Source of the DNA: Acidovorax sp. sif1233
GTDB lineage: Bacteria > Pseudomonadota > Gammaproteobacteria > Burkholderiales > Burkholderiaceae_C
Reading direction: 5' to 3'
DNA: 64,000 bases
NCBI RefSeq assembly: GCF_019218755.1
Contig: NZ_JAHUWZ010000001.1
Span: 434,001 to 498,000, forward strand
The notes under the pieces are model-generated. The model saw only the letters and a program-made list of their open reading frames with translations, was not told where the DNA came from and searched no databases. Both the position numbers and the translations under genes were made by a program. Of the stretch, positions 1 through 64,000 are shown in pieces. Positions within the stretch are counted from its first letter, which is position 1. Every line of letters begins with the position of its first letter.

Positions 1-1
1 C

Positions 2-442
2 ACGTTCTCGGGGGCGGTGCGGGACCCGCGGGGCTGGTCGGTGGCGGTGGCGTACTGCGCACTGGTGCCGCCGGAGTTGCTGGCCCCGGCCGAGGGGCGC
101 ATTGAATTGGCGCCCGTCGATGCCCTGCCGCCGCTGCCGTTCGACCACCGCCAGATCGTGGAGGTGGCCGTGGCGCGGGTGCGCAGCAAGAGCCAGTATT
201 CGTCGCTGCCGGTGCACCTGTGCGCAGAGCCGTTCACGTTGCCCCAGTTGCAGGCCGTATATGAAGTGGTGTTGGGCGAGGCGATCAACAAGGTGAGCTT
301 TCGGCGCAAGGTGGAGGAGCTGGCGATGCTGGAGCCGATCCCGGGCGCGCTGCAAATGGGCGCCGCCCACCGCCCCGCCCAGCTGTACCGCCTGCGCCCC
401 GCCTACCGCCGCAAGCTGTCGCTGAGCGAGCGTGGGCTGTAG
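2..442 (+). CDS. NUDIX domain / winged-helix regulator, NrtR-like (5' end missing)
   Basis: The reading frame is open to the left edge, so the N-terminal part of the NUDIX fold lies outside the window. The first visible residues (TFSGAVRDPRGW) match the conserved start of NUDIX proteins fused to a C-terminal winged helix. The segment RSKSQYSSLPVHL followed by FTLPQLQAVYEVVLG and SFRRKVEE is the typical DNA-binding domain of NrtR-like repressors, which sense ADP-ribose or NAD metabolites. Without the NUDIX box one cannot say whether it is an active hydrolase, a repressor, or both. NAD metabolism is inferred from the family only; no NAD gene is adjacent in the window. Confidence 0.75.
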   Translation, partial: TFSGAVRDPRGWSVAVAYCALVPPELLAPAEGRIELAPVDALPPLPFDHRQIVEVAVARVRSKSQYSSLPVHLCAEPFTLPQLQAVYEVVLGEAINKVSFRRKVEELAMLEPIPGALQMGAAHRPAQLYRLRPAYRRKLSLSERGL

Positions 443-458
443 CTGCCGGCAGGCGTTG

Positions 459-484
459 GCGCAATAGTGTTGGACCTGTTGCGC
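459..484. other. Weak inverted repeat after the NUDIX gene
   Basis: GCGCAA (459-464) and TTGCGC (479-484) form a 6-bp stem with a 14-nt loop, just downstream of the NUDIX gene. No T-tract follows, so it is at best a weak or factor-dependent end signal. Nothing else recognisable was found in the 443-625 gap. Confidence 0.25.
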
Positions 485-625
485 AAAATCTGGCACAAAC
501 GCAAACTTTGCCTCCCATGATCGCCCGGTGCATCCTTGCAGCCAGGGCGGCAGGGCGGGGCCCACCGGGCGCCCGTTCTTTCCAATAACAAGCTGGCCCA
601 GAGCGCCGGCACCTGAGGGATTTCC

Positions 626-1870
626 ATGTCTTTGCGGCTCAAATTCAACCTGGTGCTGGCAGTGGTCCTGCTTGTGGCGGCAGCCGGTGCGGGGGCGTAC
701 GTGCACCGCTTCCTGCAGCAGTTGGCCATCGAGGAAGTGCAGCACAACTCGCAGATGATGATGAACGCGGCCATGGCCATCCGCGACTACACCACCGAGC
801 TGGTCAAGCCGCACCTGGATGTGACGCTGGCCGAGAAGTTCTTGCCCCAGACCGTGCCCGCCTTTGCCGCCACCGAAACCCTGCGCCGCCTGCAAAGCCG
901 GTTTCCGGGTTACGAATACAAGGAGGCGGTGCTCAACCCGACCAACCTGCGCGACCGCGCCAACGAGTGGGAGGAGCGCATCATTGGCGACTTCCGCGAA
1001 GGCCGGGCCGACCTCAAGAAAGAGGTCACGGGCGAGGTGGGCGAGGGCATGCACCGCGCGATGTATGTGGCGCGTCCCATCACTATCAAGCAGGCCCAGT
1101 GCATGGCCTGCCATAGCACGCCCGCGGTGGCGCCGCCCACCATGCTCAAGGTGTATGGCGACAAGAACGGCTTTGGCTGGGGCATGAACGAAACGGTGGG
1201 CATCCAGGTGGTGAAGGTGCCGATGTACTTCCCGCTGGAGAAGGCGCGCCAGACCTTCTATACCGTGATGGGCGCGCTGCTGGGCAGCTTCGTGCTGCTG
1301 TTCGTGGTGCTGAACCTGTCGCTGTCCTCGCTGGTGATCGAGCCCATGGCGCGCCTGAACCGCAAGCTCGAGGACCTGGCCACCAAGGACTTCCTGACCG
1401 ACCTGGTCAACCGCCGCCGCTTCTTCGAACGGCTGGAGACCGAGATGGCCGACACCCGCATCAAGAAGAGCCACCTGTCGGTGGTGATGTTCGACATCGA
1501 CTTCTTCAAGCGCATCAACGACACCTTCGGGCACGATTCGGGCGACGTGGTGCTCAAGAGCACGGCACTGCGCGTGCGCGAACTGCTGCGCTCGTCCGAC
1601 TGCGCGGCGCGTTTCGGCGGGGAGGAGTTCATCATCCTGCTCAAGGAAACCCCGGTGGATGCCGCCATGGCCATGGCCGAGGCCGTGCGTGCCCGCATCG
1701 CCGGCGCGCCCTTCGATTCGGTGGGCCATGTGAGCGCGAGTTTTGGCGTGGCGACCTGGGACCACCACGAAGACGCCCATGCCCTCATCAAGCGCGCGGA
1801 CACCGCCCTGTATGTGGCCAAGTCCCGGGGCCGCAACTGCGTGGTGCAGGCCGAGGAAGCGGTGGCCTGA
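626..1870 (+). CDS. Diguanylate cyclase with periplasmic c-type haem sensor (Tll0287-like/DUF3365-GGDEF)
   Basis: A 414-residue inner-membrane signalling protein. An N-terminal membrane anchor (about residues 8-27) is followed by a periplasmic Tll0287-like (DUF3365) domain carrying a covalent haem motif CMACH (C159, C162, H163), a second membrane helix (about 211-236) and a C-terminal GGDEF domain. The active-site motif is GGEEF at 331-335. An intact inhibitory site RSSD (322-325) lies five residues upstream, so product feedback by c-di-GMP is expected. The domain order implies that a periplasmic redox or gas signal controls c-di-GMP synthesis in the cytoplasm. Haem attachment is inferred from the motif; a c-type maturation pair (ResB/CcsA) is encoded at 8.6-12.1 kb. 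It stands alone, convergent with the hemerythrin gene. Confidence 0.88.
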   Translation: MSLRLKFNLVLAVVLLVAAAGAGAYVHRFLQQLAIEEVQHNSQMMMNAAMAIRDYTTELVKPHLDVTLAEKFLPQTVPAFAATETLRRLQSRFPGYEYKEAVLNPTNLRDRANEWEERIIGDFREGRADLKKEVTGEVGEGMHRAMYVARPITIKQAQCMACHSTPAVAPPTMLKVYGDKNGFGWGMNETVGIQVVKVPMYFPLEKARQTFYTVMGALLGSFVLLFVVLNLSLSSLVIEPMARLNRKLEDLATKDFLTDLVNRRRFFERLETEMADTRIKKSHLSVVMFDIDFFKRINDTFGHDSGDVVLKSTALRVRELLRSSDCAARFGGEEFIILLKETPVDAAMAMAEAVRARIAGAPFDSVGHVSASFGVATWDHHEDAHALIKRADTALYVAKSRGRNCVVQAEEAVA

Positions 1871-1954
1871 GGCGCTGATCACGTTCCCCCGCGGGGGCGC
1901 GACGCGCAATTCACGCACTGTCTTCGCATGGGGTGAGAAGGGTGCCGTCGCCGC

Positions 1955-2407
1955 TCAGGCAGTCGTCGTCTTTGCTTCTTCGTAGGTCGCCAGGTATTCC
2001 TTGGCCAGCTGCATCTTCTGCTTTTCGGTCAGCAGCTTGCCGGCCATCTGGAAGAATTTGTGTTCCTCTTCTTCCAGGTGGTGCTCGACCTTCTCGGCCA
2101 GTTTTTTGGCCAGCGGCAGCCAGGCGGGCGTTGCGGGGTCGGCATCCTCCAGCGATTCCACCAGTTCATCGAGCTGGTGGTGTTCGGAGATCGCGTGGCG
2201 GGATAGATCAACGCCCGCATCGTGCGCCATCAGCGGAATGTAGAAATGCCGCTCTTCGGCCAGCTCGTGCGCCAGCAGTTCTGTCTTGAGCTGCTCGAAC
2301 AGGTCGTGCCGCTCGGGCGTGTCGCCGCTGGTATCGACCAGCTGCTTGCACAGCGCGCGCTGCCGTTCGTGGCTTTCGCGCAGCGCTTCAAAGATGTTGA
2401 GGGCCAT
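1955..2407 (-). CDS. Hemerythrin-like HHE domain protein
   Basis: A 150-residue cytoplasmic protein with a hemerythrin HHE cation-binding fold: conserved His and Glu residues occur in ESHERQ, LAHELAEERHFYIPL, SEHHQ and VEHHLEEEEHKFF. Such proteins bind a diiron centre and act in oxygen, NO or iron handling. The ATG at 2405-2407 is chosen because AGGA lies at the right distance upstream and the sequence before it (MHPHDPRTRK...) looks like non-coding DNA. It is convergent with the haem-sensor diguanylate cyclase, another possible gas/redox protein, but no co-regulation can be shown. Confidence 0.85.
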   Translation of the reverse strand: MALNIFEALRESHERQRALCKQLVDTSGDTPERHDLFEQLKTELLAHELAEERHFYIPLMAHDAGVDLSRHAISEHHQLDELVESLEDADPATPAWLPLAKKLAEKVEHHLEEEEHKFFQMAGKLLTEKQKMQLAKEYLATYEEAKTTTA

Positions 2408-2466
2408 GGGATTCCTGATTTCTTTTCTTGTGCGTGGATCGTGGGGGTGCAACCAAGCCGTGGCGG

Positions 2467-2652
2467 CTACTTCAGCGCCTTGCGCGCGGCGCCCACGCCC
2501 ACGGCGGCGAGGACCACGAACACCACGGCGATGATCAGGAAGATCACGAACAGCACTTTGGCAATGCCAGCGGTGCCGGCAGCCACACCGGTGAAGCCCA
2601 GCGCACCTGCAACCAGGGAAATCAGGGCAAAAATGATGGCGTACTTCAGCAT
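2467..2652 (-). CDS. DUF1328 (UPF0391) small membrane protein
   Basis: A 61-residue hydrophobic peptide with two membrane helices (about residues 4-27 and 33-54) and a basic tail ending ARKALK. Size and sequence match the DUF1328/UPF0391 family (YtjA-like), often stress-induced and of unknown biochemical role. The start at 2652 is fixed by an AAGGAG ribosome-binding site nine bases upstream. It lies between the hemerythrin gene and the metK terminator and probably has its own promoter. Confidence 0.85.
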   Translation of the reverse strand: MLKYAIIFALISLVAGALGFTGVAAGTAGIAKVLFVIFLIIAVVFVVLAAVGVGAARKALK

Positions 2653-2803
2653 GATGGTCGCTCCTTGCGGGGGTTGAAGAGCAGCCCGGGGCTGCGTGAG
2701 GGTGTGCAGGAACGATACCGGTGGGGCGGGGGCGCGGCCGTCAGCCCGGGCGGGTTGCCGCTGTAGGAGAGGGCCCCTGGGCGCGGCTGCCAGACGCAGC
2801 GCG

Positions 2804-2834
2804 AAAAAAAGCCGCAACGCCTGGGCGTTGCGGC
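2804..2834 (-). terminator. Rho-independent terminator of metK
   Basis: On the minus strand an 11-bp perfect stem GCCGCAACGCC / GGCGTTGCGGC (2811-2834) with a two-base loop is followed by seven U residues (A-run 2804-2810). It lies 46 bp after the metK stop. Confidence 0.93.
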
Positions 2835-2879
2835 TTGGGGCCGGGGAGGGCTTACGGGGCGTGATTCGCGCGGCGGGTT

Positions 2880-4061
2880 TTACAGCCCTGCTGCTGCGCG
2901 CAGTGCCGCCGCCTTGTCCGTCTTTTCCCAGCTGAATTCGGGCTCTTCGCGGCCGAAGTGGCCGTAGGCCGCCGTCTTTTCGTAGATCGGGCGCAGCAGG
3001 TCCAGCATCTGGATGATGCCCTTGGGTCGCAGGTCGAACTGCTCCTTCACCAGCGCGGCAATGCGCTCGTCGGAGATCACGCCCGTGCCTTCGGTGTAGA
3101 CCGTGATGTTCATCGGCTCGGCCACGCCGATGGCGTAGGCCACCTGGATCTGGCACTGGCGCGCCAGGCCGGCGGCCACGATGTTCTTGGCCACGTAGCG
3201 GGCGGCGTAGGCGGCCGAGCGGTCCACCTTCGTGGGGTCCTTGCCGCTGAAGGCGCCGCCGCCATGGGGGCAGGCGCCGCCGTAGGTGTCCACGATGATC
3301 TTGCGGCCTGTGAGGCCGCAGTCGCCCTGCGGGCCGCCGATGACGAAGCGGCCCGTGGGGTTGATCAGGTAGCGGGTGTCCTGCAGCCATTCCTTGGGCA
3401 GCACGGGCTTGATGATCTCTTCGATGATGGCTTCGGTGAACGAGGCCTTCATCTTGGTTTGCGTTTCGCTCTGGTCGGGGTGGTGCTGGGTAGAGAGCAC
3501 CACGGTGTCGATGCTGTGGGGCTTGCCGTCCACGTAGCGCATCGTTACTTGCGACTTGGCGTCGGGGCGCAGGAAGGGCAGGCGGCCGTCCTTGCGCAGC
3601 TGGGCCTGGCGCTCCACCAGGCGGTGGGCGTAGTAGATGGGCGCGGGCATCAGCTCGGGCGTCTCGTCGCAGGCGTAGCCGAACATCAGGCCCTGGTCGC
3701 CGGCGCCGGTGTTCAGGTGGTCGTCGGACGCATGGTCCACGCCCTGGGCGATGTCGTTGGACTGCTTGTCATAGGCCACGAGCACGGCGCAGCCCTTGTA
3801 GTCGATGCCGTAGTCGGTGTTGTCGTAGCCGATGCGCCTGATGGTGTCGCGCGCCACCTGGATGTAGTCCACGTGGGCGTTGGTGGTGATCTCGCCGGCC
3901 AGCACCACGAGGCCGGTGTTGGTCAGCGTTTCGGCGGCGACACGCGAGCGGGGGTCCTGCTTGAAGATCGCATCGAGAATCGCGTCCGAGATCTGGTCGG
4001 CCACCTTGTCGGGGTGGCCTTCGGAGACGGATTCCGAGGTAAAGAGAAAGTCGTTCGCCAT
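2880..4061 (-). CDS. metK: S-adenosylmethionine synthase
   Basis: A 393-residue protein, the usual MetK length. It joins methionine and ATP to make S-adenosylmethionine, with tripolyphosphate cleavage. The N-terminal signature [18 protein letters not shown] contains the catalytic His16; [12 protein letters not shown] (ATP site), [19 protein letters not shown] and the terminal domain are all present. The start has CAGGAG nine bases upstream. It is transcribed alone, divergently from the acyltransferase pair, and ends at a strong terminator. No SAM riboswitch could be recognised in its leader. Confidence 0.98.
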
Positions 4062-4193
4062 TTGAATAAACTCCTGTGTTCCGGCATTTGGGGCGTTGCC
4101 CTCACCCCGAAGGAGCTTTGGCGAACGCTTTAGCAGATTTATTTAACGTCGCCCTGCAAGTTGCTCATTTAACTCAGCGACCCATCCATTTTA

Positions 4194-5048
4194 ATGCCAG
4201 TCGTCTTCCGATTCTTTTCCGTATTTCCGCTGTGGTTGCTGCACATCATGGGCGCGGCCATGGGCTGGGTGGCGTTCGCCGCCTCGCCCACCTACCGGCG
4301 CCGCTTCCTGGCCAATGTGGCGCTGGCGGGTTATCCGTTCGGGACCGTGCGCGCGGCCGTGGCCCATGCGGGGCGGATGGTGACCGAGCTGCCCCGCCTG
4401 TGGCTGGGCGCGCCCATGCCCTGCCGGCTGGAGGGAGAGGCCTGCGTCGAGGCGGCCTACGCGGCCGGGCGCGGCATCGTGTACCTCACGCCCCACCAGG
4501 GGTGCTTCGAGCTGTCGGCGCAGGCCGCGGCCCGGCGCTGGAGCGCCGAGCGCGGGCCCATCACCGTGCTGTACCGCCCCGCGCGCCAGGCCTGGCTGGC
4601 CAAGGTGATGGAAACCGCGCGCAACCGGCCCGGCATGCTCGCCGTGCCCACCACGCTCGCGGGGGTGCGCCAGATGATCAAGGCCCTGCGCCGGGGCGAG
4701 GCCGTGGGCCTGCTGCCCGACCAGGTGCCGCCCGAAGGGCAGGGCCACTGGTCGCCTTTCTTTGGCCGGGACGCCTACACCATGACCCTGGCCGTGCGCC
4801 TGGCCCAGCAGACGGGCGCGGCCGTGGTGCTGGCGCGCTGCGAGCGCCTGCCCTGGGGCCGGGGTTTCGTCACCCACTTCGAGCCGCTGGCACAGCCGCT
4901 GTCCGACCAGATCGACGTCGCCGTCCTGCAGATCAACCAGGCCATGGAACACCTCATCCGCCAATGCCCCGAACAGTACCTGTGGGGCTACGCCCGCTAC
5001 AAGCAGCCGCGCGCTGAGTCCGCCGCGGCGCCCGAGGTGGCCGCATGA
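4194..5048 (+). CDS. Lipid A biosynthesis acyltransferase, LpxL/HtrB family (copy 1)
   Basis: A 284-residue inner-membrane acyltransferase that adds a secondary acyl chain from acyl-ACP to a Kdo-lipid A precursor. An N-terminal hydrophobic anchor (about residues 9-30) precedes the catalytic HX4E motif H101-QGCF-E106. The block RGIVYLTPHQGCFE and the later LLPDQVPPEGQG segment are typical of the family. Its TGA overlaps the next gene's ATG by four bases, so the two tandem paralogues are translationally coupled. Which acyl chain or position each serves cannot be read from sequence. Confidence 0.88.
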   Translation: MPVVFRFFSVFPLWLLHIMGAAMGWVAFAASPTYRRRFLANVALAGYPFGTVRAAVAHAGRMVTELPRLWLGAPMPCRLEGEACVEAAYAAGRGIVYLTPHQGCFELSAQAAARRWSAERGPITVLYRPARQAWLAKVMETARNRPGMLAVPTTLAGVRQMIKALRRGEAVGLLPDQVPPEGQGHWSPFFGRDAYTMTLAVRLAQQTGAAVVLARCERLPWGRGFVTHFEPLAQPLSDQIDVAVLQINQAMEHLIRQCPEQYLWGYARYKQPRAESAAAPEVAA

Positions 5049-5911
5049 CGGGCCGCCTGGGGGTCTGGTTCATGCGCGTGCTGGCGCGCCTGCCGCTGCC
5101 GGTGCTGCGCGGCATGGGCTGGCTGATCGGCCGCATCCTGTTCGTGCTGGCCGGGCCGCGCCGGCGTGTGGCGCTGCGCAATCTGGCGCTGTGTTATCCC
5201 GATGCCAGCGAGCAGCAGCGCCGTGCCTGGGCGCAGGAAACTTTCGTGGTGTTCTGCCAGTCGTGGCTGGACCGCAGCTGGCTGTGGTTCGCGCCCCGGG
5301 ATGTGGTGCTCGAGCGCGTGAAGCTGCGGGGAGCGCTCAACGAGCTGGAGGGCGACACGCCCACCATCATTTTCGCGCCGCATTTCTACGGCATGGATGC
5401 GGGCGGCTCGGCGCTCACGCTGCACACGTCGCGCGCGTTCACGTCGATCTTCTCCACCCACCCGGACCCGGCCGTGGATGCCTGGTTCCGCGAGGGGCGC
5501 CAGCGCTTTGGCGACGTGCGCATGCTCAACCGCAACGACGGGGTCAAGCCCATCATCGCCAATCTGCGCAAGGGTGGCCTGCTGTACCTGTTGCCCGACA
5601 TGGACTTCGGCCGCAACGACTCGCTGTTCGTGCCGTTCTACGGCATGCAGGCCGCCACCGTGCCGTCGCTGTCGCGCTTTGCGCGGCTGGGGCGGGCCAA
5701 GGTGATCGCGATGGTCACGCGCCTCACGCCCACGGGCTATGTGGCCGAGATCTCGCCTGCCTGGCCCGGCTACCCCACCGACGACGTGCAGGCGGACACC
5801 GCCCTCATGAACGCCAATCTGCAGCGCTACATCGATGTGTCGCCCGGCCAGTACTACTGGGTGCACAAGCGCTTCAAGACGCGGCCCGAGGGCGAAGGCT
5901 CGGTGTACTGA
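5045..5911 (+). CDS. Lipid A biosynthesis acyltransferase, LpxL/HtrB family (copy 2)
   Basis: A 288-residue paralogue of the preceding gene with an N-terminal membrane segment (about 10-37) and the HX4D motif H113-FYGM-D118. The blocks LLYLLPDMDFGRNDSLFVPFYG and YYWVHKRFKTRPEGE are characteristic of lipid A lauroyl/myristoyl transferases. It begins in the stop codon of copy 1. The pair presumably installs the two secondary acyl chains of lipid A; assignment as LpxL versus LpxM is not attempted. Confidence 0.88.
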   Translation: MTGRLGVWFMRVLARLPLPVLRGMGWLIGRILFVLAGPRRRVALRNLALCYPDASEQQRRAWAQETFVVFCQSWLDRSWLWFAPRDVVLERVKLRGALNELEGDTPTIIFAPHFYGMDAGGSALTLHTSRAFTSIFSTHPDPAVDAWFREGRQRFGDVRMLNRNDGVKPIIANLRKGGLLYLLPDMDFGRNDSLFVPFYGMQAATVPSLSRFARLGRAKVIAMVTRLTPTGYVAEISPAWPGYPTDDVQADTALMNANLQRYIDVSPGQYYWVHKRFKTRPEGEGSVY

Positions 5912-5999
5912 ATGAAGCCAGGCGCAGCCGGCTCTTGCTGGCTGGCCGCTCGCGGGCGCGGACAGACGGGGAACCCGTTGTCACTGGGTGAAAACAGGC

Positions 6000-6043
6000 T
6001 GCAGTGCTTACGCTTCAAGCGCTGACAGCTATCATTTTTGCTG
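6000..6043 (-). repeat. Dispersed intergenic repeat, AATAGCT/GCGCTTG family (copy H)
   Basis: Read on the minus strand: ATAGCTGTCAGCGCTTG, a short loop, then GTAAGCACTG, preceded by a T/A-rich edge. It matches the family of copies at 13979, 43051, 53435 and 58065. It sits between the convergent acyltransferase and alpha/beta-hydrolase genes. Confidence 0.7.
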
Positions 6044-6937
6044 CAAAAAGTGCCGCAGCTCCATCGCCACGCGCTCGGGGTGTTCGTGCACGACCCAGTG
6101 CGAGGCCTGCTCCACGCGGTGCAGCTGCAGTTGGGGAATCCAGCCCGGCAGGCCGTCGAGCAGCCCGGGCAGCAGGGCCGGGTCGTCCATCGCCCAGAGC
6201 ACCAGGGTCGGCACGGCCACGGTGAGCATGCTGTCCGGCAGGGTGATCGCCTGCACGCTGTCGTCGCCCTCGCGGGGTGGGCGCAGGGGGCTGGCGCGGT
6301 AGTAGTTGCAGGCCCCGGTCAGGCCCTGCTGCCACAGGGCGCGGTACTGGGCGCGCACGCTCTCGGTGAGCCAGGCGGGGACGCGGCCGTCCGGTGCGTC
6401 GAAAAAGCCGAACAGGCGGCGAAAGTCGTTCTCGGCCAGCAGCGCCTCGGCGTCCGGGCGGCAGAGAAAGTGCATGTACTGGCTGGCGGCCTGCTGCGCG
6501 GGGCTGTGCTGCAGCTCGCGCAGGAACGTGCCCGGGTGGGGCGAATTGATGATGGCCAGGCGCTTCATCAGCCCCGGCTGCTGGTTGGCCAGGTTCCAGG
6601 CCACGGCCCCGCCCCAGTCGTGCGCCACCAGGCATTCGAGCGGGCCGCCCAGGGACTCGGCCGCGATCAGGGCCGCGAGGTCCTGCACCAGGTGTTTGGC
6701 GCGGTAGGCCTCGGCCTCGGCCGGGCTGCTGGAGGGCCCGAAGCCGCGCAGGTAGGGTGCGATGCAGCGGTAGCCGCCGTTCTCAGGCCGAGCGAAGTGC
6801 AGCAGCAGTTCGTCCCAGATGAAGGCGCCTTCCGGGAAACCGTGCAGCAGCAGCAGCACCGGGCGGCCGGCCACGCCGGTCACGCGGCAGTGCAGGGTGA
6901 TGCCGTGGGGCAGGGTGACGGAGCGGGTCTGGATCAT
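6032..6937 (-). CDS. Alpha/beta hydrolase (epoxide hydrolase / haloalkane dehalogenase-like)
   Basis: A 301-residue alpha/beta-hydrolase. HGFPE (32-36) forms the oxyanion-hole loop. The nucleophile is an Asp in HDWGGAVAW (D107) rather than a Ser, which is the mark of epoxide hydrolases and dehalogenases. Likely acid D251/D252 (WAMDDPALL) and base H280 (QASHWVVHEHPERV) complete the triad. A cap domain lies between. Substrate unknown; epoxide hydrolysis is more likely than dehalogenation from the HDWGG context, but this is inference. Dispersed repeats lie at both ends, and it may form a loose unit with engB upstream. Confidence 0.85.
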   Translation of the reverse strand: MIQTRSVTLPHGITLHCRVTGVAGRPVLLLLHGFPEGAFIWDELLLHFARPENGGYRCIAPYLRGFGPSSSPAEAEAYRAKHLVQDLAALIAAESLGGPLECLVAHDWGGAVAWNLANQQPGLMKRLAIINSPHPGTFLRELQHSPAQQAASQYMHFLCRPDAEALLAENDFRRLFGFFDAPDGRVPAWLTESVRAQYRALWQQGLTGACNYYRASPLRPPREGDDSVQAITLPDSMLTVAVPTLVLWAMDDPALLPGLLDGLPGWIPQLQLHRVEQASHWVVHEHPERVAMELRHFLQQK

Positions 6938-6996
6938 GATGCTATGAATTGAATAGCTAGCAGCGCATGACAGACAAGCGCCGTGCCTAATTTTGC
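6938..6996 (+). repeat. Dispersed intergenic repeat, AATAGCT/GCGCTTG family (copy I)
   Basis: GCTAT, then AATAGCTAGCAGCGC, a loop, CAAGCGC and a terminal TTTT stretch follow the family consensus. The copy occupies the gap between engB and the alpha/beta hydrolase and just overlaps the last engB codons. Confidence 0.7.
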
Positions 6997-7730
6997 TGAG
7001 AATCCTCAGGGGCTTCCGGTGCGGCGGTGCCGTCGGGCGCTGCTGCGGGGGCGGCCGGCTGTACCGGGTGTGCCCATTGCCACAGCAGCTGCGCCACCTC
7101 GTCCACGCCTTGTTTCTTGAGGGCCGAGAACATCTTCACCTCTCCACCGCCCGCGTTCAGTCGCGTAATCGACAGCACCTTGGCCTGCTCGGCGCGGGTG
7201 AGCTTGTCGGCCTTGGTCAGCACGATGAGGAACTTGAGACCCTCTTCGACGCGCGGACGCACCACTTCGAGCAGGGCCTCGTCCAGCTCGGTCAGGCCCA
7301 GGCGCGGGTCGCACAGCAGCACGATGCCCGTGAGCCCGGGGCGGCTGACCAGGTAGTTCACCATCACCTGCTGCCAGCGCACCTTGTCCGAGCGCGACAC
7401 GGCAGCGTAGCCGTAACCGGGCAGGTCGGCCAGCACCGCATCCATCACGCCCTGCTTGCCCAGGGAAAACAGGTTGATGTGCTGGGTGCGCCCGGGTTTC
7501 TTGGACGCGAACGCGAGCTGCTTTTGCTGGGTGAGCGTGTTGATGCAGGTGGATTTGCCCGCATTGGAGCGGCCCACGAAGGCGATTTCGGGCACGTCGA
7601 TGGGCGGCAGGTGGTGTAGCTGCGCGGCCGTGGTCAGGAACTTGGCCGTGTGCATCCAGCCCATGGCGGTCTTGGCGTCAGGTGCGGGCGGAAGGGAGCC
7701 AGCAACTGGCGCGGTAGGAGATGTCGTCAT
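6987..7730 (-). CDS. engB: Ribosome biogenesis GTP-binding protein EngB/YsxC
   Basis: A 247-residue TRAFAC GTPase needed for large ribosomal subunit assembly. The G1 loop GRSNAGKST begins at G53; DLPGYG (G3) and TKADK (G4) follow. Both ends carry low-complexity Pro/Ala extensions (first about 20 residues; last about 25, rich in PAAPAAAP) outside the GTPase domain, making it longer than the roughly 200-residue enterobacterial form. It is divergent from the cytochrome c4 gene, as is common in betaproteobacteria. Confidence 0.95.
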   Translation of the reverse strand: MTTSPTAPVAGSLPPAPDAKTAMGWMHTAKFLTTAAQLHHLPPIDVPEIAFVGRSNAGKSTCINTLTQQKQLAFASKKPGRTQHINLFSLGKQGVMDAVLADLPGYGYAAVSRSDKVRWQQVMVNYLVSRPGLTGIVLLCDPRLGLTELDEALLEVVRPRVEEGLKFLIVLTKADKLTRAEQAKVLSITRLNAGGGEVKMFSALKKQGVDEVAQLLWQWAHPVQPAAPAAAPDGTAAPEAPEDSQQN

Positions 7731-7736
7731 GGGGAA

Positions 7737-7766
7737 TTGGGATGCGAGGGAGCCTCATTGTAGAAT
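7737..7766 (+). promoter_or_regulatory. Candidate sigma-70 promoter for cytochrome c4
   Basis: TTGGGA (7737-7742), an 18-base spacer and TAGAAT (7761-7766) lie 37 bases before the cytochrome c4 start, in the short divergent gap with engB. Confidence 0.5.
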
Positions 7767-7802
7767 CGCGAGGTTTTGCGCACATAAACACAGACCCTCG
7801 AT

Positions 7803-8432
7803 ATGAAGTTGCTCGCCTCCTTGCTGACGGCTGCCGCACTGGCAGCACCTGTTATTTCGGCCTTTGCGGCGGGCGATGCCCCCAAAGCGGCCAAGCCGGA
7901 TCTCGTCAAGGGCGAGGCCAGCTACACCGCGGTGTGCGCCGCCTGCCACGGCGCCGATGGCAACTCGGCCATCGCGGCCAACCCCAAGCTGTCGCAGCAG
8001 CACCCCGAATACCTGGTCAAGCAGCTGCAGGAATTCAAGTCCGGCAAGCGCAACAACGCCGTCATGAAGGGTTTCGCCAGTGCCCTGTCGGATGACGACA
8101 TGCGGAACATCGCGTACTGGGTGACCGCCAAGCCCGCGAAGGTCGGCTTCGCGAAGGACAAGGACCTCGTCGCCCTGGGCGAGCGCATCTACCGTGGCGG
8201 CATCGCCGACCGCCAGATCGCTGCCTGCGCGGGCTGCCACAGCCCCAACGGTGCCGGCATCCCCGCGCAGTACCCCCGCCTGTCGGGCCAGCACGCAGAC
8301 TACACCGTGGCACAGCTCAACACCTTCCGCGACGGCTCGCGCGCCAACAGCATCCAGATGACGCAAGTGGCGGCCAAGCTCAACGACAAGGAAATCAAGG
8401 CCGTGGCCGACTACATCGCCGGCCTGCGCTGA
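7803..8432 (+). CDS. Dihaem cytochrome c4
   Basis: A 209-residue periplasmic electron carrier. A Sec signal peptide (about residues 1-23, ending SAFAAG) precedes two homologous cytochrome c domains with haem motifs CAACH (45-49) and CAGCH (142-146). Met residues in NAVMKG (M88) and SIQMTQ are candidate axial ligands. It likely passes electrons between the bc1 complex (petABC at the right end of the window) and terminal oxidases. A strong terminator follows, and the ResB/CcsA maturation genes come next. Confidence 0.95.
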   Translation: MKLLASLLTAAALAAPVISAFAAGDAPKAAKPDLVKGEASYTAVCAACHGADGNSAIAANPKLSQQHPEYLVKQLQEFKSGKRNNAVMKGFASALSDDDMRNIAYWVTAKPAKVGFAKDKDLVALGERIYRGGIADRQIAACAGCHSPNGAGIPAQYPRLSGQHADYTVAQLNTFRDGSRANSIQMTQVAAKLNDKEIKAVADYIAGLR

Positions 8433-8509
8433 GCGATTTGATTTTCGTCAATCTTGTGGCCCGAAAGACCGGGCCGCACGGAACCTACCGCCAATAACAA
8501 TCCCAAAAC

Positions 8510-8546
8510 GGGCGGGCCCATCGCACAGATGGTCCCGCCCTTTTTC
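8510..8546 (+). terminator. Rho-independent terminator of the cytochrome c4 gene
   Basis: GGGCGGG-C-CCAT (8510-8521) pairs with ATGG-T-CCCGCCC (8529-8540), followed by a T-rich run from 8541. The internal C/T mismatch leaves about 11 bp of stem. Confidence 0.9.
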
Positions 8547-8580
8547 TTTCTTTCGCGCCCCGAAGCCCACGTTTCCATCC

Positions 8581-10737
8581 ATGTCCGACAACACCCAAGG
8601 CCTTCGCATCCAGTCTGGTTCCCAGGCCTTGCGCGCAGGGATCGAACTGCTGTCCTCGATGCGGTTCGCCATCTCGCTGCTGACGGTGATCTGCATCGCC
8701 TCCGTGATCGGCACGGTGCTCAAGCAGCATGAGCCGGCGGTCAACTATGTCAACCAGTTCGGGCCGTTCTGGGCCGAGCTGTTCGGCGCCATCCAGCTCA
8801 ACGCGGTCTACAGCGCCTGGTGGTTCCTCCTCATCCTGGGCTTCCTGGTGGTCAGCACCTCGCTGTGCATTGCCCGCAACACGCCCAAGATCCTCATCGA
8901 CCTGAAGGTCTACAAGGAAAACATCCGGGAGCAAAGCCTCAAGGCCTTCCACCACAAGGCCGAGGCAGGGCTGAGCGGGTCCGCCGAGGCCGAGGCGCGC
9001 CGCATCGGCACCATGCTGGCGGGCGGCGGCTGGAAAGTGCGCCTGCAGCAGCGCGACACGGCCGCCGGCCCCGGTACCGGCTGGATGGTGGCCGCCAAGG
9101 CGGGGGCTGCCAACAAGCTGGGCTACATCGCGGCGCACAGCGCCATCGTGCTGGTGTGCGTGGGTGGCCTGCTGGACGGTGACCTCATCGTGCGCGCCCA
9201 GATGCTGCTGGGCGGCAAGACCCCGTACCAGGGCGGCGGGCTGATCGCCGATGTGAAGCCCGAGCACCGCCTGTCGGAGCGCAACCCGACCTTCCGCGGC
9301 AACCTGCTCGTGGCGGAGGGCACGCAGTCGAGCACGGCGATCCTGAACCAGTCCGACGGCGTGCTGCTGCAGGACCTGCCGTTCGCCATCGAGCTCAAGA
9401 AATTCATCGTCGAGCACTACTCCACCGGCATGCCCAAGCTGTTTGCCAGCGAGATCGTCATCCATGACAAGGCCACGGGCGAGAAGACCCCGGCGCGCGT
9501 GGAGGTGAACCACCCGGCCAGCTACCGCGGCATCGAGATCTACCAGTCGAGCTTCGACGACGGTGGTTCGCACCTGAAGCTGCGGGCCGTACCCATGGTG
9601 GCAGGCGCCAAGGCCTTTGATGTCGAGGGCGTGGTGGGCAATTCCACCCAGCTGACCAACAACGGCGGCGGCACTGGCAGCGAGACGCTGACGCTGGAAT
9701 TCACGGCGCTGCGCACCATCAATGTCGAGAACTTCGGCGGAGCAGGCCCGGGCGGCACCGGTGTCGATGTGCGCAAGGTGGACCTGCGCGAGTCGGTGGA
9801 GTCCCGCTTGGGCGCGGCCAACAAGACCGTGACCAAGAAGGAGCTGCGCAACGTGGGCCCCAGCGTGAGCTACAAGCTGCGGGACGCGGCGGGCCAGGCC
9901 CGCGAGTTCCACAACTACATGCTGCCCGTGGACACGGGGGACGGCGTGCCGGTGTTCCTGCTGGGGGTGCGCGAGAGCCCGGCGGAACCGTTCCGATACC
10001 TTCGCGTGCCGGCCGATGACAAGGGTGGCATGGACGGCTTCATGCGCCTGAAGGCCACGCTGGCCGACCCGGTGGCGCGCGAACAGGCGGTGCGCCGCTA
10101 TGTGGCGCAGGCCATCGATGCCTCGCGCACGGATCTGGCCGAGCAGCTGCAGCAGTCCGCATCGCGGGCGCTGGCGTTGTTCGCCGGACGCGGCATGGTG
10201 GACGGCAAGCCCACCGGTGGCCTGCAGGCGGTCTCGGACTTCATGGAGGCGAATGTGCCGGAGGCCGAGCGCGCGCGCGCCGGTGAAGTGCTGGTGCGCA
10301 TTCTCAATGGCACGCTGTTTGAGGTGGCCCAGCTGTCGCGCCAGAACGCGGGCCTGCCGCGCCTGCCGCAGGATGAACAGACACGGGGCTTCATGACCCA
10401 GGCCGTGCTGTCGCTCAGCGACGCGCAGATATACCCCGCGCCACTGGCGTTCGAGCTCAAGGACTTCACCCAGGTGCAGGCCAGCGTGTTCCAGGTGGCC
10501 CGAGCCCCTGGCAAGAACATTGTCTATCTGGGTTGCGCCTTGCTGATCCTCGGTGTTTTTGCCATGCTGTACGTGCGCGAGCGCCGTGTCTGGGTCTGGG
10601 TGGCGCCGCAGGGCGGCGGCAGCCACGCCACCATGGCGCTGTCCACGAACCGCAAGACCATGGACGGGGACCAGGAGTTTGTACAGCTCGCACAGAAACT
10701 GATCGGGGCCGGCAAGGCCCCGGAAGGCACCGCATGA
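8581..10737 (+). CDS. resB: Cytochrome c biogenesis protein ResB (Ccs1)
   Basis: A 718-residue membrane protein of System II cytochrome c maturation, which with CcsA exports haem and ligates it to apocytochromes. It starts with a cytosolic segment and transmembrane helices near residues 28-45, 80-100 and 175-200, then a large periplasmic domain, and a last helix near 640-660 (NIVYLGCALLILGVFAMLYV) with a short cytoplasmic tail. The family signature ELLSSMRFAISLLTVICIASVIGTVLKQ is intact. Its stop overlaps the CcsA start (ATGA). Confidence 0.93.
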   Translation: MSDNTQGLRIQSGSQALRAGIELLSSMRFAISLLTVICIASVIGTVLKQHEPAVNYVNQFGPFWAELFGAIQLNAVYSAWWFLLILGFLVVSTSLCIARNTPKILIDLKVYKENIREQSLKAFHHKAEAGLSGSAEAEARRIGTMLAGGGWKVRLQQRDTAAGPGTGWMVAAKAGAANKLGYIAAHSAIVLVCVGGLLDGDLIVRAQMLLGGKTPYQGGGLIADVKPEHRLSERNPTFRGNLLVAEGTQSSTAILNQSDGVLLQDLPFAIELKKFIVEHYSTGMPKLFASEIVIHDKATGEKTPARVEVNHPASYRGIEIYQSSFDDGGSHLKLRAVPMVAGAKAFDVEGVVGNSTQLTNNGGGTGSETLTLEFTALRTINVENFGGAGPGGTGVDVRKVDLRESVESRLGAANKTVTKKELRNVGPSVSYKLRDAAGQAREFHNYMLPVDTGDGVPVFLLGVRESPAEPFRYLRVPADDKGGMDGFMRLKATLADPVAREQAVRRYVAQAIDASRTDLAEQLQQSASRALALFAGRGMVDGKPTGGLQAVSDFMEANVPEAERARAGEVLVRILNGTLFEVAQLSRQNAGLPRLPQDEQTRGFMTQAVLSLSDAQIYPAPLAFELKDFTQVQASVFQVARAPGKNIVYLGCALLILGVFAMLYVRERRVWVWVAPQGGGSHATMALSTNRKTMDGDQEFVQLAQKLIGAGKAPEGTA

Positions 10738-12080
10738 ACACCGCCACCGGCAACACGAATACCGCGATCACCCTGAATGAGGGGTTCTTCGCCCGCCGCA
10801 ACTGGTTCGACTGGCTGTTCGCGGCCATCGTGGCGGTGGGCGGCCTCTATGCGCTGCAGCGCTACGGCAGCTACATGGATGTGTACGAAAAAGGCATCCT
10901 GCTGGGTGCCATTCCCTGCACCATCTGGCTGGGCTGGTTCTGGCGGCCCCTGCGCGTGCTGATGCTGGTGGTGACGGCGGTGGCGCTTTTTGCCATCGGC
11001 CTGTACCAGCAGGACGGCGCGGGCAGCCTGGCGCGCGCGGACACGGTGTTCGGCCTCAAGTACTTCCTGTCGAGCCAGTCCGCCATCCTCTGGATGAGCA
11101 TGCTGTTCTTCATCAGCACCGCGTTCTACTGGATCGGCATGTTCTCGCGCGGCGAGGGCAGGACCATGGGCATGCTCGGCTCGCGCATCGCCTGGGTGGC
11201 CGTGGCCATGGCGCTCATCGGCACGCTGGTGCGCTGGTACGAGAGCTACCTCATCGGCCCGGACATCGGCCACATCCCGGTGAGCAACCTGTATGAAGTG
11301 TTCGTGCTGTTCTGCTGGATGACGGCGGCGTTCTACCTGTACTACGAGCAGCAGTACGACACCCGCGCGCTGGGCGGCTTCGTGATGCTGGTGGTGAGCG
11401 CGGCGGTCGGCTTTCTGCTCTGGTACACCGTGGTGCGCGAGGCGCATGAGATCCAGCCCCTGGTGCCCGCGCTCAAGAGCTGGTGGATGAAGCTGCACGT
11501 GCCCGCCAACTTCATCGGATACGGCACGTTTGCGCTGGCTGCCATGGTGGCGTTCGCCTACCTCATCAAGCAGCAGGCCACCGAAACCCGCTGGTACAAG
11601 CTGGCCCCCCTGTGGCTGCTGGGCGTGGTCCTGTGCTTCGAGCCCATCGTGTTCCGCCAGGGCGCCACCGAGAACGGCGGCAGCTACTGGATGGTGTACT
11701 TCGGCATCTCGGCATTCATCGTGGCGGGCATCCTCTTTGGCCGCAAGCGCATCGCGGCGCGCCTGCCGTCGTTCGAGATTCTGGACGACGTGATGTACAA
11801 GTCCATCGCCGTGGGCTTTGCGTTCTTCACCATCGCCACCGTGCTGGGGGCGCTGTGGGCGGCCGAGGCCTGGGGCGGCTACTGGAGCTGGGACCCGAAA
11901 GAGACCTGGGCGCTGATCGTCTGGCTCAATTACGCGGCCTGGCTGCACATGCGCCTCATGAAGGGCCTGCGGGGTACCGTCTCGGCCTGGTGGGCGCTGG
12001 TCGGCCTGGCGGTGACCACGTTCGCGTTCCTGGGCGTGAACATGTTCCTGAGCGGGCTGCACAGCTACGGCACGCTGTAG
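10734..12080 (+). CDS. ccsA: Cytochrome c biogenesis protein CcsA (CcsB-type), haem handling subunit
   Basis: A 448-residue polytopic membrane protein. The start is the ATG overlapping the ResB stop. It carries the tryptophan-rich haem-binding WWD motif within [18 protein letters not shown], flanked by conserved His-bearing segments ([10 protein letters not shown] and [11 protein letters not shown]). Eight or more membrane helices are visible. Together with ResB it forms the cytochrome c synthase needed for cytochrome c4, cytochrome c1 and probably the haem-sensor diguanylate cyclase at 626. Confidence 0.94.
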
Positions 12081-12146
12081 GCCCGCGGCTGCCCGCACGC
12101 CTCTGCCCGGCAGGCAGGCGGCGCCTGCAACTATTGTGTCTTCGGT

Positions 12147-12172
12147 GTAACCTGAACGGCCCAGGGAACGAA
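12147..12172 (+). promoter_or_regulatory. ECF sigma-F-type promoter of msrPQ (GTAACC-N16-CGAA)
   Basis: GTAACC at 12147-12152, exactly 16 bases, then CGAA at 12169-12172. This equals the promoter consensus of the SigF/NrsF class of ECF sigma factors (Caulobacter SigF; Azospira SigF, which drives msrP/yedY under hypochlorite stress). A start site near 12180 would give a leader of about 50 nt. An imperfect palindrome with outer arms GGAAC (12166) and GTTCC lies at the predicted start site. Confidence 0.65.
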
Positions 12173-12232
12173 CTAGCAGTTGTTCCGCTCTATCGCAGAG
12201 TCCGTTTCAACCGAGAACCACCGGAGACACCC

Positions 12233-13237
12233 ATGCTGATTCCATCCCGCGAACCGGGTTTCAACCACCCGCATTCCTCCGAGATCACGCCCCGCTCGGT
12301 GTACGAGGGGCGGCGCAGGATGCTCCGGCTGATGGCCGGCGGGGCGGCGGGCGCGGCACTGGCCGCCTGGGCCGGGCGCGAGGCGCTGGCACAGCAGGGA
12401 GCTGTCGCGCGTCCTGGCAAGCTGGTGGCGCTGGCCAGTGCGAAGTCCACCGTACCGGGCGCCATCTCGATGGAAAAGCTCACCGACTACAAGGACGCGA
12501 GCACCTACAACAACTTCTATGAGTTCGGCACCGACAAGGCCGACCCCGCCCGCAACGCTCACACCCTGAAGACCACGCCATGGACCGTGGAAGTCGAAGG
12601 GCTGGTGAAGAAGCCTGGCAAGTACGGCATTGAAGACCTGCTCAAGCTCAGTGCTCAGGAAGAGCGCATCTACCGGCTGCGCTGCGTGGAGGGCTGGTCG
12701 ATGGTGATTCCATGGGTGGGCTATTCGCTGTCCGAACTGATCAAGCGGGTGGAACCGCAAGGCAGCGCCAAGTATGTGGAGTTCGTGACGCTGGCCGACA
12801 AGGCCACCATGCCGTTTGTCGGCTCGCGCGTGCTTGACTGGCCCTATGTGGAGGGCTTGCGCCTGGACGAGGCCATGCACCCGCTGACGCTGCTGGCGTT
12901 CGGCATGTACGGCGAAGTGCTGCCCAACCAGAATGGCGCGCCGGTGCGCCTGGTGGTGCCCTGGAAATATGGATTCAAGAGTGCCAAGAGCATCGTCAAG
13001 ATCCGTTTTGTCGAGAAGGAGCCAGGCACGGCGTGGAACAAGGCGGCCAAGCAGGAGTACGGCTTCTACTCCAACGTGAACCCCGAGGTGGACCACCCCC
13101 GATGGAGCCAGGCCACCGAACGGCGCATTGGCGAAGACGGCCTCTTTGCCAAGAAGCGCAAGACGCTGATGTTCAACGGCTACGAAGCCCAGGTGGGGCA
13201 GCTGTACGCGGGCATGGACCTCAAGAAGTTCTACTGA
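12233..13237 (+). CDS. msrP: Protein-methionine-sulfoxide reductase catalytic subunit MsrP (YedY)
   Basis: A 334-residue periplasmic molybdopterin enzyme that repairs methionine sulfoxide in envelope proteins. A Tat signal peptide has RRRML at residues 27-31, a hydrophobic stretch [15 protein letters not shown] and a cleavage region near ALAQQ. The Mo-coordinating cysteine is C151 in [11 protein letters not shown]. The start is supported by CGGAGA a few bases upstream. msrQ follows after 65 bp. The sigma-F-like promoter upstream suggests induction by reactive chlorine or similar oxidants. Export would use TatABC, encoded at 56-58 kb. Confidence 0.95.
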
Positions 13238-13302
13238 CCGCCGCGTCCGCCCGGCTTCGCCGTCACGTCCGGTGGCGAAAGCCCGGCCCGGCCCTTGCCC
13301 CC

Positions 13303-13953
13303 ATGCGAAAACTGCTGCTCCATCCTGCCGCCAAGCCCGTGGTGTTCGTGCTGTGCCTGCTTCCGCTGGCCTGGCTGGTGTATGCCGCGGCCGCCAACGA
13401 ACTGGGGGCCAACCCTGCCGAAGCCCTGATCCGCGCCACGGGCGACTGGACGCTGCGCGCGTTGTGCCTGGTGCTGGCGGTGACACCGCTGCGCGTGCTC
13501 GCCTCCACGCCCCAGCTCGCGCGCTTTCGGCGCATGCTGGGGCTGTTCGTGTTCTTCTATGGGTTGCTGCACCTGCTGAGCTACGCCTGGTTCGACATGG
13601 GCTTTGATGTGGCCGACATCGTGCGCGACATCGTCAAGCGGCCCTTCATCCTGGTGGGGTCCCTGGCGCTGCTGGTGCTCACGCTGCTCGCCGCCACGTC
13701 GTTCAACCGCGCCATCAAGGCGCTGGGTGCAAGGCGCTGGCAGGCCCTGCACCGCAGCGTGTACGCGGTGGCGGGGCTGGCCATCCTGCATTTTTTCTGG
13801 ATGCGCGCGGGCAAGAACGATTTTGGCGAGGTGGCGGTCTACGCGGTGGTGCTCGCGGCCCTGCTCGGCTGGCGGCTGTGGCACCGGCTGCGCAAGCGGC
13901 AGGCGGCGCAGGGGGCGGCGGCTCCCCGCCGGACGGCCGCTGGGGCCCGGTAA
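13303..13953 (+). CDS. msrQ: Protein-methionine-sulfoxide reductase haem-binding subunit MsrQ (YedZ)
   Basis: A 216-residue integral membrane b-type haem protein of the ferric reductase-like family that passes quinol electrons to MsrP. About five or six helices are visible, with conserved His in GLLHLLSY, LHRSVY and ILHFFW. The ATG at 13303 is the first that gives the usual N-terminus (MRKLLLHPAAKP). It lies 65 bp after msrP and is very likely co-transcribed. Confidence 0.93.
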   Translation: MRKLLLHPAAKPVVFVLCLLPLAWLVYAAAANELGANPAEALIRATGDWTLRALCLVLAVTPLRVLASTPQLARFRRMLGLFVFFYGLLHLLSYAWFDMGFDVADIVRDIVKRPFILVGSLALLVLTLLAATSFNRAIKALGARRWQALHRSVYAVAGLAILHFFWMRAGKNDFGEVAVYAVVLAALLGWRLWHRLRKRQAAQGAAAPRRTAAGAR

Positions 13954-13978
13954 CGCAATGCGGATGGATGCTAGATCG

Positions 13979-14040
13979 ATTGCTATAAAATATATAGCTA
14001 CCTGCGCTTGCCAGTAAAGCGCCAGGCCCTGTTTTTATTG
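13979..14040 (+). repeat. Dispersed intergenic repeat, AATAGCT/GCGCTTG family (copy A)
   Basis: ATTGCTAT, then ATATAGCTACCTGCGCTTG, a short loop, AAAGCGCCAG and a distal TTTTTATT. It fills the convergent gap between msrQ and the MBL-fold gene, where its stem and T-run could also end transcription. Confidence 0.75.
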
Positions 14041-14062
14041 AAGATCGAGCAAACGGCCCGTG

Positions 14063-14887
14063 CTACCGCCCCAGCCCGGGCCGCAGCTGCCGGGTCACCG
14101 GATCGATGTAGCTGGTGGGCAATTGGTAGGCCCGGTCGTCGAACAGGTCGATGCCGCACATCAGGTTCTCGATCCAGTCCATGAAGTCGCTGATGGCCTG
14201 CTTGCCGATGATCGGCGCGCCGTGCTGCGGAACGAGCATGGAAATATCGAGCTGCCGCGCCATGCGCACCCACAGCCGCAGGATCTTGTTGGAGACCATG
14301 TAGCGGCGGTGAAACCCCTCCATGCGCGGGATGTGCGCCTTGAGGTCGGTCACCGGCACGCGTGCCTCGGCACCGGACATCATGGACACCCCCAGATCGC
14401 CCGTGAACAGGATGCGGCTGACCGGGTCGTAGAAATGGAAATTGCCTTCGGAATGCATGAAATGCGCAGGCAGCAGCACCAGTTCATGGCGGCCCAGCGG
14501 CAGGTGGCCGCCGCTGTCGGGCACCCCGATGACCCGGTTCTCCGTCTTGCCGACCTTGGTGAAGTGCGGGGCGAAACGCTCCCACACCCGCGAGATCACC
14601 AGGTCTGCCTTGGTGCTGGTCATCCACCGGTCCAGCGAGGCAATGATGTCCGGGTCCGCGTGCGAGGCGATCAGGTACGACAGCTTGTGTGGCGGGAAAT
14701 GCTTGGTCATTCCCATGAACAGCTCGTTGAAAGCGAGGTTGCCGCCGGGATCGATGATGGCGCCCGTGTCGTCGTCCACGATCAGGAACTGGTTGGCCTG
14801 CACGGCCTGGCCGTCTTCCTCGATGAGGTCGGTGAACATCAGACAAGCGTGATTCTTGTCGCGGTAGAGTTCCAGGGCCATGGCCAT
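14063..14887 (-). CDS. MBL-fold oxygen-binding diiron (ODP-like) protein without a flavodoxin domain
   Basis: A 274-residue metallo-beta-lactamase-fold protein. Candidate metal ligands line up with those of flavodiiron proteins: H76-A-D78-P-D80 (the family has HxExD), H145 in MHSEGNFHFYDP, D164 in LFTGDLG and H222 in PQHGAPI. The context SHADPD ... FTGD ... PQHG is the ODP pattern rather than that of hydrolytic MBLs. The C-terminal flavodoxin domain of FprA-type proteins is absent, so an electron donor would have to be separate. The second ligand is Asp instead of Glu. A role as O2/NO reductase or sensor is inference. Confidence 0.75.
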   Translation of the reverse strand: MAMALELYRDKNHACLMFTDLIEEDGQAVQANQFLIVDDDTGAIIDPGGNLAFNELFMGMTKHFPPHKLSYLIASHADPDIIASLDRWMTSTKADLVISRVWERFAPHFTKVGKTENRVIGVPDSGGHLPLGRHELVLLPAHFMHSEGNFHFYDPVSRILFTGDLGVSMMSGAEARVPVTDLKAHIPRMEGFHRRYMVSNKILRLWVRMARQLDISMLVPQHGAPIIGKQAISDFMDWIENLMCGIDLFDDRAYQLPTSYIDPVTRQLRPGLGR

Positions 14888-14927
14888 CCTGCAGTGCGAT
14901 AAAGCACGGACTGTACGATTGACCCTT

Positions 14928-14959
14928 CGAGGTGTCCTTGATGGAAATCAAGCACCTCG
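14928..14959. other. Strong hairpin with GGAA loop between lptM and the MBL gene
   Basis: CGAGGTG (14928-14934), a two-base bulge and CTTGAT pair with ATCAAG and CACCTCG (ending 14959) around a GGAA loop, giving 13 bp in total. No T-run follows on either strand, so it is not a standard terminator. It lies 41 bp upstream of the MBL-fold start, where it could be a leader structure on the minus-strand transcript. Confidence 0.5.
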
Positions 14960-15015
14960 GCATTGGTAGTGGCAGCCAGGTGGGCCGCAGGCCCCTGCCG
15001 GCGATTCGCCGCAGC

Positions 15016-15225
15016 TTAACGCGGCTGCGACGCGGCAGCCGCCGGTGCCTGGGCGGGCGTGGTCGTGCCGACGCTGGGTGTCAGGGTCTGCGGAAGGGTT
15101 GCGCGCTGTGCAGCCGCGGGGCTGCTGGGAAGATACAGGGGGCCTCGCTGGCCGCAGCCGGCGAGGGCCGCCGTACTGGCGGCAAGGACAAGCGTCCTGA
15201 CTAGAATTTGGGAAGCTATCAACAT
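15016..15225 (-). CDS. lptM: LPS translocon maturation chaperone LptM-like lipoprotein (YifL)
   Basis: A 69-residue lipoprotein precursor. The lipobox LAGC places the lipidated cysteine at C24, immediately followed by GQRGPLYLP, the signature of LptM, which helps LptD assemble in the outer membrane. The rest is a Pro/Ala/Thr-rich tail. The ATG at 15225 lies 12 bases from the divergent cyaY start. In many betaproteobacteria lysA follows this gene; here the MBL-fold gene follows instead. Confidence 0.85.
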
Positions 15226-15237
15226 GCGCAAATTGTA

Positions 15238-15567
15238 ATGACCGACCTTGAATTCCTGGACCACGCCGAAAAACTGCTTCTGGCCGTCGAGCGCAGTTGT
15301 GATCGTATCAACGACGCGACCGAGGCCGATGTGGACGCCCAGCGCTCGGGGGGCATGGTGACGCTGACCTTCCCCAACCGCAGCCAGATCGTGATCAATC
15401 TCCAAAAGCCGCTCCACGAGGTCTGGATGGCGGCCCGCTCCGGTGGCTACCACTACCGTTTCGATGGCCAGGCATGGCAAGACACCAAGGGCGCGGGAGA
15501 GTTCTTTGACTGCCTGAGCCGGGACGCAGCCCGGCAAGCGGGCCTGCCGCTGCAGTTCTCGGCCTAG
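15238..15567 (+). CDS. cyaY: Iron-sulfur cluster assembly protein CyaY (frataxin)
   Basis: A 109-residue frataxin homologue that regulates Fe-S cluster assembly on IscS/IscU. The acidic N-terminal helix (DAEADVDAQ-like region around residues 27-35) and the sheet segments [18 protein letters not shown] and [16 protein letters not shown] are typical. The start MTDLEFLDH is chosen because the frame upstream reaches into the lptM promoter region. It is divergent from lptM and convergent with mrcA. Confidence 0.93.
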
Positions 15568-15578
15568 GGAAACCGCCT

Positions 15579-15611
15579 CAGCCTGGCTCAAGCTTGCTGC
15601 CCCCCAGGCTG
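15579..15611. other. Weak hairpin between convergent cyaY and mrcA
   Basis: CAGCCTGG (15579-15586) pairs with CCAGGCTG (15604-15611) across a 17-base loop that includes AAGCTT. There is no clear U-tract, so termination function is only possible. Confidence 0.3.
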
Positions 15612-15634
15612 GGCCTCTGATAGTCCCGGCCGTG

Positions 15635-18028
15635 TCAGTTGCGGAACAGGTCCAGGATGCGGTTTCGCTCCTCCGCCGGGGGCGGTGCGTGCGGGGCCAC
15701 CGCCGGTGACGCAGAGCGGTCATCAATGCCCACACTGGAGATGCCGCTGTGGCGGGCGTACTCCTCGTAGAACCACTCCCCGCCGACGTTGACGACGCCA
15801 GCCGGCACCGTGGGTTCCATGACAGGCACACCCTTGAGCGCGCGTTCCATGAAATTGATCCATACCGGCAGGCTGAGCCCGCCCCCGGTTTCGCGGCTTC
15901 CGAGGTTGCGGGGCGTGTCGTAACCAATCCAGGTCACGGCGGCGATGGTGGGCTGGTAGCCGGCGAACCATGCGTCGACCGAATCATTGGTGGTGCCGGT
16001 CTTTCCGTAAAGGTCCGGGCGTTTGAGCGTGGATTGCGCGCGCGCGGCGGTGCCGGACCGTGTCACCTCCTGAAGGAGGCTGTTCATGATGAAGGCGTTG
16101 CGGGCGTCGATCGCGCGGGGCTGCTCGCTGGTCACCGGTGGCGTTGTTTCCGAGATCACGCGGCCCTTGTGGTCCGTGACCTTGGCGATCAGCCAGGGAT
16201 TCACACGGTATCCGCCATTGGCGAACACGGAATAGGCGGTCGCCATCTGCAGCGGCGTGACCGAACCCGCGCCCAGGGCCATCGTGAGGTAGGCCGGGTG
16301 CTTTTCCGCATCGAAGCCAAAACGCGACACCCATTCCTGGGCCGTCTTGGGGCCCACGGCCTGCAGGATCCGGATCGAGATCATGTTCTTGGACTTGGCC
16401 AGGCCGGTGCGCATGCTCATGGGCCCGTCGTACTTTCCGTCGTAGTTCTTGGGCTCCCACGGCTGGCCGCCCGTGACGCCGGCGTCAAAGAACAGCGGGG
16501 CGTCATTGATGACCGTAGCGGGCGTGAACCCCTTTTCCAGCGCCGCGGAATAAATGAAGGGCTTGAAGCTAGACCCCGGCTGGCGCCACGCCTGGGCCGC
16601 GTGATTGAACTTGTTCTTGTCAAAGTCAAACCCACCCACCAGGGCCCGGATGGCCCCGCTGCGCGGGTCCAGGGCCACGAACGCGCCCTCGACTTCAGGC
16701 AGTTGTGTGATCTCCCAGGCGTTCTTTGGGGTCTTCACGACCCGGATCACCGCACCTCGGCGAATCTTGATGTTCGGCGGTGCCTTGTCGCTGAGGCCCG
16801 ACTGCGCGGGCTTCAGGCCGTCGCCGGTGATCTCGAGGTTGTCGCCGTTGGCCCGGGCCGCAATGATCTTGCGGGGAGAGGCTTCCAGAACGACGGCGGA
16901 GAGGACATCCCCGTTGTCCGGGTGATTGGCCAATGCGTCGTCAATGGCATCCTCGACCTCCTGGGCTGCAGTGGGCAAGGCCACGAACTTCTCCGGCCCC
17001 CGGTACTGCTGTCGCCGCTCGTAGTCCATGATGCCCCGGCGCAGCGACCCATAGGCAGCTTCCTGCTCTGCCGCGTTGAGGGTCGTGTAGACATTCAATC
17101 CCCGTGTGTAGGCCTCGTTGCCATACTGAGTGAAGATCAGCTGGCGCGCCATCTCGGCGACGTACTCCGCATGGATCCGGGTGTTGTCCGGTCCTGACCG
17201 GATTTTGAGTTCTTCCTTCTTGGCGTCCGTGGCCTGCTGGGCTGTGATGAATCCGTTCTCCTCCATGCGCTCGATGATGTACAGCTGCCTGGAGCGCGCC
17301 CGTTTCGGATTGCTGATCGGGTTGTACGCGGAGGGCGCCTTGGGCAGGCCGGCCAGCATGGCCGCCTCTGCCACCGACACGGCTTTCAATGGCTTGCCAA
17401 AATACGCCTCCGAGGCCGCCGCAAATCCATAAGCGCGATTGCCGAGATAAATCTGATTCATGTAAATTTCAAGAATCTGATCCTTGCTCAGTAAATGCTC
17501 AAGCTTGAATGTCAGTAAGATTTCGTAAATTTTGCGTGTAAATGTTTTCTCTGAAGAGAGGTAAACATTGCGTGCAACCTGCATCGTGATAGTGGATGCC
17601 CCCTGGCTTTTCACGCGGCCCAGATTGGCGAGACCAGCGCGAACCACGCCCTTGTAATCAACGCCGCCGTGTTGAAAGAAGCGGGCATCCTCAATGGCCA
17701 ATACTGCGTCCTTCATGACCTTGGGGATTTCTCCAATGGGGGTGAGATTGCGGCGCTCTTCCCCAAATTCGCCGAGCAAAGCACCTTCCGCTGAATAGAC
17801 GCGCAGGGGCAGCTTGGGCCGGTAGTCGGCGAGGTCGGAAATGTCCGGCAGGTTCGGGTAGGCGACGGCCAGGGCCACGGCGATGGTCAGCGCCAGCCCG
17901 AAAGCGGCTGCAGTTGCCAAGCCTGCGATCCAGAGGATTGCACGCAGGAACCAACGAAGCCAGGTGGGACGGTGGGGAGCGGGGGAGGAGTCCGGCTTGT
18001 CGGTGGACTTCGATGGAGAGGACGGCAT
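15635..18028 (-). CDS. mrcA: Penicillin-binding protein 1A, bifunctional glycosyltransferase/transpeptidase
   Basis: A 797-residue class A PBP that polymerises and cross-links peptidoglycan. A cytoplasmic Ser/Pro-rich tail precedes a membrane anchor (about 27-57). The GT51 domain carries catalytic Glu113 in AIEDARFFQHGGVD and the QGASTITMQVARN motif. The transpeptidase domain has the nucleophile in GSSFKP (near residue 486), KSKN as the SxN-type motif and KTGTTN near 675. An OB-like insertion lies between, as in PBP1A. It is divergent from the pilMNOPQ operon, a conserved neighbour arrangement. Confidence 0.96.
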   Translation of the reverse strand: MPSSPSKSTDKPDSSPAPHRPTWLRWFLRAILWIAGLATAAAFGLALTIAVALAVAYPNLPDISDLADYRPKLPLRVYSAEGALLGEFGEERRNLTPIGEIPKVMKDAVLAIEDARFFQHGGVDYKGVVRAGLANLGRVKSQGASTITMQVARNVYLSSEKTFTRKIYEILLTFKLEHLLSKDQILEIYMNQIYLGNRAYGFAAASEAYFGKPLKAVSVAEAAMLAGLPKAPSAYNPISNPKRARSRQLYIIERMEENGFITAQQATDAKKEELKIRSGPDNTRIHAEYVAEMARQLIFTQYGNEAYTRGLNVYTTLNAAEQEAAYGSLRRGIMDYERRQQYRGPEKFVALPTAAQEVEDAIDDALANHPDNGDVLSAVVLEASPRKIIAARANGDNLEITGDGLKPAQSGLSDKAPPNIKIRRGAVIRVVKTPKNAWEITQLPEVEGAFVALDPRSGAIRALVGGFDFDKNKFNHAAQAWRQPGSSFKPFIYSAALEKGFTPATVINDAPLFFDAGVTGGQPWEPKNYDGKYDGPMSMRTGLAKSKNMISIRILQAVGPKTAQEWVSRFGFDAEKHPAYLTMALGAGSVTPLQMATAYSVFANGGYRVNPWLIAKVTDHKGRVISETTPPVTSEQPRAIDARNAFIMNSLLQEVTRSGTAARAQSTLKRPDLYGKTGTTNDSVDAWFAGYQPTIAAVTWIGYDTPRNLGSRETGGGLSLPVWINFMERALKGVPVMEPTVPAGVVNVGGEWFYEEYARHSGISSVGIDDRSASPAVAPHAPPPAEERNRILDLFRN

Positions 18029-18211
18029 ATCGCTCCGGAGGGGTAGGGCCCCCCATTATAAAAATGTCTGCTCCTGAACACGGAAAATCGCAGCGCCGTG
18101 CGATGAGCAGGTCGCCAAAAGGCGCGCCACCCTCCCCAAACGGTCTTGCAAAGCGCGAAAAATTCGTCTGCTTTTGGCAACGCTCAGCAAGTGTTACGCG
18201 GGGAAAAATCT

Positions 18212-18240
18212 TTGCTGGAGAACTATCTTACTGATAGCAT
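18212..18240 (+). promoter_or_regulatory. Candidate sigma-70 promoter of the pilMNOPQ operon
   Basis: TTGCTG (18212-18217), a 17-base spacer and TAGCAT (18235-18240), about 65 bases before the pilM start in the divergent gap with mrcA. Confidence 0.4.
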
Positions 18241-18305
18241 TCATGTGAAGTGTTAAGTTTTGTTGCCTCATTTTGGCAAGTTACAGGGGACCAATCTTGA
18301 GCTCA

Positions 18306-19376
18306 ATGGGGTCTTTGTTCAGTCGCCAGTCTGCGCCGCTGCTGGGAATCGACATCAGTTCTTCCAGCGTCAAACTGGTCGAGCTGGGGCGTGATAAGGC
18401 GGGCAGTCTGGTGCTGGAGCGCTGTGCGATCGAGCCGCTGGAGCGCGGGTGGATCACCGATGGCAACATCGAGAAGTTCGATGAGGTCGCTGATGCCCTG
18501 CGCCGACTGGTCAAGAAAAGCGGCACGCGCACGAAGAACGTCGCCTTGGCGCTGCCGCCGTCGGCTGTCATCACCAAGAAGATCACGCTGCCAGGCGGGA
18601 TGACAGAACAGGAACTCGAAGTTCAGGTCGAGTCCGAGGCCAATCAGTACATTCCCTTCTCACTCGACGAAGTGAGTCTGGACTTCTGCGTCATCGGGCC
18701 CAGCAAGAACGCTCCTGGCGATGTGGACGTCCTCATTGCCGCGTCGCGCCGCGAGAAGGTACAGGACCGGCAAGGTTTGGCGGAGGCAGCCGGGCTCAAG
18801 CCAGTAGTGGTGGACATTGAATCCCATGCGTCCCGTCTGGCTGCTGGCCGCCTGATTGAGGCGTTGCCGAAGAAGGGGGTGGATGCCATGGTCGCACTTT
18901 TTGAAGTGGGAGCCCTGACCACGAGCATGCAGGTCATTCGCAACGAGGAAGTTCTTTACGACCGCGACCAAGCATTTGGTGGCGCGCAGCTTACCCAACT
19001 GATTGTTCGCCAGTACGGGTTCTCCGTCGAAGAGGCCGAAAGCAAGAAGCGAAATGGTGACCTTCCTGAAGATTATCAATCTGCCGTCCTTCGGCCTTTT
19101 GTAGACAGCATGGCGCAAGAAATTGGCCGGGCATTACAGTTCTTCTTCACGAGTACACCCCACAACCGCGTTGATCACATCATGTTGGCCGGAGGATCTG
19201 CTCCATTGCCAGGCCTGACAGAAGCAGTGACCCAGCAGACCGGATTCGCGTGCAGCGCCGTCAATCCATTTGACGGCATGGAAATTGGAAGTTCCGTTCG
19301 TTTGAAAAAAATGGTGCGTGAAGCACCGTCGTATCTGACCTCATGCGGTCTGGCCATGCGGAGGTTTCTGCAGTGA
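18306..19376 (+). CDS. pilM: Type IV pilus inner-membrane platform protein PilM
   Basis: A 356-residue actin-like cytoplasmic ATP-binding protein that anchors the PilN tail. Motifs LLGIDISSSSVKLVEL (phosphate 1) and MLAGGSAPLPGL (adenosine) are present. The ATG at 18306 gives the same N-terminal length as PilM of Pseudomonas. A TTG at 18297 has a better-spaced GGGGA and is an alternative start adding three residues. The stop overlaps the GTG start of pilN. G+C falls within this gene towards its 3' end. Confidence 0.93.
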   Translation: MGSLFSRQSAPLLGIDISSSSVKLVELGRDKAGSLVLERCAIEPLERGWITDGNIEKFDEVADALRRLVKKSGTRTKNVALALPPSAVITKKITLPGGMTEQELEVQVESEANQYIPFSLDEVSLDFCVIGPSKNAPGDVDVLIAASRREKVQDRQGLAEAAGLKPVVVDIESHASRLAAGRLIEALPKKGVDAMVALFEVGALTTSMQVIRNEEVLYDRDQAFGGAQLTQLIVRQYGFSVEEAESKKRNGDLPEDYQSAVLRPFVDSMAQEIGRALQFFFTSTPHNRVDHIMLAGGSAPLPGLTEAVTQQTGFACSAVNPFDGMEIGSSVRLKKMVREAPSYLTSCGLAMRRFLQ

Positions 19377-19981
19377 TATTGATCAACTTACTTCCTCACC
19401 GGGAAGCTGCGCGCAAACGTCGAAAAGAGGCCTTTCAGGCCACGATGTTTGCATCATTCCTTATTGGTCTGGCTATTGCGGGTGCGATTTACTGGTGGTT
19501 TCAGATGATGATCACAGCTCAGCAGGAGCGAAATACATTCTTGCAGAGCGAAATTAAAATTCTTGAAGGGCAGATCAAGGAAATCGCGACGATTGAAGAT
19601 GAGATTGCTGCTCTGCGGGCAAGACAAAAAGCTGTGGAAGATCTTCAATCTGACCGCAATCTGCCCGTTCATTTGCTCAATGAGCTTGTGCGCCAGATAC
19701 CGGAGGGTGCGTACGTGACCAGCATCAAGCAAACTGAGCAGGTCATTGCCATGCAAGGCGTCGCTCAATCCAATGAACGTGTTTCTGAGATGCTCCGCAA
19801 TCTCACGGATAACACCCCGTGGTTATCGAAGCCGGAATTGGTGGAGATTGTGGCAAGTAACGTTGCGCTTTCCTCCAAGGATCAGCGTCGGGTCTCATCC
19901 TTCAATCTGCGCTTCCGGCTGATGCGCACCGGGGAAGCACAAAAAGCAAAAGACGCTGCCAGCGCCGCGATTGGGAAATAA
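19373..19981 (+). CDS. pilN: Type IV pilus assembly protein PilN
   Basis: A 202-residue bitopic inner-membrane protein. The short cytoplasmic N-terminus ILINLLPHREAARKRRKE contains the conserved INLLP motif that binds PilM; one helix follows (about 24-42), then a periplasmic coiled coil and a ferredoxin-like domain that pairs with PilO. The start is a GTG overlapping the pilM stop (GTGA), chosen because INLLPHR must be close to the N-terminus. Confidence 0.92.
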   Translation: MILINLLPHREAARKRRKEAFQATMFASFLIGLAIAGAIYWWFQMMITAQQERNTFLQSEIKILEGQIKEIATIEDEIAALRARQKAVEDLQSDRNLPVHLLNELVRQIPEGAYVTSIKQTEQVIAMQGVAQSNERVSEMLRNLTDNTPWLSKPELVEIVASNVALSSKDQRRVSSFNLRFRLMRTGEAQKAKDAASAAIGK

Positions 19982-19983
19982 AT

Positions 19984-20661
19984 ATGGCAAAAAAATCAAA
20001 GGCAAATATTGATTTCGTTGCTTTGCAGGACGGTCTTTCTAGGCAATTTCGAAACCTGGACCCTAAAGATCCTTCGTTGTGGCCGGTAGTCCCTAAGGTA
20101 TTGCTTTGCTTCTTTATTGCAGCTGCTGTAGCAACTATCTTATGGTTCGTAAAAATCAATGAGTATGAGGTGGAGCTCACTGCTGAAGTGGCGAAGGAGC
20201 AAGCTCTTCGTCAGGACTATCAATCTAAATTGATTAAGGCGGTGAGCTTGGAGGCGTTGAAGCGACAGAGAGAGCAGGTACAGCAATACGTGATTCAGCT
20301 TGAAAAACAGCTGCCTAGCAAGGCTGAGATGGCGGCGCTCTTGTCCGATATCAATCAGGCGGGGCTCGGTCGGAGCTTGCAGTTCGACCTGTTTCGACCG
20401 GGGCAAGTGGTCGCAAGGGAGTATTATGCCGAGTTACCAATCCAGGTGCGTGTCACGGGGAAGTACCATGATATGGGGGCGTTCGCATCAGATATCGCTC
20501 ATCTTTCTCGAATTGTCACTCTTAATAATATATCAATAAATCCCGTTGCAAAGGATGCAAACGGAGTCCTGACAATGGAAGCGACGGCGCGTACTTTCAG
20601 GTATCTTGATCCCGAAGAAATTCAGGCTCAGAAGCAGGCGATAAAGGCTAATAAAAAATGA
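19984..20661 (+). CDS. pilO: Type IV pilus assembly protein PilO
   Basis: A 225-residue bitopic protein of the alignment subcomplex. A cytoplasmic N-terminus, one membrane helix (about 35-57), a coiled coil (60-110) and the PilO domain with LPSKAEMAALLSDINQAG and FRPGQ...YYAELPIQVRVTGKYHDMGAFASDIA are visible. It starts two bases after pilN and overlaps pilP by four. Codon use is much more AT-rich (about 50% G+C) than in flanking housekeeping genes. Confidence 0.93.
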   Translation: MAKKSKANIDFVALQDGLSRQFRNLDPKDPSLWPVVPKVLLCFFIAAAVATILWFVKINEYEVELTAEVAKEQALRQDYQSKLIKAVSLEALKRQREQVQQYVIQLEKQLPSKAEMAALLSDINQAGLGRSLQFDLFRPGQVVAREYYAELPIQVRVTGKYHDMGAFASDIAHLSRIVTLNNISINPVAKDANGVLTMEATARTFRYLDPEEIQAQKQAIKANKK

Positions 20662-21200
20662 CGTCTTATAAACTGACTGGGTTGGTTTTCGTCTCTTTAT
20701 TATTGAGCGGCTGTGGATCATCGGGCGACGAAGAGTTGCGCCAATGGATGTCTGAATTGCGCGCGACAACCAAGCCTCGCATTACTCCGTTGACCGAACC
20801 GAAGCAATTCATTCCTCAGGCCTATTCGATGGATTCGGGCGTGGAGCCTTTTAACGCGGTGAAATTGACGCAGGCGCTACGCCGGGAGTCTACGCAATCT
20901 ACTTCAAACGCCGCTCTCATCGCGCCAGAGATGGCTAGACGAAAAGAGCCGCTCGAGGCTTATCCGTTGGATGTCATGGCCATGGTCGGTAGCCTGGATA
21001 AAAAAGGAATGCCCACCGCACTTTTAAAGGTTGACAAATTACTTTATCAGGTACGAGTTGGAAATTATATCGGGCAAAATTACGGGAAAATAACAAAAAT
21101 AACCGAAAATTCAATTCAACTGCGAGAGATCGTGCAGGACGCTACAGGTGACTGGGTCGAGCGCGCAGTTTCGCTGGATCTGCAAGAGGGCAAAAAATGA
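20658..21200 (+). CDS. pilP: Type IV pilus lipoprotein PilP
   Basis: A 180-residue periplasmic inner-membrane lipoprotein with lipobox LSGC (C19) that links PilN/PilO to the PilQ secretin. The C-terminal beta domain includes EAYPLDVMAMVGSLDKKG and GNYIGQNYGKITKITE, the standard HR-type fold. It is coupled to pilO and pilQ by ATGA overlaps on both sides. AT-rich like its neighbours. Confidence 0.93.
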   Translation: MTSYKLTGLVFVSLLLSGCGSSGDEELRQWMSELRATTKPRITPLTEPKQFIPQAYSMDSGVEPFNAVKLTQALRRESTQSTSNAALIAPEMARRKEPLEAYPLDVMAMVGSLDKKGMPTALLKVDKLLYQVRVGNYIGQNYGKITKITENSIQLREIVQDATGDWVERAVSLDLQEGKK

Positions 21201-23341
21201 AATACTCGAAAGCTTACATAGTAAAAATCTGCCGAATTGCGATTGGGTTCTCAATCGCAATTCTGGCTCCTCTTGAGGTTCTTGCAGATACTGTTATCCG
21301 TTCTGTGACGGGGAGCGTGCAAAACGGTGTGGACGTCATACGTATTGATTTTGCGGAACCTCTTAAGGAAATTCCAACAGGCTTTGCGATTCAAACGCCT
21401 CCGCGCATTGCCTTGGATTTTCCTGGTGCATCGAATGCAATCGGAAAAAACAATATCGAAGTCGGTCAGGGGAATGTAAAATCTGTCAATGTGGTTCAAG
21501 CTGGCGATCGGTCTCGGGTTGTTCTTAATTTGAAGCAATCGACATCCTATCAAGCTGAAATCCAAGGAAACTCGTTGTTGATTTCTTTGGCAACAGCTCC
21601 TTCAGCGTATTCCGCATCCCAGCCTGCTCAGGCGCTAACGTTTTCGGATCCTGCAAATAATGATATTCAAACATTAAAAGACGTGGATTTCAGGCGGGGA
21701 AGCGATGGCTCCGGACGGGTCATCGTGACGCTTCCATCCAGTCAGGTTGGGGTTGACATACGCCAACAGGGCAAGGGCTTGGTCGTCGATTTTCTGAAGT
21801 CTTCTTTGCCGGAAGGTCTGCGCCGTCGCTTGGATGTAGGTGATTTTGGTACGCCTGTGCAAGCCATTACGACCATGCAGCAAGGTGAAAGAGTGCGGAT
21901 GACGATCGATCCCGTTGGCGATTGGGAGCACAGTGCATATCAAAGTGATAGCCAGTTTGTAATTGAGATTCGCCAAAAGAAAGTGGATCTGAACAAGCTT
22001 ACTCAAGGTCCTGGGTTCAATGGAGAGAAGTTGTCGCTTAACTTCCAGAACATTGAAGTTCGCTCACTTTTGCAAGTGATAGCTGATTTTACAAATTTCA
22101 ATATTGTTACCTCGGACACCGTCTCGGGCTCACTAACTCTCCGCCTCAAAGATGTGCCCTGGGATCAAGCACTCCAAATCATCATGGATGCCAAGGGCCT
22201 TGGCATGCGTAAATCAGGAACGGTTTTGTGGATTGCCCCCAAAGATGAAATTGATGATCGGACAAAAAAGGACTATGAATCCGCGCTGGCGATTCAAAAG
22301 CTGGAACCGCTAAGGACTCAGGCATTTCAAATGAACTATGCCAAGGCGGTGGACATGGTCACCCAATTGACTGCGTCAAGTAGCGGTGGGGGATCCGGAG
22401 GGACATCAAATAGATTCCTTTCTGAGAGAGGGAGTGCAATTGCCGAACCCAGAACCAATCAACTGTTTGTGACTGATACTGCGAGCAAGTTAGAGGAAGT
22501 TCGCCAGTTGCTGTTGACTCTGGATGTCGCTGTTCGGCAAGTGATGATTGAGGCAAGAATTGTCGAGGCTTCCGATACTTTTGGGCGTTCGCTGGGTGTT
22601 CGCTTGGGTGGGACAGATCTGCGCGCTAATCGTGGCGGGACAGGCGGGTACAACCTTGGCGGTGGTAATAGTGTTGCTTTCGGCACTAGCTACAGCAACG
22701 CTGTCGCATCCTCTGGTGCGGGCGGGACTGCAAATACCTTGGGTAACTTTGTTAATCTACCTGCACAGGCGCAAGGTGGATTCGATCCAGCTAGTTTTGC
22801 AATATCTATTTTCAATTCCGCGGCCAATCGATTCTTGAACCTTGAAATATCGGCGATGGAAGCTGATGGGAAAGGCAAGATTGTCTCCAGTCCCCGGGTT
22901 GTGACTGCAGATCAGACCAAGGCATCGATAGAGCAGGGTACGGAATTTCCTTATCCAGTGACTGCTCCTAATGGCGGAACCGTCATAGCCTTTAAAAAGG
23001 CTGTGTTGAAGTTGGAGGTCCTGCCTCAGATAACCCCTGAAGGAAATATCATTCTTGATCTGGATGTTAACAAAGACAGTCCGGGGGAAATTCTTCAGAA
23101 TGTACGGGCAATTAATACCAAACATATTAAAACCCAGGTATTGGTTGAAAATGGCGGAACGGTTGTGATTGGCGGGATTTTTGAACTTTTTGAAGATGAT
23201 GCAGAGGCCAAAGTTCCGTTTTTGGGAGACATCCCAGGTGTCGGAAATTTATTTAAAACAAAAACCAAGCAGGCAAATAAGCAGGAAATGCTCATATTTA
23301 TTACGCCCAAGGTAATTACTGAACGTACTGCGGTTCGTTGA
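21197..23341 (+). CDS. pilQ: Type IV pilus secretin PilQ
   Basis: A 714-residue outer-membrane secretin precursor. A signal peptide (about 1-31) is followed by AMIN-type peptidoglycan-binding segments (about 35-250), an STN domain (NFQNIEVRSLLQVIADFTN...), an N1 domain with a Gly/Ser-rich loop (SSSGGGSGG) and the C-terminal secretin domain with VPFLGDIPGVGNLFK and KQEMLIFITPKVI. It forms the pore for pilus extrusion and DNA uptake. G+C is about 45-50%, well below the window mean. In related genomes aroK usually follows; here a lipoprotein gene does. Confidence 0.95.
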   Translation: MKYSKAYIVKICRIAIGFSIAILAPLEVLADTVIRSVTGSVQNGVDVIRIDFAEPLKEIPTGFAIQTPPRIALDFPGASNAIGKNNIEVGQGNVKSVNVVQAGDRSRVVLNLKQSTSYQAEIQGNSLLISLATAPSAYSASQPAQALTFSDPANNDIQTLKDVDFRRGSDGSGRVIVTLPSSQVGVDIRQQGKGLVVDFLKSSLPEGLRRRLDVGDFGTPVQAITTMQQGERVRMTIDPVGDWEHSAYQSDSQFVIEIRQKKVDLNKLTQGPGFNGEKLSLNFQNIEVRSLLQVIADFTNFNIVTSDTVSGSLTLRLKDVPWDQALQIIMDAKGLGMRKSGTVLWIAPKDEIDDRTKKDYESALAIQKLEPLRTQAFQMNYAKAVDMVTQLTASSSGGGSGGTSNRFLSERGSAIAEPRTNQLFVTDTASKLEEVRQLLLTLDVAVRQVMIEARIVEASDTFGRSLGVRLGGTDLRANRGGTGGYNLGGGNSVAFGTSYSNAVASSGAGGTANTLGNFVNLPAQAQGGFDPASFAISIFNSAANRFLNLEISAMEADGKGKIVSSPRVVTADQTKASIEQGTEFPYPVTAPNGGTVIAFKKAVLKLEVLPQITPEGNIILDLDVNKDSPGEILQNVRAINTKHIKTQVLVENGGTVVIGGIFELFEDDAEAKVPFLGDIPGVGNLFKTKTKQANKQEMLIFITPKVITERTAVR

Positions 23342-23363
23342 TGCAAATTTATAGGGAAAGAAA

Positions 23364-24890
23364 ATGCAGAAAAGATTCAAAACTCTCATGATCGCAACAA
23401 CCATTGCGCTGTCGGCGTGTGGTGGAGGTGGTGGAAGCCCGGGTGAAACCCAGGAGCACTACACCATTACTTTACGTGCGGACAAGGCACAGTTGCCGAT
23501 CAATATCGCCGACGCGCTGCCCGGTCTTGGTGCTTACCGACCCTACACAACAACTCTTTACGTTGAAGCCCGAAAAGGAAATTTACCAATACCTGGTGGC
23601 GAGGATATTTTTGCATGTAATGTCGCGGGAGGTTTGGATTCCGGTGCGCTGTATTATCTGGATGGTAAATCGGAGCACGAAACAGAAGTTGATGATGGCA
23701 ATGGTGGGACGGTTAAAGTTCCTAGCGCATATCGAAATATTACGCTAGGCTCAAACGCTGGTGGCAATTCTTTTCATTTCCATGCAGGGGACCAGGCGGG
23801 AAATGCCCGCATTACGTGTACGGTTCAAGACCCTCTTGATAAGCAACAAAGATCAGCCAGCGTGGAGATTTCCGTTGGAGGTGCAACGGGCAAGCCTGCC
23901 AGCGTCCGTCTGGCAGCCCAAGTCAATGATATTCTGGGAACCAAGTTCAATGCGAACGGTATTCTGAATCAAATGGCCATTCAGGCGTTTGTCATGGATG
24001 ATGCGAATCAGCCAACTGGCAGCACGTCGGGTTCGAATGTACAGGTTCGTATTCTCTCGGGAACCGACGCAGCCGTAGGCGCCCGTTTGGTTGCGGGGAG
24101 CCAGAGTGGCAGTGTGCTTCAGTTGCCTTCGATTGGCGGGGTTGCACTCTTTTCGCTGCTGAGCGGTACGGAAACCGGCACGATCTTCCTGGAAATGACT
24201 GCTGATCGTGCTGACAACAATGTAAGCAACGGCATCTCGGATCCGATGGTTGGCATTCTCCCGATTCAAGTGATGGCGGCACGTACAGTTGCGCCTACGA
24301 TCGATAATAAGGATCTAGGAACCATTACTAAGGGTATCCCATTCACGGCATACTTGGAGGCGAAGAACGGTTTGCCACCCTTCACCTGGGCGGCTACTGG
24401 CCTGCCTACAGGGCTCACCGTGGATGCGAGTACGGGTATTCTGAGCGGTACGGTAAGCCAGGATGCGGCAGAGCGTGAGTACCGTGTTACGGTCACTGCC
24501 ACTGATAAGAACAAGATATCTGCAACTGCCACGATTACATTCAAGGTGGTCGGCGGCCTGCCAGAAGATTTTGCCATCGGCGATTGCAACTCTACGGCAG
24601 TTTGCTCGCTGGGATCTGCGCCTGTCGGGAAAAACTTCACTTATTCGTTCGTCTCGTCGACAACGGGTGTGACGTGGTCCTTTGGCGGTTTGCCAGCGTG
24701 GTTGACTGCAGGAACATCGCCTACGGCTGGCGTTTTGAATGGCGTACCGAAGGTGACTAATTGCGGTAGCCAACGATTCTTGGTCACGGCGACGAAGGGG
24801 GCGACGTCGGTGACTCGCACGTTCAATATTGACGTTGTGACCGGACCAATACCTCCTGGTGGTGTGCCGGAAGATTACACGTGCCCCTGA
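23364..24890 (+). CDS. Large Ig-like (He_PIG) surface lipoprotein of unknown function
   Basis: A 508-residue lipoprotein precursor with lipobox LSAC (C19) followed by a glycine run (GGGGGS), a typical outer-membrane lipoprotein linker. Residues of about 25-300 are beta-rich without a motif I can name. About 315-395 is a He_PIG-type Ig repeat (GLPPFTWAATGLPTGLTVDASTGILSGT); about 420-495 is a second, diverged copy ending in a Pro/Gly tail. It lies 22 bp after pilQ in the same low-GC block and ends before a good terminator, so it may be the last gene of the pil operon. A pilus-associated or adhesive role is inferred from position and fold only. Confidence 0.8.
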   Translation: MQKRFKTLMIATTIALSACGGGGGSPGETQEHYTITLRADKAQLPINIADALPGLGAYRPYTTTLYVEARKGNLPIPGGEDIFACNVAGGLDSGALYYLDGKSEHETEVDDGNGGTVKVPSAYRNITLGSNAGGNSFHFHAGDQAGNARITCTVQDPLDKQQRSASVEISVGGATGKPASVRLAAQVNDILGTKFNANGILNQMAIQAFVMDDANQPTGSTSGSNVQVRILSGTDAAVGARLVAGSQSGSVLQLPSIGGVALFSLLSGTETGTIFLEMTADRADNNVSNGISDPMVGILPIQVMAARTVAPTIDNKDLGTITKGIPFTAYLEAKNGLPPFTWAATGLPTGLTVDASTGILSGTVSQDAAEREYRVTVTATDKNKISATATITFKVVGGLPEDFAIGDCNSTAVCSLGSAPVGKNFTYSFVSSTTGVTWSFGGLPAWLTAGTSPTAGVLNGVPKVTNCGSQRFLVTATKGATSVTRTFNIDVVTGPIPPGGVPEDYTCP

Positions 24891-25234
24891 GTAGCTAGCT
24901 CGCCACCCCTGAGAGAGATGGAGGGTGGCAGGTAATTAATCAGAATTTCTATGACTTTATCCCCGGCATGTCCGGGGATTTTTTCGTCTCGAGTTTGAGC
25001 GACCGGGTGATTCTGGCTCCTGACTAGCATCTTCTCCAGATTGGTTTTTGTCAGGCGAGGTGGAGGTCTTGCTTAGCATGGTTGGTGCACGCACACACAC
25101 CCGTCGGGGCGAATCTTTCTCGCCACAGGGCGTATGTGGACGCTCTTGCCGGGATTGATTTGTCCCCGGCATCTCCAGCATGCACAATAGCTTTGGCGAC
25201 GAAGCATCGCGTCGTCGTAAAAATACCTTTTTTT
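24891..25234. other. Gap between the Ig-like lipoprotein and aroB; no aroK
   Basis: This 344-base stretch holds a 7-bp hairpin (GCCACCC 24902-24908 / GGGTGGC 24923-24929), the terminator at 24960-24985 and presumably the aroB promoter. Neither strand shows a P-loop of the GxxGxGKS/T kind expected for shikimate kinase, or any other recognisable gene remnant. Confidence 0.6.
24960..24985 (+). terminator. Rho-independent terminator after the pil block
   Basis: TCCCCGG (24960-24966) pairs with CCGGGGA (24972-24978) around CATGT, followed by a T-run at about 24980-24984. Confidence 0.88.
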
Positions 25235-26338
25235 ATGTCCCTTACTGCCCAAGAAGTCGCTATTGACTTAGGTGACCGCAGCTATCGCATTGCGATTGGC
25301 GGTGGCCTATTGAGTAGTGCCACCACTTATGATGGCCTGCCGCGCGCCGGTGCCGCATTGATTGTGAGCAATACAACGGTCGCCCCGCTCTACATGGCGG
25401 CACTGAGGGCCGCGCTGTCGGAGCGCTACCCGCAGGTTCATGAGGTACGGTTGCCGGATGGCGAAGCACACAAGGACTGGCAGACCCTGCAGAAGATTTT
25501 TGATGTGCTGCTGGAGCGCGGCTGCGACCGCAAGACGGTCCTGTTTGCGCTCGGTGGTGGTGTAGTGGGTGATATGACCGGCTTCGCCGCTGCGAGCTAC
25601 ATGCGTGGTGTGCCATTCGTGCAGGTGCCGACCACGTTACTGGCGCAGGTGGATTCATCCGTGGGGGGCAAAACGGCGATCAACCATCCGCAGGGCAAGA
25701 ACATGATCGGCGCGTTTTATCAGCCTCAGCTGGTGGTGTGCGATCTGGATGTGCTCGACACGCTGCCTCCGCGCGAACTCAGCGCGGGTCTGGCGGAAGT
25801 AATCAAGTATGGACCGATCGCGGACATGGCTTTCATGGAATGGCTTGAAGCCCATATCGATGCCCTGCTGGCGCGCGACCGCGCTGCGCTGGTCCACGCC
25901 GTGCGTCGCAGTTGTGAGATAAAGGCATGGGTGGTGGGGCAGGACGAACGTGAATCGGGCTTGCGTGCCATTCTGAATTTTGGCCACACCTTTGGACATG
26001 CGATCGAAGCCGGAATGGGATATGGCGCTTGGTTGCATGGTGAAGGTGTGGGAGCCGGTATGGTGATGGCAGCTGAGCTGTCGCATCGCCTGGGTCTTGT
26101 GGATGCGGCCTTTGTGCAGCGACTCACGGTGCTGATCGCCCGCGCTGGGCTGCCCACCCAAGGACCAGTGCTTGATTCAAACGACAACGCGGGACGCTAC
26201 CTGGAGCTGATGCGCGTGGACAAGAAATCGGAAGCAGGCGAAATTCGTTTTGTCGTCATCGATGGTCCCGGCCGAGCTGCCCTGCGTTCCGCGCCCGACC
26301 GTCTGGTGCGTGACGTGATCGATGCCTGCTGCAAGTGA
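25235..26338 (+). CDS. aroB: 3-dehydroquinate synthase
   Basis: A 367-residue enzyme converting DAHP to 3-dehydroquinate, second step of the shikimate pathway, with NAD and a divalent metal. [38 protein letters not shown] and the metal-binding [11 protein letters not shown] are present. The ATG at 25235 ([17 protein letters not shown]) is chosen because upstream sequence in frame lacks family similarity; its ribosome-binding site is weak. G+C rises back toward the window norm here. The usual partner aroK is not upstream. Confidence 0.96.
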
Positions 26339-26364
26339 TACAAACGCGATGCAATTGCAATGCC

Positions 26365-26392
26365 GATTGCTGCTATTTTTTTGTAGCTAGAA
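26365..26392 (+). repeat. Partial copy of the AATAGCT intergenic repeat (copy J)
   Basis: ATTGCTGCTATTTTTTTGTAGCTAG resembles only the outer half of the repeat family; the GCGCTTG hairpin is missing. It lies between aroB and dgt. Confidence 0.4.
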
Positions 26393-27598
26393 ATGCTCGA
26401 TAAAGACGGAGCGCTGGCCCCCAATTGGGGGCGCAACTCGGATCTCCGCCCCTATGCCTGCGACCCCGCAGTGAGCCGTGGGCGGCGCTATCCTGAGGCA
26501 GCTGCGCCTACGCGGACGGAGTACCAGAGGGATCGGGATCGAATTGTTCACTCCACAGCGTTTCGGCGGCTGGTCTATAAGACGCAGGTTTTTCTTAACC
26601 ACGAAGGCGACCTGTTCCGTACTCGCCTGACCCACTCGCTGGAAGTAGCCCAACTCGGGCGTTCCATAGCACGTTCACTGCGCATCAATGAGGATTTGGT
26701 AGAGGCCATCTCGTTGGCCCATGACCTGGGCCACACGCCCTTCGGGCATGCCGGCCAGGACGCACTGCATGGCTGCATGGCCGAGCACGGGGGCTTCGAG
26801 CACAACCTGCAGAGCTTGCGCGTGGTGGACAAGCTGGAGGAGCGCTATCCACAGTATGACGGGCTGAATCTCACGTTCGAAACGCGGGAAGGGATTCTCA
26901 AGCATTGTTCCCGGCAGCACGCCCGGCAGCTGGAAGACGAAGAGCCCGATGGCGTCGGTGCGAGGTTCTTGCGCCACGAACAGCCGAGCCTGGAGGCACA
27001 GTTGTGCAATCTGGCAGACGAGATCGCCTACAACGCGCACGATATCGACGACGGTGTGCGCTCGGGGCTGATCACGCTGGACCAGTTGCAGGATGTGCCA
27101 TTGTTCGACGAGTACCGGGCTGCTGCCGAGTCGGAGCATCCGGACCTCGCCCAGCTGCCACGCCAGCGGCGCCTGCTGTACGAGGCCATACGGCGCATGC
27201 TCAGCGCGCAGGTCTATGACGTGATCGACACCACTAGGACGGCGCTCGCACGGCATGGCCCGGCCAGCGTCGATGGAGTTCGCCAAGCCCCCGCGCTGGT
27301 GATGTTCAGTGATGGCATGCGGGAGCGCTCCCAGGTTCTCAAGCGGTTTCTTTTCAAGAATCTGTACCGCCATCCGCGTGTGATGGAGACCACGGGCCGC
27401 GCGCAGGAAGTGGTTCGCGACCTGTTCGCGGCTTACACGGCGTCGCCGCAAGAGATGAAGGCAGCTTTCGCGGAGCAGGCCTCGGCAGACCAGGGCCCGT
27501 TGAGAGCACGGGCGGTGGCGGATTTCATTGCGGGCATGACCGACCGATTTGCGGCGCGCGAACATGAGCGCCTTACTGGGCGGCGACTTCTCGACTGA
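26393..27598 (+). CDS. dgt: Deoxyguanosinetriphosphate triphosphohydrolase-like protein
   Basis: A 401-residue HD-domain dNTPase that releases tripolyphosphate from dGTP or other dNTPs. The metal site is visible as RLTH (H81), HD (H110-D111) and H114 in LAHDLGHTPFGHAGQ, plus a downstream ADEIAYNAHDIDDG motif with the last Asp. Length matches the type-2 subfamily of proteobacteria. It follows aroB by 54 bp, a conserved order in this group, and could share its transcript. Confidence 0.94.
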   Translation: MLDKDGALAPNWGRNSDLRPYACDPAVSRGRRYPEAAAPTRTEYQRDRDRIVHSTAFRRLVYKTQVFLNHEGDLFRTRLTHSLEVAQLGRSIARSLRINEDLVEAISLAHDLGHTPFGHAGQDALHGCMAEHGGFEHNLQSLRVVDKLEERYPQYDGLNLTFETREGILKHCSRQHARQLEDEEPDGVGARFLRHEQPSLEAQLCNLADEIAYNAHDIDDGVRSGLITLDQLQDVPLFDEYRAAAESEHPDLAQLPRQRRLLYEAIRRMLSAQVYDVIDTTRTALARHGPASVDGVRQAPALVMFSDGMRERSQVLKRFLFKNLYRHPRVMETTGRAQEVVRDLFAAYTASPQEMKAAFAEQASADQGPLRARAVADFIAGMTDRFAAREHERLTGRRLLD

Positions 27599-27714
27599 GG
27601 GCTGCGCGCGGCTGTGCGCATGTGGGGCGTGTCGTTGCAGGCGGAGGCTGTCGCCGGAGGCAATGGCGCCCGGTAAAATCCGCAGGCACTTCATTGCGCT
27701 CCGCGCGCCTCCCC

Positions 27715-28341
27715 ATGACTTCATTCCCTTCCACGGCTACGGTGGGCTCCGAGGAGCCTGCCGCATTGTTCATTCGCGACACGGTCCAGTGGCTCGAGCG
27801 GGCGGTGATCGGCCTCAACCTGTGCCCCTTTGCAAAGGGCGTTCACGTGAAGGGGCAGATTCACTACGCGGTAGCGCTGACCGAGGATTTGGCGACGATT
27901 CTGGAGGTACTGCGCAGTGAACTTGCCGCCCTGGCGGCTACTCCTTCCGAGGTGCGAGACACCACGCTGCTGATCCTTCCCCATTGCCTCCATGATTTCC
28001 TGGATTTCAACGACTTCCTGGAAGAGGCGGAGGCCGTGCTGGAAGAAATGGGCATGGAAGGCACGCTGCAGATCGCCAGCTTTCACCCGCAGTTCCAGTT
28101 TGCGGGTACGCGGGAGGACGATGTGACCAACTGCACCAACCGCTCATCCTATCCCACGTTGCACCTGCTGCGCGAAGAGAGCATCGACCGCGCTGTCGAG
28201 GTGTTCCCCGAGGCGGAAACGATCTTCGAGCGGAACATCGAGGTTTTGCAAGAACTAGGCATGTCGGGGTGGGCCGCCCTGAGCGTAGGGCCAGGGGTCT
28301 CCCTGCCGGCACCGCCAGCGGTAAAAGATACGGAGCGATGA
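27715..28341 (+). CDS. DUF1415 protein
   Basis: A 208-residue cytoplasmic protein of the DUF1415 family, no known activity. Conserved features include the N-terminal block WLERAVIGLNLCPFAKG with a Cys, LLILPHCLHDFLDFNDFLEEAE in the middle, and the segment FHPQFQFAGT...NCTNRSSYPTLHLLREESIDRAV. The ATG at 27715 fits the usual N-terminus. Its TGA overlaps the start of the methyltransferase gene, so the two are coupled. Confidence 0.85.
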   Translation: MTSFPSTATVGSEEPAALFIRDTVQWLERAVIGLNLCPFAKGVHVKGQIHYAVALTEDLATILEVLRSELAALAATPSEVRDTTLLILPHCLHDFLDFNDFLEEAEAVLEEMGMEGTLQIASFHPQFQFAGTREDDVTNCTNRSSYPTLHLLREESIDRAVEVFPEAETIFERNIEVLQELGMSGWAALSVGPGVSLPAPPAVKDTER

Positions 28342-29318
28342 CCATGGCAATGACGAAAGCCGCGAAAGAGAAAGCTGCCCGCACCCATTCCCAGGCGCCG
28401 GGCTCCTCGGGTAGTGGTGCTGGCGCTAAGGCCAAGGCTGCCCCGACCGGGGAACTGTCCGAGCTGCGGCCCGGGCAATCTGTGGAATTGCTCAAGGAGC
28501 TGCACATCCTCACGCGCGATGGGCGCCTCAATCAGGACTCGCGGCGCAAGCTCAAGCAGGTGTACCACCTGTTCAACTTCATCGAACCACTGCTCGCAGA
28601 GCTGTCCACCACCAGCCAGGGGCCCACGCTCGCAGACCATGGCGCGGGCAAGTCGTACCTGGGCTTCATCCTGTATGACCTGTATTTCAAGGCGCTCGGG
28701 CGTGGCCATATCTACGGCGTGGAGACGCGCGCCGAGCTCGTGGAAAAGTCGCGTGTGCTGGCGCACAAGCTGGGCTTTCAGCGCATGTCGTTCCTGAATG
28801 TGTCCGTGGCGGAATCCACTGGCGCAGATGAATTGCCAGCCCACATCGACGTGGTCACCGCCCTGCATGCCTGTGACACGGCCACCGACGATGCCATCGC
28901 CTTCGGCCTGCAGAAAAACGCCCGGGCCATGGTGCTGGTGCCTTGCTGCCAGGCCGAAATGGCCGCCTGCCTGCGCCAGGGCAAGGCCCTGCAGCTGGCG
29001 CGCACGCCACTGGCCGAGCTCTGGCGCCATCCGCTGCACACCCGCGAGCTGGGAAGCCAGGTCACCAATGTGCTGCGCTGCCTGTACCTGGAGGCCAGTG
29101 GCTACCAGGTCACGGTGACGGAGTTGGTGGGCTGGGAGCACAGCATGAAGAACGAGCTCATCATTGCCCGGTACACAGGCCAGAAAAAGCGCAGCGCCTC
29201 GGATCGGCTGCGCGCCATTCTGGAAGAGTTCGGGCTCGACAGGGCGCTGGGGGCGCGTTTTGGATTGAAGCCGCAGGCTGGCGATACGCTAGTGGCTGCG
29301 GACGCAGTGCCACACTAG
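28338..29318 (+). CDS. Class I SAM-dependent methyltransferase (PF13679-like)
   Basis: A 326-residue protein with a Lys/Ala-rich N-terminal extension (first about 40 residues) and a Rossmann methyltransferase core. Motif I is DHGAGKSYLGF (from D100); an acidic loop follows strand 2 (YGVETRAELVEKS), and DVVTALHACDTATDDAI precedes MVLVPCCQAE. This resembles the Methyltransf_32 group. Substrate unknown, possibly RNA or protein. The start overlaps the DUF1415 stop (ATGA). Confidence 0.82.
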   Translation: MTMAMTKAAKEKAARTHSQAPGSSGSGAGAKAKAAPTGELSELRPGQSVELLKELHILTRDGRLNQDSRRKLKQVYHLFNFIEPLLAELSTTSQGPTLADHGAGKSYLGFILYDLYFKALGRGHIYGVETRAELVEKSRVLAHKLGFQRMSFLNVSVAESTGADELPAHIDVVTALHACDTATDDAIAFGLQKNARAMVLVPCCQAEMAACLRQGKALQLARTPLAELWRHPLHTRELGSQVTNVLRCLYLEASGYQVTVTELVGWEHSMKNELIIARYTGQKKRSASDRLRAILEEFGLDRALGARFGLKPQAGDTLVAADAVPH

Positions 29319-29358
29319 CCTCGCACCGCAGGCAGGGCTCCGCCTGGACGGGATAATC

Positions 29359-29376
29359 GGGGACGGATTTATGATC
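29359..29376 (+). repeat. GGGGAC motif upstream of the RAYT gene
   Basis: GGGGACGGATTTATGATC lies 30-47 bases before the transposase start. A related motif lies inverted downstream at 30150-30166. Such short flanking motifs are common around REP-associated transposase genes. Confidence 0.45.
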
Positions 29377-29405
29377 GCCCCCCATCCTTGCTCCCGTCGA
29401 CATCC

Positions 29406-30104
29406 ATGGCCCGCCTGCCACGCCTGACCTTGCCCGGTCATCTGCACCACGTCATCCAGCGTGGAAACAACCGCCAAAGCATCTTCATCGACCACGAAGA
29501 CTTCGAGAGCATGCTATTGCTGCTGGCGGACAACGCTCAGAAATACGGGGTGGCTGTGCATGCCTATGTGCTGATGGACAACCACTTCCATCTGCTGGCA
29601 ACTCCCACCACCGTCGATGGCTTGCCGCAGATGATGCAGGCGGTGGGGCGGTGCTATGTGCAGTATTTCAACCGTCGCCATGCCCGCACCGGTACATTGT
29701 GGGAGGGGCGCTACCGCTCCACGGTGCTGCAGCCTGAGCGGTACCTGCTTCCGTGCATGGTCTACCTCGATCTGAACCCCGTGCGCACGGGGCAGGTGGT
29801 GCAGGCCTGCGACTACGTGTGGTCCAGCCACGCCCATTGGCTGGGCCTGCGCCACGACCGCCTGCTCACGCCCCATGCCCTGTACTGGGCGCTGGGCAAC
29901 ACGCCGTTTGCGCGCGAGGCGGCGTACGCCGCACTGGTTCAGGCGGGCATCGGATCGCAAGAGCAGGCCGCGCTGACGTCATCCGTGCTCAGCGGCTGGG
30001 CGCTGGGCGACCCCGGCTTTGTGCAAGAGTTGCAAAAACACACTCCGCGTCGGGTGACCCGGGGACAGGCGGGACGGCCGGCGCTTCACAAAAAATCTGA
30101 ATGA
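29406..30104 (+). CDS. REP-associated tyrosine transposase (RAYT, Y1_Tnp / IS200-like)
   Basis: A 232-residue HUH-type single-strand nuclease. The metal-binding motif is H60-F-H62 in MDNHFHLLATP, with the family signature RTGTLWEGRYRST (95-107) and a candidate nucleophile tyrosine in VYLDLNPVR (near residue 120). RAYTs are usually single-copy, domesticated transposases that act on REP hairpins elsewhere in the genome rather than on themselves. The ATG at 29406 is chosen over an upstream start by homology (MARLPRLTLPGHLHHV). No partner ORF or tnpB is present. GGGGAC-type inverted motifs flank it. Confidence 0.88.
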   Translation: MARLPRLTLPGHLHHVIQRGNNRQSIFIDHEDFESMLLLLADNAQKYGVAVHAYVLMDNHFHLLATPTTVDGLPQMMQAVGRCYVQYFNRRHARTGTLWEGRYRSTVLQPERYLLPCMVYLDLNPVRTGQVVQACDYVWSSHAHWLGLRHDRLLTPHALYWALGNTPFAREAAYAALVQAGIGSQEQAALTSSVLSGWALGDPGFVQELQKHTPRRVTRGQAGRPALHKKSE

Positions 30105-30149
30105 TTCGTGGCCATGCATAAGGCCGCATCGGGTCTATGGCTACCAAAA

Positions 30150-30212
30150 ATGATGTGTCCCCAATAAAAATGATGAGCTGATCTGTAGCTATTGATTAAG
30201 AATCTGACCCTA
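30150..30212 (-). repeat. Inverted GGGGAC motif and GGGTCAGATTC element downstream of the RAYT gene
   Basis: On the minus strand, TTATTGGGGACACATCAT (from 30166 down to about 30150) mirrors the GGGGAC motif upstream of the gene. A second element, GGGTCAGATTCTTAATC, reads on the minus strand from about 30210 to 30194. Both resemble sequences commonly found beside this transposase group. Confidence 0.45.
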
Positions 30213-30222
30213 ATTAATGTGC

Positions 30223-30252
30223 TTGCCAAAAGATGTTGCAATGCACTAATCT
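30223..30252 (+). promoter_or_regulatory. Candidate promoter of gltBD
   Basis: TTGCCA (30223-30228), an 18-base spacer and TAATCT (30247-30252), 34 bases before gltB. GAGGAG precedes the gltB ATG. No NAC or other activator site was recognised. Confidence 0.35.
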
Positions 30253-30285
30253 TCCACTCCCTGCGAAAAATATGAGGAGTGCGCC

Positions 30286-35016
<4,731 letters not shown>

Positions 35017-35064
35017 GGCGATGCCGCAGAGACCAGCACAGCATTCATAGACAAGGACATCGTC

Positions 35065-36558
35065 ATGGGAAAAACTACCGGCTTCATGGAATACGAGCGC
35101 ATCGAAGAGGGCTACAAGCCCGTGCCCGAGCGCTTGAAGCACTACAAGGAATTCGTCATCGGCCTCGACGAGAGCCAGGCTAAGGTGCAGGGCGCGCGCT
35201 GCATGGACTGCGGCACGCCGTTCTGCAACAACGGCTGTCCGGTCAACAACATCATTCCGGACTTCAACGACCTGGTGTACCACCAGGACTGGAAGAGCGC
35301 GATCGAGGTGCTGCACAGCACCAACAATTTCCCCGAGTTCACCGGTCGCATCTGCCCGGCGCCTTGCGAGGCGGCCTGCGTGCTCAACGTGAACGACGAC
35401 GCCGTGGGCATCAAGTCCATCGAGCACGCCATCATCGACCGGGCCTGGGACGAAGGCTGGGTGCAGGCGCGTCCTGCCAAGCACCAGACCGGCAAGAAAG
35501 TGGCCGTGGTGGGCTCGGGCCCAGCCGGCATGGCGGCCGCGCAGCAACTGGCGCGCGCCGGACACAGCGTCACGCTGTTCGAGAAGAATGACCGCGTGGG
35601 CGGCCTGCTGCGCTACGGCATCCCGGACTTCAAGATGGAGAAGTCGCACATCGACCGCCGCGTCAAGCAGCTCGAAGCCGAAGGCGTGGTCATTCGCACC
35701 AGCGTGTTCGTGGGCGCGCCCAAGGACGGCCTGGGCAAGGGCTCCAAGGTCACCAACTGGGCCAAGGAAACCGTCACGCCCGAGCAGCTCCACAAGGAGT
35801 TCGACGCCGTGCTGCTGACCGGCGGCGCCGAGCAGTCGCGCGACCTGCCCGTGCCCGGCCGTGATCTGGACGGCATCCACTTCGCCATGGAATTCCTGCC
35901 CCAGCAGAACAAGGTCAACGCGGGCGACAAGCTCAAGGGACAGCTGCGCGCCGACGGCAAGCACGTCATCGTGATCGGTGGCGGCGACACCGGCAGCGAC
36001 TGCGTGGGCACGAGCAACCGCCACGGTGCGGCGAGCGTCACGCAGTTCGAGCTGATGCCCCAGCCCCCCGAAGAAGAAAACCGCCCCATGACCTGGCCCT
36101 ACTGGCCGATCAAGCTGCGCACCAGCTCCAGCCATGAAGAGGGCTGCGAGCGCGAGTTCGCGATCTCCACCAAGGAGTTCATCGGCGACGGGAAAGACGG
36201 AAAGTCCGGCAAAGTCACCGGCCTCAAGACCGTGCGCGTCGAGTGGAAGGACGGCAAGATGGTTGAGGTGGCCGGCTCCGAGCAGATCCTCAAGGCGGAC
36301 CTCGTGCTGCTGGCCATGGGCTTCGTGAGCCCCGTGGCTGCCGTGCTGGAGGCGTTTGGCGTGGACAAGGATGCCCGCGGCAACGCCCGCGCCACCACGG
36401 ACTTCGATGGCGGCTACGCGACCAACGCGCCCAAGGTGTTTGCCGCCGGCGACATCCGCCGGGGCCAGTCGCTGGTGGTGTGGGCCATTCGTGAAGGCCG
36501 CCAGGCCGCCCGTGCCGTGGATGAGTTCCTGATGGGATATTCCGACCTGCCGCGCTGA
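35065..36558 (+). CDS. gltD: Glutamate synthase (NADPH) small chain
   Basis: A 497-residue FAD/NADPH subunit that feeds electrons to GltB. Two 4Fe-4S clusters are ligated by cysteines in [14 protein letters not shown] (C46, C49, C54, C58) and CPAPCEAAC (about 102-110). An FAD Rossmann motif [17 protein letters not shown] and an NADPH site [12 protein letters not shown] are present. AAGGA precedes the ATG. The pair ends at a strong terminator at 36579. Confidence 0.98.
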
Positions 36559-36578
36559 GGCAGTGTCGCACTGCAACA

Positions 36579-36605
36579 ACGGCGCCCTGGGGCGCCGTTT
36601 TTTTT
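36579..36605 (+). terminator. Rho-independent terminator of gltBD
   Basis: AACGGCGCC (36579-36587) pairs with GGCGCCGTT (36592-36600) around a CTGG loop, followed directly by a T-run. Confidence 0.95.
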
Positions 36606-36767
36606 CGCCCGAGGGAGCGGCAGCGCCACCGGCGCGGCCAGGACGCCCGTCGGTCAGGGCCTTGGAGCAGAGCGCAGCGGATGGCGGCCTTTATTGGCAC
36701 AATCGGTGCCTGTCAATCCGGGGTTGCCGCACGCGGGATAGCTCCCGTGGCCCCGCCGGCGGCGGTG

Positions 36768-36798
36768 TTGAAACGCAAACATACATGAATGTATGTTT
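36768..36798 (+). promoter_or_regulatory. Candidate mla promoter overlapped by a TetR-like palindromic operator
   Basis: TTGAAA (36768-36773), an 18-base spacer and TATGTT (36792-36797) form a possible promoter. A perfect inverted repeat, AAACATACAT (36777-36786), GA, ATGTATGTTT (36789-36798), covers its spacer and -10 region. The half-site ACATACAT/ATGTATGT is that of AcrR/TetR-type operators. No TetR gene is adjacent. Confidence 0.6.
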
Positions 36799-36887
36799 CT
36801 TCAGCTACCATCGCCGCTGTGTGAGCGCAGCATGTTCCCATGCGTCGCGGCCGCCCGTTCTCCGGATTTCCGAACCCCTTCCATTGC

Positions 36888-37706
36888 ATGCCTGAGTCTT
36901 CCTGTCTTGCCGAATTGCGCAATGTCACGTTCTCCTACGGTGACCGCGTCATCCTGCGCGACGTGACATTGGCGGTGCCCAGGGGCAAGGTGACGGCGCT
37001 GATGGGTGCCTCCGGAGGGGGCAAGACCACGGTGCTGCGCCTGATCGGCGGCCAGCAGCGCGCGCAGGCTGGCCAGGTGCTCCTGAATGGCGACGACGTG
37101 GGGCGCATGGACACCCGCCAGCTCTATGCAGCGCGCCGCCGCATGGGCATGCTGTTCCAGTTCGGGGCGCTGTTCACGGATCTGAGCGTGTTTGAGAACG
37201 TGGCGTTCCCGCTGCGCGAGCACACCGACCTGTCCGAGGCGCTGATCCGGGACGTGGTGCTGATGAAGCTCCATGCCGTGGGCCTGCGCGGCGCGCGCGA
37301 CCTGATGCCCAGCCAGATTTCCGGGGGCATGGCGCGGCGCGTGGCGCTGGCGCGTGCCATTGCGCTGGACCCCGAACTGGTGATGTATGACGAGCCGTTT
37401 GCGGGGCTGGACCCCATTTCCCTGGGGACGGCGGCGCAGCTGATCCGTCAGCTCAACGATGCCCTGGGCCTCACGAGCATCGTGGTCTCGCACGACCTGG
37501 AAGAGACCTTCCGGCTTGCGGACCATGTGATCATTCTGGGCGCGGGCGTGGTGGCCGCGCAGGGCACGCCCGACGAGGTGCGGGCGAGCGCCGACCCGCT
37601 GGTCCACCAGTTCGTGAACGCGCTGCCGACCGGGCCCGTGCCGTTTCACTACGCGGGCCCGACCGTGGAGCAGGACTTCGGTCCGTTCGGGGGGCGGGTG
37701 CTATGA
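36888..37706 (+). CDS. mlaF: Phospholipid ABC transporter ATP-binding protein MlaF
   Basis: A 272-residue cytoplasmic ATPase of the Mla system, which maintains outer-membrane lipid asymmetry. Walker [10 protein letters not shown], signature [14 protein letters not shown] and Walker [14 protein letters not shown] are visible, with the H-loop in VVSHDLEE. The start at 36888 ([18 protein letters not shown]) matches the family length. It overlaps mlaE by four bases. Gene order here is mlaF-E-D-A-C-B. Confidence 0.95.
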
Positions 37707-38485
37707 GCTGGTACAAGCCGTCCGACGTGGGCTTCGCCGTGCGCCAGAAACTGTCCGATATCGGCATGGCCGCCCGTCTGTTCGCGCGGCTGCTGCAGCT
37801 GGCGGGCGCGGCCTTCATACGGCCGTCGCTGGTGCGCGACCAGATCCATTTTCTGGGCAACTACTCGCTGGCCATCATCGCGGTGTCGGGCCTGTTCGTG
37901 GGTTTTGTCCTGGGCCTGCAGGGCTACTACACGCTGCAGCGGTACGGGGCTTCCGAAGCCCTGGGGATGCTGGTGGCGCTGTCGCTGGTGCGTGAGCTCG
38001 GGCCCGTGGTGACGGCCCTGCTGTTCGCCGGCCGCGCGGGCACCTCGCTCACGGCCGAGATCGGCCTCATGCGCGCGGGCGAGCAGCTTTCCGCCATGGA
38101 GATGATGGCCGTGGACCCGGTGCGCCGCATCCTCGCGCCGCGGTTCTGGGCCGGTGTGATCACCATGCCCCTGCTGGCGGCGGTGTTCAGCGCCGTGGGG
38201 GTGGCCGGCGGGTGGATCGTGGGCGTGCTCATGATCGGCGTCGACCACGGGGCGTTCTGGAGCCAGATGCAGGGCGGCGTGGACGTCTGGCGCGATCTGG
38301 GCAACGGCGTGATCAAGAGCGTGGTCTTCGGCTTCACCGTCACGTTCGTGGCGCTGCTGCAGGGGTATGCCGCCAAGCCCACGCCCGAAGGCGTGGCGCG
38401 CGCCACTACCCGCACGGTGGTCATGGCGTCCCTGGCCGTGCTGGCGCTGGACTTCGTGCTCACGGCCCTGATGTTCAGTATCTGA
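37703..38485 (+). CDS. mlaE: Phospholipid ABC transporter permease MlaE
   Basis: A 260-residue polytopic permease (five to six helices) of the MlaE/YrbE family. The conserved loop [25 protein letters not shown]-type segment ([13 protein letters not shown], then [12 protein letters not shown]) and [11 protein letters not shown] are typical. It starts within the mlaF stop codon. It forms the membrane core with MlaF and the MCE protein MlaD. Confidence 0.95.
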
Positions 38486-38524
38486 GGCGGGCCCGAAAAG
38501 CCGCCGGAGTGGAGAAATCAAACA

Positions 38525-39019
38525 ATGCAACCATCCAAAAACGATCTCTGGGTAGGGCTGTTCGTCATGCTCGGCACGGTGGCGCTGGTCTTCCTGGCGC
38601 TGCAGTCGGCCAACCTGCTGAGCCTGAACTTCCAGCCCGGCTACCGCATCACCGCGCGCTTTGACAACATTGGCGGCCTCAAGCCCCAGGCCGCGGTGCG
38701 CGGTGCCGGCGTGGTGGTGGGCCGTGTGGAGTCCATCACGTTCGACGACAAGACTTACCAGGCGCGGGTGACGCTGGCGATGGAAAACCGCTACGCTTTC
38801 CCCAAGGACAGCTCCCTCAAGATCCTCACCAGCGGCCTGCTGGGTGAACAGTACATCGGCATCGAGGCCGGTGCCGACGAGAAGAACCTGGTGGCGGGCG
38901 ACATGGTCACCGCCACGCAGTCGGCCGTGGTCCTCGAGAACCTGATCGGACAATTCCTCTACAACAAGGCCGAAGACGGCAGCAACAGCAAGCCCGCAGG
39001 GGCAGGTGACAAGAAATGA
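38525..39019 (+). CDS. mlaD: Outer-membrane lipid asymmetry MCE protein MlaD
   Basis: A 164-residue protein with one N-terminal helix (LWVGLFVMLGTVALVFLAL) and an MCE domain: ITARFDNIGGLKPQAAVRGAGVVVGRV is the hallmark strand set. It forms the hexameric periplasmic ring through which lipids pass. A short Gly/Ser/Lys tail follows. It overlaps mlaA by four bases. Confidence 0.95.
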   Translation: MQPSKNDLWVGLFVMLGTVALVFLALQSANLLSLNFQPGYRITARFDNIGGLKPQAAVRGAGVVVGRVESITFDDKTYQARVTLAMENRYAFPKDSSLKILTSGLLGEQYIGIEAGADEKNLVAGDMVTATQSAVVLENLIGQFLYNKAEDGSNSKPAGAGDKK

Positions 39020-39795
39020 CGACGATGACCAAGCTTTCCCAACCCGCCGCCCGCGCCGCCGCGTGGCTGGCCTTTCTGCTGGGAGCGGCACTGCTCACGG
39101 GCTGCGCCACGGTGGCCAACCCGGACCCGCGCGACCCGCTGGAGTCCTACAACCGCAGCATGACCAACTTCAACGAGCAGGTCGATGCGATGGTGCTCAA
39201 GCCGGTGGCGATTGCCTACAAGGAAGCCACGCCCGCACCGGTGCGCACGGGCGTCAGCAACTTCTTCGCCAACGTGGGAGATGTGTGGTCGTTCGTGAAC
39301 AACGTGCTGCAATTGCGGGCGGAAGCCGCCGCGTCCACCTTCATGCGCGTCAACGTGAACACCTTCATGGGCCTGGGCGGCGTGCTCGATATCGCCAGCG
39401 AACTGGGCATCGACCGCTACAAGCAGGATTTCGGCCTCACGCTGGGGTACTGGGGCATGGGCACGGGCCCATACCTGGTGCTGCCGATCCTGGGCCCCTC
39501 CACCGTGCGCGACACGCTGGCCCTGCCCGTCGACTGGAAGGGCAACGCGGTGAGCTATGTGGACCCGGTATCGGCCCGCAATGCGCTGTATGCACTGCGT
39601 GCCGTGGATGTGCGCGCCAACCTGCTGCGCGCGGGGTCCGTGCTCGACAGCGCCGCCCTGGACAAGTACAGCTTCACCCGCGACGTGTTCCTGCAGGTGC
39701 GCAGCCAGCAGCAGGCGGGCACGGCGCAAAATGGCGACGACAAGGACGAGCGCAACGCCAATGATGGCGTGTTGCCCGAAGAGCCTCCGCGCTGA
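39016..39795 (+). CDS. mlaA: Outer-membrane lipoprotein MlaA (VacJ)
   Basis: A 259-residue lipoprotein precursor with lipobox LTGC (C30). The conserved DPLESYNRSMTNFNEQVD, GLGGVLDIASELGI and the GYWGMGTGPYLVLPILGPSTVRD block identify MlaA, the ring-shaped outer-membrane component that extracts mislocalised phospholipids. In enterobacteria it is encoded apart; here it is embedded in the operon between mlaD and mlaC. Confidence 0.95.
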   Translation: MTTMTKLSQPAARAAAWLAFLLGAALLTGCATVANPDPRDPLESYNRSMTNFNEQVDAMVLKPVAIAYKEATPAPVRTGVSNFFANVGDVWSFVNNVLQLRAEAAASTFMRVNVNTFMGLGGVLDIASELGIDRYKQDFGLTLGYWGMGTGPYLVLPILGPSTVRDTLALPVDWKGNAVSYVDPVSARNALYALRAVDVRANLLRAGSVLDSAALDKYSFTRDVFLQVRSQQQAGTAQNGDDKDERNANDGVLPEEPPR

Positions 39796-39956
39796 GGCGG
39801 TGGCGCAATCCGTGGCGGGCCATGCCCGGGGCAGGCGTGTTGCACTTGCTTGCAATCCGCAACCCGCGCGACGCACGGGGCCTGCGCTGGCCGCCCACAA
39901 TGAATGAACGCCGGGTGCCACCGGCGCCCGCAGCTCCCGAGAAAGTAGAAGACATC

Positions 39957-40607
39957 ATGACGATGAACCGACGTACCCTGGGCCACATGGCCCTGTGCCT
40001 GACGGCCGTGGCCGCGCTGGGCGCCGCGCCCCTGGCCGCCCTGGCCGCGGATGAAGCTCCCGATGCGCTGATCAAGCGCCTGTCGGCCGATGTGCTCAGC
40101 ACCGTGAAGGCGGACAAGGCCATCCAGAGCGGCGACTTGGCAAAGATCATCGCGCTGGTGGACAAGACCGTGATGCCCAACGTGAACTTCCGCCGCATGA
40201 CCGCCGCGGCGGTGGGCCCCGGCTGGCGCCAGGCCACCCCCGAGCAGCAAAAACGCCTGCAGGACGAGTTCAAGGTCCTGCTGGTGCGCACCTACGCGGG
40301 GGCGCTGGCGCAGGTGAACGACCAGACCATCCAGGTCAAGCCCCTGCGGGCCGCCCCGGAGGACAAGGACGTGCTGGTGCGCACCGAAATCGTCGGCCGT
40401 GGCGATCCGATCCAGCTGGACTACCGGCTGGAAAAAACCCCCGGCGACGGTGCGGGCTGGAAAATCTACAACCTGAACGTGCTGGGCGTGTGGCTGGTGG
40501 AAACCTACCGCGGCCAGTTCGCGCAGGAGATCAACGCCAAGGGCATCGACGGCCTGATCGAGACCCTGGTGGCCCGCAACAAGAGCAATGCCGGCGCCAA
40601 GGGCTGA
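39957..40607 (+). CDS. mlaC: Periplasmic phospholipid-binding protein MlaC
   Basis: A 216-residue shuttle protein carrying phospholipid between MlaA and MlaFEDB. A Sec signal peptide (about 1-31, ending AALAADEA) precedes the MlaC/Ttg2D fold with VMPNVNFRRMTAAAVGPGWRQATPEQQ (in two adjacent segments) and the C-terminal NLNVLGVWLVETYRGQF block. The start at 39957 is chosen because the upstream frame is non-coding in character. Confidence 0.95.
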   Translation: MTMNRRTLGHMALCLTAVAALGAAPLAALAADEAPDALIKRLSADVLSTVKADKAIQSGDLAKIIALVDKTVMPNVNFRRMTAAAVGPGWRQATPEQQKRLQDEFKVLLVRTYAGALAQVNDQTIQVKPLRAAPEDKDVLVRTEIVGRGDPIQLDYRLEKTPGDGAGWKIYNLNVLGVWLVETYRGQFAQEINAKGIDGLIETLVARNKSNAGAKG

Positions 40608-40663
40608 AATGGCACACCGGTTTCATGCGCCGCGGCCGGCGCGCGGCACCATGGGGCACTGAC

Positions 40664-40936
40664 ATGCTGGTATTGCCCGCCGAACTGACCCACCGCCAGG
40701 CCACGGTGTGCCTGCACATGCTGCTGCAGGGCCTGAAGGCGCACCGCGAGCCCTGCGTCATGGTGGATGCCCATGCGCTGGCGGTGTTTGACACGTCGGC
40801 GCTGGCGGTGCTGCTCGAATGCCGGCGCGAAGCGATCGACGATGGCAAGACCTTTGCCGTCCAAGGCCTGCCCGCCGCCCTGCGCAGCCTGGCGGGGCTG
40901 TATGGCGTGGGCACGCTGCTCGCGCCAGCGTCCTGA
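40664..40936 (+). CDS. mlaB: STAS-domain lipid asymmetry protein MlaB
   Basis: A 90-residue cytoplasmic STAS domain that stabilises MlaF. MVDAHALAVFDTSALAVLLECRREA carries the DTSA loop typical of the family. It lies 56 bp after mlaC and 92 bp before the ABC exporter gene, closing the mla operon. Confidence 0.88.
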   Translation: MLVLPAELTHRQATVCLHMLLQGLKAHREPCVMVDAHALAVFDTSALAVLLECRREAIDDGKTFAVQGLPAALRSLAGLYGVGTLLAPAS

Positions 40937-41028
40937 CAGCGGCGGCAGGCCGGGCCGGCGACGGCCCAGGGGCCGTGCCAGACCCCGGTCGGCGCTCTTT
41001 GGTGCAAGGCCGTAAAATCAGGGGCTTC

Positions 41029-42054
41029 ATGCCCGCAGTCTCATTCCAAGCCATCTCCAAGACCTTTGCCACGCCCAAAGGCCCTTTCCAGGCACTGAAC
41101 CAGGTCAGCCTGGACATCGAGGAGGGCGAGTTCTTCGGGCTCCTGGGCCCCAACGGTGCCGGCAAGACCACCCTCATCAGCATTCTCGCGGGCCTGGCCC
41201 GTGCCAGCAGCGGCCGTGTGCTGGTGCAGGGCAGCGACGTGCAGGCCGACTTTGCCCAGGCGCGCCGCAAGCTGGGCGTGGTGCCGCAGGAGCTGGTGTT
41301 CGACCCTTTCTTCAACGTGCGCGAGTCGCTGCGCATCCAGTCTGGCTACTTCGGCGTGAAGAACAACGAAGCCTGGATCGACGAACTGCTGGAAAACCTG
41401 GGCCTGGCCGACAAGGCCACGGCCAACATGCGCCAGCTGTCGGGCGGCATGAAGCGCCGCGTGCTCGTGGCGCAGGCGCTGGTGCACAAGCCACCCATCA
41501 TCGTGCTCGACGAGCCCACTGCGGGCGTGGACGTGGAGTTGCGCCAGACGCTCTGGCATTTCGTGGCGCGCCTGAACAAGGAAGGCCACACCGTGCTGCT
41601 GACCACGCACTATCTGGAAGAAGCCGAGGCCCTGTGTGGCCGCATCGCCATGCTCAAGTCGGGCCGCATCGTGGCCCTGAACCGCACGAGCGAGCTGCTG
41701 CAGGCGGCCTCCGGCAGCATCCTGCAGTTCAAGACCGATGCGGTCCTGCCGCCTTCGCTCAACGCGCTCGCCCGCGTCACGGGCCGCATCGTGCAGTTGC
41801 CCGCGCACGACGCGGCCGAGATCGAAAGCCATCTGGCCGCGCTGCGGGTGGCGGGCGTGGACGTGCATGACATGGAGATCCGCCGGCCCGACCTGGAAGA
41901 CGTTTTCCTGCAGGTGATGTCGGGCACCTCGGCATCCAATATTCCTCTGGCGGGGGTGGAGGCTGCCGCAGCGCCGGGCCGCCCCAGGCAGGGCGCAGTC
42001 CCCTTGGGGGGCGGCGCGGAGACCGCAGTGCCGAGCGTGGGAGCACAACGATGA
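41029..42054 (+). CDS. ABC-2 type exporter ATP-binding protein with repeat-derived C-terminal tail
   Basis: A 341-residue ATPase of the YadG-like group: Walker A GPNGAGKTT, signature LSGGMKRRVLVAQA, Walker B IIVLDEPTAGVD, H-loop TTHYLEEAE. The domain ends near SGTSASNIP; the last about 35 residues are Ala/Gly/Pro-rich and encoded by GC-rich palindromic DNA that looks like an intergenic repeat read through in frame. The stop overlaps the permease ATG. Substrate unknown. Its place between mla and ibaG-murA suggests an envelope role. Confidence 0.9.
   Translation: MPAVSFQAISKTFATPKGPFQALNQVSLDIEEGEFFGLLGPNGAGKTTLISILAGLARASSGRVLVQGSDVQADFAQARRKLGVVPQELVFDPFFNVRESLRIQSGYFGVKNNEAWIDELLENLGLADKATANMRQLSGGMKRRVLVAQALVHKPPIIVLDEPTAGVDVELRQTLWHFVARLNKEGHTVLLTTHYLEEAEALCGRIAMLKSGRIVALNRTSELLQAASGSILQFKTDAVLPPSLNALARVTGRIVQLPAHDAAEIESHLAALRVAGVDVHDMEIRRPDLEDVFLQVMSGTSASNIPLAGVEAAAAPGRPRQGAVPLGGGAETAVPSVGAQR
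41955..42045. repeat. GC-rich repeat-like segment inside the exporter ATPase 3' end
   Basis: The segment carrying GCCGGGCCGCCCCAGGC and CCCCTTGGGGGG has the look of a dispersed Comamonadaceae intergenic repeat and encodes only the low-complexity tail of the ATPase. Identification rests on composition and memory of similar sequences. Confidence 0.4.
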
Positions 42055-42806
42055 CCGGCTGGCAGACCCTGTTCTACAAGGAGGTGCTGCGCTTCTGGAA
42101 GGTGAGCTTCCAGACCGTGGCCGCGCCCGTGCTCACGGCCGTGCTGTACCTGCTGATCTTCGGCCACGTGCTCGAAGACCATGTGAAGGTCTACGACCGC
42201 ATCAGCTACACCGCCTTCCTGGTGCCGGGCCTCGTGATGATGAGCGTGCTGCAGAACGCCTTCGCCAACAGCTCGTCGAGCCTGATCCAGAGCAAGATCA
42301 TGGGCAGCCTGGTGTTCGTGCTGCTCACGCCGCTGTCGCACTGGGCCTGGTTCCTGGCCTATGTGGGCTCGTCCATCGTGCGCGGGCTGGTGGTGGGGCT
42401 GGGGGTGTTCATCGTCACGCTGGCGTTCGCCCGGCCCGAGTTCGCCGCGCCGCTGTGGATTCTTGCGTTCGCCTTCCTGGGGGCGGCCTTGCTGGCCACG
42501 CTGGGGCTGATTGCCGGGCTGTGGGCCGACAAGTTCGACCAGCTCGCGGCGTTCCAGAACTTCGTGGTGGTGCCGATGACGTTCCTCTCGGGCGTGTTCT
42601 ATTCCATCCAGTCGCTGCCGCCCTTCTGGCAGACCGTGAGCCACCTCAACCCGTTCTTCTACATGATCGACGGTTTCCGCTACGGCTTCTTTGGCCAGAG
42701 CGATACCTCGCCGTGGCTCAGTCTCTCCATCGTGGGCGTGGCCTGGCTGGCCGTGAGTGCCCTGGCGGTCCACCTGCTGCGCACCGGCTACAAAATTCGG
42801 AATTGA
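42051..42806 (+). CDS. ABC-2 type exporter permease
   Basis: A 251-residue membrane protein with about six helices of the ABC-2/YadH family. Conserved FAFLGAALLATLGLIAGLWADKFDQ and FQNFVVVPMTFLSGVFYSIQSLPPFWQ are the family signature. It overlaps the ATPase gene by four bases, forming a two-gene exporter. The following ibaG starts two bases after its stop. Confidence 0.93.
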   Translation: MTGWQTLFYKEVLRFWKVSFQTVAAPVLTAVLYLLIFGHVLEDHVKVYDRISYTAFLVPGLVMMSVLQNAFANSSSSLIQSKIMGSLVFVLLTPLSHWAWFLAYVGSSIVRGLVVGLGVFIVTLAFARPEFAAPLWILAFAFLGAALLATLGLIAGLWADKFDQLAAFQNFVVVPMTFLSGVFYSIQSLPPFWQTVSHLNPFFYMIDGFRYGFFGQSDTSPWLSLSIVGVAWLAVSALAVHLLRTGYKIRN

Positions 42807-42807
42807 C

Positions 42808-43050
42808 ATGACCGCAGACCAACTCAAAGACATCATCGCCGCTGGCCTGGCCTGCGAGCACATCGCGCTCGAGGGTGACGGCCGCCACTGGTACGCCACC
42901 ATCGTCTCGGCCGAATTCGAGGGCCGGCGCGCCATCCAGCGGCACCAGCGCGTGTACGCCACGCTGGGCGCCAAAATGCACACCGACGAGGTGCATGCGC
43001 TGTCGATGAAGACCTTCACGCCCGCTGAATGGGCCGCGCAGCCCCGGTGA
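42808..43050 (+). CDS. ibaG: BolA/IbaG family iron-sulfur/regulatory protein
   Basis: An 80-residue BolA-fold protein. The helix-turn region RRAIQRHQRVYATLGAKMHTDEVHALSMKTFTP includes the conserved His residues that bind Fe-S with monothiol glutaredoxins. Position directly before murA matches the ibaG (yrbA)-murA order of enterobacteria, which is why IbaG is preferred over BolA. The ATG at 42808 follows the permease stop. Confidence 0.9.
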   Translation: MTADQLKDIIAAGLACEHIALEGDGRHWYATIVSAEFEGRRAIQRHQRVYATLGAKMHTDEVHALSMKTFTPAEWAAQPR

Positions 43051-43127
43051 TTGCTGGAATGCTCCTCTTTTAATAGCTGCCTGCGCTTGATGGAAAAGCG
43101 CTGGCGGCACTTTTTATTCATATTTCT
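43051..43127 (+). repeat. Dispersed intergenic repeat, AATAGCT/GCGCTTG family (copy B)
   Basis: TTAATAGCTGCCTGCGCTTG, loop ATGGAA, AAGCGCTGGCGGC and TTTTTATT. It fills the gap between ibaG and murA and is nearly the family consensus. Confidence 0.75.
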
Positions 43128-43136
43128 GGTTTCGAG

Positions 43137-44407
<1,271 letters not shown>

Positions 44408-44411
<4 letters not shown>

Positions 44412-45067
44412 GCAGCAGCATGATTACCCTGGCGCTTTCCAAAGGCCGCATCTTCGACGAAACCCTGCCTTTGCTCGCCGCCGCCGGCATCGAGGTGCTG
44501 GAAGACCCCGAAAAGTCGCGCAAGCTGATCCTGCCCACCAACCAGCCCAACGTGCGCGTGGTGCTGGTGCGCGCGACCGATGTGCCCACTTACGTGCAGT
44601 ACGGCGGCGCCGACATCGGCGTGACCGGCAAGGACACGCTCATCGAACACGGCGGCCAGGGCCTGTACCAGCCGCTGGACCTGCAGATCGCCAAGTGCCG
44701 CGTGAGCGTGGCCGTGCGCAACGATTTCGACTACGCCCGTGCCGTCAAGCAGGGTTCGCGCCTGAAGGTCGCCACCAAGTACACCAGCATCGCGCGCGAC
44801 TTCTTCGCGACCAAGGGCGTGCACGTGGACATGATCAAGCTCTACGGCAGCATGGAACTCGCACCGCTCACCGGGCTGGCCGATGCCATCGTGGACCTGG
44901 TCTCCACCGGCAACACGCTCAAGGCCAACCACCTGGTGGAGGTCGAGCGCATCATGGACATCAGCTCGCACCTCGTGGTCAACCAGGCCGCGCTCAAGCT
45001 CAAGCAGGCGCCGCTGCGCCGCATCATCGATGCGTTCGCCTCGGCCATTCCTGCGGAAAAGAATTGA
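44408..45067 (+). CDS. hisG: ATP phosphoribosyltransferase, short form
   Basis: A 219-residue enzyme for the first step of histidine synthesis (ATP + PRPP). It is the short form lacking the regulatory domain and therefore needs HisZ, which is not in the window. [31 protein letters not shown] and the PRPP loop [19 protein letters not shown] are conserved. The start overlaps murA (ATGA). Confidence 0.97.
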
Positions 45068-45089
45068 CCCCCACCCACTGACTGACACT

Positions 45090-46475
45090 ATGACTCTGGT
45101 AGCTGCTCCCGCCCGTCTGTCCACCGCTGCGGCCACTTTCGAGGCTGATTTCGCAGCCCGCCTGCACTGGTCGGCCGACACCGACGCGGCCATCGAGCAG
45201 CGCGTGGCCGACATCCTCGCCGACGTGCAAAAGCGCGGTGACGCCGCGGTGCTGGAGTACACCGCCCGTTTCGATGGCCTCTCGGCCCCCGATATGGCGG
45301 CGCTGGAGCTGACCCAGGCCGACTTCAAGGCCGCGTTCGACGCCATTCCAGAGGCCCAGCGCGACGCGCTGCAGGCTGCCGCCAAACGCGTGCGCAGCTA
45401 CCACGAGGCGCAGAAAAAAGCCTCGGGCGAGAGCTGGAGCTACCGCGACGAGGACGGCACGCTGCTGGGCCAGAAGGTCACGCCGCTGGACCGCGTGGGC
45501 ATCTACGTGCCCGGTGGCAAGGCCGCGTACCCGTCCAGCCTGCTGATGAACGCCATCCCGGCCCACGTGGCCGGCGTGCAGGAAATCATCATGGTCGTGC
45601 CCACGCCCGTGCGCGGCAGCGTGGCCACGGGTGGCTCGGGCGCGCAGCTTGCATCCGACAAGGGCGAGCGCAACGACCTGGTGCTGGCGGCTGCCTACGT
45701 GGCGGGCGTCACGCGCGCCTTCACCATCGGCGGCGCGCAGGCCGTGGCCGCGCTGGCGTACGGCACCGAAACCGTGCCCAAGGTGGACAAGATCACCGGC
45801 CCCGGCAACGCCTACGTGGCCAGCGCCAAGAAGCGCGTGTTCGGCACGGTGGGCATCGACATGATCGCGGGCCCCAGCGAAATCCTGGTGCTGGCCGACG
45901 GCAGCACGCCGCCCGACTGGGTGGCGATGGACCTGTTTTCACAGGCCGAACACGACGAGCTGGCCCAGAGCATCCTGCTGTGCCCCGACGCCGCCTACCT
46001 CGACGCCGTGCAGCGCGAGATCGACCGCCTGCTGCCCACCATGCCGCGCGCCGAGATCATCGCTAAGAGCCTCACCGGCCGGGGCGCGCTGATCCTCACC
46101 AAGGACATGGAAGAAGCCTGCGCCATCAGCAACCGCATCGCACCGGAACACCTGGAAGTGAGTAGCACCGACCCGCACCGCTGGGAGCCGCTGCTGCGCC
46201 ACGCCGGCGCGATCTTCCTGGGGGCCTATACCTCCGAGAGCCTGGGCGACTACTGCGCGGGCCCCAACCACGTGCTGCCCACCAGCGGCACCGCACGCTT
46301 CTCGTCCCCACTGGGCGTGTACGACTTCCAGAAGCGCAGCAGCCTCATCGAGGTGAGCGAGGCCGGTGCCCAGGTGCTGGGCACCATCGCGGCCGAGCTG
46401 GCCTACGGCGAGGGCCTGCAGGCCCACGCGCAGGCGGCAGAGATGCGGCTGACGACGCCCCTCAAGCCGCGCTGA
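45090..46475 (+). CDS. hisD: Histidinol dehydrogenase
   Basis: A 461-residue zinc enzyme catalysing the last two oxidations of histidine synthesis. [45 protein letters not shown] and [14 protein letters not shown] are conserved, with the His pair of the active site in RIAPEHLEV. The ATG at 45090 follows hisG by 22 bp. After it the his genes are interrupted until hisC at 49227. Confidence 0.97.
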
Positions 46476-46875
46476 TCGCACCCCGTGGCAGGGTGCCTGG
46501 CGCGGGTGCCGTCGCCTTGGGCTGAGAGGCTGCAGCGGGGGCGGGCGGGCAGGCGGCCCCTGCCACGGACCGGTGCTTCGCCCAGTTCAGGCGGGCGGGC
46601 CGGTGGCCTTCGGCGCTCACGCGCAGCCGCACGGGCCCGGTGAACGACAGGCGCTGGCCGGCCTCCAGGAAATAGTCTTCCAGCAGGCCGTCGCAGGTCA
46701 CCCACACGCGGCCTTGTTCCACTTCGAGCAGGGCCATGTCGCCCGCACGGAAGTCCAGCACCTGGACGGCCTGCAGCGGCGGCAGCGGCTGGCGCTTCCA
46801 TTGCAGGGTGAGCGGGACCGCTGGCTGGGTCGGCAGAGCGGGCGACGGGAGGGTGGGGGTGTGCAGCGAGTTCAT
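46462..46875 (-). CDS. DUF2917 protein
   Basis: A 137-residue protein. The central DUF2917 domain reads [20 protein letters not shown], then [20 protein letters not shown]; flanks are low-complexity Pro/Ala. It has a small cupin-like beta character and no known function. Its 3' end overlaps the end of hisD by 14 bp (convergent). It is transcribed divergently from the MocR-type regulator across the operator array, so it is the likely regulatory target. Confidence 0.8.
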
Positions 46876-46933
46876 GCCTTCACTGTGCGGCCACCCGCCG
46901 TGCGCCGCCAGCCACAGGCATGGACCATCTGGG

Positions 46934-47018
46934 CCAGTACAGAACCATGTACCAGCCCATCTGTACTGGTTGTACTGGCCCGCCTCTGTACTGTCTTCCG
47001 GCCAGGGTGCCAGTACAG
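46934..47018. promoter_or_regulatory. Five-site operator array between DUF2917 and the MocR gene
   Basis: Five copies of a 9-bp site: CCAGTACAG (46934-46942), CTGTACTGG (46961-46969), TTGTACTGG (46970-46978), CTGTACTGT (46986-46994) and CCAGTACAG (47010-47018). They occur in both orientations, two as direct repeats at 9-bp spacing. Such clustered direct and inverted sites are the usual MocR binding arrangement. Confidence 0.7.
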
Positions 47019-47026
47019 AATGCAGC

Positions 47027-48481
47027 ATGGCCACCGATGACGCACCCCCGCTGTACCTGCAGATCGCCGAGCAGCTCGCGCAGCTGATCCGCAATGGCAC
47101 CCTGGCGCGCGGCGAAAAGCTGCCGTCGGTGCGCGAGCTGGCGCGCCAGCATGCCGTGGCGCAGACCACGGTGGTGCAGGCCTACCACTGGCTCGAGGAT
47201 GCGCGCCTGATCACCGCGCGCCCGCGCTCGGGCTTCTTCGTCGCGGCGCGACCGGTGAGCCTGCCCGAGCCCAGCACGCCGCGCCCCCTGCGCCGCCCGC
47301 GCGAGGTGTCTGTGGACTGGCTGGGCCAGCGCATCCTGGGCCGCAACCAGCCGGTGGACATGATCTCGTACAGCAGCGGCACGCCCGGCCCCGAGCTGTT
47401 CAACCCCGACCGCGTGCGCCGCGCCGTCGTGCGCGCCGCGCAGCGCCACCGCAACCTGCTGTGCACCTACCCCAGCTCCTCGGGCCACGAAGACGCCCGC
47501 CGCGCCATCGCGCGCTACGCCGTGGGCCTGGGCTGCAGCCTCGACCCCGAGAACATCGTGGTCACCGGCGGCTGCATGGACTCCATTGCGCTGTGCCTGC
47601 GCGCCGTCACCCAGCCGGGCGACGTGGTGGCGCTGGAGTCGCCCACGCATTTCTCCTTTCTGGAGGTGCTGCAGGGCCTGCACCTCAAGGCGCTGGAGAT
47701 TCCCACCCACCCGCGCAACGGCCTGTCGCTGGATGCGCTGCAGCTGGCGCTGGAAACCCAGCCGGTCAAGGCCGTGATGATCGTCCCCACGCTCAGCAAC
47801 CCGCTGGGCAGCTGCATGCCGCAGGCCGAGCGCAAGCGCCTGGCGCAGATGGCGGCGCGCCATGGCATGGCGGTGATCGAGGACGCGATCTACAACGACC
47901 TCGTGGAGGTGGACGAGATGCGCCGCACCGTCAAGTCGTACGACACCACGGGCCACGTGATGCTGTGCGATTCGTTTTCCAAGACGCTGGCGCCGGGCCT
48001 GCGCCTGGGCTGGCTGGAAGCCGGGCGCTGGGCCGACAAGCTGCGCGCCATCAAGGACCTGCAGGCGGGCGGGCAGTCGGCCGTGCTGGAGCTGGCGCTG
48101 GCCGACCTCATCACCCAGGCCGGCCATGCCGCCGCGATGCGCCAGCTGCGCGCGGCCGTGGCCGCGCGCATGGACGAGGTGCGCCGCATCATCGCCGCGC
48201 ACTTTCCGCAGGGCACCCGGGTGAGCGACCCGCCCGGCGGGCTGCTGCTGTGGCTGGAGCTGCCGCGCGCGCTCGATTCGGTGCAGCTGCACGAGGCCTG
48301 CCTGGCGCAGCAGATCCTGATCGCGCCCGGCACGGTGTTCAGCGCCAGCGGGCGGTTTCGCAACTGCCTGCGCATTGGCGTGGGCGGTGACTGGTCGCCT
48401 GCCCATCTGGCGGCCCTGCGCACCGTGGGCGACATGGCGTGCCAGATGCTGCGGGCAGGGACACAGCTCAAGGCCGCGTAA
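47027..48481 (+). CDS. MocR-family transcriptional regulator (GntR HTH + class I aminotransferase domain)
   Basis: A 484-residue PLP-dependent regulator. The N-terminal GntR winged helix (PPLYLQIAEQLAQLI ... LPSVRELARQHAVAQTTVVQAYHWLE) is joined by a linker (about 75-105) to an aminotransferase-like domain with PLP lysine K319 in DSFSKTLAPGLRLGW. Start chosen at 47027 because the five-site array lies just upstream. It probably controls itself and the divergent DUF2917 gene; effector unknown. It splits the his genes. Confidence 0.9.
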   Translation: MATDDAPPLYLQIAEQLAQLIRNGTLARGEKLPSVRELARQHAVAQTTVVQAYHWLEDARLITARPRSGFFVAARPVSLPEPSTPRPLRRPREVSVDWLGQRILGRNQPVDMISYSSGTPGPELFNPDRVRRAVVRAAQRHRNLLCTYPSSSGHEDARRAIARYAVGLGCSLDPENIVVTGGCMDSIALCLRAVTQPGDVVALESPTHFSFLEVLQGLHLKALEIPTHPRNGLSLDALQLALETQPVKAVMIVPTLSNPLGSCMPQAERKRLAQMAARHGMAVIEDAIYNDLVEVDEMRRTVKSYDTTGHVMLCDSFSKTLAPGLRLGWLEAGRWADKLRAIKDLQAGGQSAVLELALADLITQAGHAAAMRQLRAAVAARMDEVRRIIAAHFPQGTRVSDPPGGLLLWLELPRALDSVQLHEACLAQQILIAPGTVFSASGRFRNCLRIGVGGDWSPAHLAALRTVGDMACQMLRAGTQLKAA

Positions 48482-48496
48482 CCGCCCAGAAAACAA

Positions 48497-48531
48497 CACG
48501 AAGTTCGTGATGCACGAAGTTCGTGTAATAT
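48497..48531 (+). promoter_or_regulatory. Tandem palindromic operator and promoter of the toxin-antitoxin pair
   Basis: Two identical palindromes CACGAAGTTCGTG at 48497-48509 and 48513-48525, repeating at 16 bp, overlap a possible promoter (TTCGTG 48504-48509, 16-base spacer, TAATAT 48526-48531). This is a classical site for ribbon-helix-helix antitoxin autorepression. Confidence 0.75.
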
Positions 48532-48538
48532 TTCAGCC

Positions 48539-48763
48539 ATGAAAAACATCACCGTGACCATGGACGACACCGTCGCCGAATGGGTGCGCGTGGAAGCCGC
48601 CAGGCGCGGCAGCAGCGTCTCGCGCCTGCTGGGGGAATGGCTGGGCGAAAAGATGCGCCAGGAAGACGCTTACGCCCAGGCCATGCGCGAGGCGCTGGGG
48701 TTCGAATCCTGGGGCGCGTCCAGCGGACCGTACGTGCCCCGCGAGACCCTGTTTCTGCGCTGA
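48539..48763 (+). CDS. Ribbon-helix-helix antitoxin (VapB-like, CopG type)
   Basis: A 74-residue protein. The N-terminus MKNITVTMDDTVAEWVRVEAARRGSS forms the RHH beta-strand and helices; the rest (SVSRLLGEWLGEKMRQED, then a short acidic/aromatic tail ending ETLFLR) should neutralise the toxin. Two identical palindromes lie just upstream. The PIN toxin gene follows after 14 bp. Confidence 0.85.
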   Translation: MKNITVTMDDTVAEWVRVEAARRGSSVSRLLGEWLGEKMRQEDAYAQAMREALGFESWGASSGPYVPRETLFLR

Positions 48764-48777
48764 GCGGTGCAATACCC

Positions 48778-49230
48778 ATGAGCACCGTCCCCATCTTTGT
48801 CGATACCGAAATCCTGCTGGCCAGCGTGGACGACCGCGACGCCGAGCGCCAGGCGCGGGCCCGCGAATGGATCAGCTTTTGCTGGCAGACGCGCAGCGGC
48901 CGCATCAGCTCGCAGGTGCTCAACGAGCTGTACAACCAGGCGATCCAGCGCTTTGACGGCCCGCAGGTGCTGCAGCAGGTGCGCGCCCAGGTGCGCCGCC
49001 TGCGCGTGTGGCTGCCGCCGCACCTGGACTCCTACACCGTGGACGGCGCCTGGGACCTGCAGGACCGCTACCGCCTGGGCTACTGGGATGCGCTCATCCT
49101 CTCGTCCGCCCACCAGCAGGGCTGCCGCTACCTGTTGACCGAAGCCCTGCCGCACGGCGAGCCCCTGGACGCCGTGCGCCCCATCAACCCGTTTCTCATC
49201 ACCCCCAACGAACTGGACACCACCGAATGA
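48778..49230 (+). CDS. PIN-domain ribonuclease toxin (VapC-like)
   Basis: A 150-residue PIN-domain protein, partner of the upstream antitoxin. Acidic residues are visible in VDTEILLASVD (first Asp), QVLNELYNQ (Glu) and GYWDALILSSA (third acid). The usual DTN is DTE, and the common SEDL acid motif reads TEAL, so the catalytic set is slightly non-standard. Its TGA overlaps the hisC ATG (ATGA), so toxin translation is physically coupled to a histidine biosynthesis gene. Confidence 0.85.
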   Translation: MSTVPIFVDTEILLASVDDRDAERQARAREWISFCWQTRSGRISSQVLNELYNQAIQRFDGPQVLQQVRAQVRRLRVWLPPHLDSYTVDGAWDLQDRYRLGYWDALILSSAHQQGCRYLLTEALPHGEPLDAVRPINPFLITPNELDTTE

Positions 49231-50348
49231 CTACTCCCGCGTCGTCTCCCCTCCAGGCCCTGGCCCGCATCCGCCCCGACGTGCGCGCCATGCACGCCTA
49301 CGGCGTGCAGCCTTCCGCCGGCATGCTCAAGATGGACGCGATGGAGAACCCGTTCCGCCTGCCCGCGCACCTGCAGGCCGCGCTGGGCCAGCGCCTGGGC
49401 GCGGTCGCGCTCAACCGCTACCCAGGCGACCGCCTGCTGGACCTGAAGGCCGCGCTGGCCCAATACGCCGGCCTGCCCGAGGGCTACGGCATCGTGCTGG
49501 GCAACGGCTCGGACGAACTCATCACCCTGCTGGCCCTGGCCTGCGCGCAACCCGGCACGGGCCAGCGCGCCACCATGCTGGCGCCCATGCCGGGCTTCGT
49601 GATGTACCCGCTGTCCGCGCAACTGCAGGGCCTGGATTTTGTGGGTGTGCCGCTCACGCCCGATTTCGAGCTGGATGAGCCCGCCATGCTGGCCGCCATC
49701 GCGCAGCACAACCCCGCCATCACCTACATCGCCTACCCGAACAACCCCACGGCCACGCTGTGGGACGAGGGCGCGGTGCAGCGCATCGTCGACGCCGCGG
49801 GCGCGCAGGGCGGCATCGTGGTCATGGACGAGGCCTACCAGCCCTTTGCCAGCCGCACCTTCATCGACCGCATGCGGGCCGAGCCAGCCCGCAACGCCCA
49901 CGTGCTGCTCATGCGCACGCTCAGCAAGTTCGGCCTGGCGGGCGTGCGACTGGGCTACCTCATCGGCCCCGCCGCGTTCGTGAGCGAGATCGACAAGGTG
50001 CGCCCGCCCTACAACGTGAGCGTGCTCAACTGCGAGGCCGCGCTGTTCGCGCTGGAGCACGCCGACGTGTTCGCCGGGCAGGCCGCCGAGATCCGCGCCG
50101 AGCGCACGAAGCTCCTGGCGGCCCTGCGGCAGATCCCCGGCATCGAAAAATGCTGGGACAGCGAGGCCAACATGATCCTCGTCCGTGTGGCGGATTCCGC
50201 CCGGGCGTACGAGGGCATGAAAAACCGCAAGGTCCTGGTCAAGAACGTTTCTACAATGCACCCATTGCTGGCCAACTGCCTGCGCCTCACGGTGGGCGCC
50301 GCCTCCGACAACGCGCAGATGCTCGCCGCCCTGCAAGCCTCCCTATGA
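49227..50348 (+). CDS. hisC: Histidinol-phosphate aminotransferase
   Basis: A 373-residue class II-fold PLP aminotransferase making histidinol phosphate. The PLP lysine is K234 in [26 protein letters not shown] and [10 protein letters not shown] are conserved. It starts inside the toxin stop codon and overlaps hisB by four bases. Confidence 0.96.
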
Positions 50349-50980
50349 CTTCCTCCGCACTCGTCACTTCCGCAACGCCCGATCCCCTGGCCGACCGCAT
50401 CGCCGAGGTCAGCCGCAACACCGCCGAGACGCGCATCCGCGTGCGCATCAACCTCGACGGCACGGGCCAGGCCAAGCTTTCCACCGGCATCGGCTTCTTC
50501 GACCACATGCTCGACCAGATCGCCCGCCACGGGTTGATCGACCTCGACATCGACTGCGAAGGCGACCTGCACATCGACGGCCACCACACGGTCGAAGATG
50601 TGGGCATCACGCTGGGCCAGGCCTTTGCGCGCGCCGTGGGCGACAAGAAGGGCATCCGCCGCTACGGCCACGCCTACGTGCCGCTCGACGAAGCGCTGTC
50701 GCGCGTGGTGGTCGATTTTTCGGGCCGCCCGGGGCTGCACATCGACGTGAAGTTCACGGCCGGCAGCATCGGCCAGCTCGATACGCAGCTGGTGTACGAG
50801 TTCTTCCAGGGCTTCGTGAACCACGCGGGCGTCACGCTGCACATCGACAACCTCAAGGGCATCAACGCCCACCACCAGTGCGAGACCATCTTCAAGGCCT
50901 TCGGGCGCACGCTGCGCGCGGCGCTGGAGCGCGATCCGCGCTCGGTGGGCGTCATTCCGTCCACCAAGGGCTCCTTGTGA
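50345..50980 (+). CDS. hisB: Imidazoleglycerol-phosphate dehydratase
   Basis: A 211-residue monofunctional dehydratase. Manganese-binding signatures [32 protein letters not shown] and [15 protein letters not shown] are intact. No phosphatase domain is fused. It starts within the hisC stop; a dispersed repeat separates it from hisH. Confidence 0.97.
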
Positions 50981-51037
50981 AATTTTTGAGCCAGATCAAG
51001 CGCTAACGCTTGATGAATAAGCGCCAATAGCTATGAA
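50981..51037 (-). repeat. Dispersed intergenic repeat, AATAGCT/GCGCTTG family (copy C)
   Basis: Read on the minus strand: CATAGCTATTGGCGCTT, a loop, then CAAGCGTTAGCGCTTGATC and AAAAATT. It fills the hisB-hisH gap inside the operon, so it evidently does not fully block transcription there. Confidence 0.65.
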
Positions 51038-51710
51038 TATGGAAGCAAAAACCGTTGCGGTCGTGGACTACGGCATGGGCAACCTGCGCTCGGTGTCGCA
51101 GGCCGTGCAGGCCGCCGCAGAGGGCACCGGCTGGACCGTGGTCGTCACGCAGCGTCCCGAGGACGTGCGCGCGGCGCAGCGCATCGTGCTGCCGGGGCAG
51201 GGCGCCATGCCCGACTGCATGCGCGAGCTGCGCGAATCCGGCCTGCAGGAATCCGTGCTCGAAGCGGCCGCCGCCAAGCCGATGTTCGGCGTGTGCGTGG
51301 GCATGCAGATGCTGCTGGACCACAGTGCCGAGGGCCCCCATGGAGGAACGCCCGGCCTGTCGCTGATCCACGGCGATGTGCGCAAGTTCGACCTGGCGGG
51401 CCGCACCCAGCCCGACGGCAGCCGCTACAAGGTGCCCCAGATGGGCTGGAACCAGGTGCGCCAGGTGCCGCACGGGGGCAAGGTGCACCCGGTGTGGGCC
51501 GGCGTGCCCGACCACAGCTACTTCTACTTCGTGCACAGTTTCTATGCGGTGCCGCGAGACGCGGCCCACTGCGCGGGGCTGGCGGACTACGGCGGTGTGT
51601 TCGCCGCCGCCGTTGCGCGCGATAATATTTTCGCCACGCAATTTCACCCTGAAAAGAGCGCGGAGCACGGCCTGGCCCTGTACCGCAATTTTCTGCACTG
51701 GAATCCCTAA
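51033..51710 (+). CDS. hisH: Imidazole glycerol phosphate synthase, glutaminase subunit
   Basis: A 225-residue class I glutamine amidotransferase that supplies ammonia to HisF. The nucleophile is C88 in [10 protein letters not shown]; the His-Glu pair is in [22 protein letters not shown] is the usual N-terminus. A second ATG two codons in (51039) is equally possible as start. Confidence 0.96.
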
Positions 51711-51766
51711 TCCAACCCGTTCGGGCCGAGCCCTGCCTCGCCCTTTTCCTCCCGAACTTCACCACC

Positions 51767-52507
51767 ATGCTGCTCATCCCCGCCATCGACCTCAAGGACG
51801 GCCACTGCGTACGCCTCAAGCAAGGCGATATGGACCAATCCACCACCTTCGGAGAAGACCCTGCCGCCATGGCGCGCAAGTGGGTGGATGCCGGTGCGCG
51901 CCGCCTGCACCTGGTGGACCTGAACGGCGCCTTCGCGGGCGTGCCCAAGAACTACACCGCCATCAAGTCCATCCTCCAGGAGGTGGGCGACGACATCCCG
52001 GTGCAGCTCGGCGGCGGCATCCGTGACCTGGACACCATCGAGAAATACATCGACGGCGGCCTGCGCTACGTGATCATCGGCACGGCGGCGGTCAAGAACC
52101 CCGGCTTCCTGAAGGACGCGTGCAGTGCCTTTGGCGGCCACATCATCGTGGGCCTGGATGCCAAGGACGGCAAGGTCGCCACCGACGGCTGGAGCAAGCT
52201 CACCGGCCACGAAGTGGTGGACCTCGCCAAGAAGTTCGAGGACTGGGGCGTCGAATCCATCATCTACACCGACATCGGCCGCGACGGCATGCTTTCGGGC
52301 ATCAACATCGATGCCACGGTGAAGCTGGCGCAGGCGCTGAGCATCCCCGTCATCGCCTCGGGCGGTCTGTCCAACATGGCCGACATCGAGCAGCTGTGCG
52401 CGGTGGAAGGCGAGGGCGTTGAAGGTGTGATCTGCGGCCGCGCCATCTACAGTGGCGACCTGGACTTTGCAGCTGCGCAAGCGCGGGCTGACGAACTGAA
52501 CGGGTGA
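51767..52507 (+). CDS. hisA: Phosphoribosylformimino-AICAR ribotide isomerase
   Basis: A 246-residue TIM-barrel isomerase. The catalytic Asp8 ([11 protein letters not shown]) and the second acid in [12 protein letters not shown] are present, with duplicated half-barrel phosphate sites ([16 protein letters not shown]). hisF follows after 124 bp containing repeat R1. Confidence 0.97.
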
Positions 52508-52524
52508 CCCCTTGAGCGGCTGTG

Positions 52525-52580
52525 CCGCTTCCCCCCAGGGGGACGACGCCAGTGGCCTGGCGGAGCCAGTTCCACGGCGT
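52525..52580 (+). repeat. Dispersed repeat, GTGGCCTGGCGGAGCC family (R1)
   Basis: Core GGGGGACGACGCCAGTGG, CCTGGCGGAGCCAGTTCCAC, GG lies in the hisA-hisF gap. The same core recurs at 55766 (R2) and inverted at 61548 (R3). Confidence 0.7.
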
Positions 52581-52631
52581 CTGCTGGCCTCGGCAGCGCC
52601 CCATCAACGAATCGCTGACTGACTGACCGAC

Positions 52632-53432
52632 ATGCTCGCCAAACGCATCATCCCCTGCCTCGACGTCACCGGAGGCCGCGTGGTCAAGGGCGTCAATTTT
52701 GTCGAACTGCGCGACGCGGGCGACCCCGTCGAGATCGCTGCGCGCTACAACGCCCAGGGCGCCGACGAACTCACATTTCTGGACATCACCGCCACCAGCG
52801 ATGGCCGCGACCTGATCCTGCACATCATCGAGGCGGTGGCCAGCCAGGTGTTCATTCCCCTCACCGTGGGCGGCGGCGTGCGCACCGTGGAAGACGTGCG
52901 CAGGCTGCTCAATGCGGGTGCGGACAAGACCAGCTTCAACTCGGCCGCCATCGCCAACCCCGAGGTGATCAACGCCGTGTCGGCCAAGTATGGCGCGCAG
53001 TGCATCGTGGTGGCCATCGACGCCAAACGCCGCTCGGCCGAGGATGCCCAGCGCATCGGCGCCCACGGCCAGCCCGTGGGCGCGGGCTGGGATGTCTACA
53101 GCCACGGCGGGCGCAAGAACACGGGCCTGGATGCCATTGCCTGGGCCACCGAGATGGCGCAGCGCGGCGCGGGCGAAATCCTGCTGACCAGCATGGACCG
53201 CGACGGCACCAAGGCAGGTTTTGACCTGGAGCTGACCCGCGCCGTCAGTGACGCCGTGAGCGTGCCCGTGATCGCCTCGGGCGGCGTGGGCAACCTCGAC
53301 CACCTGGCCGACGGCATCCAGACCGGTGGAGCCGACGCGGTGCTGGCGGCCAGCATCTTCCATTACGGCGAATACACCGTGGGCCAGGCCAAGGCGCGCA
53401 TGGCCGAACGCGGCATTCCCGTGCGGCTGTGA
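52632..53432 (+). CDS. hisF: Imidazole glycerol phosphate synthase, cyclase subunit
   Basis: A 266-residue TIM-barrel that uses HisH-derived ammonia to make IGP and AICAR. Catalytic Asp11 ([17 protein letters not shown]) and the second Asp in [12 protein letters not shown] are present. Phosphate-binding [11 protein letters not shown] is intact. Confidence 0.97.
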
Positions 53433-53434
53433 AG

Positions 53435-53495
53435 CAATTGCTATTAAAAGAATAGCTGTCGGCGCTTGATGGAAAAGCGCCAGATGCCCAAAAGA
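53435..53495 (+). repeat. Dispersed intergenic repeat, AATAGCT/GCGCTTG family (copy D)
   Basis: AATTGCTATTAAAAGAATAG then CTGTCGGCGCTTG, loop ATGGAA, AAGCGCC. It fills part of the hisF-hisI gap. Confidence 0.75.
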
Positions 53496-53554
53496 CTGAG
53501 TAAATCCGGGGGCACGCACGTTCCCGGCGATCCAAATCGCCGACAATCCCGCCC

Positions 53555-53944
53555 ATGAACTGGCTCAACGAAGTGAAATGGGATGCGCAGGGCCTGGTGC
53601 CCGTGATCGCGCAGGAGCAGGGCACGGGCGACGTGCTGATGTTTGCGTGGATGAACCGCGAGGCGCTGGAGAAAACCGCGGAGCTCGGCCGCGCCGTGTA
53701 TTTCAGCCGCTCGCGCGGCAAGCTGTGGTTCAAGGGCGAGGAGTCCGGCCACGTGCAGACGGTGCATGAAATCCGCCTGGACTGCGACAACGACGTGGTG
53801 CTGCTCAAGGTGACCCAGCTGGGCCACGAGCCCGGCATCGCCTGCCACACGGGCCGCCACAGCTGCTTTTTCAGCGTGCTCAAGGATGGCGCCTGGCAGG
53901 CGGTCGATCCGGTCTTGAAAGACCCTGAATCCATCTACAAGTAA
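53555..53944 (+). CDS. hisI: Phosphoribosyl-AMP cyclohydrolase
   Basis: A 129-residue zinc/magnesium enzyme opening the adenine ring of PR-AMP. The metal site [11 protein letters not shown] and the cysteines in [13 protein letters not shown] are present; [14 protein letters not shown] and [18 protein letters not shown] are conserved. It is not fused to HisE, which follows five bases downstream. Confidence 0.97.
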
Positions 53945-53949
53945 GAGCC

Positions 53950-54324
53950 ATGAGTTCCAACGATTCCCTCGCACGCCTGGCCGATGTGATTGAAAGCCGC
54001 AAGCCGGCCAACGGCGGCGATCCCGAGAAGAGCTACGTCTCGCGCCTGCTGCACAAGGGGCCGGACGCGTTCCTGAAGAAGATCGGCGAGGAAGCCACCG
54101 AGGTCGTCATGGCCGCCAAGGACGTGGACCACGGCGCCGACAAGTCCAAGCTCGTCTACGAGGTGGCGGACCTGTGGTTCCACTCCCTGGTGGCGCTGGC
54201 CCACTATGGCCTCACGCCCGCCGACGTGCTGGCCGAGCTGGAGCGCCGCGAGGGCACCAGCGGCATCGAGGAAAAAGCCTTGCGCAAGGCCGTTGCGCGC
54301 GCCACCCAGGAGGGTTCCCCATGA
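53950..54324 (+). CDS. hisE: Phosphoribosyl-ATP pyrophosphatase
   Basis: A 124-residue all-alpha MazG-like enzyme converting PR-ATP to [20 protein letters not shown] and [14 protein letters not shown] carry the acidic metal-binding residues. It overlaps the next gene by four bases. Confidence 0.96.
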
Positions 54325-54707
54325 ACGATATCGTCGACGTGCAGACCACCAGCCAGAAGGCGCAGGGCCTCAAGAACATCGGCTGGGTCAGCTATGTGCT
54401 GCACCTGATCGTGGCGGTGGGCGCCGTCCTTCCGGGGGCGCAGGGCAGCCTGGTGCTGCTCTTGATTGCGCTGGTGCTGGATCTGGTCAAGCGCGGAGAT
54501 GCCGAAGGCACCTGGCAGGCCAACCATTTTTCCTGGCGCATCCGGTCCGTGCTGTGGGCCGGCGTGCTGTACGCGGTCACGTCGCCGCTGTGGCTGCTGC
54601 TGATCGCGCCGGGCTGGATCGCCTGGGGCGTCATTTCGCTGTGGTTCCTGTACCGCATCGTGCGCGGCATGCTGGCCATGAGCAAGAACCAGGCCGTGGA
54701 TGCCTGA
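54321..54707 (+). CDS. DUF4870-like membrane protein
   Basis: A 128-residue protein with three or four helices (about 22-38, 44-58, 76-98, 99-115) and a short polar N-terminus. Its layout resembles DUF4870-type proteins; function unknown. It is coupled by overlap to hisE upstream and to the patatin gene downstream (8 bp), so it sits at the tail of the his transcript. Confidence 0.75.
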
Positions 54708-55746
54708 GCCTGGCGCGCCGCTCCCCCGCCTGAACCTGGCCCTGCAGGGCGGCGGCTCGCACGGCGCGCTGACCTGGGGCGTGCTGGATGCGCTGCTCGA
54801 GGACGGGCAGTGGCACTTCGAGGGCGTGAGTGGCACCAGCGCCGGAGCCATGAACGCCGTGGCCCTGGCACACGGCTTTGCCAAGGCCGCACACGAACAC
54901 AAGGACCCGCACGAAGCCCACCTGGCGGGCTGCCAGCAGGCGCGCGAGACGCTCACCCGCCTGTGGGAAGGCGTGGGCACGCTGGGCAGCCTGATGTGGG
55001 GTTCGCCGCTGTCGGCCGCCAACCCCATGATGGGGCTGATGCGGCAGTGGCTGTCGCCCTACCAGACCAACCCGCTGGACATCAACCCGCTGCGCCGCCT
55101 GCTGGAGCGCGAGGTGGATTTCGACCTGCTGTGCACCGCGCGGCGCGCCAGCAGCGCGGCGGGCGGGCCCAAGGTGTTCGTCTGCGCCACCAACGTGCGC
55201 ACGGGGCGGGGCGAGATCTTCTCGGGCCCCAGGCTCAGCGCCGATGCCGTGATGGCCTCAGCCTGCCTGCCGCTGATGTTCAAGGCCGTGGAGATCGACG
55301 GCCAGCACTACTGGGACGGCGGCTACTCGGGCAACCCCGCGCTGCACCCGCTGATCTACCAGACCGAGGCCTCGGACATCCTGCTCGTGCAGATCAACCC
55401 CATCGAGCACCTGGAGCTGCCGCATTCCGGCGCCGAGATCATGGAACGCATGAACGAGGTCACCTTCAACGCCAGCCTGCTGGCCGAGATGCGCGCCATC
55501 GAGTTCGTGCGCCGCCTGCTCGCCGAGGGCAAGCTCGACCCGCGCCGCTACAAGAGCGTGCGCATGCACCGCATCGACGGCGGCTCGGTGCTCGCCCCGT
55601 TCGGCGCCGACAGCAAGATGCGCGCGGACCTGGCCTTCGTGCGCAAGCTGTTCGCCCTGGGCCGCACGGCCGGACAGGAATGGCTGCATGCGCACCGCAA
55701 GGATGTGGGCGTGCGCCCGACCATCAAGATCGCTGACAATGCTTGA
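54700..55746 (+). CDS. Patatin-like phospholipase
   Basis: A 348-residue lipid acyl hydrolase. The oxyanion loop GGGSHGALTWG, the nucleophile S47 in GTSAG and the catalytic Asp D206 in DGGYSG make a complete Ser-Asp dyad. No signal peptide is seen, so it is probably cytoplasmic. Target lipid unknown; related proteins act on phospholipid or polyhydroxyalkanoate granules. Confidence 0.9.
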   Translation: MPEPGAPLPRLNLALQGGGSHGALTWGVLDALLEDGQWHFEGVSGTSAGAMNAVALAHGFAKAAHEHKDPHEAHLAGCQQARETLTRLWEGVGTLGSLMWGSPLSAANPMMGLMRQWLSPYQTNPLDINPLRRLLEREVDFDLLCTARRASSAAGGPKVFVCATNVRTGRGEIFSGPRLSADAVMASACLPLMFKAVEIDGQHYWDGGYSGNPALHPLIYQTEASDILLVQINPIEHLELPHSGAEIMERMNEVTFNASLLAEMRAIEFVRRLLAEGKLDPRRYKSVRMHRIDGGSVLAPFGADSKMRADLAFVRKLFALGRTAGQEWLHAHRKDVGVRPTIKIADNA

Positions 55747-55765
55747 AGCCCCCTGTGTCGCCTGC

Positions 55766-55825
55766 GGCGCCTTCCACCTCGGGGGGACGCCACCCGTGGC
55801 CTGGCGGAGCCAGTTCCACGGTGGC
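55766..55825 (+). repeat. Dispersed repeat, GTGGCCTGGCGGAGCC family (R2)
   Basis: GGGGGGACGCCACCC, GTGGCCTGGCGGAGCCAGTT and CCACGG match R1 closely. It lies between the patatin gene and hinT. Confidence 0.7.
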
Positions 55826-55908
55826 GCCGGCCTGGGGCGCCCCGGTGGCAATGGCTTGGGGTTGAGCAGCGCCCGGTGAACTGTTAACTTCGTACCGACA
55901 TTTTTCTC

Positions 55909-56265
55909 ATGCACGATCCGAACTGCCTTTTCTGCAAGATCATCGCGGGCCAGATTCCTTCGAAGAAGGTCTATGAGGACGAGGAGATCTTCGCCTTCCA
56001 CGACATCCACCCCTGGGCGCCGGTGCACTTTCTGATGGTGCCCAAGCGGCATGTCCCTTCGATGGCGCAGGTCACCGCAGACGATGCGGGAGTTCTGGGG
56101 CGCATGATGGCGCTGGCGCCCCGGCTGGCCCTGGAGCAGGGCTGCAACCCGTACCCCGAGGGTGGCTTTCGCGTCGTGGTAAACACGGGGCTTGAAGGCG
56201 GGCAGGAAATCCACCACCTGCATGTTCACGTGATGGGCGGCCCCCGCCCGTGGCTCAAAGGCTGA
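55909..56265 (+). CDS. hinT: HIT family purine nucleoside phosphoramidase
   Basis: A 118-residue histidine-triad hydrolase. The N-terminal CLFCKIIAGQIPSKKVYED and the triad HLHVHVMGG are standard for HinT/PKCI-type proteins. Position just before tatABC, after hisIE, is a conserved arrangement in betaproteobacteria. Confidence 0.94.
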   Translation: MHDPNCLFCKIIAGQIPSKKVYEDEEIFAFHDIHPWAPVHFLMVPKRHVPSMAQVTADDAGVLGRMMALAPRLALEQGCNPYPEGGFRVVVNTGLEGGQEIHHLHVHVMGGPRPWLKG

Positions 56266-56371
56266 ACCAGGCTGACGGCGCGTGCCGATAGTTTCCCGCT
56301 GGCGGGCAAGGGCGTCGGACTTCGGTCGCGGCCCCCGTCTAAAATGACTGCAATTCGTTAGGAGATATTCC

Positions 56372-56608
56372 ATGGGCTCTTTTTCCATCTGGCACTGGCT
56401 GATCGTGCTGCTGATCGTCGTCATGGTGTTCGGCACCAAGAAGCTCAAGAACATGGGCTCCGACCTCGGGGGCGCCGTCAAGGGCTTCAAGGACGGCATG
56501 AAGGACGGTTCGGCCGATGCCCCCGCCACCCCTCCCGCAGGCCAGGTTGCCAACAACCCGGCGGCCGACAAGACCACCATCGATGTCGAAGCCAAGCAAA
56601 AGAGCTGA
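56372..56608 (+). CDS. tatA: Sec-independent protein translocase subunit TatA
   Basis: A 78-residue protein: one N-terminal helix ([21 protein letters not shown]), the [23 protein letters not shown] amphipathic helix in two parts and a charged tail. It forms the size-variable translocation pore. TAGGAGATA precedes the start. Likely clients in this window are MsrP and the Rieske protein. Confidence 0.96.
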
Positions 56609-56652
56609 GCGCGCCGTCCGCACCGGCCCCCGCATGCCTTTTCGCCTGACCC

Positions 56653-57117
56653 ATGATTGATATTGGCCTGTCCAAGATGGCGCTGATCGGCGCGGTGGCA
56701 CTCATCGTCATCGGGCCGGAGAAGCTCCCGCGCGTGGCCCGCACAGTGGGTACGCTGCTGGGCAAGGCCCAGCGCTACGTGTCCGACGTGAAGGCCGAGG
56801 TGAACCGGTCCATGGAGCTCGATGAGCTCAAGAAAATGAAGGACACGGTGGAGACCGCCGCACGCGACGTGCACAACTCCATCCAGACCAGCGCCAGCGA
56901 GTTCGAGAAGGACTGGGCCTCGGCCACGGAGACCAGCAACGCCGACCTGCACGAGCCGCAGGCGCCCGTGGTGCCGGCCTACAAGCACCCTGGCAAGAAC
57001 TGGCGCCTCAAGCGGGGCGCGGTGCCCCAGTGGTACAAGTCCCGCAGTGGCGTGCGCACGAAGGCGCAGTCCGGCGCGGCGCGCGTCGCGCGCTACCGCC
57101 CCCAGAAATTCCATTGA
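56653..57117 (+). CDS. tatB: Sec-independent protein translocase subunit TatB
   Basis: A 154-residue protein with the short N-terminal helix [20 protein letters not shown], the [13 protein letters not shown] motif and a long amphipathic helix containing [14 protein letters not shown]. TatB binds twin-arginine signals with TatC. Its C-terminal half is basic and longer than needed for function. Confidence 0.95.
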
Positions 57118-57185
57118 TGACGACGATGCGGCGCGGCGTGCCGTGCGCGCTGCATGGGCGGCCTCCACGCCCCTGAAAACCCAAT

Positions 57186-57983
57186 ATGTCCGAAACCCCC
57201 TCCAAAGAAGACGAGCTGGCCGGTACCGAGCAGCCCTTCGTGCAGCACCTGATGGAGCTGCGCGACCGGCTGGTCAAGGCGCTCATTGCCATCGCCATCG
57301 CGGCGGCGATCCTGTTCTTCTTTCCCGGCCCTGGCGCGCTGTACGACTTCCTGGCGGCGCCGCTGGTGGCCCACCTGCCCAAGGGCGCCACGCTGATCGC
57401 CACCTCGGTGATCTCGCCGTTCATGGTGCCGCTCAAGATTTTGCTGATGTCGGCCTTCCTGCTGGCATTGCCCTTCGTGCTGTGGCAGGTGTGGGCCTTC
57501 GTGGCGCCGGGCCTGTACTCGCACGAGAAGAAGCTGGTGCTGCCGCTGGTGGTCTCCAGCACGCTGCTGTTCTTCATCGGGGTGGCGTTCTGCTACTACC
57601 TCGTGTTCGGGCAGGTGTTTGCGTTCATCCAGAGCTTCGCGCCCAAGAGCATCACGGCCGCGCCAGACATCGAGGCCTACCTGAGCTTCGTGCTGTCGAT
57701 GTTCCTCGCGTTCGGCCTGGCGTTCGAGGTGCCCATCGCCGTGGTGGTGCTGGCCCGCATGGGCATCGTGAGCGTGCAGAAGCTGCGCGAGTTCCGCGGC
57801 TACTTCATCGTGCTGGCGTTCGTGATCGCCGCCGTCGTCACGCCGCCGGACGTGGTCTCGCAGCTGTCGCTGGCCGTGCCCATGTGCCTGCTGTACGAAG
57901 TGGGCATCTGGGCCGCGCAGATCTTCATCAAGCACACCAAGGCGCCTGAGGACACCGAGGAATCCGCCTCCGCGTCGTCCTGA
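57186..57983 (+). CDS. tatC: Sec-independent protein translocase subunit TatC
   Basis: A 265-residue polytopic receptor for twin-arginine signal peptides, six helices. PFVQHLMELRDRLVKALIAI carries the conserved E residues of the signal site, and LPFVLWQVWAFVAPGLYSHEK is the family signature. It ends 86 bp before a palindromic repeat (copy E) that probably terminates it. Confidence 0.96.
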   Translation: MSETPSKEDELAGTEQPFVQHLMELRDRLVKALIAIAIAAAILFFFPGPGALYDFLAAPLVAHLPKGATLIATSVISPFMVPLKILLMSAFLLALPFVLWQVWAFVAPGLYSHEKKLVLPLVVSSTLLFFIGVAFCYYLVFGQVFAFIQSFAPKSITAAPDIEAYLSFVLSMFLAFGLAFEVPIAVVVLARMGIVSVQKLREFRGYFIVLAFVIAAVVTPPDVVSQLSLAVPMCLLYEVGIWAAQIFIKHTKAPEDTEESASASS

Positions 57984-58064
57984 TCGATCGGCGCGCCGCC
58001 GTGGCGCGCTGGAAGGCGGGGTTGCACTGGGAGCCCCGGGCCTCCTGCTCCGCAAGGAATATCC

Positions 58065-58121
58065 AGATAAAAATAGCTGCCAGCGCTTGTCCGTCAAGCG
58101 TTGGCAGCTATTTTTTTGATA
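58065..58121. terminator. Bidirectional terminator formed by an intergenic repeat (copy E)
   Basis: Arms of 21 bases (58069-58089 and 58095-58115) around loop TCCGT, with one C/T difference. The left arm starts AAAAATAGCTGCCAGCGC, the right ends GGCAGCTATTTTT, so a stem plus U-run exists on both strands. It lies between the convergent tatC and DegS-like genes and belongs to the AATAGCT/GCGCTTG repeat family. Confidence 0.85.
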
Positions 58122-58259
58122 GTGCGCCGCAGTGCGGCCGCAGCTGCGTGGCCATCGGTGGGAACTGGCGCGCAGCCAGCCAGGGGCCATGGAACGCGGG
58201 TTTCGCCGGGCCGTCCGCGGCGCCCCTGTTGAGGGCGCCGCGCGGCGGCGCGGGGCTTG

Positions 58260-59402
<1,143 letters not shown>

Positions 59403-59540
59403 GAAATTCTTCTGTACCGATGAGGATGGGGCGGAAGGGGGTGTGGGGCTGGGGCTTTCGGCCTGCACGGCAGGCCCTGGCCGCCTCTGCGGGCACATTG
59501 TCCCCCAACTGGGACCGCCGGCGCGCGCGACAATAGCCGC

Positions 59541-60308
59541 ATGAGCATTTCACGCACCCACCTTCTGCAGGCCTTCGACAGCCTGCTGCAGCCCGAGCGT
59601 TTCAAGGACTACGGTCCCAACGGCCTGCAGGTCGAGGGCAAGGCCGAAGTCCGCCGCATCGTGAGTGGCGTGACGGCCAGCCGCGCCCTGATCGAGGCGG
59701 CCATCCGCGAGCGGGCCGATGCCATCTTCGTGCACCATGGCCTGTTCTGGCGTGGCCAGGACGGCCGGGTGACGGGCTGGATGAAGCAGCGGCTGCAGCT
59801 GCTGCTGGCGCACGACATCAACCTGTTCGCGTACCACCTGCCGCTGGATGCGCACGCCGAACTGGGCAACAACGCCCAGCTGGGGCGCGTGCTGGGCCTT
59901 GCCGCCGATGCGCGGTTCGGGGAGCAGGACCTGGGATTCTCCGCGCCGGCGGCCTTCGCCGACGGCCAGGCGCTGGCCGACCACGTGGCCCGGGCACTGG
60001 GACGGGCCGTGACCCTCGTGCAGCCCGAGGCGGCGGGCGCGCAGCGGCAGCAGCCTCTGGGCCGCGTGGCCTGGTGCACGGGCGGCGCCCAGGGCTACTT
60101 CGAATCAGCGATTGCCGCGGGGGCGGATGCCTTCATCACCGGGGAGATTTCGGAGCCCCAGGCCCATCTGGCACGCGAGATGGGCGTGTGTTTCATCGCG
60201 GCGGGGCACCACGCCACCGAGCGCTACGGAGCGCCGGCCGTCGCCGCGCACGTGTCCGGGCAGCTGGGCCTGGAGCATGTGTTCATCGAAATCCCCAACC
60301 CGGCCTGA
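59541..60308 (+). CDS. NIF3-like dinuclear metal centre protein (YbgI type)
   Basis: A 255-residue protein of the Nif3/YbgI family. Metal-binding residues are expected in IFVHHGLFW, LPLDAH and the C-terminal ITGEISEP...FIAAGHHATERYG. The N-terminal block LLQPERFKDYGPNGLQVEG is conserved. The activity is uncertain; GTP cyclohydrolase-like functions have been suggested for relatives. It is divergent from the DegS-like gene. Confidence 0.9.
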   Translation: MSISRTHLLQAFDSLLQPERFKDYGPNGLQVEGKAEVRRIVSGVTASRALIEAAIRERADAIFVHHGLFWRGQDGRVTGWMKQRLQLLLAHDINLFAYHLPLDAHAELGNNAQLGRVLGLAADARFGEQDLGFSAPAAFADGQALADHVARALGRAVTLVQPEAAGAQRQQPLGRVAWCTGGAQGYFESAIAAGADAFITGEISEPQAHLAREMGVCFIAAGHHATERYGAPAVAAHVSGQLGLEHVFIEIPNPA

Positions 60309-60328
60309 GGGCCGCGAAGCCTTTTGGT

Positions 60329-60385
60329 GATATTGCTATTTAATCAATAGCATTTGGCGCTTTTCCCTCCGGCGCTGGACGCTGA
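60329..60385 (+). repeat. Dispersed intergenic repeat, AATAGCT/GCGCTTG family (copy F)
   Basis: ATATTGCTATTTAATCAATA, GCATTTGGCGCTT, a loop, GGCGCTGGACGC. It is more diverged than copies B, D and E. It lies between the NIF3 gene and pdxA. Confidence 0.65.
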
Positions 60386-60406
60386 TTCCATTTCCATTCC
60401 ATCCCC

Positions 60407-61435
60407 ATGACACCACTGGCCATCACCCAAGGCGATCCCGCAGGCATCGGCCCCGAGATCGTCGCCAAGGCCTTCCGCGATGCGCCCCAGGACCTGCAGG
60501 GCTGTTTCGTGGTGGGCGACGTCGCCACGCTGCGCCGTGCGGCGCAGGCCATCGTGCGCCCCGGCGTTCCGGCCGTGCCGGTGGCGCAGATCGCGGCGGC
60601 GGCGCAGGCCCTGGCGATGCCTCCCCGCTGCATTCCGGTGCTGGCCCTGCCCGGCATCCCGGGGCCGCAGCCCTGGGGGCGGATCAGCGCCGAGGCGGGG
60701 CGGGCGGCGGCCGACAGCGTGGTCTGGGCCGCGCGGGCAGCGCTCCGGGGCGAGGTGGCGGGCCTGGTGACGGCGCCGCTGCACAAGGAGGCGCTGTCGG
60801 CCGCCGGCGTCGCTTTCCCGGGCCATACCGAGCTGCTGCAGGCCGAGGCCGCTGCGCACCAGGGCGTGGCACTGGCGCAGATGCCCGTGCGCATGATGCT
60901 CGCCAGCGACGAGCTGCGCACGGTGCTGGTCAGCATCCACGTGTCGCTGCGCGACGCCATCGACGCGGTCACGCCAGGCAATGTGCTGCAGACCCTGCAG
61001 ATCACGCACGCCGCATTGGCGCGCAGCCTGGGCCGCGCGCCGCGCATGGCGGTGGCGGGGCTCAATCCTCACGCGGGCGAGGGCGGGCTGTTCGGGCGCG
61101 AGGAAGTGGAGGTGATTGCACCGGCCATTGCCGCGGCGCGGGCGCAGGGCCTGGACGTGCACGGCCCGTTCGCGCCGGACACGGTGTTCATGCGTGCGCG
61201 CAGCACACCCGCACGCGCTGGCGAGTTCGACGTGGTTGTCGCGATGTACCACGACCAGGGCCTCATCCCGGTGAAGTACCTGGGCGTGGACAAGGGCGTG
61301 AACGTGACCCTGGGCCTGCCGCTGGTGCGTACCAGCCCCGACCATGGCACGGCGTTCGACATCGCGGGGCAGGGCGTGGCCGACGCCGCGAGCCTCATCG
61401 AGGCGGTGCGCATGGCGCGGGCGCTGTGTGAGTGA
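60407..61435 (+). CDS. pdxA: 4-hydroxythreonine-4-phosphate dehydrogenase
   Basis: A 342-residue NAD- and metal-dependent enzyme of pyridoxal phosphate synthesis. ITQGDPAGIGPEIVAKAF, PLHKEALSAAGVAFPGHTEL (metal His), AGLNPHAGEGGLFGREE and MYHDQGLIPVKYLG are intact. PLP made here serves enzymes and regulators such as HisC and the MocR protein in this window. Confidence 0.96.
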   Translation: MTPLAITQGDPAGIGPEIVAKAFRDAPQDLQGCFVVGDVATLRRAAQAIVRPGVPAVPVAQIAAAAQALAMPPRCIPVLALPGIPGPQPWGRISAEAGRAAADSVVWAARAALRGEVAGLVTAPLHKEALSAAGVAFPGHTELLQAEAAAHQGVALAQMPVRMMLASDELRTVLVSIHVSLRDAIDAVTPGNVLQTLQITHAALARSLGRAPRMAVAGLNPHAGEGGLFGREEVEVIAPAIAAARAQGLDVHGPFAPDTVFMRARSTPARAGEFDVVVAMYHDQGLIPVKYLGVDKGVNVTLGLPLVRTSPDHGTAFDIAGQGVADAASLIEAVRMARALCE

Positions 61436-61492
61436 ATTGCACGCTGGCGCTTGATGGTAAAGCGCTGAATGCTACTGTTTATATAGCAATCG
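61434..61492 (-). repeat. Dispersed intergenic repeat, AATAGCT/GCGCTTG family (copy G)
   Basis: Read on the minus strand: GATTGCTATATAAACAGTAG, CATTCAGCGCTTT, loop, CAAGCGCCAGCG. It lies directly after pdxA in the convergent gap with mscL. Confidence 0.7.
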
Positions 61493-61547
61493 AGAGAGTG
61501 GCACCAAACCAGCGCCACCCGCGAAACCGGTGCACCTCACGCCAGCG

Positions 61548-61615
61548 CACCCGTGGAGCCGGCTTTGCCAGGCCACCGGGCGCGTCCCCCGTGGGGAGGC
61601 GCGCAGCGCCTCAGG
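61548..61615 (-). repeat. Dispersed repeat, GTGGCCTGGCGGAGCC family (R3, inverted)
   Basis: On the minus strand: GGGGGACGCGCCCG, GTGGCCTGGCAAAGCCGGCT, CCACGG. Same core as R1 and R2, located just downstream of mscL. Confidence 0.65.
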
Positions 61616-61618
61616 GGG

Positions 61619-62047
61619 CTATCTCTTCAGGCTGTCCCGGATCTCGCGCAGCAGCACGATGTCTTCCGGTGGCGCGGCCGGGGCTTCGGGGGCAGCGGGG
61701 GCTTCGCGCTTGAGGCGGTTGATCTGCTTGATCATCATGAAGATGATGAACGCCAGAATGATGAAATTGACGGCCACGGTCAGGAAGTTGCCGTAGGCAA
61801 ACACCGGCACGCCTGCCTTCTTGAGGGCGTCCAGCGTCATGGCGGTGCCCGGCGGCACTGTGCCCAGCACCACGAACAGGTTGGAAAAATCGAGCTTGCC
61901 GAACACCAGCCCGACCACCGGCATGATCAGGTCCGACACGACCGAGTCCACGATCTTGCCGAAGGCCCCCCCAATGATGACGCCCACGGCGAGGTCAATC
62001 ACATTGCCCTTGACCGCGAACTCCCTGAACTCCTGCATCATCCCCAT
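61619..62047 (-). CDS. mscL: Large-conductance mechanosensitive channel MscL
   Basis: A 142-residue channel that opens under hypo-osmotic stress. [30 protein letters not shown] contains TM1 and the pore-lining [11 protein letters not shown]2 is [19 protein letters not shown], followed by a Pro/Ala-rich linker and the C-terminal helix [15 protein letters not shown] precedes the start at 62047. It is divergent from petABC. Confidence 0.96.
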
Positions 62048-62120
62048 GTTGTGCTCCTTGTGTGAATGGTGATCCCGGAGTATTGCCCGGAGCGGTGGCC
62101 TGTCAAGACAGTCCCTCACT

Positions 62121-62150
62121 TTGAAATAACCATTTTCACTCCGCTACAAT
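62121..62150 (+). promoter_or_regulatory. Candidate sigma-70 promoter of petABC
   Basis: TTGAAA (62121-62126), an 18-base spacer and TACAAT (62145-62150), with a start expected near 62157, 36 bases before petA. GAGGA precedes the petA ATG. Confidence 0.6.
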
Positions 62151-62192
62151 TCGCGGTTGACCCCAATCTAGCGATGTTCATCGAGGATCCCC

Positions 62193-62792
62193 ATGAGTGA
62201 CACTCCAATCGACTCCAGCAAACGGACGTGGCTGATCGCGTCCGGCTGTGCTGGTGCGGTGGGCGGCGTGGCAACCGCCGTACCTTTCGTGAGTACTTTT
62301 CAGCCCTCCGAGCGCGCCAAAGCCGCCGGTGCTGCCGTCGAGGTGGATATTTCCGCCCTCAAGCCCGGAGAAAAAGTCACTGTGGAGTGGCGCGGCAAGC
62401 CCGTCTGGATCATCAAGCGTACGCCCGAGCAGCTCGCCGAGCTGCCCAAGCTCGATGGCCAGCTCGCGGATCCCAAGTCTGAACGCAAGCCTTCCGAACT
62501 CACGCCCGAGTACGCGCGCAACGAAGCCCGCTCCATCAAGCCGGAAATCTTCGTGGGCGTGGGCATCTGCTCGCACCTGGGCTGCTCGCCCTCCGACAAG
62601 TTCCAGCCCGGCGCCCAGCCGTCGCTGCCCGACGACTGGAAGGGCGGTTTCCTGTGCCCCTGCCACGGCTCCACGTTCGACATGGCCGGCCGCGTCTTCA
62701 AGAACAAGCCCGCACCCGACAACCTCGAAGTGCCCCCCCACATGTACCTTACCGAGACGCGCCTGCTGATCGGTGAAGACAAGAAGGCTTGA
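62193..62792 (+). CDS. petA: Ubiquinol-cytochrome c reductase, Rieske iron-sulfur subunit
   Basis: A 199-residue subunit of the bc1 complex. An N-terminal anchor doubles as a Tat-type signal (SSKRTWLIASGCAGAVGG). The 2Fe-2S ligands are C126 and H128 (CSHLGC) and C155 and H158 (CPCHGS), with a disulfide between C131 and C157. It starts the petABC operon; petB follows after 14 bp. Confidence 0.97.
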   Translation: MSDTPIDSSKRTWLIASGCAGAVGGVATAVPFVSTFQPSERAKAAGAAVEVDISALKPGEKVTVEWRGKPVWIIKRTPEQLAELPKLDGQLADPKSERKPSELTPEYARNEARSIKPEIFVGVGICSHLGCSPSDKFQPGAQPSLPDDWKGGFLCPCHGSTFDMAGRVFKNKPAPDNLEVPPHMYLTETRLLIGEDKKA

Positions 62793-62806
62793 AGGAGCAC
62801 GACGAC

Positions 62807-64000
62807 ATGGCTGAATTCAAGGAAATCTCTCCCAACGCCTCGGCGGGCGCCAAGGTCACGAACTGGTTCGAGAACCGCTTCCCGACCGCTTTCGACGCCT
62901 ACAAGGTGCACATGTCGGAGTACTACGCTCCGAAGAACTTCAACTTCTGGTACATCTTCGGCTCGCTGGCGCTGGTCGTGCTGGTGATCCAGATCGTGAC
63001 CGGCATCTTCCTGGTCATGCACTACAAGCCCGATGCCAGCCTGGCGTTCGCGTCGGTCGAGTACATCATGCGCGATGTGCCCTGGGGCTGGCTGATCCGC
63101 TACATGCACTCCACGGGCGCGTCGGCGTTCTTCGTGGTGGTGTACCTGCACATGTTCCGTGGCCTCATCTACGGCAGCTACCGCAAGCCGCGCGAGCTGG
63201 TCTGGATCTTCGGCTGCGCCATCTTCCTGTGCCTGATGGCGGAAGCCTTCATGGGCTACCTGCTGCCCTGGGGCCAGATGTCGTACTGGGGCGCCCAGGT
63301 GATCGTGAACCTGTTCGCGGCCATCCCTTTCATCGGTCCTGACCTCGCGCTGCTGATCCGTGGCGACTACGTGGTGGGCGACGCCACGCTGAACCGCTTC
63401 TTCAGCTTCCACGTCATCGCCGTGCCGCTGGTGCTGCTCGGCCTGGTGGTGGCGCACTTGCTGGCGCTGCACGATGTGGGTTCCAACAATCCCGACGGCG
63501 TGGAAATCAAGGGCCCCAAGGCGCCCAAGGATGCCAATGGCAAGCCGCTCGACGGCGTGCCTTTCCATCCCTACTACACGGTGCATGACATCTTTGCCTT
63601 GTCCATGTTCCTGATGGCCTTCACGGCGGTGGTGTTCTTCGCGCCCGAGTTCGGCGGCTACTTCCTCGAGTACAACAACTTCATCCCCGCGGATCCGCTC
63701 AAGACGCCCGCGCACATCGCGCCGGTCTGGTACTTCACGCCGTTCTATTCGATGCTGCGTGCCATCACCACCGAAATGATGTACGTGCTGGTCCTGTGCG
63801 TGGTGGCCGGTGCGGGCTTTGGCGTGCTCAAGGCGAAGCTGCCCAGCTTCATCAAGGTGGGCATCGCGGGTGCGGCTGTGGTCGTGATCGCGATGATGCT
63901 GTCCATCGACGCCAAGTTCTGGGGCGTGGTGGTGATGGGCGGTGCCGTGGTCATCCTGTTCTTCCTGCCCTGGCTGGACCACAGCCCGGTCAAGTCGATC
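62807..64000 (+). CDS. petB: Cytochrome b of the bc1 complex (3' end beyond window)
   Basis: 398 residues are visible before the right edge, with no stop, so the gene continues. Landmarks include two haem b His pairs (in RYMHSTGASAFFVVVYLHMFRGL and SFHVIAVPLVLLGLVVAHLLALH, each given here in part), the GYLLPWGQMSYWGAQV Qo loop and the motif PEFGG in place of mitochondrial PEWY-type sequence. GAAGGAG precedes the ATG. petC (cytochrome c1) should follow outside the window. Confidence 0.96.
   Translation, partial: MAEFKEISPNASAGAKVTNWFENRFPTAFDAYKVHMSEYYAPKNFNFWYIFGSLALVVLVIQIVTGIFLVMHYKPDASLAFASVEYIMRDVPWGWLIRYMHSTGASAFFVVVYLHMFRGLIYGSYRKPRELVWIFGCAIFLCLMAEAFMGYLLPWGQMSYWGAQVIVNLFAAIPFIGPDLALLIRGDYVVGDATLNRFFSFHVIAVPLVLLGLVVAHLLALHDVGSNNPDGVEIKGPKAPKDANGKPLDGVPFHPYYTVHDIFALSMFLMAFTAVVFFAPEFGGYFLEYNNFIPADPLKTPAHIAPVWYFTPFYSMLRAITTEMMYVLVLCVVAGAGFGVLKAKLPSFIKVGIAGAAVVVIAMMLSIDAKFWGVVVMGGAVVILFFLPWLDHSPVKSI

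Follow-up and report, generated by a model that had tools for sequence, protein, structure and literature searches.

A periplasmic methionine sulfoxide reductase is encoded in Acidovorax sp. sif1233 by the genes msrP and msrQ, and a 26-base element before them raises the question which sigma factor transcribes this operon and which other genes share its control. The window, i.e., the whole stretch of 64,000 nucleotides that was analysed, holds the catalytic subunit gene msrP at 12233..13237 (+; NF003767, 485 bits, cut-off 207; PF00174) and msrQ, coding for the haem-binding membrane subunit, at 13303..13953 (+; NF003831, 181 bits, cut-off 130; PF01794). MsrP was 93-94 % identical to the proteins of the nearest relatives, Acidovorax sp. 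NO-1, A. facilis and A. defluvii. Upstream, a ccsA-like gene (PF01578) ends at 12080; downstream, a gene for an ODP-family metallo-beta-lactamase-fold protein (PF19583; 14063-14887, -) is convergent with msrQ. Directly past msrQ lies one copy of a dispersed intergenic repeat, TATAGCTRCYWGCGCTTG, that was found in five copies with at most two mismatches (6016-6033, 13993-14010, 43072-43089 and 58072-58112; 0.02 expected), one pair being oppositely oriented.

A putative SigF promoter before msrPQ

The gap of 152 bases between the ccsA-like gene and msrP contains GTAACCTGAACGGCCCAGGGAACGAA at 12147-12172 (+), an exact GTAACC-N16-CGAA element by sequence reading and motif scan. The -35 element GTAACC (12147..12152) and the -10 element CGAA (12169..12172) are separated by 16 bases, and the element has the orientation of the gene. 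CGAA ends 60 nt upstream of the msrP ATG at 12233. For this promoter class a transcription start 6-10 nt past CGAA is predicted (12178..12182), which would give msrP a leader of about 50-55 nt, including the probable ribosome-binding site GGAG at 12223..12226, which almost every relative in the genus retains as CCGGAG. The earlier note had claimed an exact match as well as a fitting position, orientation and leader of about 50 nt, and these claims stood. A sigma-70-like promoter or a terminator was not found in 12000-12400. An inverted repeat in the spacer, CCTG-N7-CAGG at 12151-12165, occurs in many but not all Acidovorax loci; it is possibly the site of an additional regulator or a chance feature.

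No other site with zero or one mismatch was present in the window. A Markov model of the window composition predicted about 0.05 exact sites on both strands (0.018 + 0.028). If one mismatch is allowed, 1.56 sites are expected by chance, thus it is the exactness of the match that counts.

The SigF-NrsF pair and its proposed regulon

The earlier note had predicted blind that a SigF-NrsF pair is encoded elsewhere, and had tied its reading to a search for an ECF sigma factor gene beside an NrsF (DUF1109) gene. Both genes were present: profile searches identified one such pair in the whole genome of 5.76 Mb. The sigma factor gene sigF (locus L032, 7357-8001, +) belongs to ECF subfamily PRK12536 (300 bits, cut-off 250), and directly 3' of it nrsF (L032, 7988-8629, +) codes for a DUF1109 anti-sigma factor (PF06532, E 4.7e-70, 237 bits, cut-off 26.8). 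With the narrower NCBIfam equivalog NF042994 the locus remained below the cut-off (143 vs 300 bits). Exactly two cysteines are present in NrsF, C130 and C180, and neither varies among 18 homologues. Divergent from sigF is a bufferin operon composed of a DUF2282 gene for a bufferin-type precursor, genes for the MNIO bufferin maturase BufB (360 bits, cut-off 310) and a DUF2063 protein, and a DoxX gene.

Exact GTAACC-N16-CGAA sites occurred three times in the genome: before sigF, before the divergent bufferin operon and before msrP, the latter 355 kb from sigF-nrsF on the same contig. As a number this is no excess over the roughly four sites predicted from composition by extrapolation of the window model, and sites with one mismatch (109) were fewer than those of the reversed control (220); the genome-wide site count was therefore dropped as evidence. 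With a site number at background, it is the location of the sites and their conservation that carry the argument. The significant point is that all three sites are correctly oriented and lie shortly before sigF, the adjoining bufferin operon and msrP. The exact box of sigF lies 19 nt upstream of its ATG; autoregulation is thus predicted, from the presence of the box only. That msrPQ is one regulon member among others, as had been anticipated, agrees with the location of the other two exact sites in the promoters of sigF and the bufferin operon.

The exact match, its conservation in the genus and the motif shared with sigF and the bufferin operon make it very probable that the element is a SigF (ECF16) promoter, and that SigF released from NrsF drives sigF-nrsF, the bufferin operon and msrPQ. 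In the unstressed cell, NrsF with its two conserved cysteines would hold SigF at the inner membrane. An extracytoplasmic oxidant or a thiol-reactive metal would act on NrsF, probably via both cysteines, and set SigF free. Free SigF would then transcribe its own operon, the divergent bufferin operon for the production of a copper-binding peptide, and msrPQ for the repair of oxidised periplasmic methionines. SigF binding at the element, the liberation of SigF, the inducer and the +1 position are the parts of this scheme that we infer.

A circuit that responds primarily to metals (copper, chromium, cadmium) and not to hypochlorite, with msrPQ repairing metal-driven oxidation, is a serious possibility, if one we rate as somewhat less than even. 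The co-regulated operon belongs to the bufferins, a family of copper-chelating peptides (PMC12452194), and sigma-F of Caulobacter was induced by chromium and cadmium, not by the tested oxidants, among them peroxides (PMC3511200). Furthermore, a methionine-rich MXKDX peptide of the MrpX type (TIGR02953) had no match in the sif1233 genome at E 0.1. On the other hand, BcrS of Brucella is HOCl-inducible (PMC8315932), EcfF of Bradyrhizobium reacts to H2O2 (PMC3420878), and the Azospira system guards against hypochlorite, as far as the secondary account in PMC5748585 goes. Either signal leaves room for the other. The assignment to the SigF/NrsF class was borne out by the promoter and the gene pair, whereas the hypochlorite reading attached to it had been borrowed from Azospira: the MrpX partner (TIGR02953) was not found and the regulon is Caulobacter-like. 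Overall the first interpretation was supported, with two points softened, the hypochlorite signal and the transcription start, which is a predicted one.

Conservation of the box among relatives and the reading sigma factor

Among 80 msrP loci of other genomes, ten had an exact box within 250 bases upstream of msrP and two more a box with one mismatch; permuted motifs at the same loci gave on average 0.005 exact matches. NrsF was present in 12 of 13 genomes with the box vs 8 of 34 without it (47 genomes; p 2.5e-5), and in all 11 genomes of this family sample with an exact box. Ramlibacter pallidus has a one-mismatch box and lacks NrsF. On the MsrP tree, three supported independent pairs bear on the relation of box and NrsF, and none disagrees, too few for significance. 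The box also recurs upstream of msrP in Variovorax and Pseudacidovorax. Genome-wide scans of ten relatives located exact sites before sigF and msrP again, in Acidovorax also before the divergent bufferin gene. Single exact sites preceded further bufferin genes, one of the BufA2 type in A. facilis (G002:C88) and one in a Ramlibacter; the other exact sites in the ten relatives look like chance matches. In Variovorax, an exact SigF box precedes a gene for an exported MsrB (L264, G008:C10).

Within Acidovorax, 36 of 39 msrP loci carry the exact box, with a variable spacer: all 31 loci of NrsF-positive genomes vs five of the eight NrsF-negative ones (Fisher ~0.006). The rule that the box strictly tracks NrsF, which in the family sample holds as long as the box is exact, thus fails in this genus and was abandoned. 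Two of the NrsF-negative genomes showed box loss, apparently by two extra spacer bases in G083 and by a disrupted -10 element in G074; these look like decaying relics. The five exact boxes retained without NrsF or a SigF-type sigma factor (L296 in G076, L290 in G079, L287 in G084, L306 in G088 and L305 in G090) are either recent relics after the loss of sigF and nrsF or are read by a second sigma factor. Two of these five genomes are single-contig assemblies.

The five orphan boxes, two of them in single-contig genomes, speak for the view that the element is a true ECF promoter read also or mainly by another ECF sigma factor, with SigF as one reader in the genus, and bacteria of this kind do carry several other ECF sigma factors. 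We consider this unlikely for sif1233: its genome has SigF, the sigF promoter has the identical motif, and the box was lost in three of eight NrsF-negative loci and in none of the NrsF-positive ones, as expected if SigF maintains it. A chance match, with msrPQ transcribed from elsewhere, e.g., by read-through from ccsA, is very improbable and largely refuted. Ten fixed bases do turn up a few times per genome and a terminator was not found between ccsA and msrP, but the exact box is kept in 36 of 39 genus members despite the variable spacer, recurs in Variovorax and Pseudacidovorax and tracks NrsF. SigF remains the preferred reader of the msrPQ promoter.

A second promoter class was defined post hoc, from the data themselves: in 26 relatives without a SigF box, msrP is preceded by GTAAG-N16/17-CGA(C/A), mostly 22-29 nt upstream of the start. 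Loci with a GTAAG-N16-CGAC box include L036, L041, L048, L053, L060, L070, L084 and L106. Exact GTAAGA-N15-CGAC sites were few in 13 genomes with this class. Many of them lay before msrPQ, msrA, exported msrB and bufferin-type genes, or before genes that look like those for thioredoxin, DUF1223, TVP38 or glutathione reductase proteins; all these names except msrP are sequence readings. Together these targets would make up an oxidant-type regulon. In other genera, genes for exported MsrB of the same kind as in Variovorax have a GTAAG/CGAC box (L151, L155, L179); the promoter exchange proposed for msrPQ may extend to exported MsrB as a further operon.

These boxes resemble the sigma-E promoter of Neisseria (-35 GTMAGBWTT, -10 CGTCTAAH; PMC2893595). 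In Neisseria (sigma-E/MseR) and Haemophilus (RpoE2/HrsE), an ECF sigma factor and a zinc-type anti-sigma factor govern Msr enzymes (PMC2893595, PMC7907618); these systems are unrelated to SigF/NrsF and absent from sif1233, where neither an exact GTAAGA-N15-CGAC site nor a homologue of such a sigma factor at E 1e-20 was detected. In the relatives, a second ECF sigma factor of family NF009173 (L207, 1489-2055, and homologues) has behind it the gene of a small, anti-sigma-like HxxxCxxC protein, an arrangement known from Neisseria and Haemophilus, and adjoined bufferin-type genes in three of four genomes inspected. The sigma factor occurred in 17 of the 20 genomes that have the GTAAG/CGAC box vs 1 of 27 that lack it (p 7e-9), and in none of the 13 genomes of the SigF-box class. 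On the MsrP tree, where the promoter class switches several times, seven supported independent pairs bear on the relation of second box and NF009173 sigma factor, with an average of six in agreement (median p 0.03). The second motif also lies beside the sigma factor gene in the divergent direction; G013 has an exact copy there (L192, ahead of a thioredoxin-like gene), three other genomes a copy with a single mismatch. We infer that the NF009173 sigma factor reads the GTAAG/CGAC box. A first candidate, an ECF sigma factor beside a response-regulator gene (G033:C1:631201), was dropped in favour of this bufferin-linked one, found in 17 of the 20 box-class genomes. Literature searches on GTAAG/CGAC ECF motifs yielded nothing specific.

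A proposed exchange of circuits and comparison with known SigF/NrsF systems

In related genera, one or the other of two unrelated stress circuits appears to control the operon msrPQ, and both circuits appear to accompany bufferin-type genes. We regard it as fairly probable that in the Comamonadaceae and neighbours msrPQ and exported MsrB are an exchangeable cargo of two ECF circuits, SigF/NrsF in Acidovorax, Variovorax, Pseudacidovorax and some Ramlibacter, and a Neisseria sigma-E-like sigma factor with a small zinc-type anti-sigma factor in Rhodoferax-, Hydrogenophaga- and Roseateles-type bacteria. Each circuit would have its own bufferin-type operon beside the sigma factor gene, the msrPQ promoter would be swapped with the circuit, and the orphan boxes of SigF-negative Acidovorax would be intermediates. 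The SigF/NrsF regulon type is known, and the sif1233 site appears as an added member of it; less routine appears to be the use of an unrelated sigma/anti-sigma pair by the relatives. On genomic evidence, a betaproteobacterial msrPQ joins a SigF/NrsF regulon whose predicted parts list of three promoters is complete, and periplasmic methionine repair would be tied to a copper-peptide operon. The apparent handover of one repair operon between unrelated envelope-stress circuits makes natural strains comparable with respect to the signal of the anti-sigma factor, oxidant or metal.

Nothing specific was found in the literature on ECF16 in Acidovorax. The system of Brucella melitensis shares the ECF16 sigma factor, the DUF1109 anti-sigma factor and the msrPQ-type target: BcrS-AbcS controls the bcrXQP (msrQP) operon with mapped GTAAC-N17-CGAA promoters (PMC8315932). 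In Brucella the sigma factor gene adjoins the msr genes, and a methionine-rich peptide accompanies them; in sif1233 a long distance separates sigF from msrPQ, and a bufferin operon takes the place of the peptide. For Azospira suillum (SigF-NrsF-MrpX-YedY1), the secondary account describes control of a periplasmic methionine sulfoxide reductase by SigF/NrsF (Melnyk 2015 via PMC5748585). Within the limits of that source, the combination of SigF/NrsF with such a reductase is shared by sif1233 through the promoter match, and the 355-kb distance between sigF and msrPQ and the lack of a TIGR02953 MrpX match are differences. Without a TIGR02953 match for an MrpX-type peptide, the regulon of sif1233 is of the Caulobacter make rather than the Azospira or Brucella make.

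The sigma-F regulon of Caulobacter crescentus comprises sigF-nrsF, two bufferin-type operons and msrP (CC2748), with a consensus of the GTAACC-N16-CGAA type; 5'-RACE located the operon promoters, and the CC2748 promoter came from a motif search allowing two substitutions (PMC3511200). In the betaproteobacterium sif1233 there is one bufferin operon instead of two, the msrP box is exact and msrQ stands next to msrP. Both organisms share the promoter consensus, sigF-nrsF, the divergent DUF2282/DUF692/DUF2063/DoxX operon and msrP. The cysteines C131 and C181, proven important in Caulobacter NrsF (PMC3511200), are equivalent to C130 and C180 of sif1233 and to C129 and C179 of Bradyrhizobium OsrA (PMC3420878).
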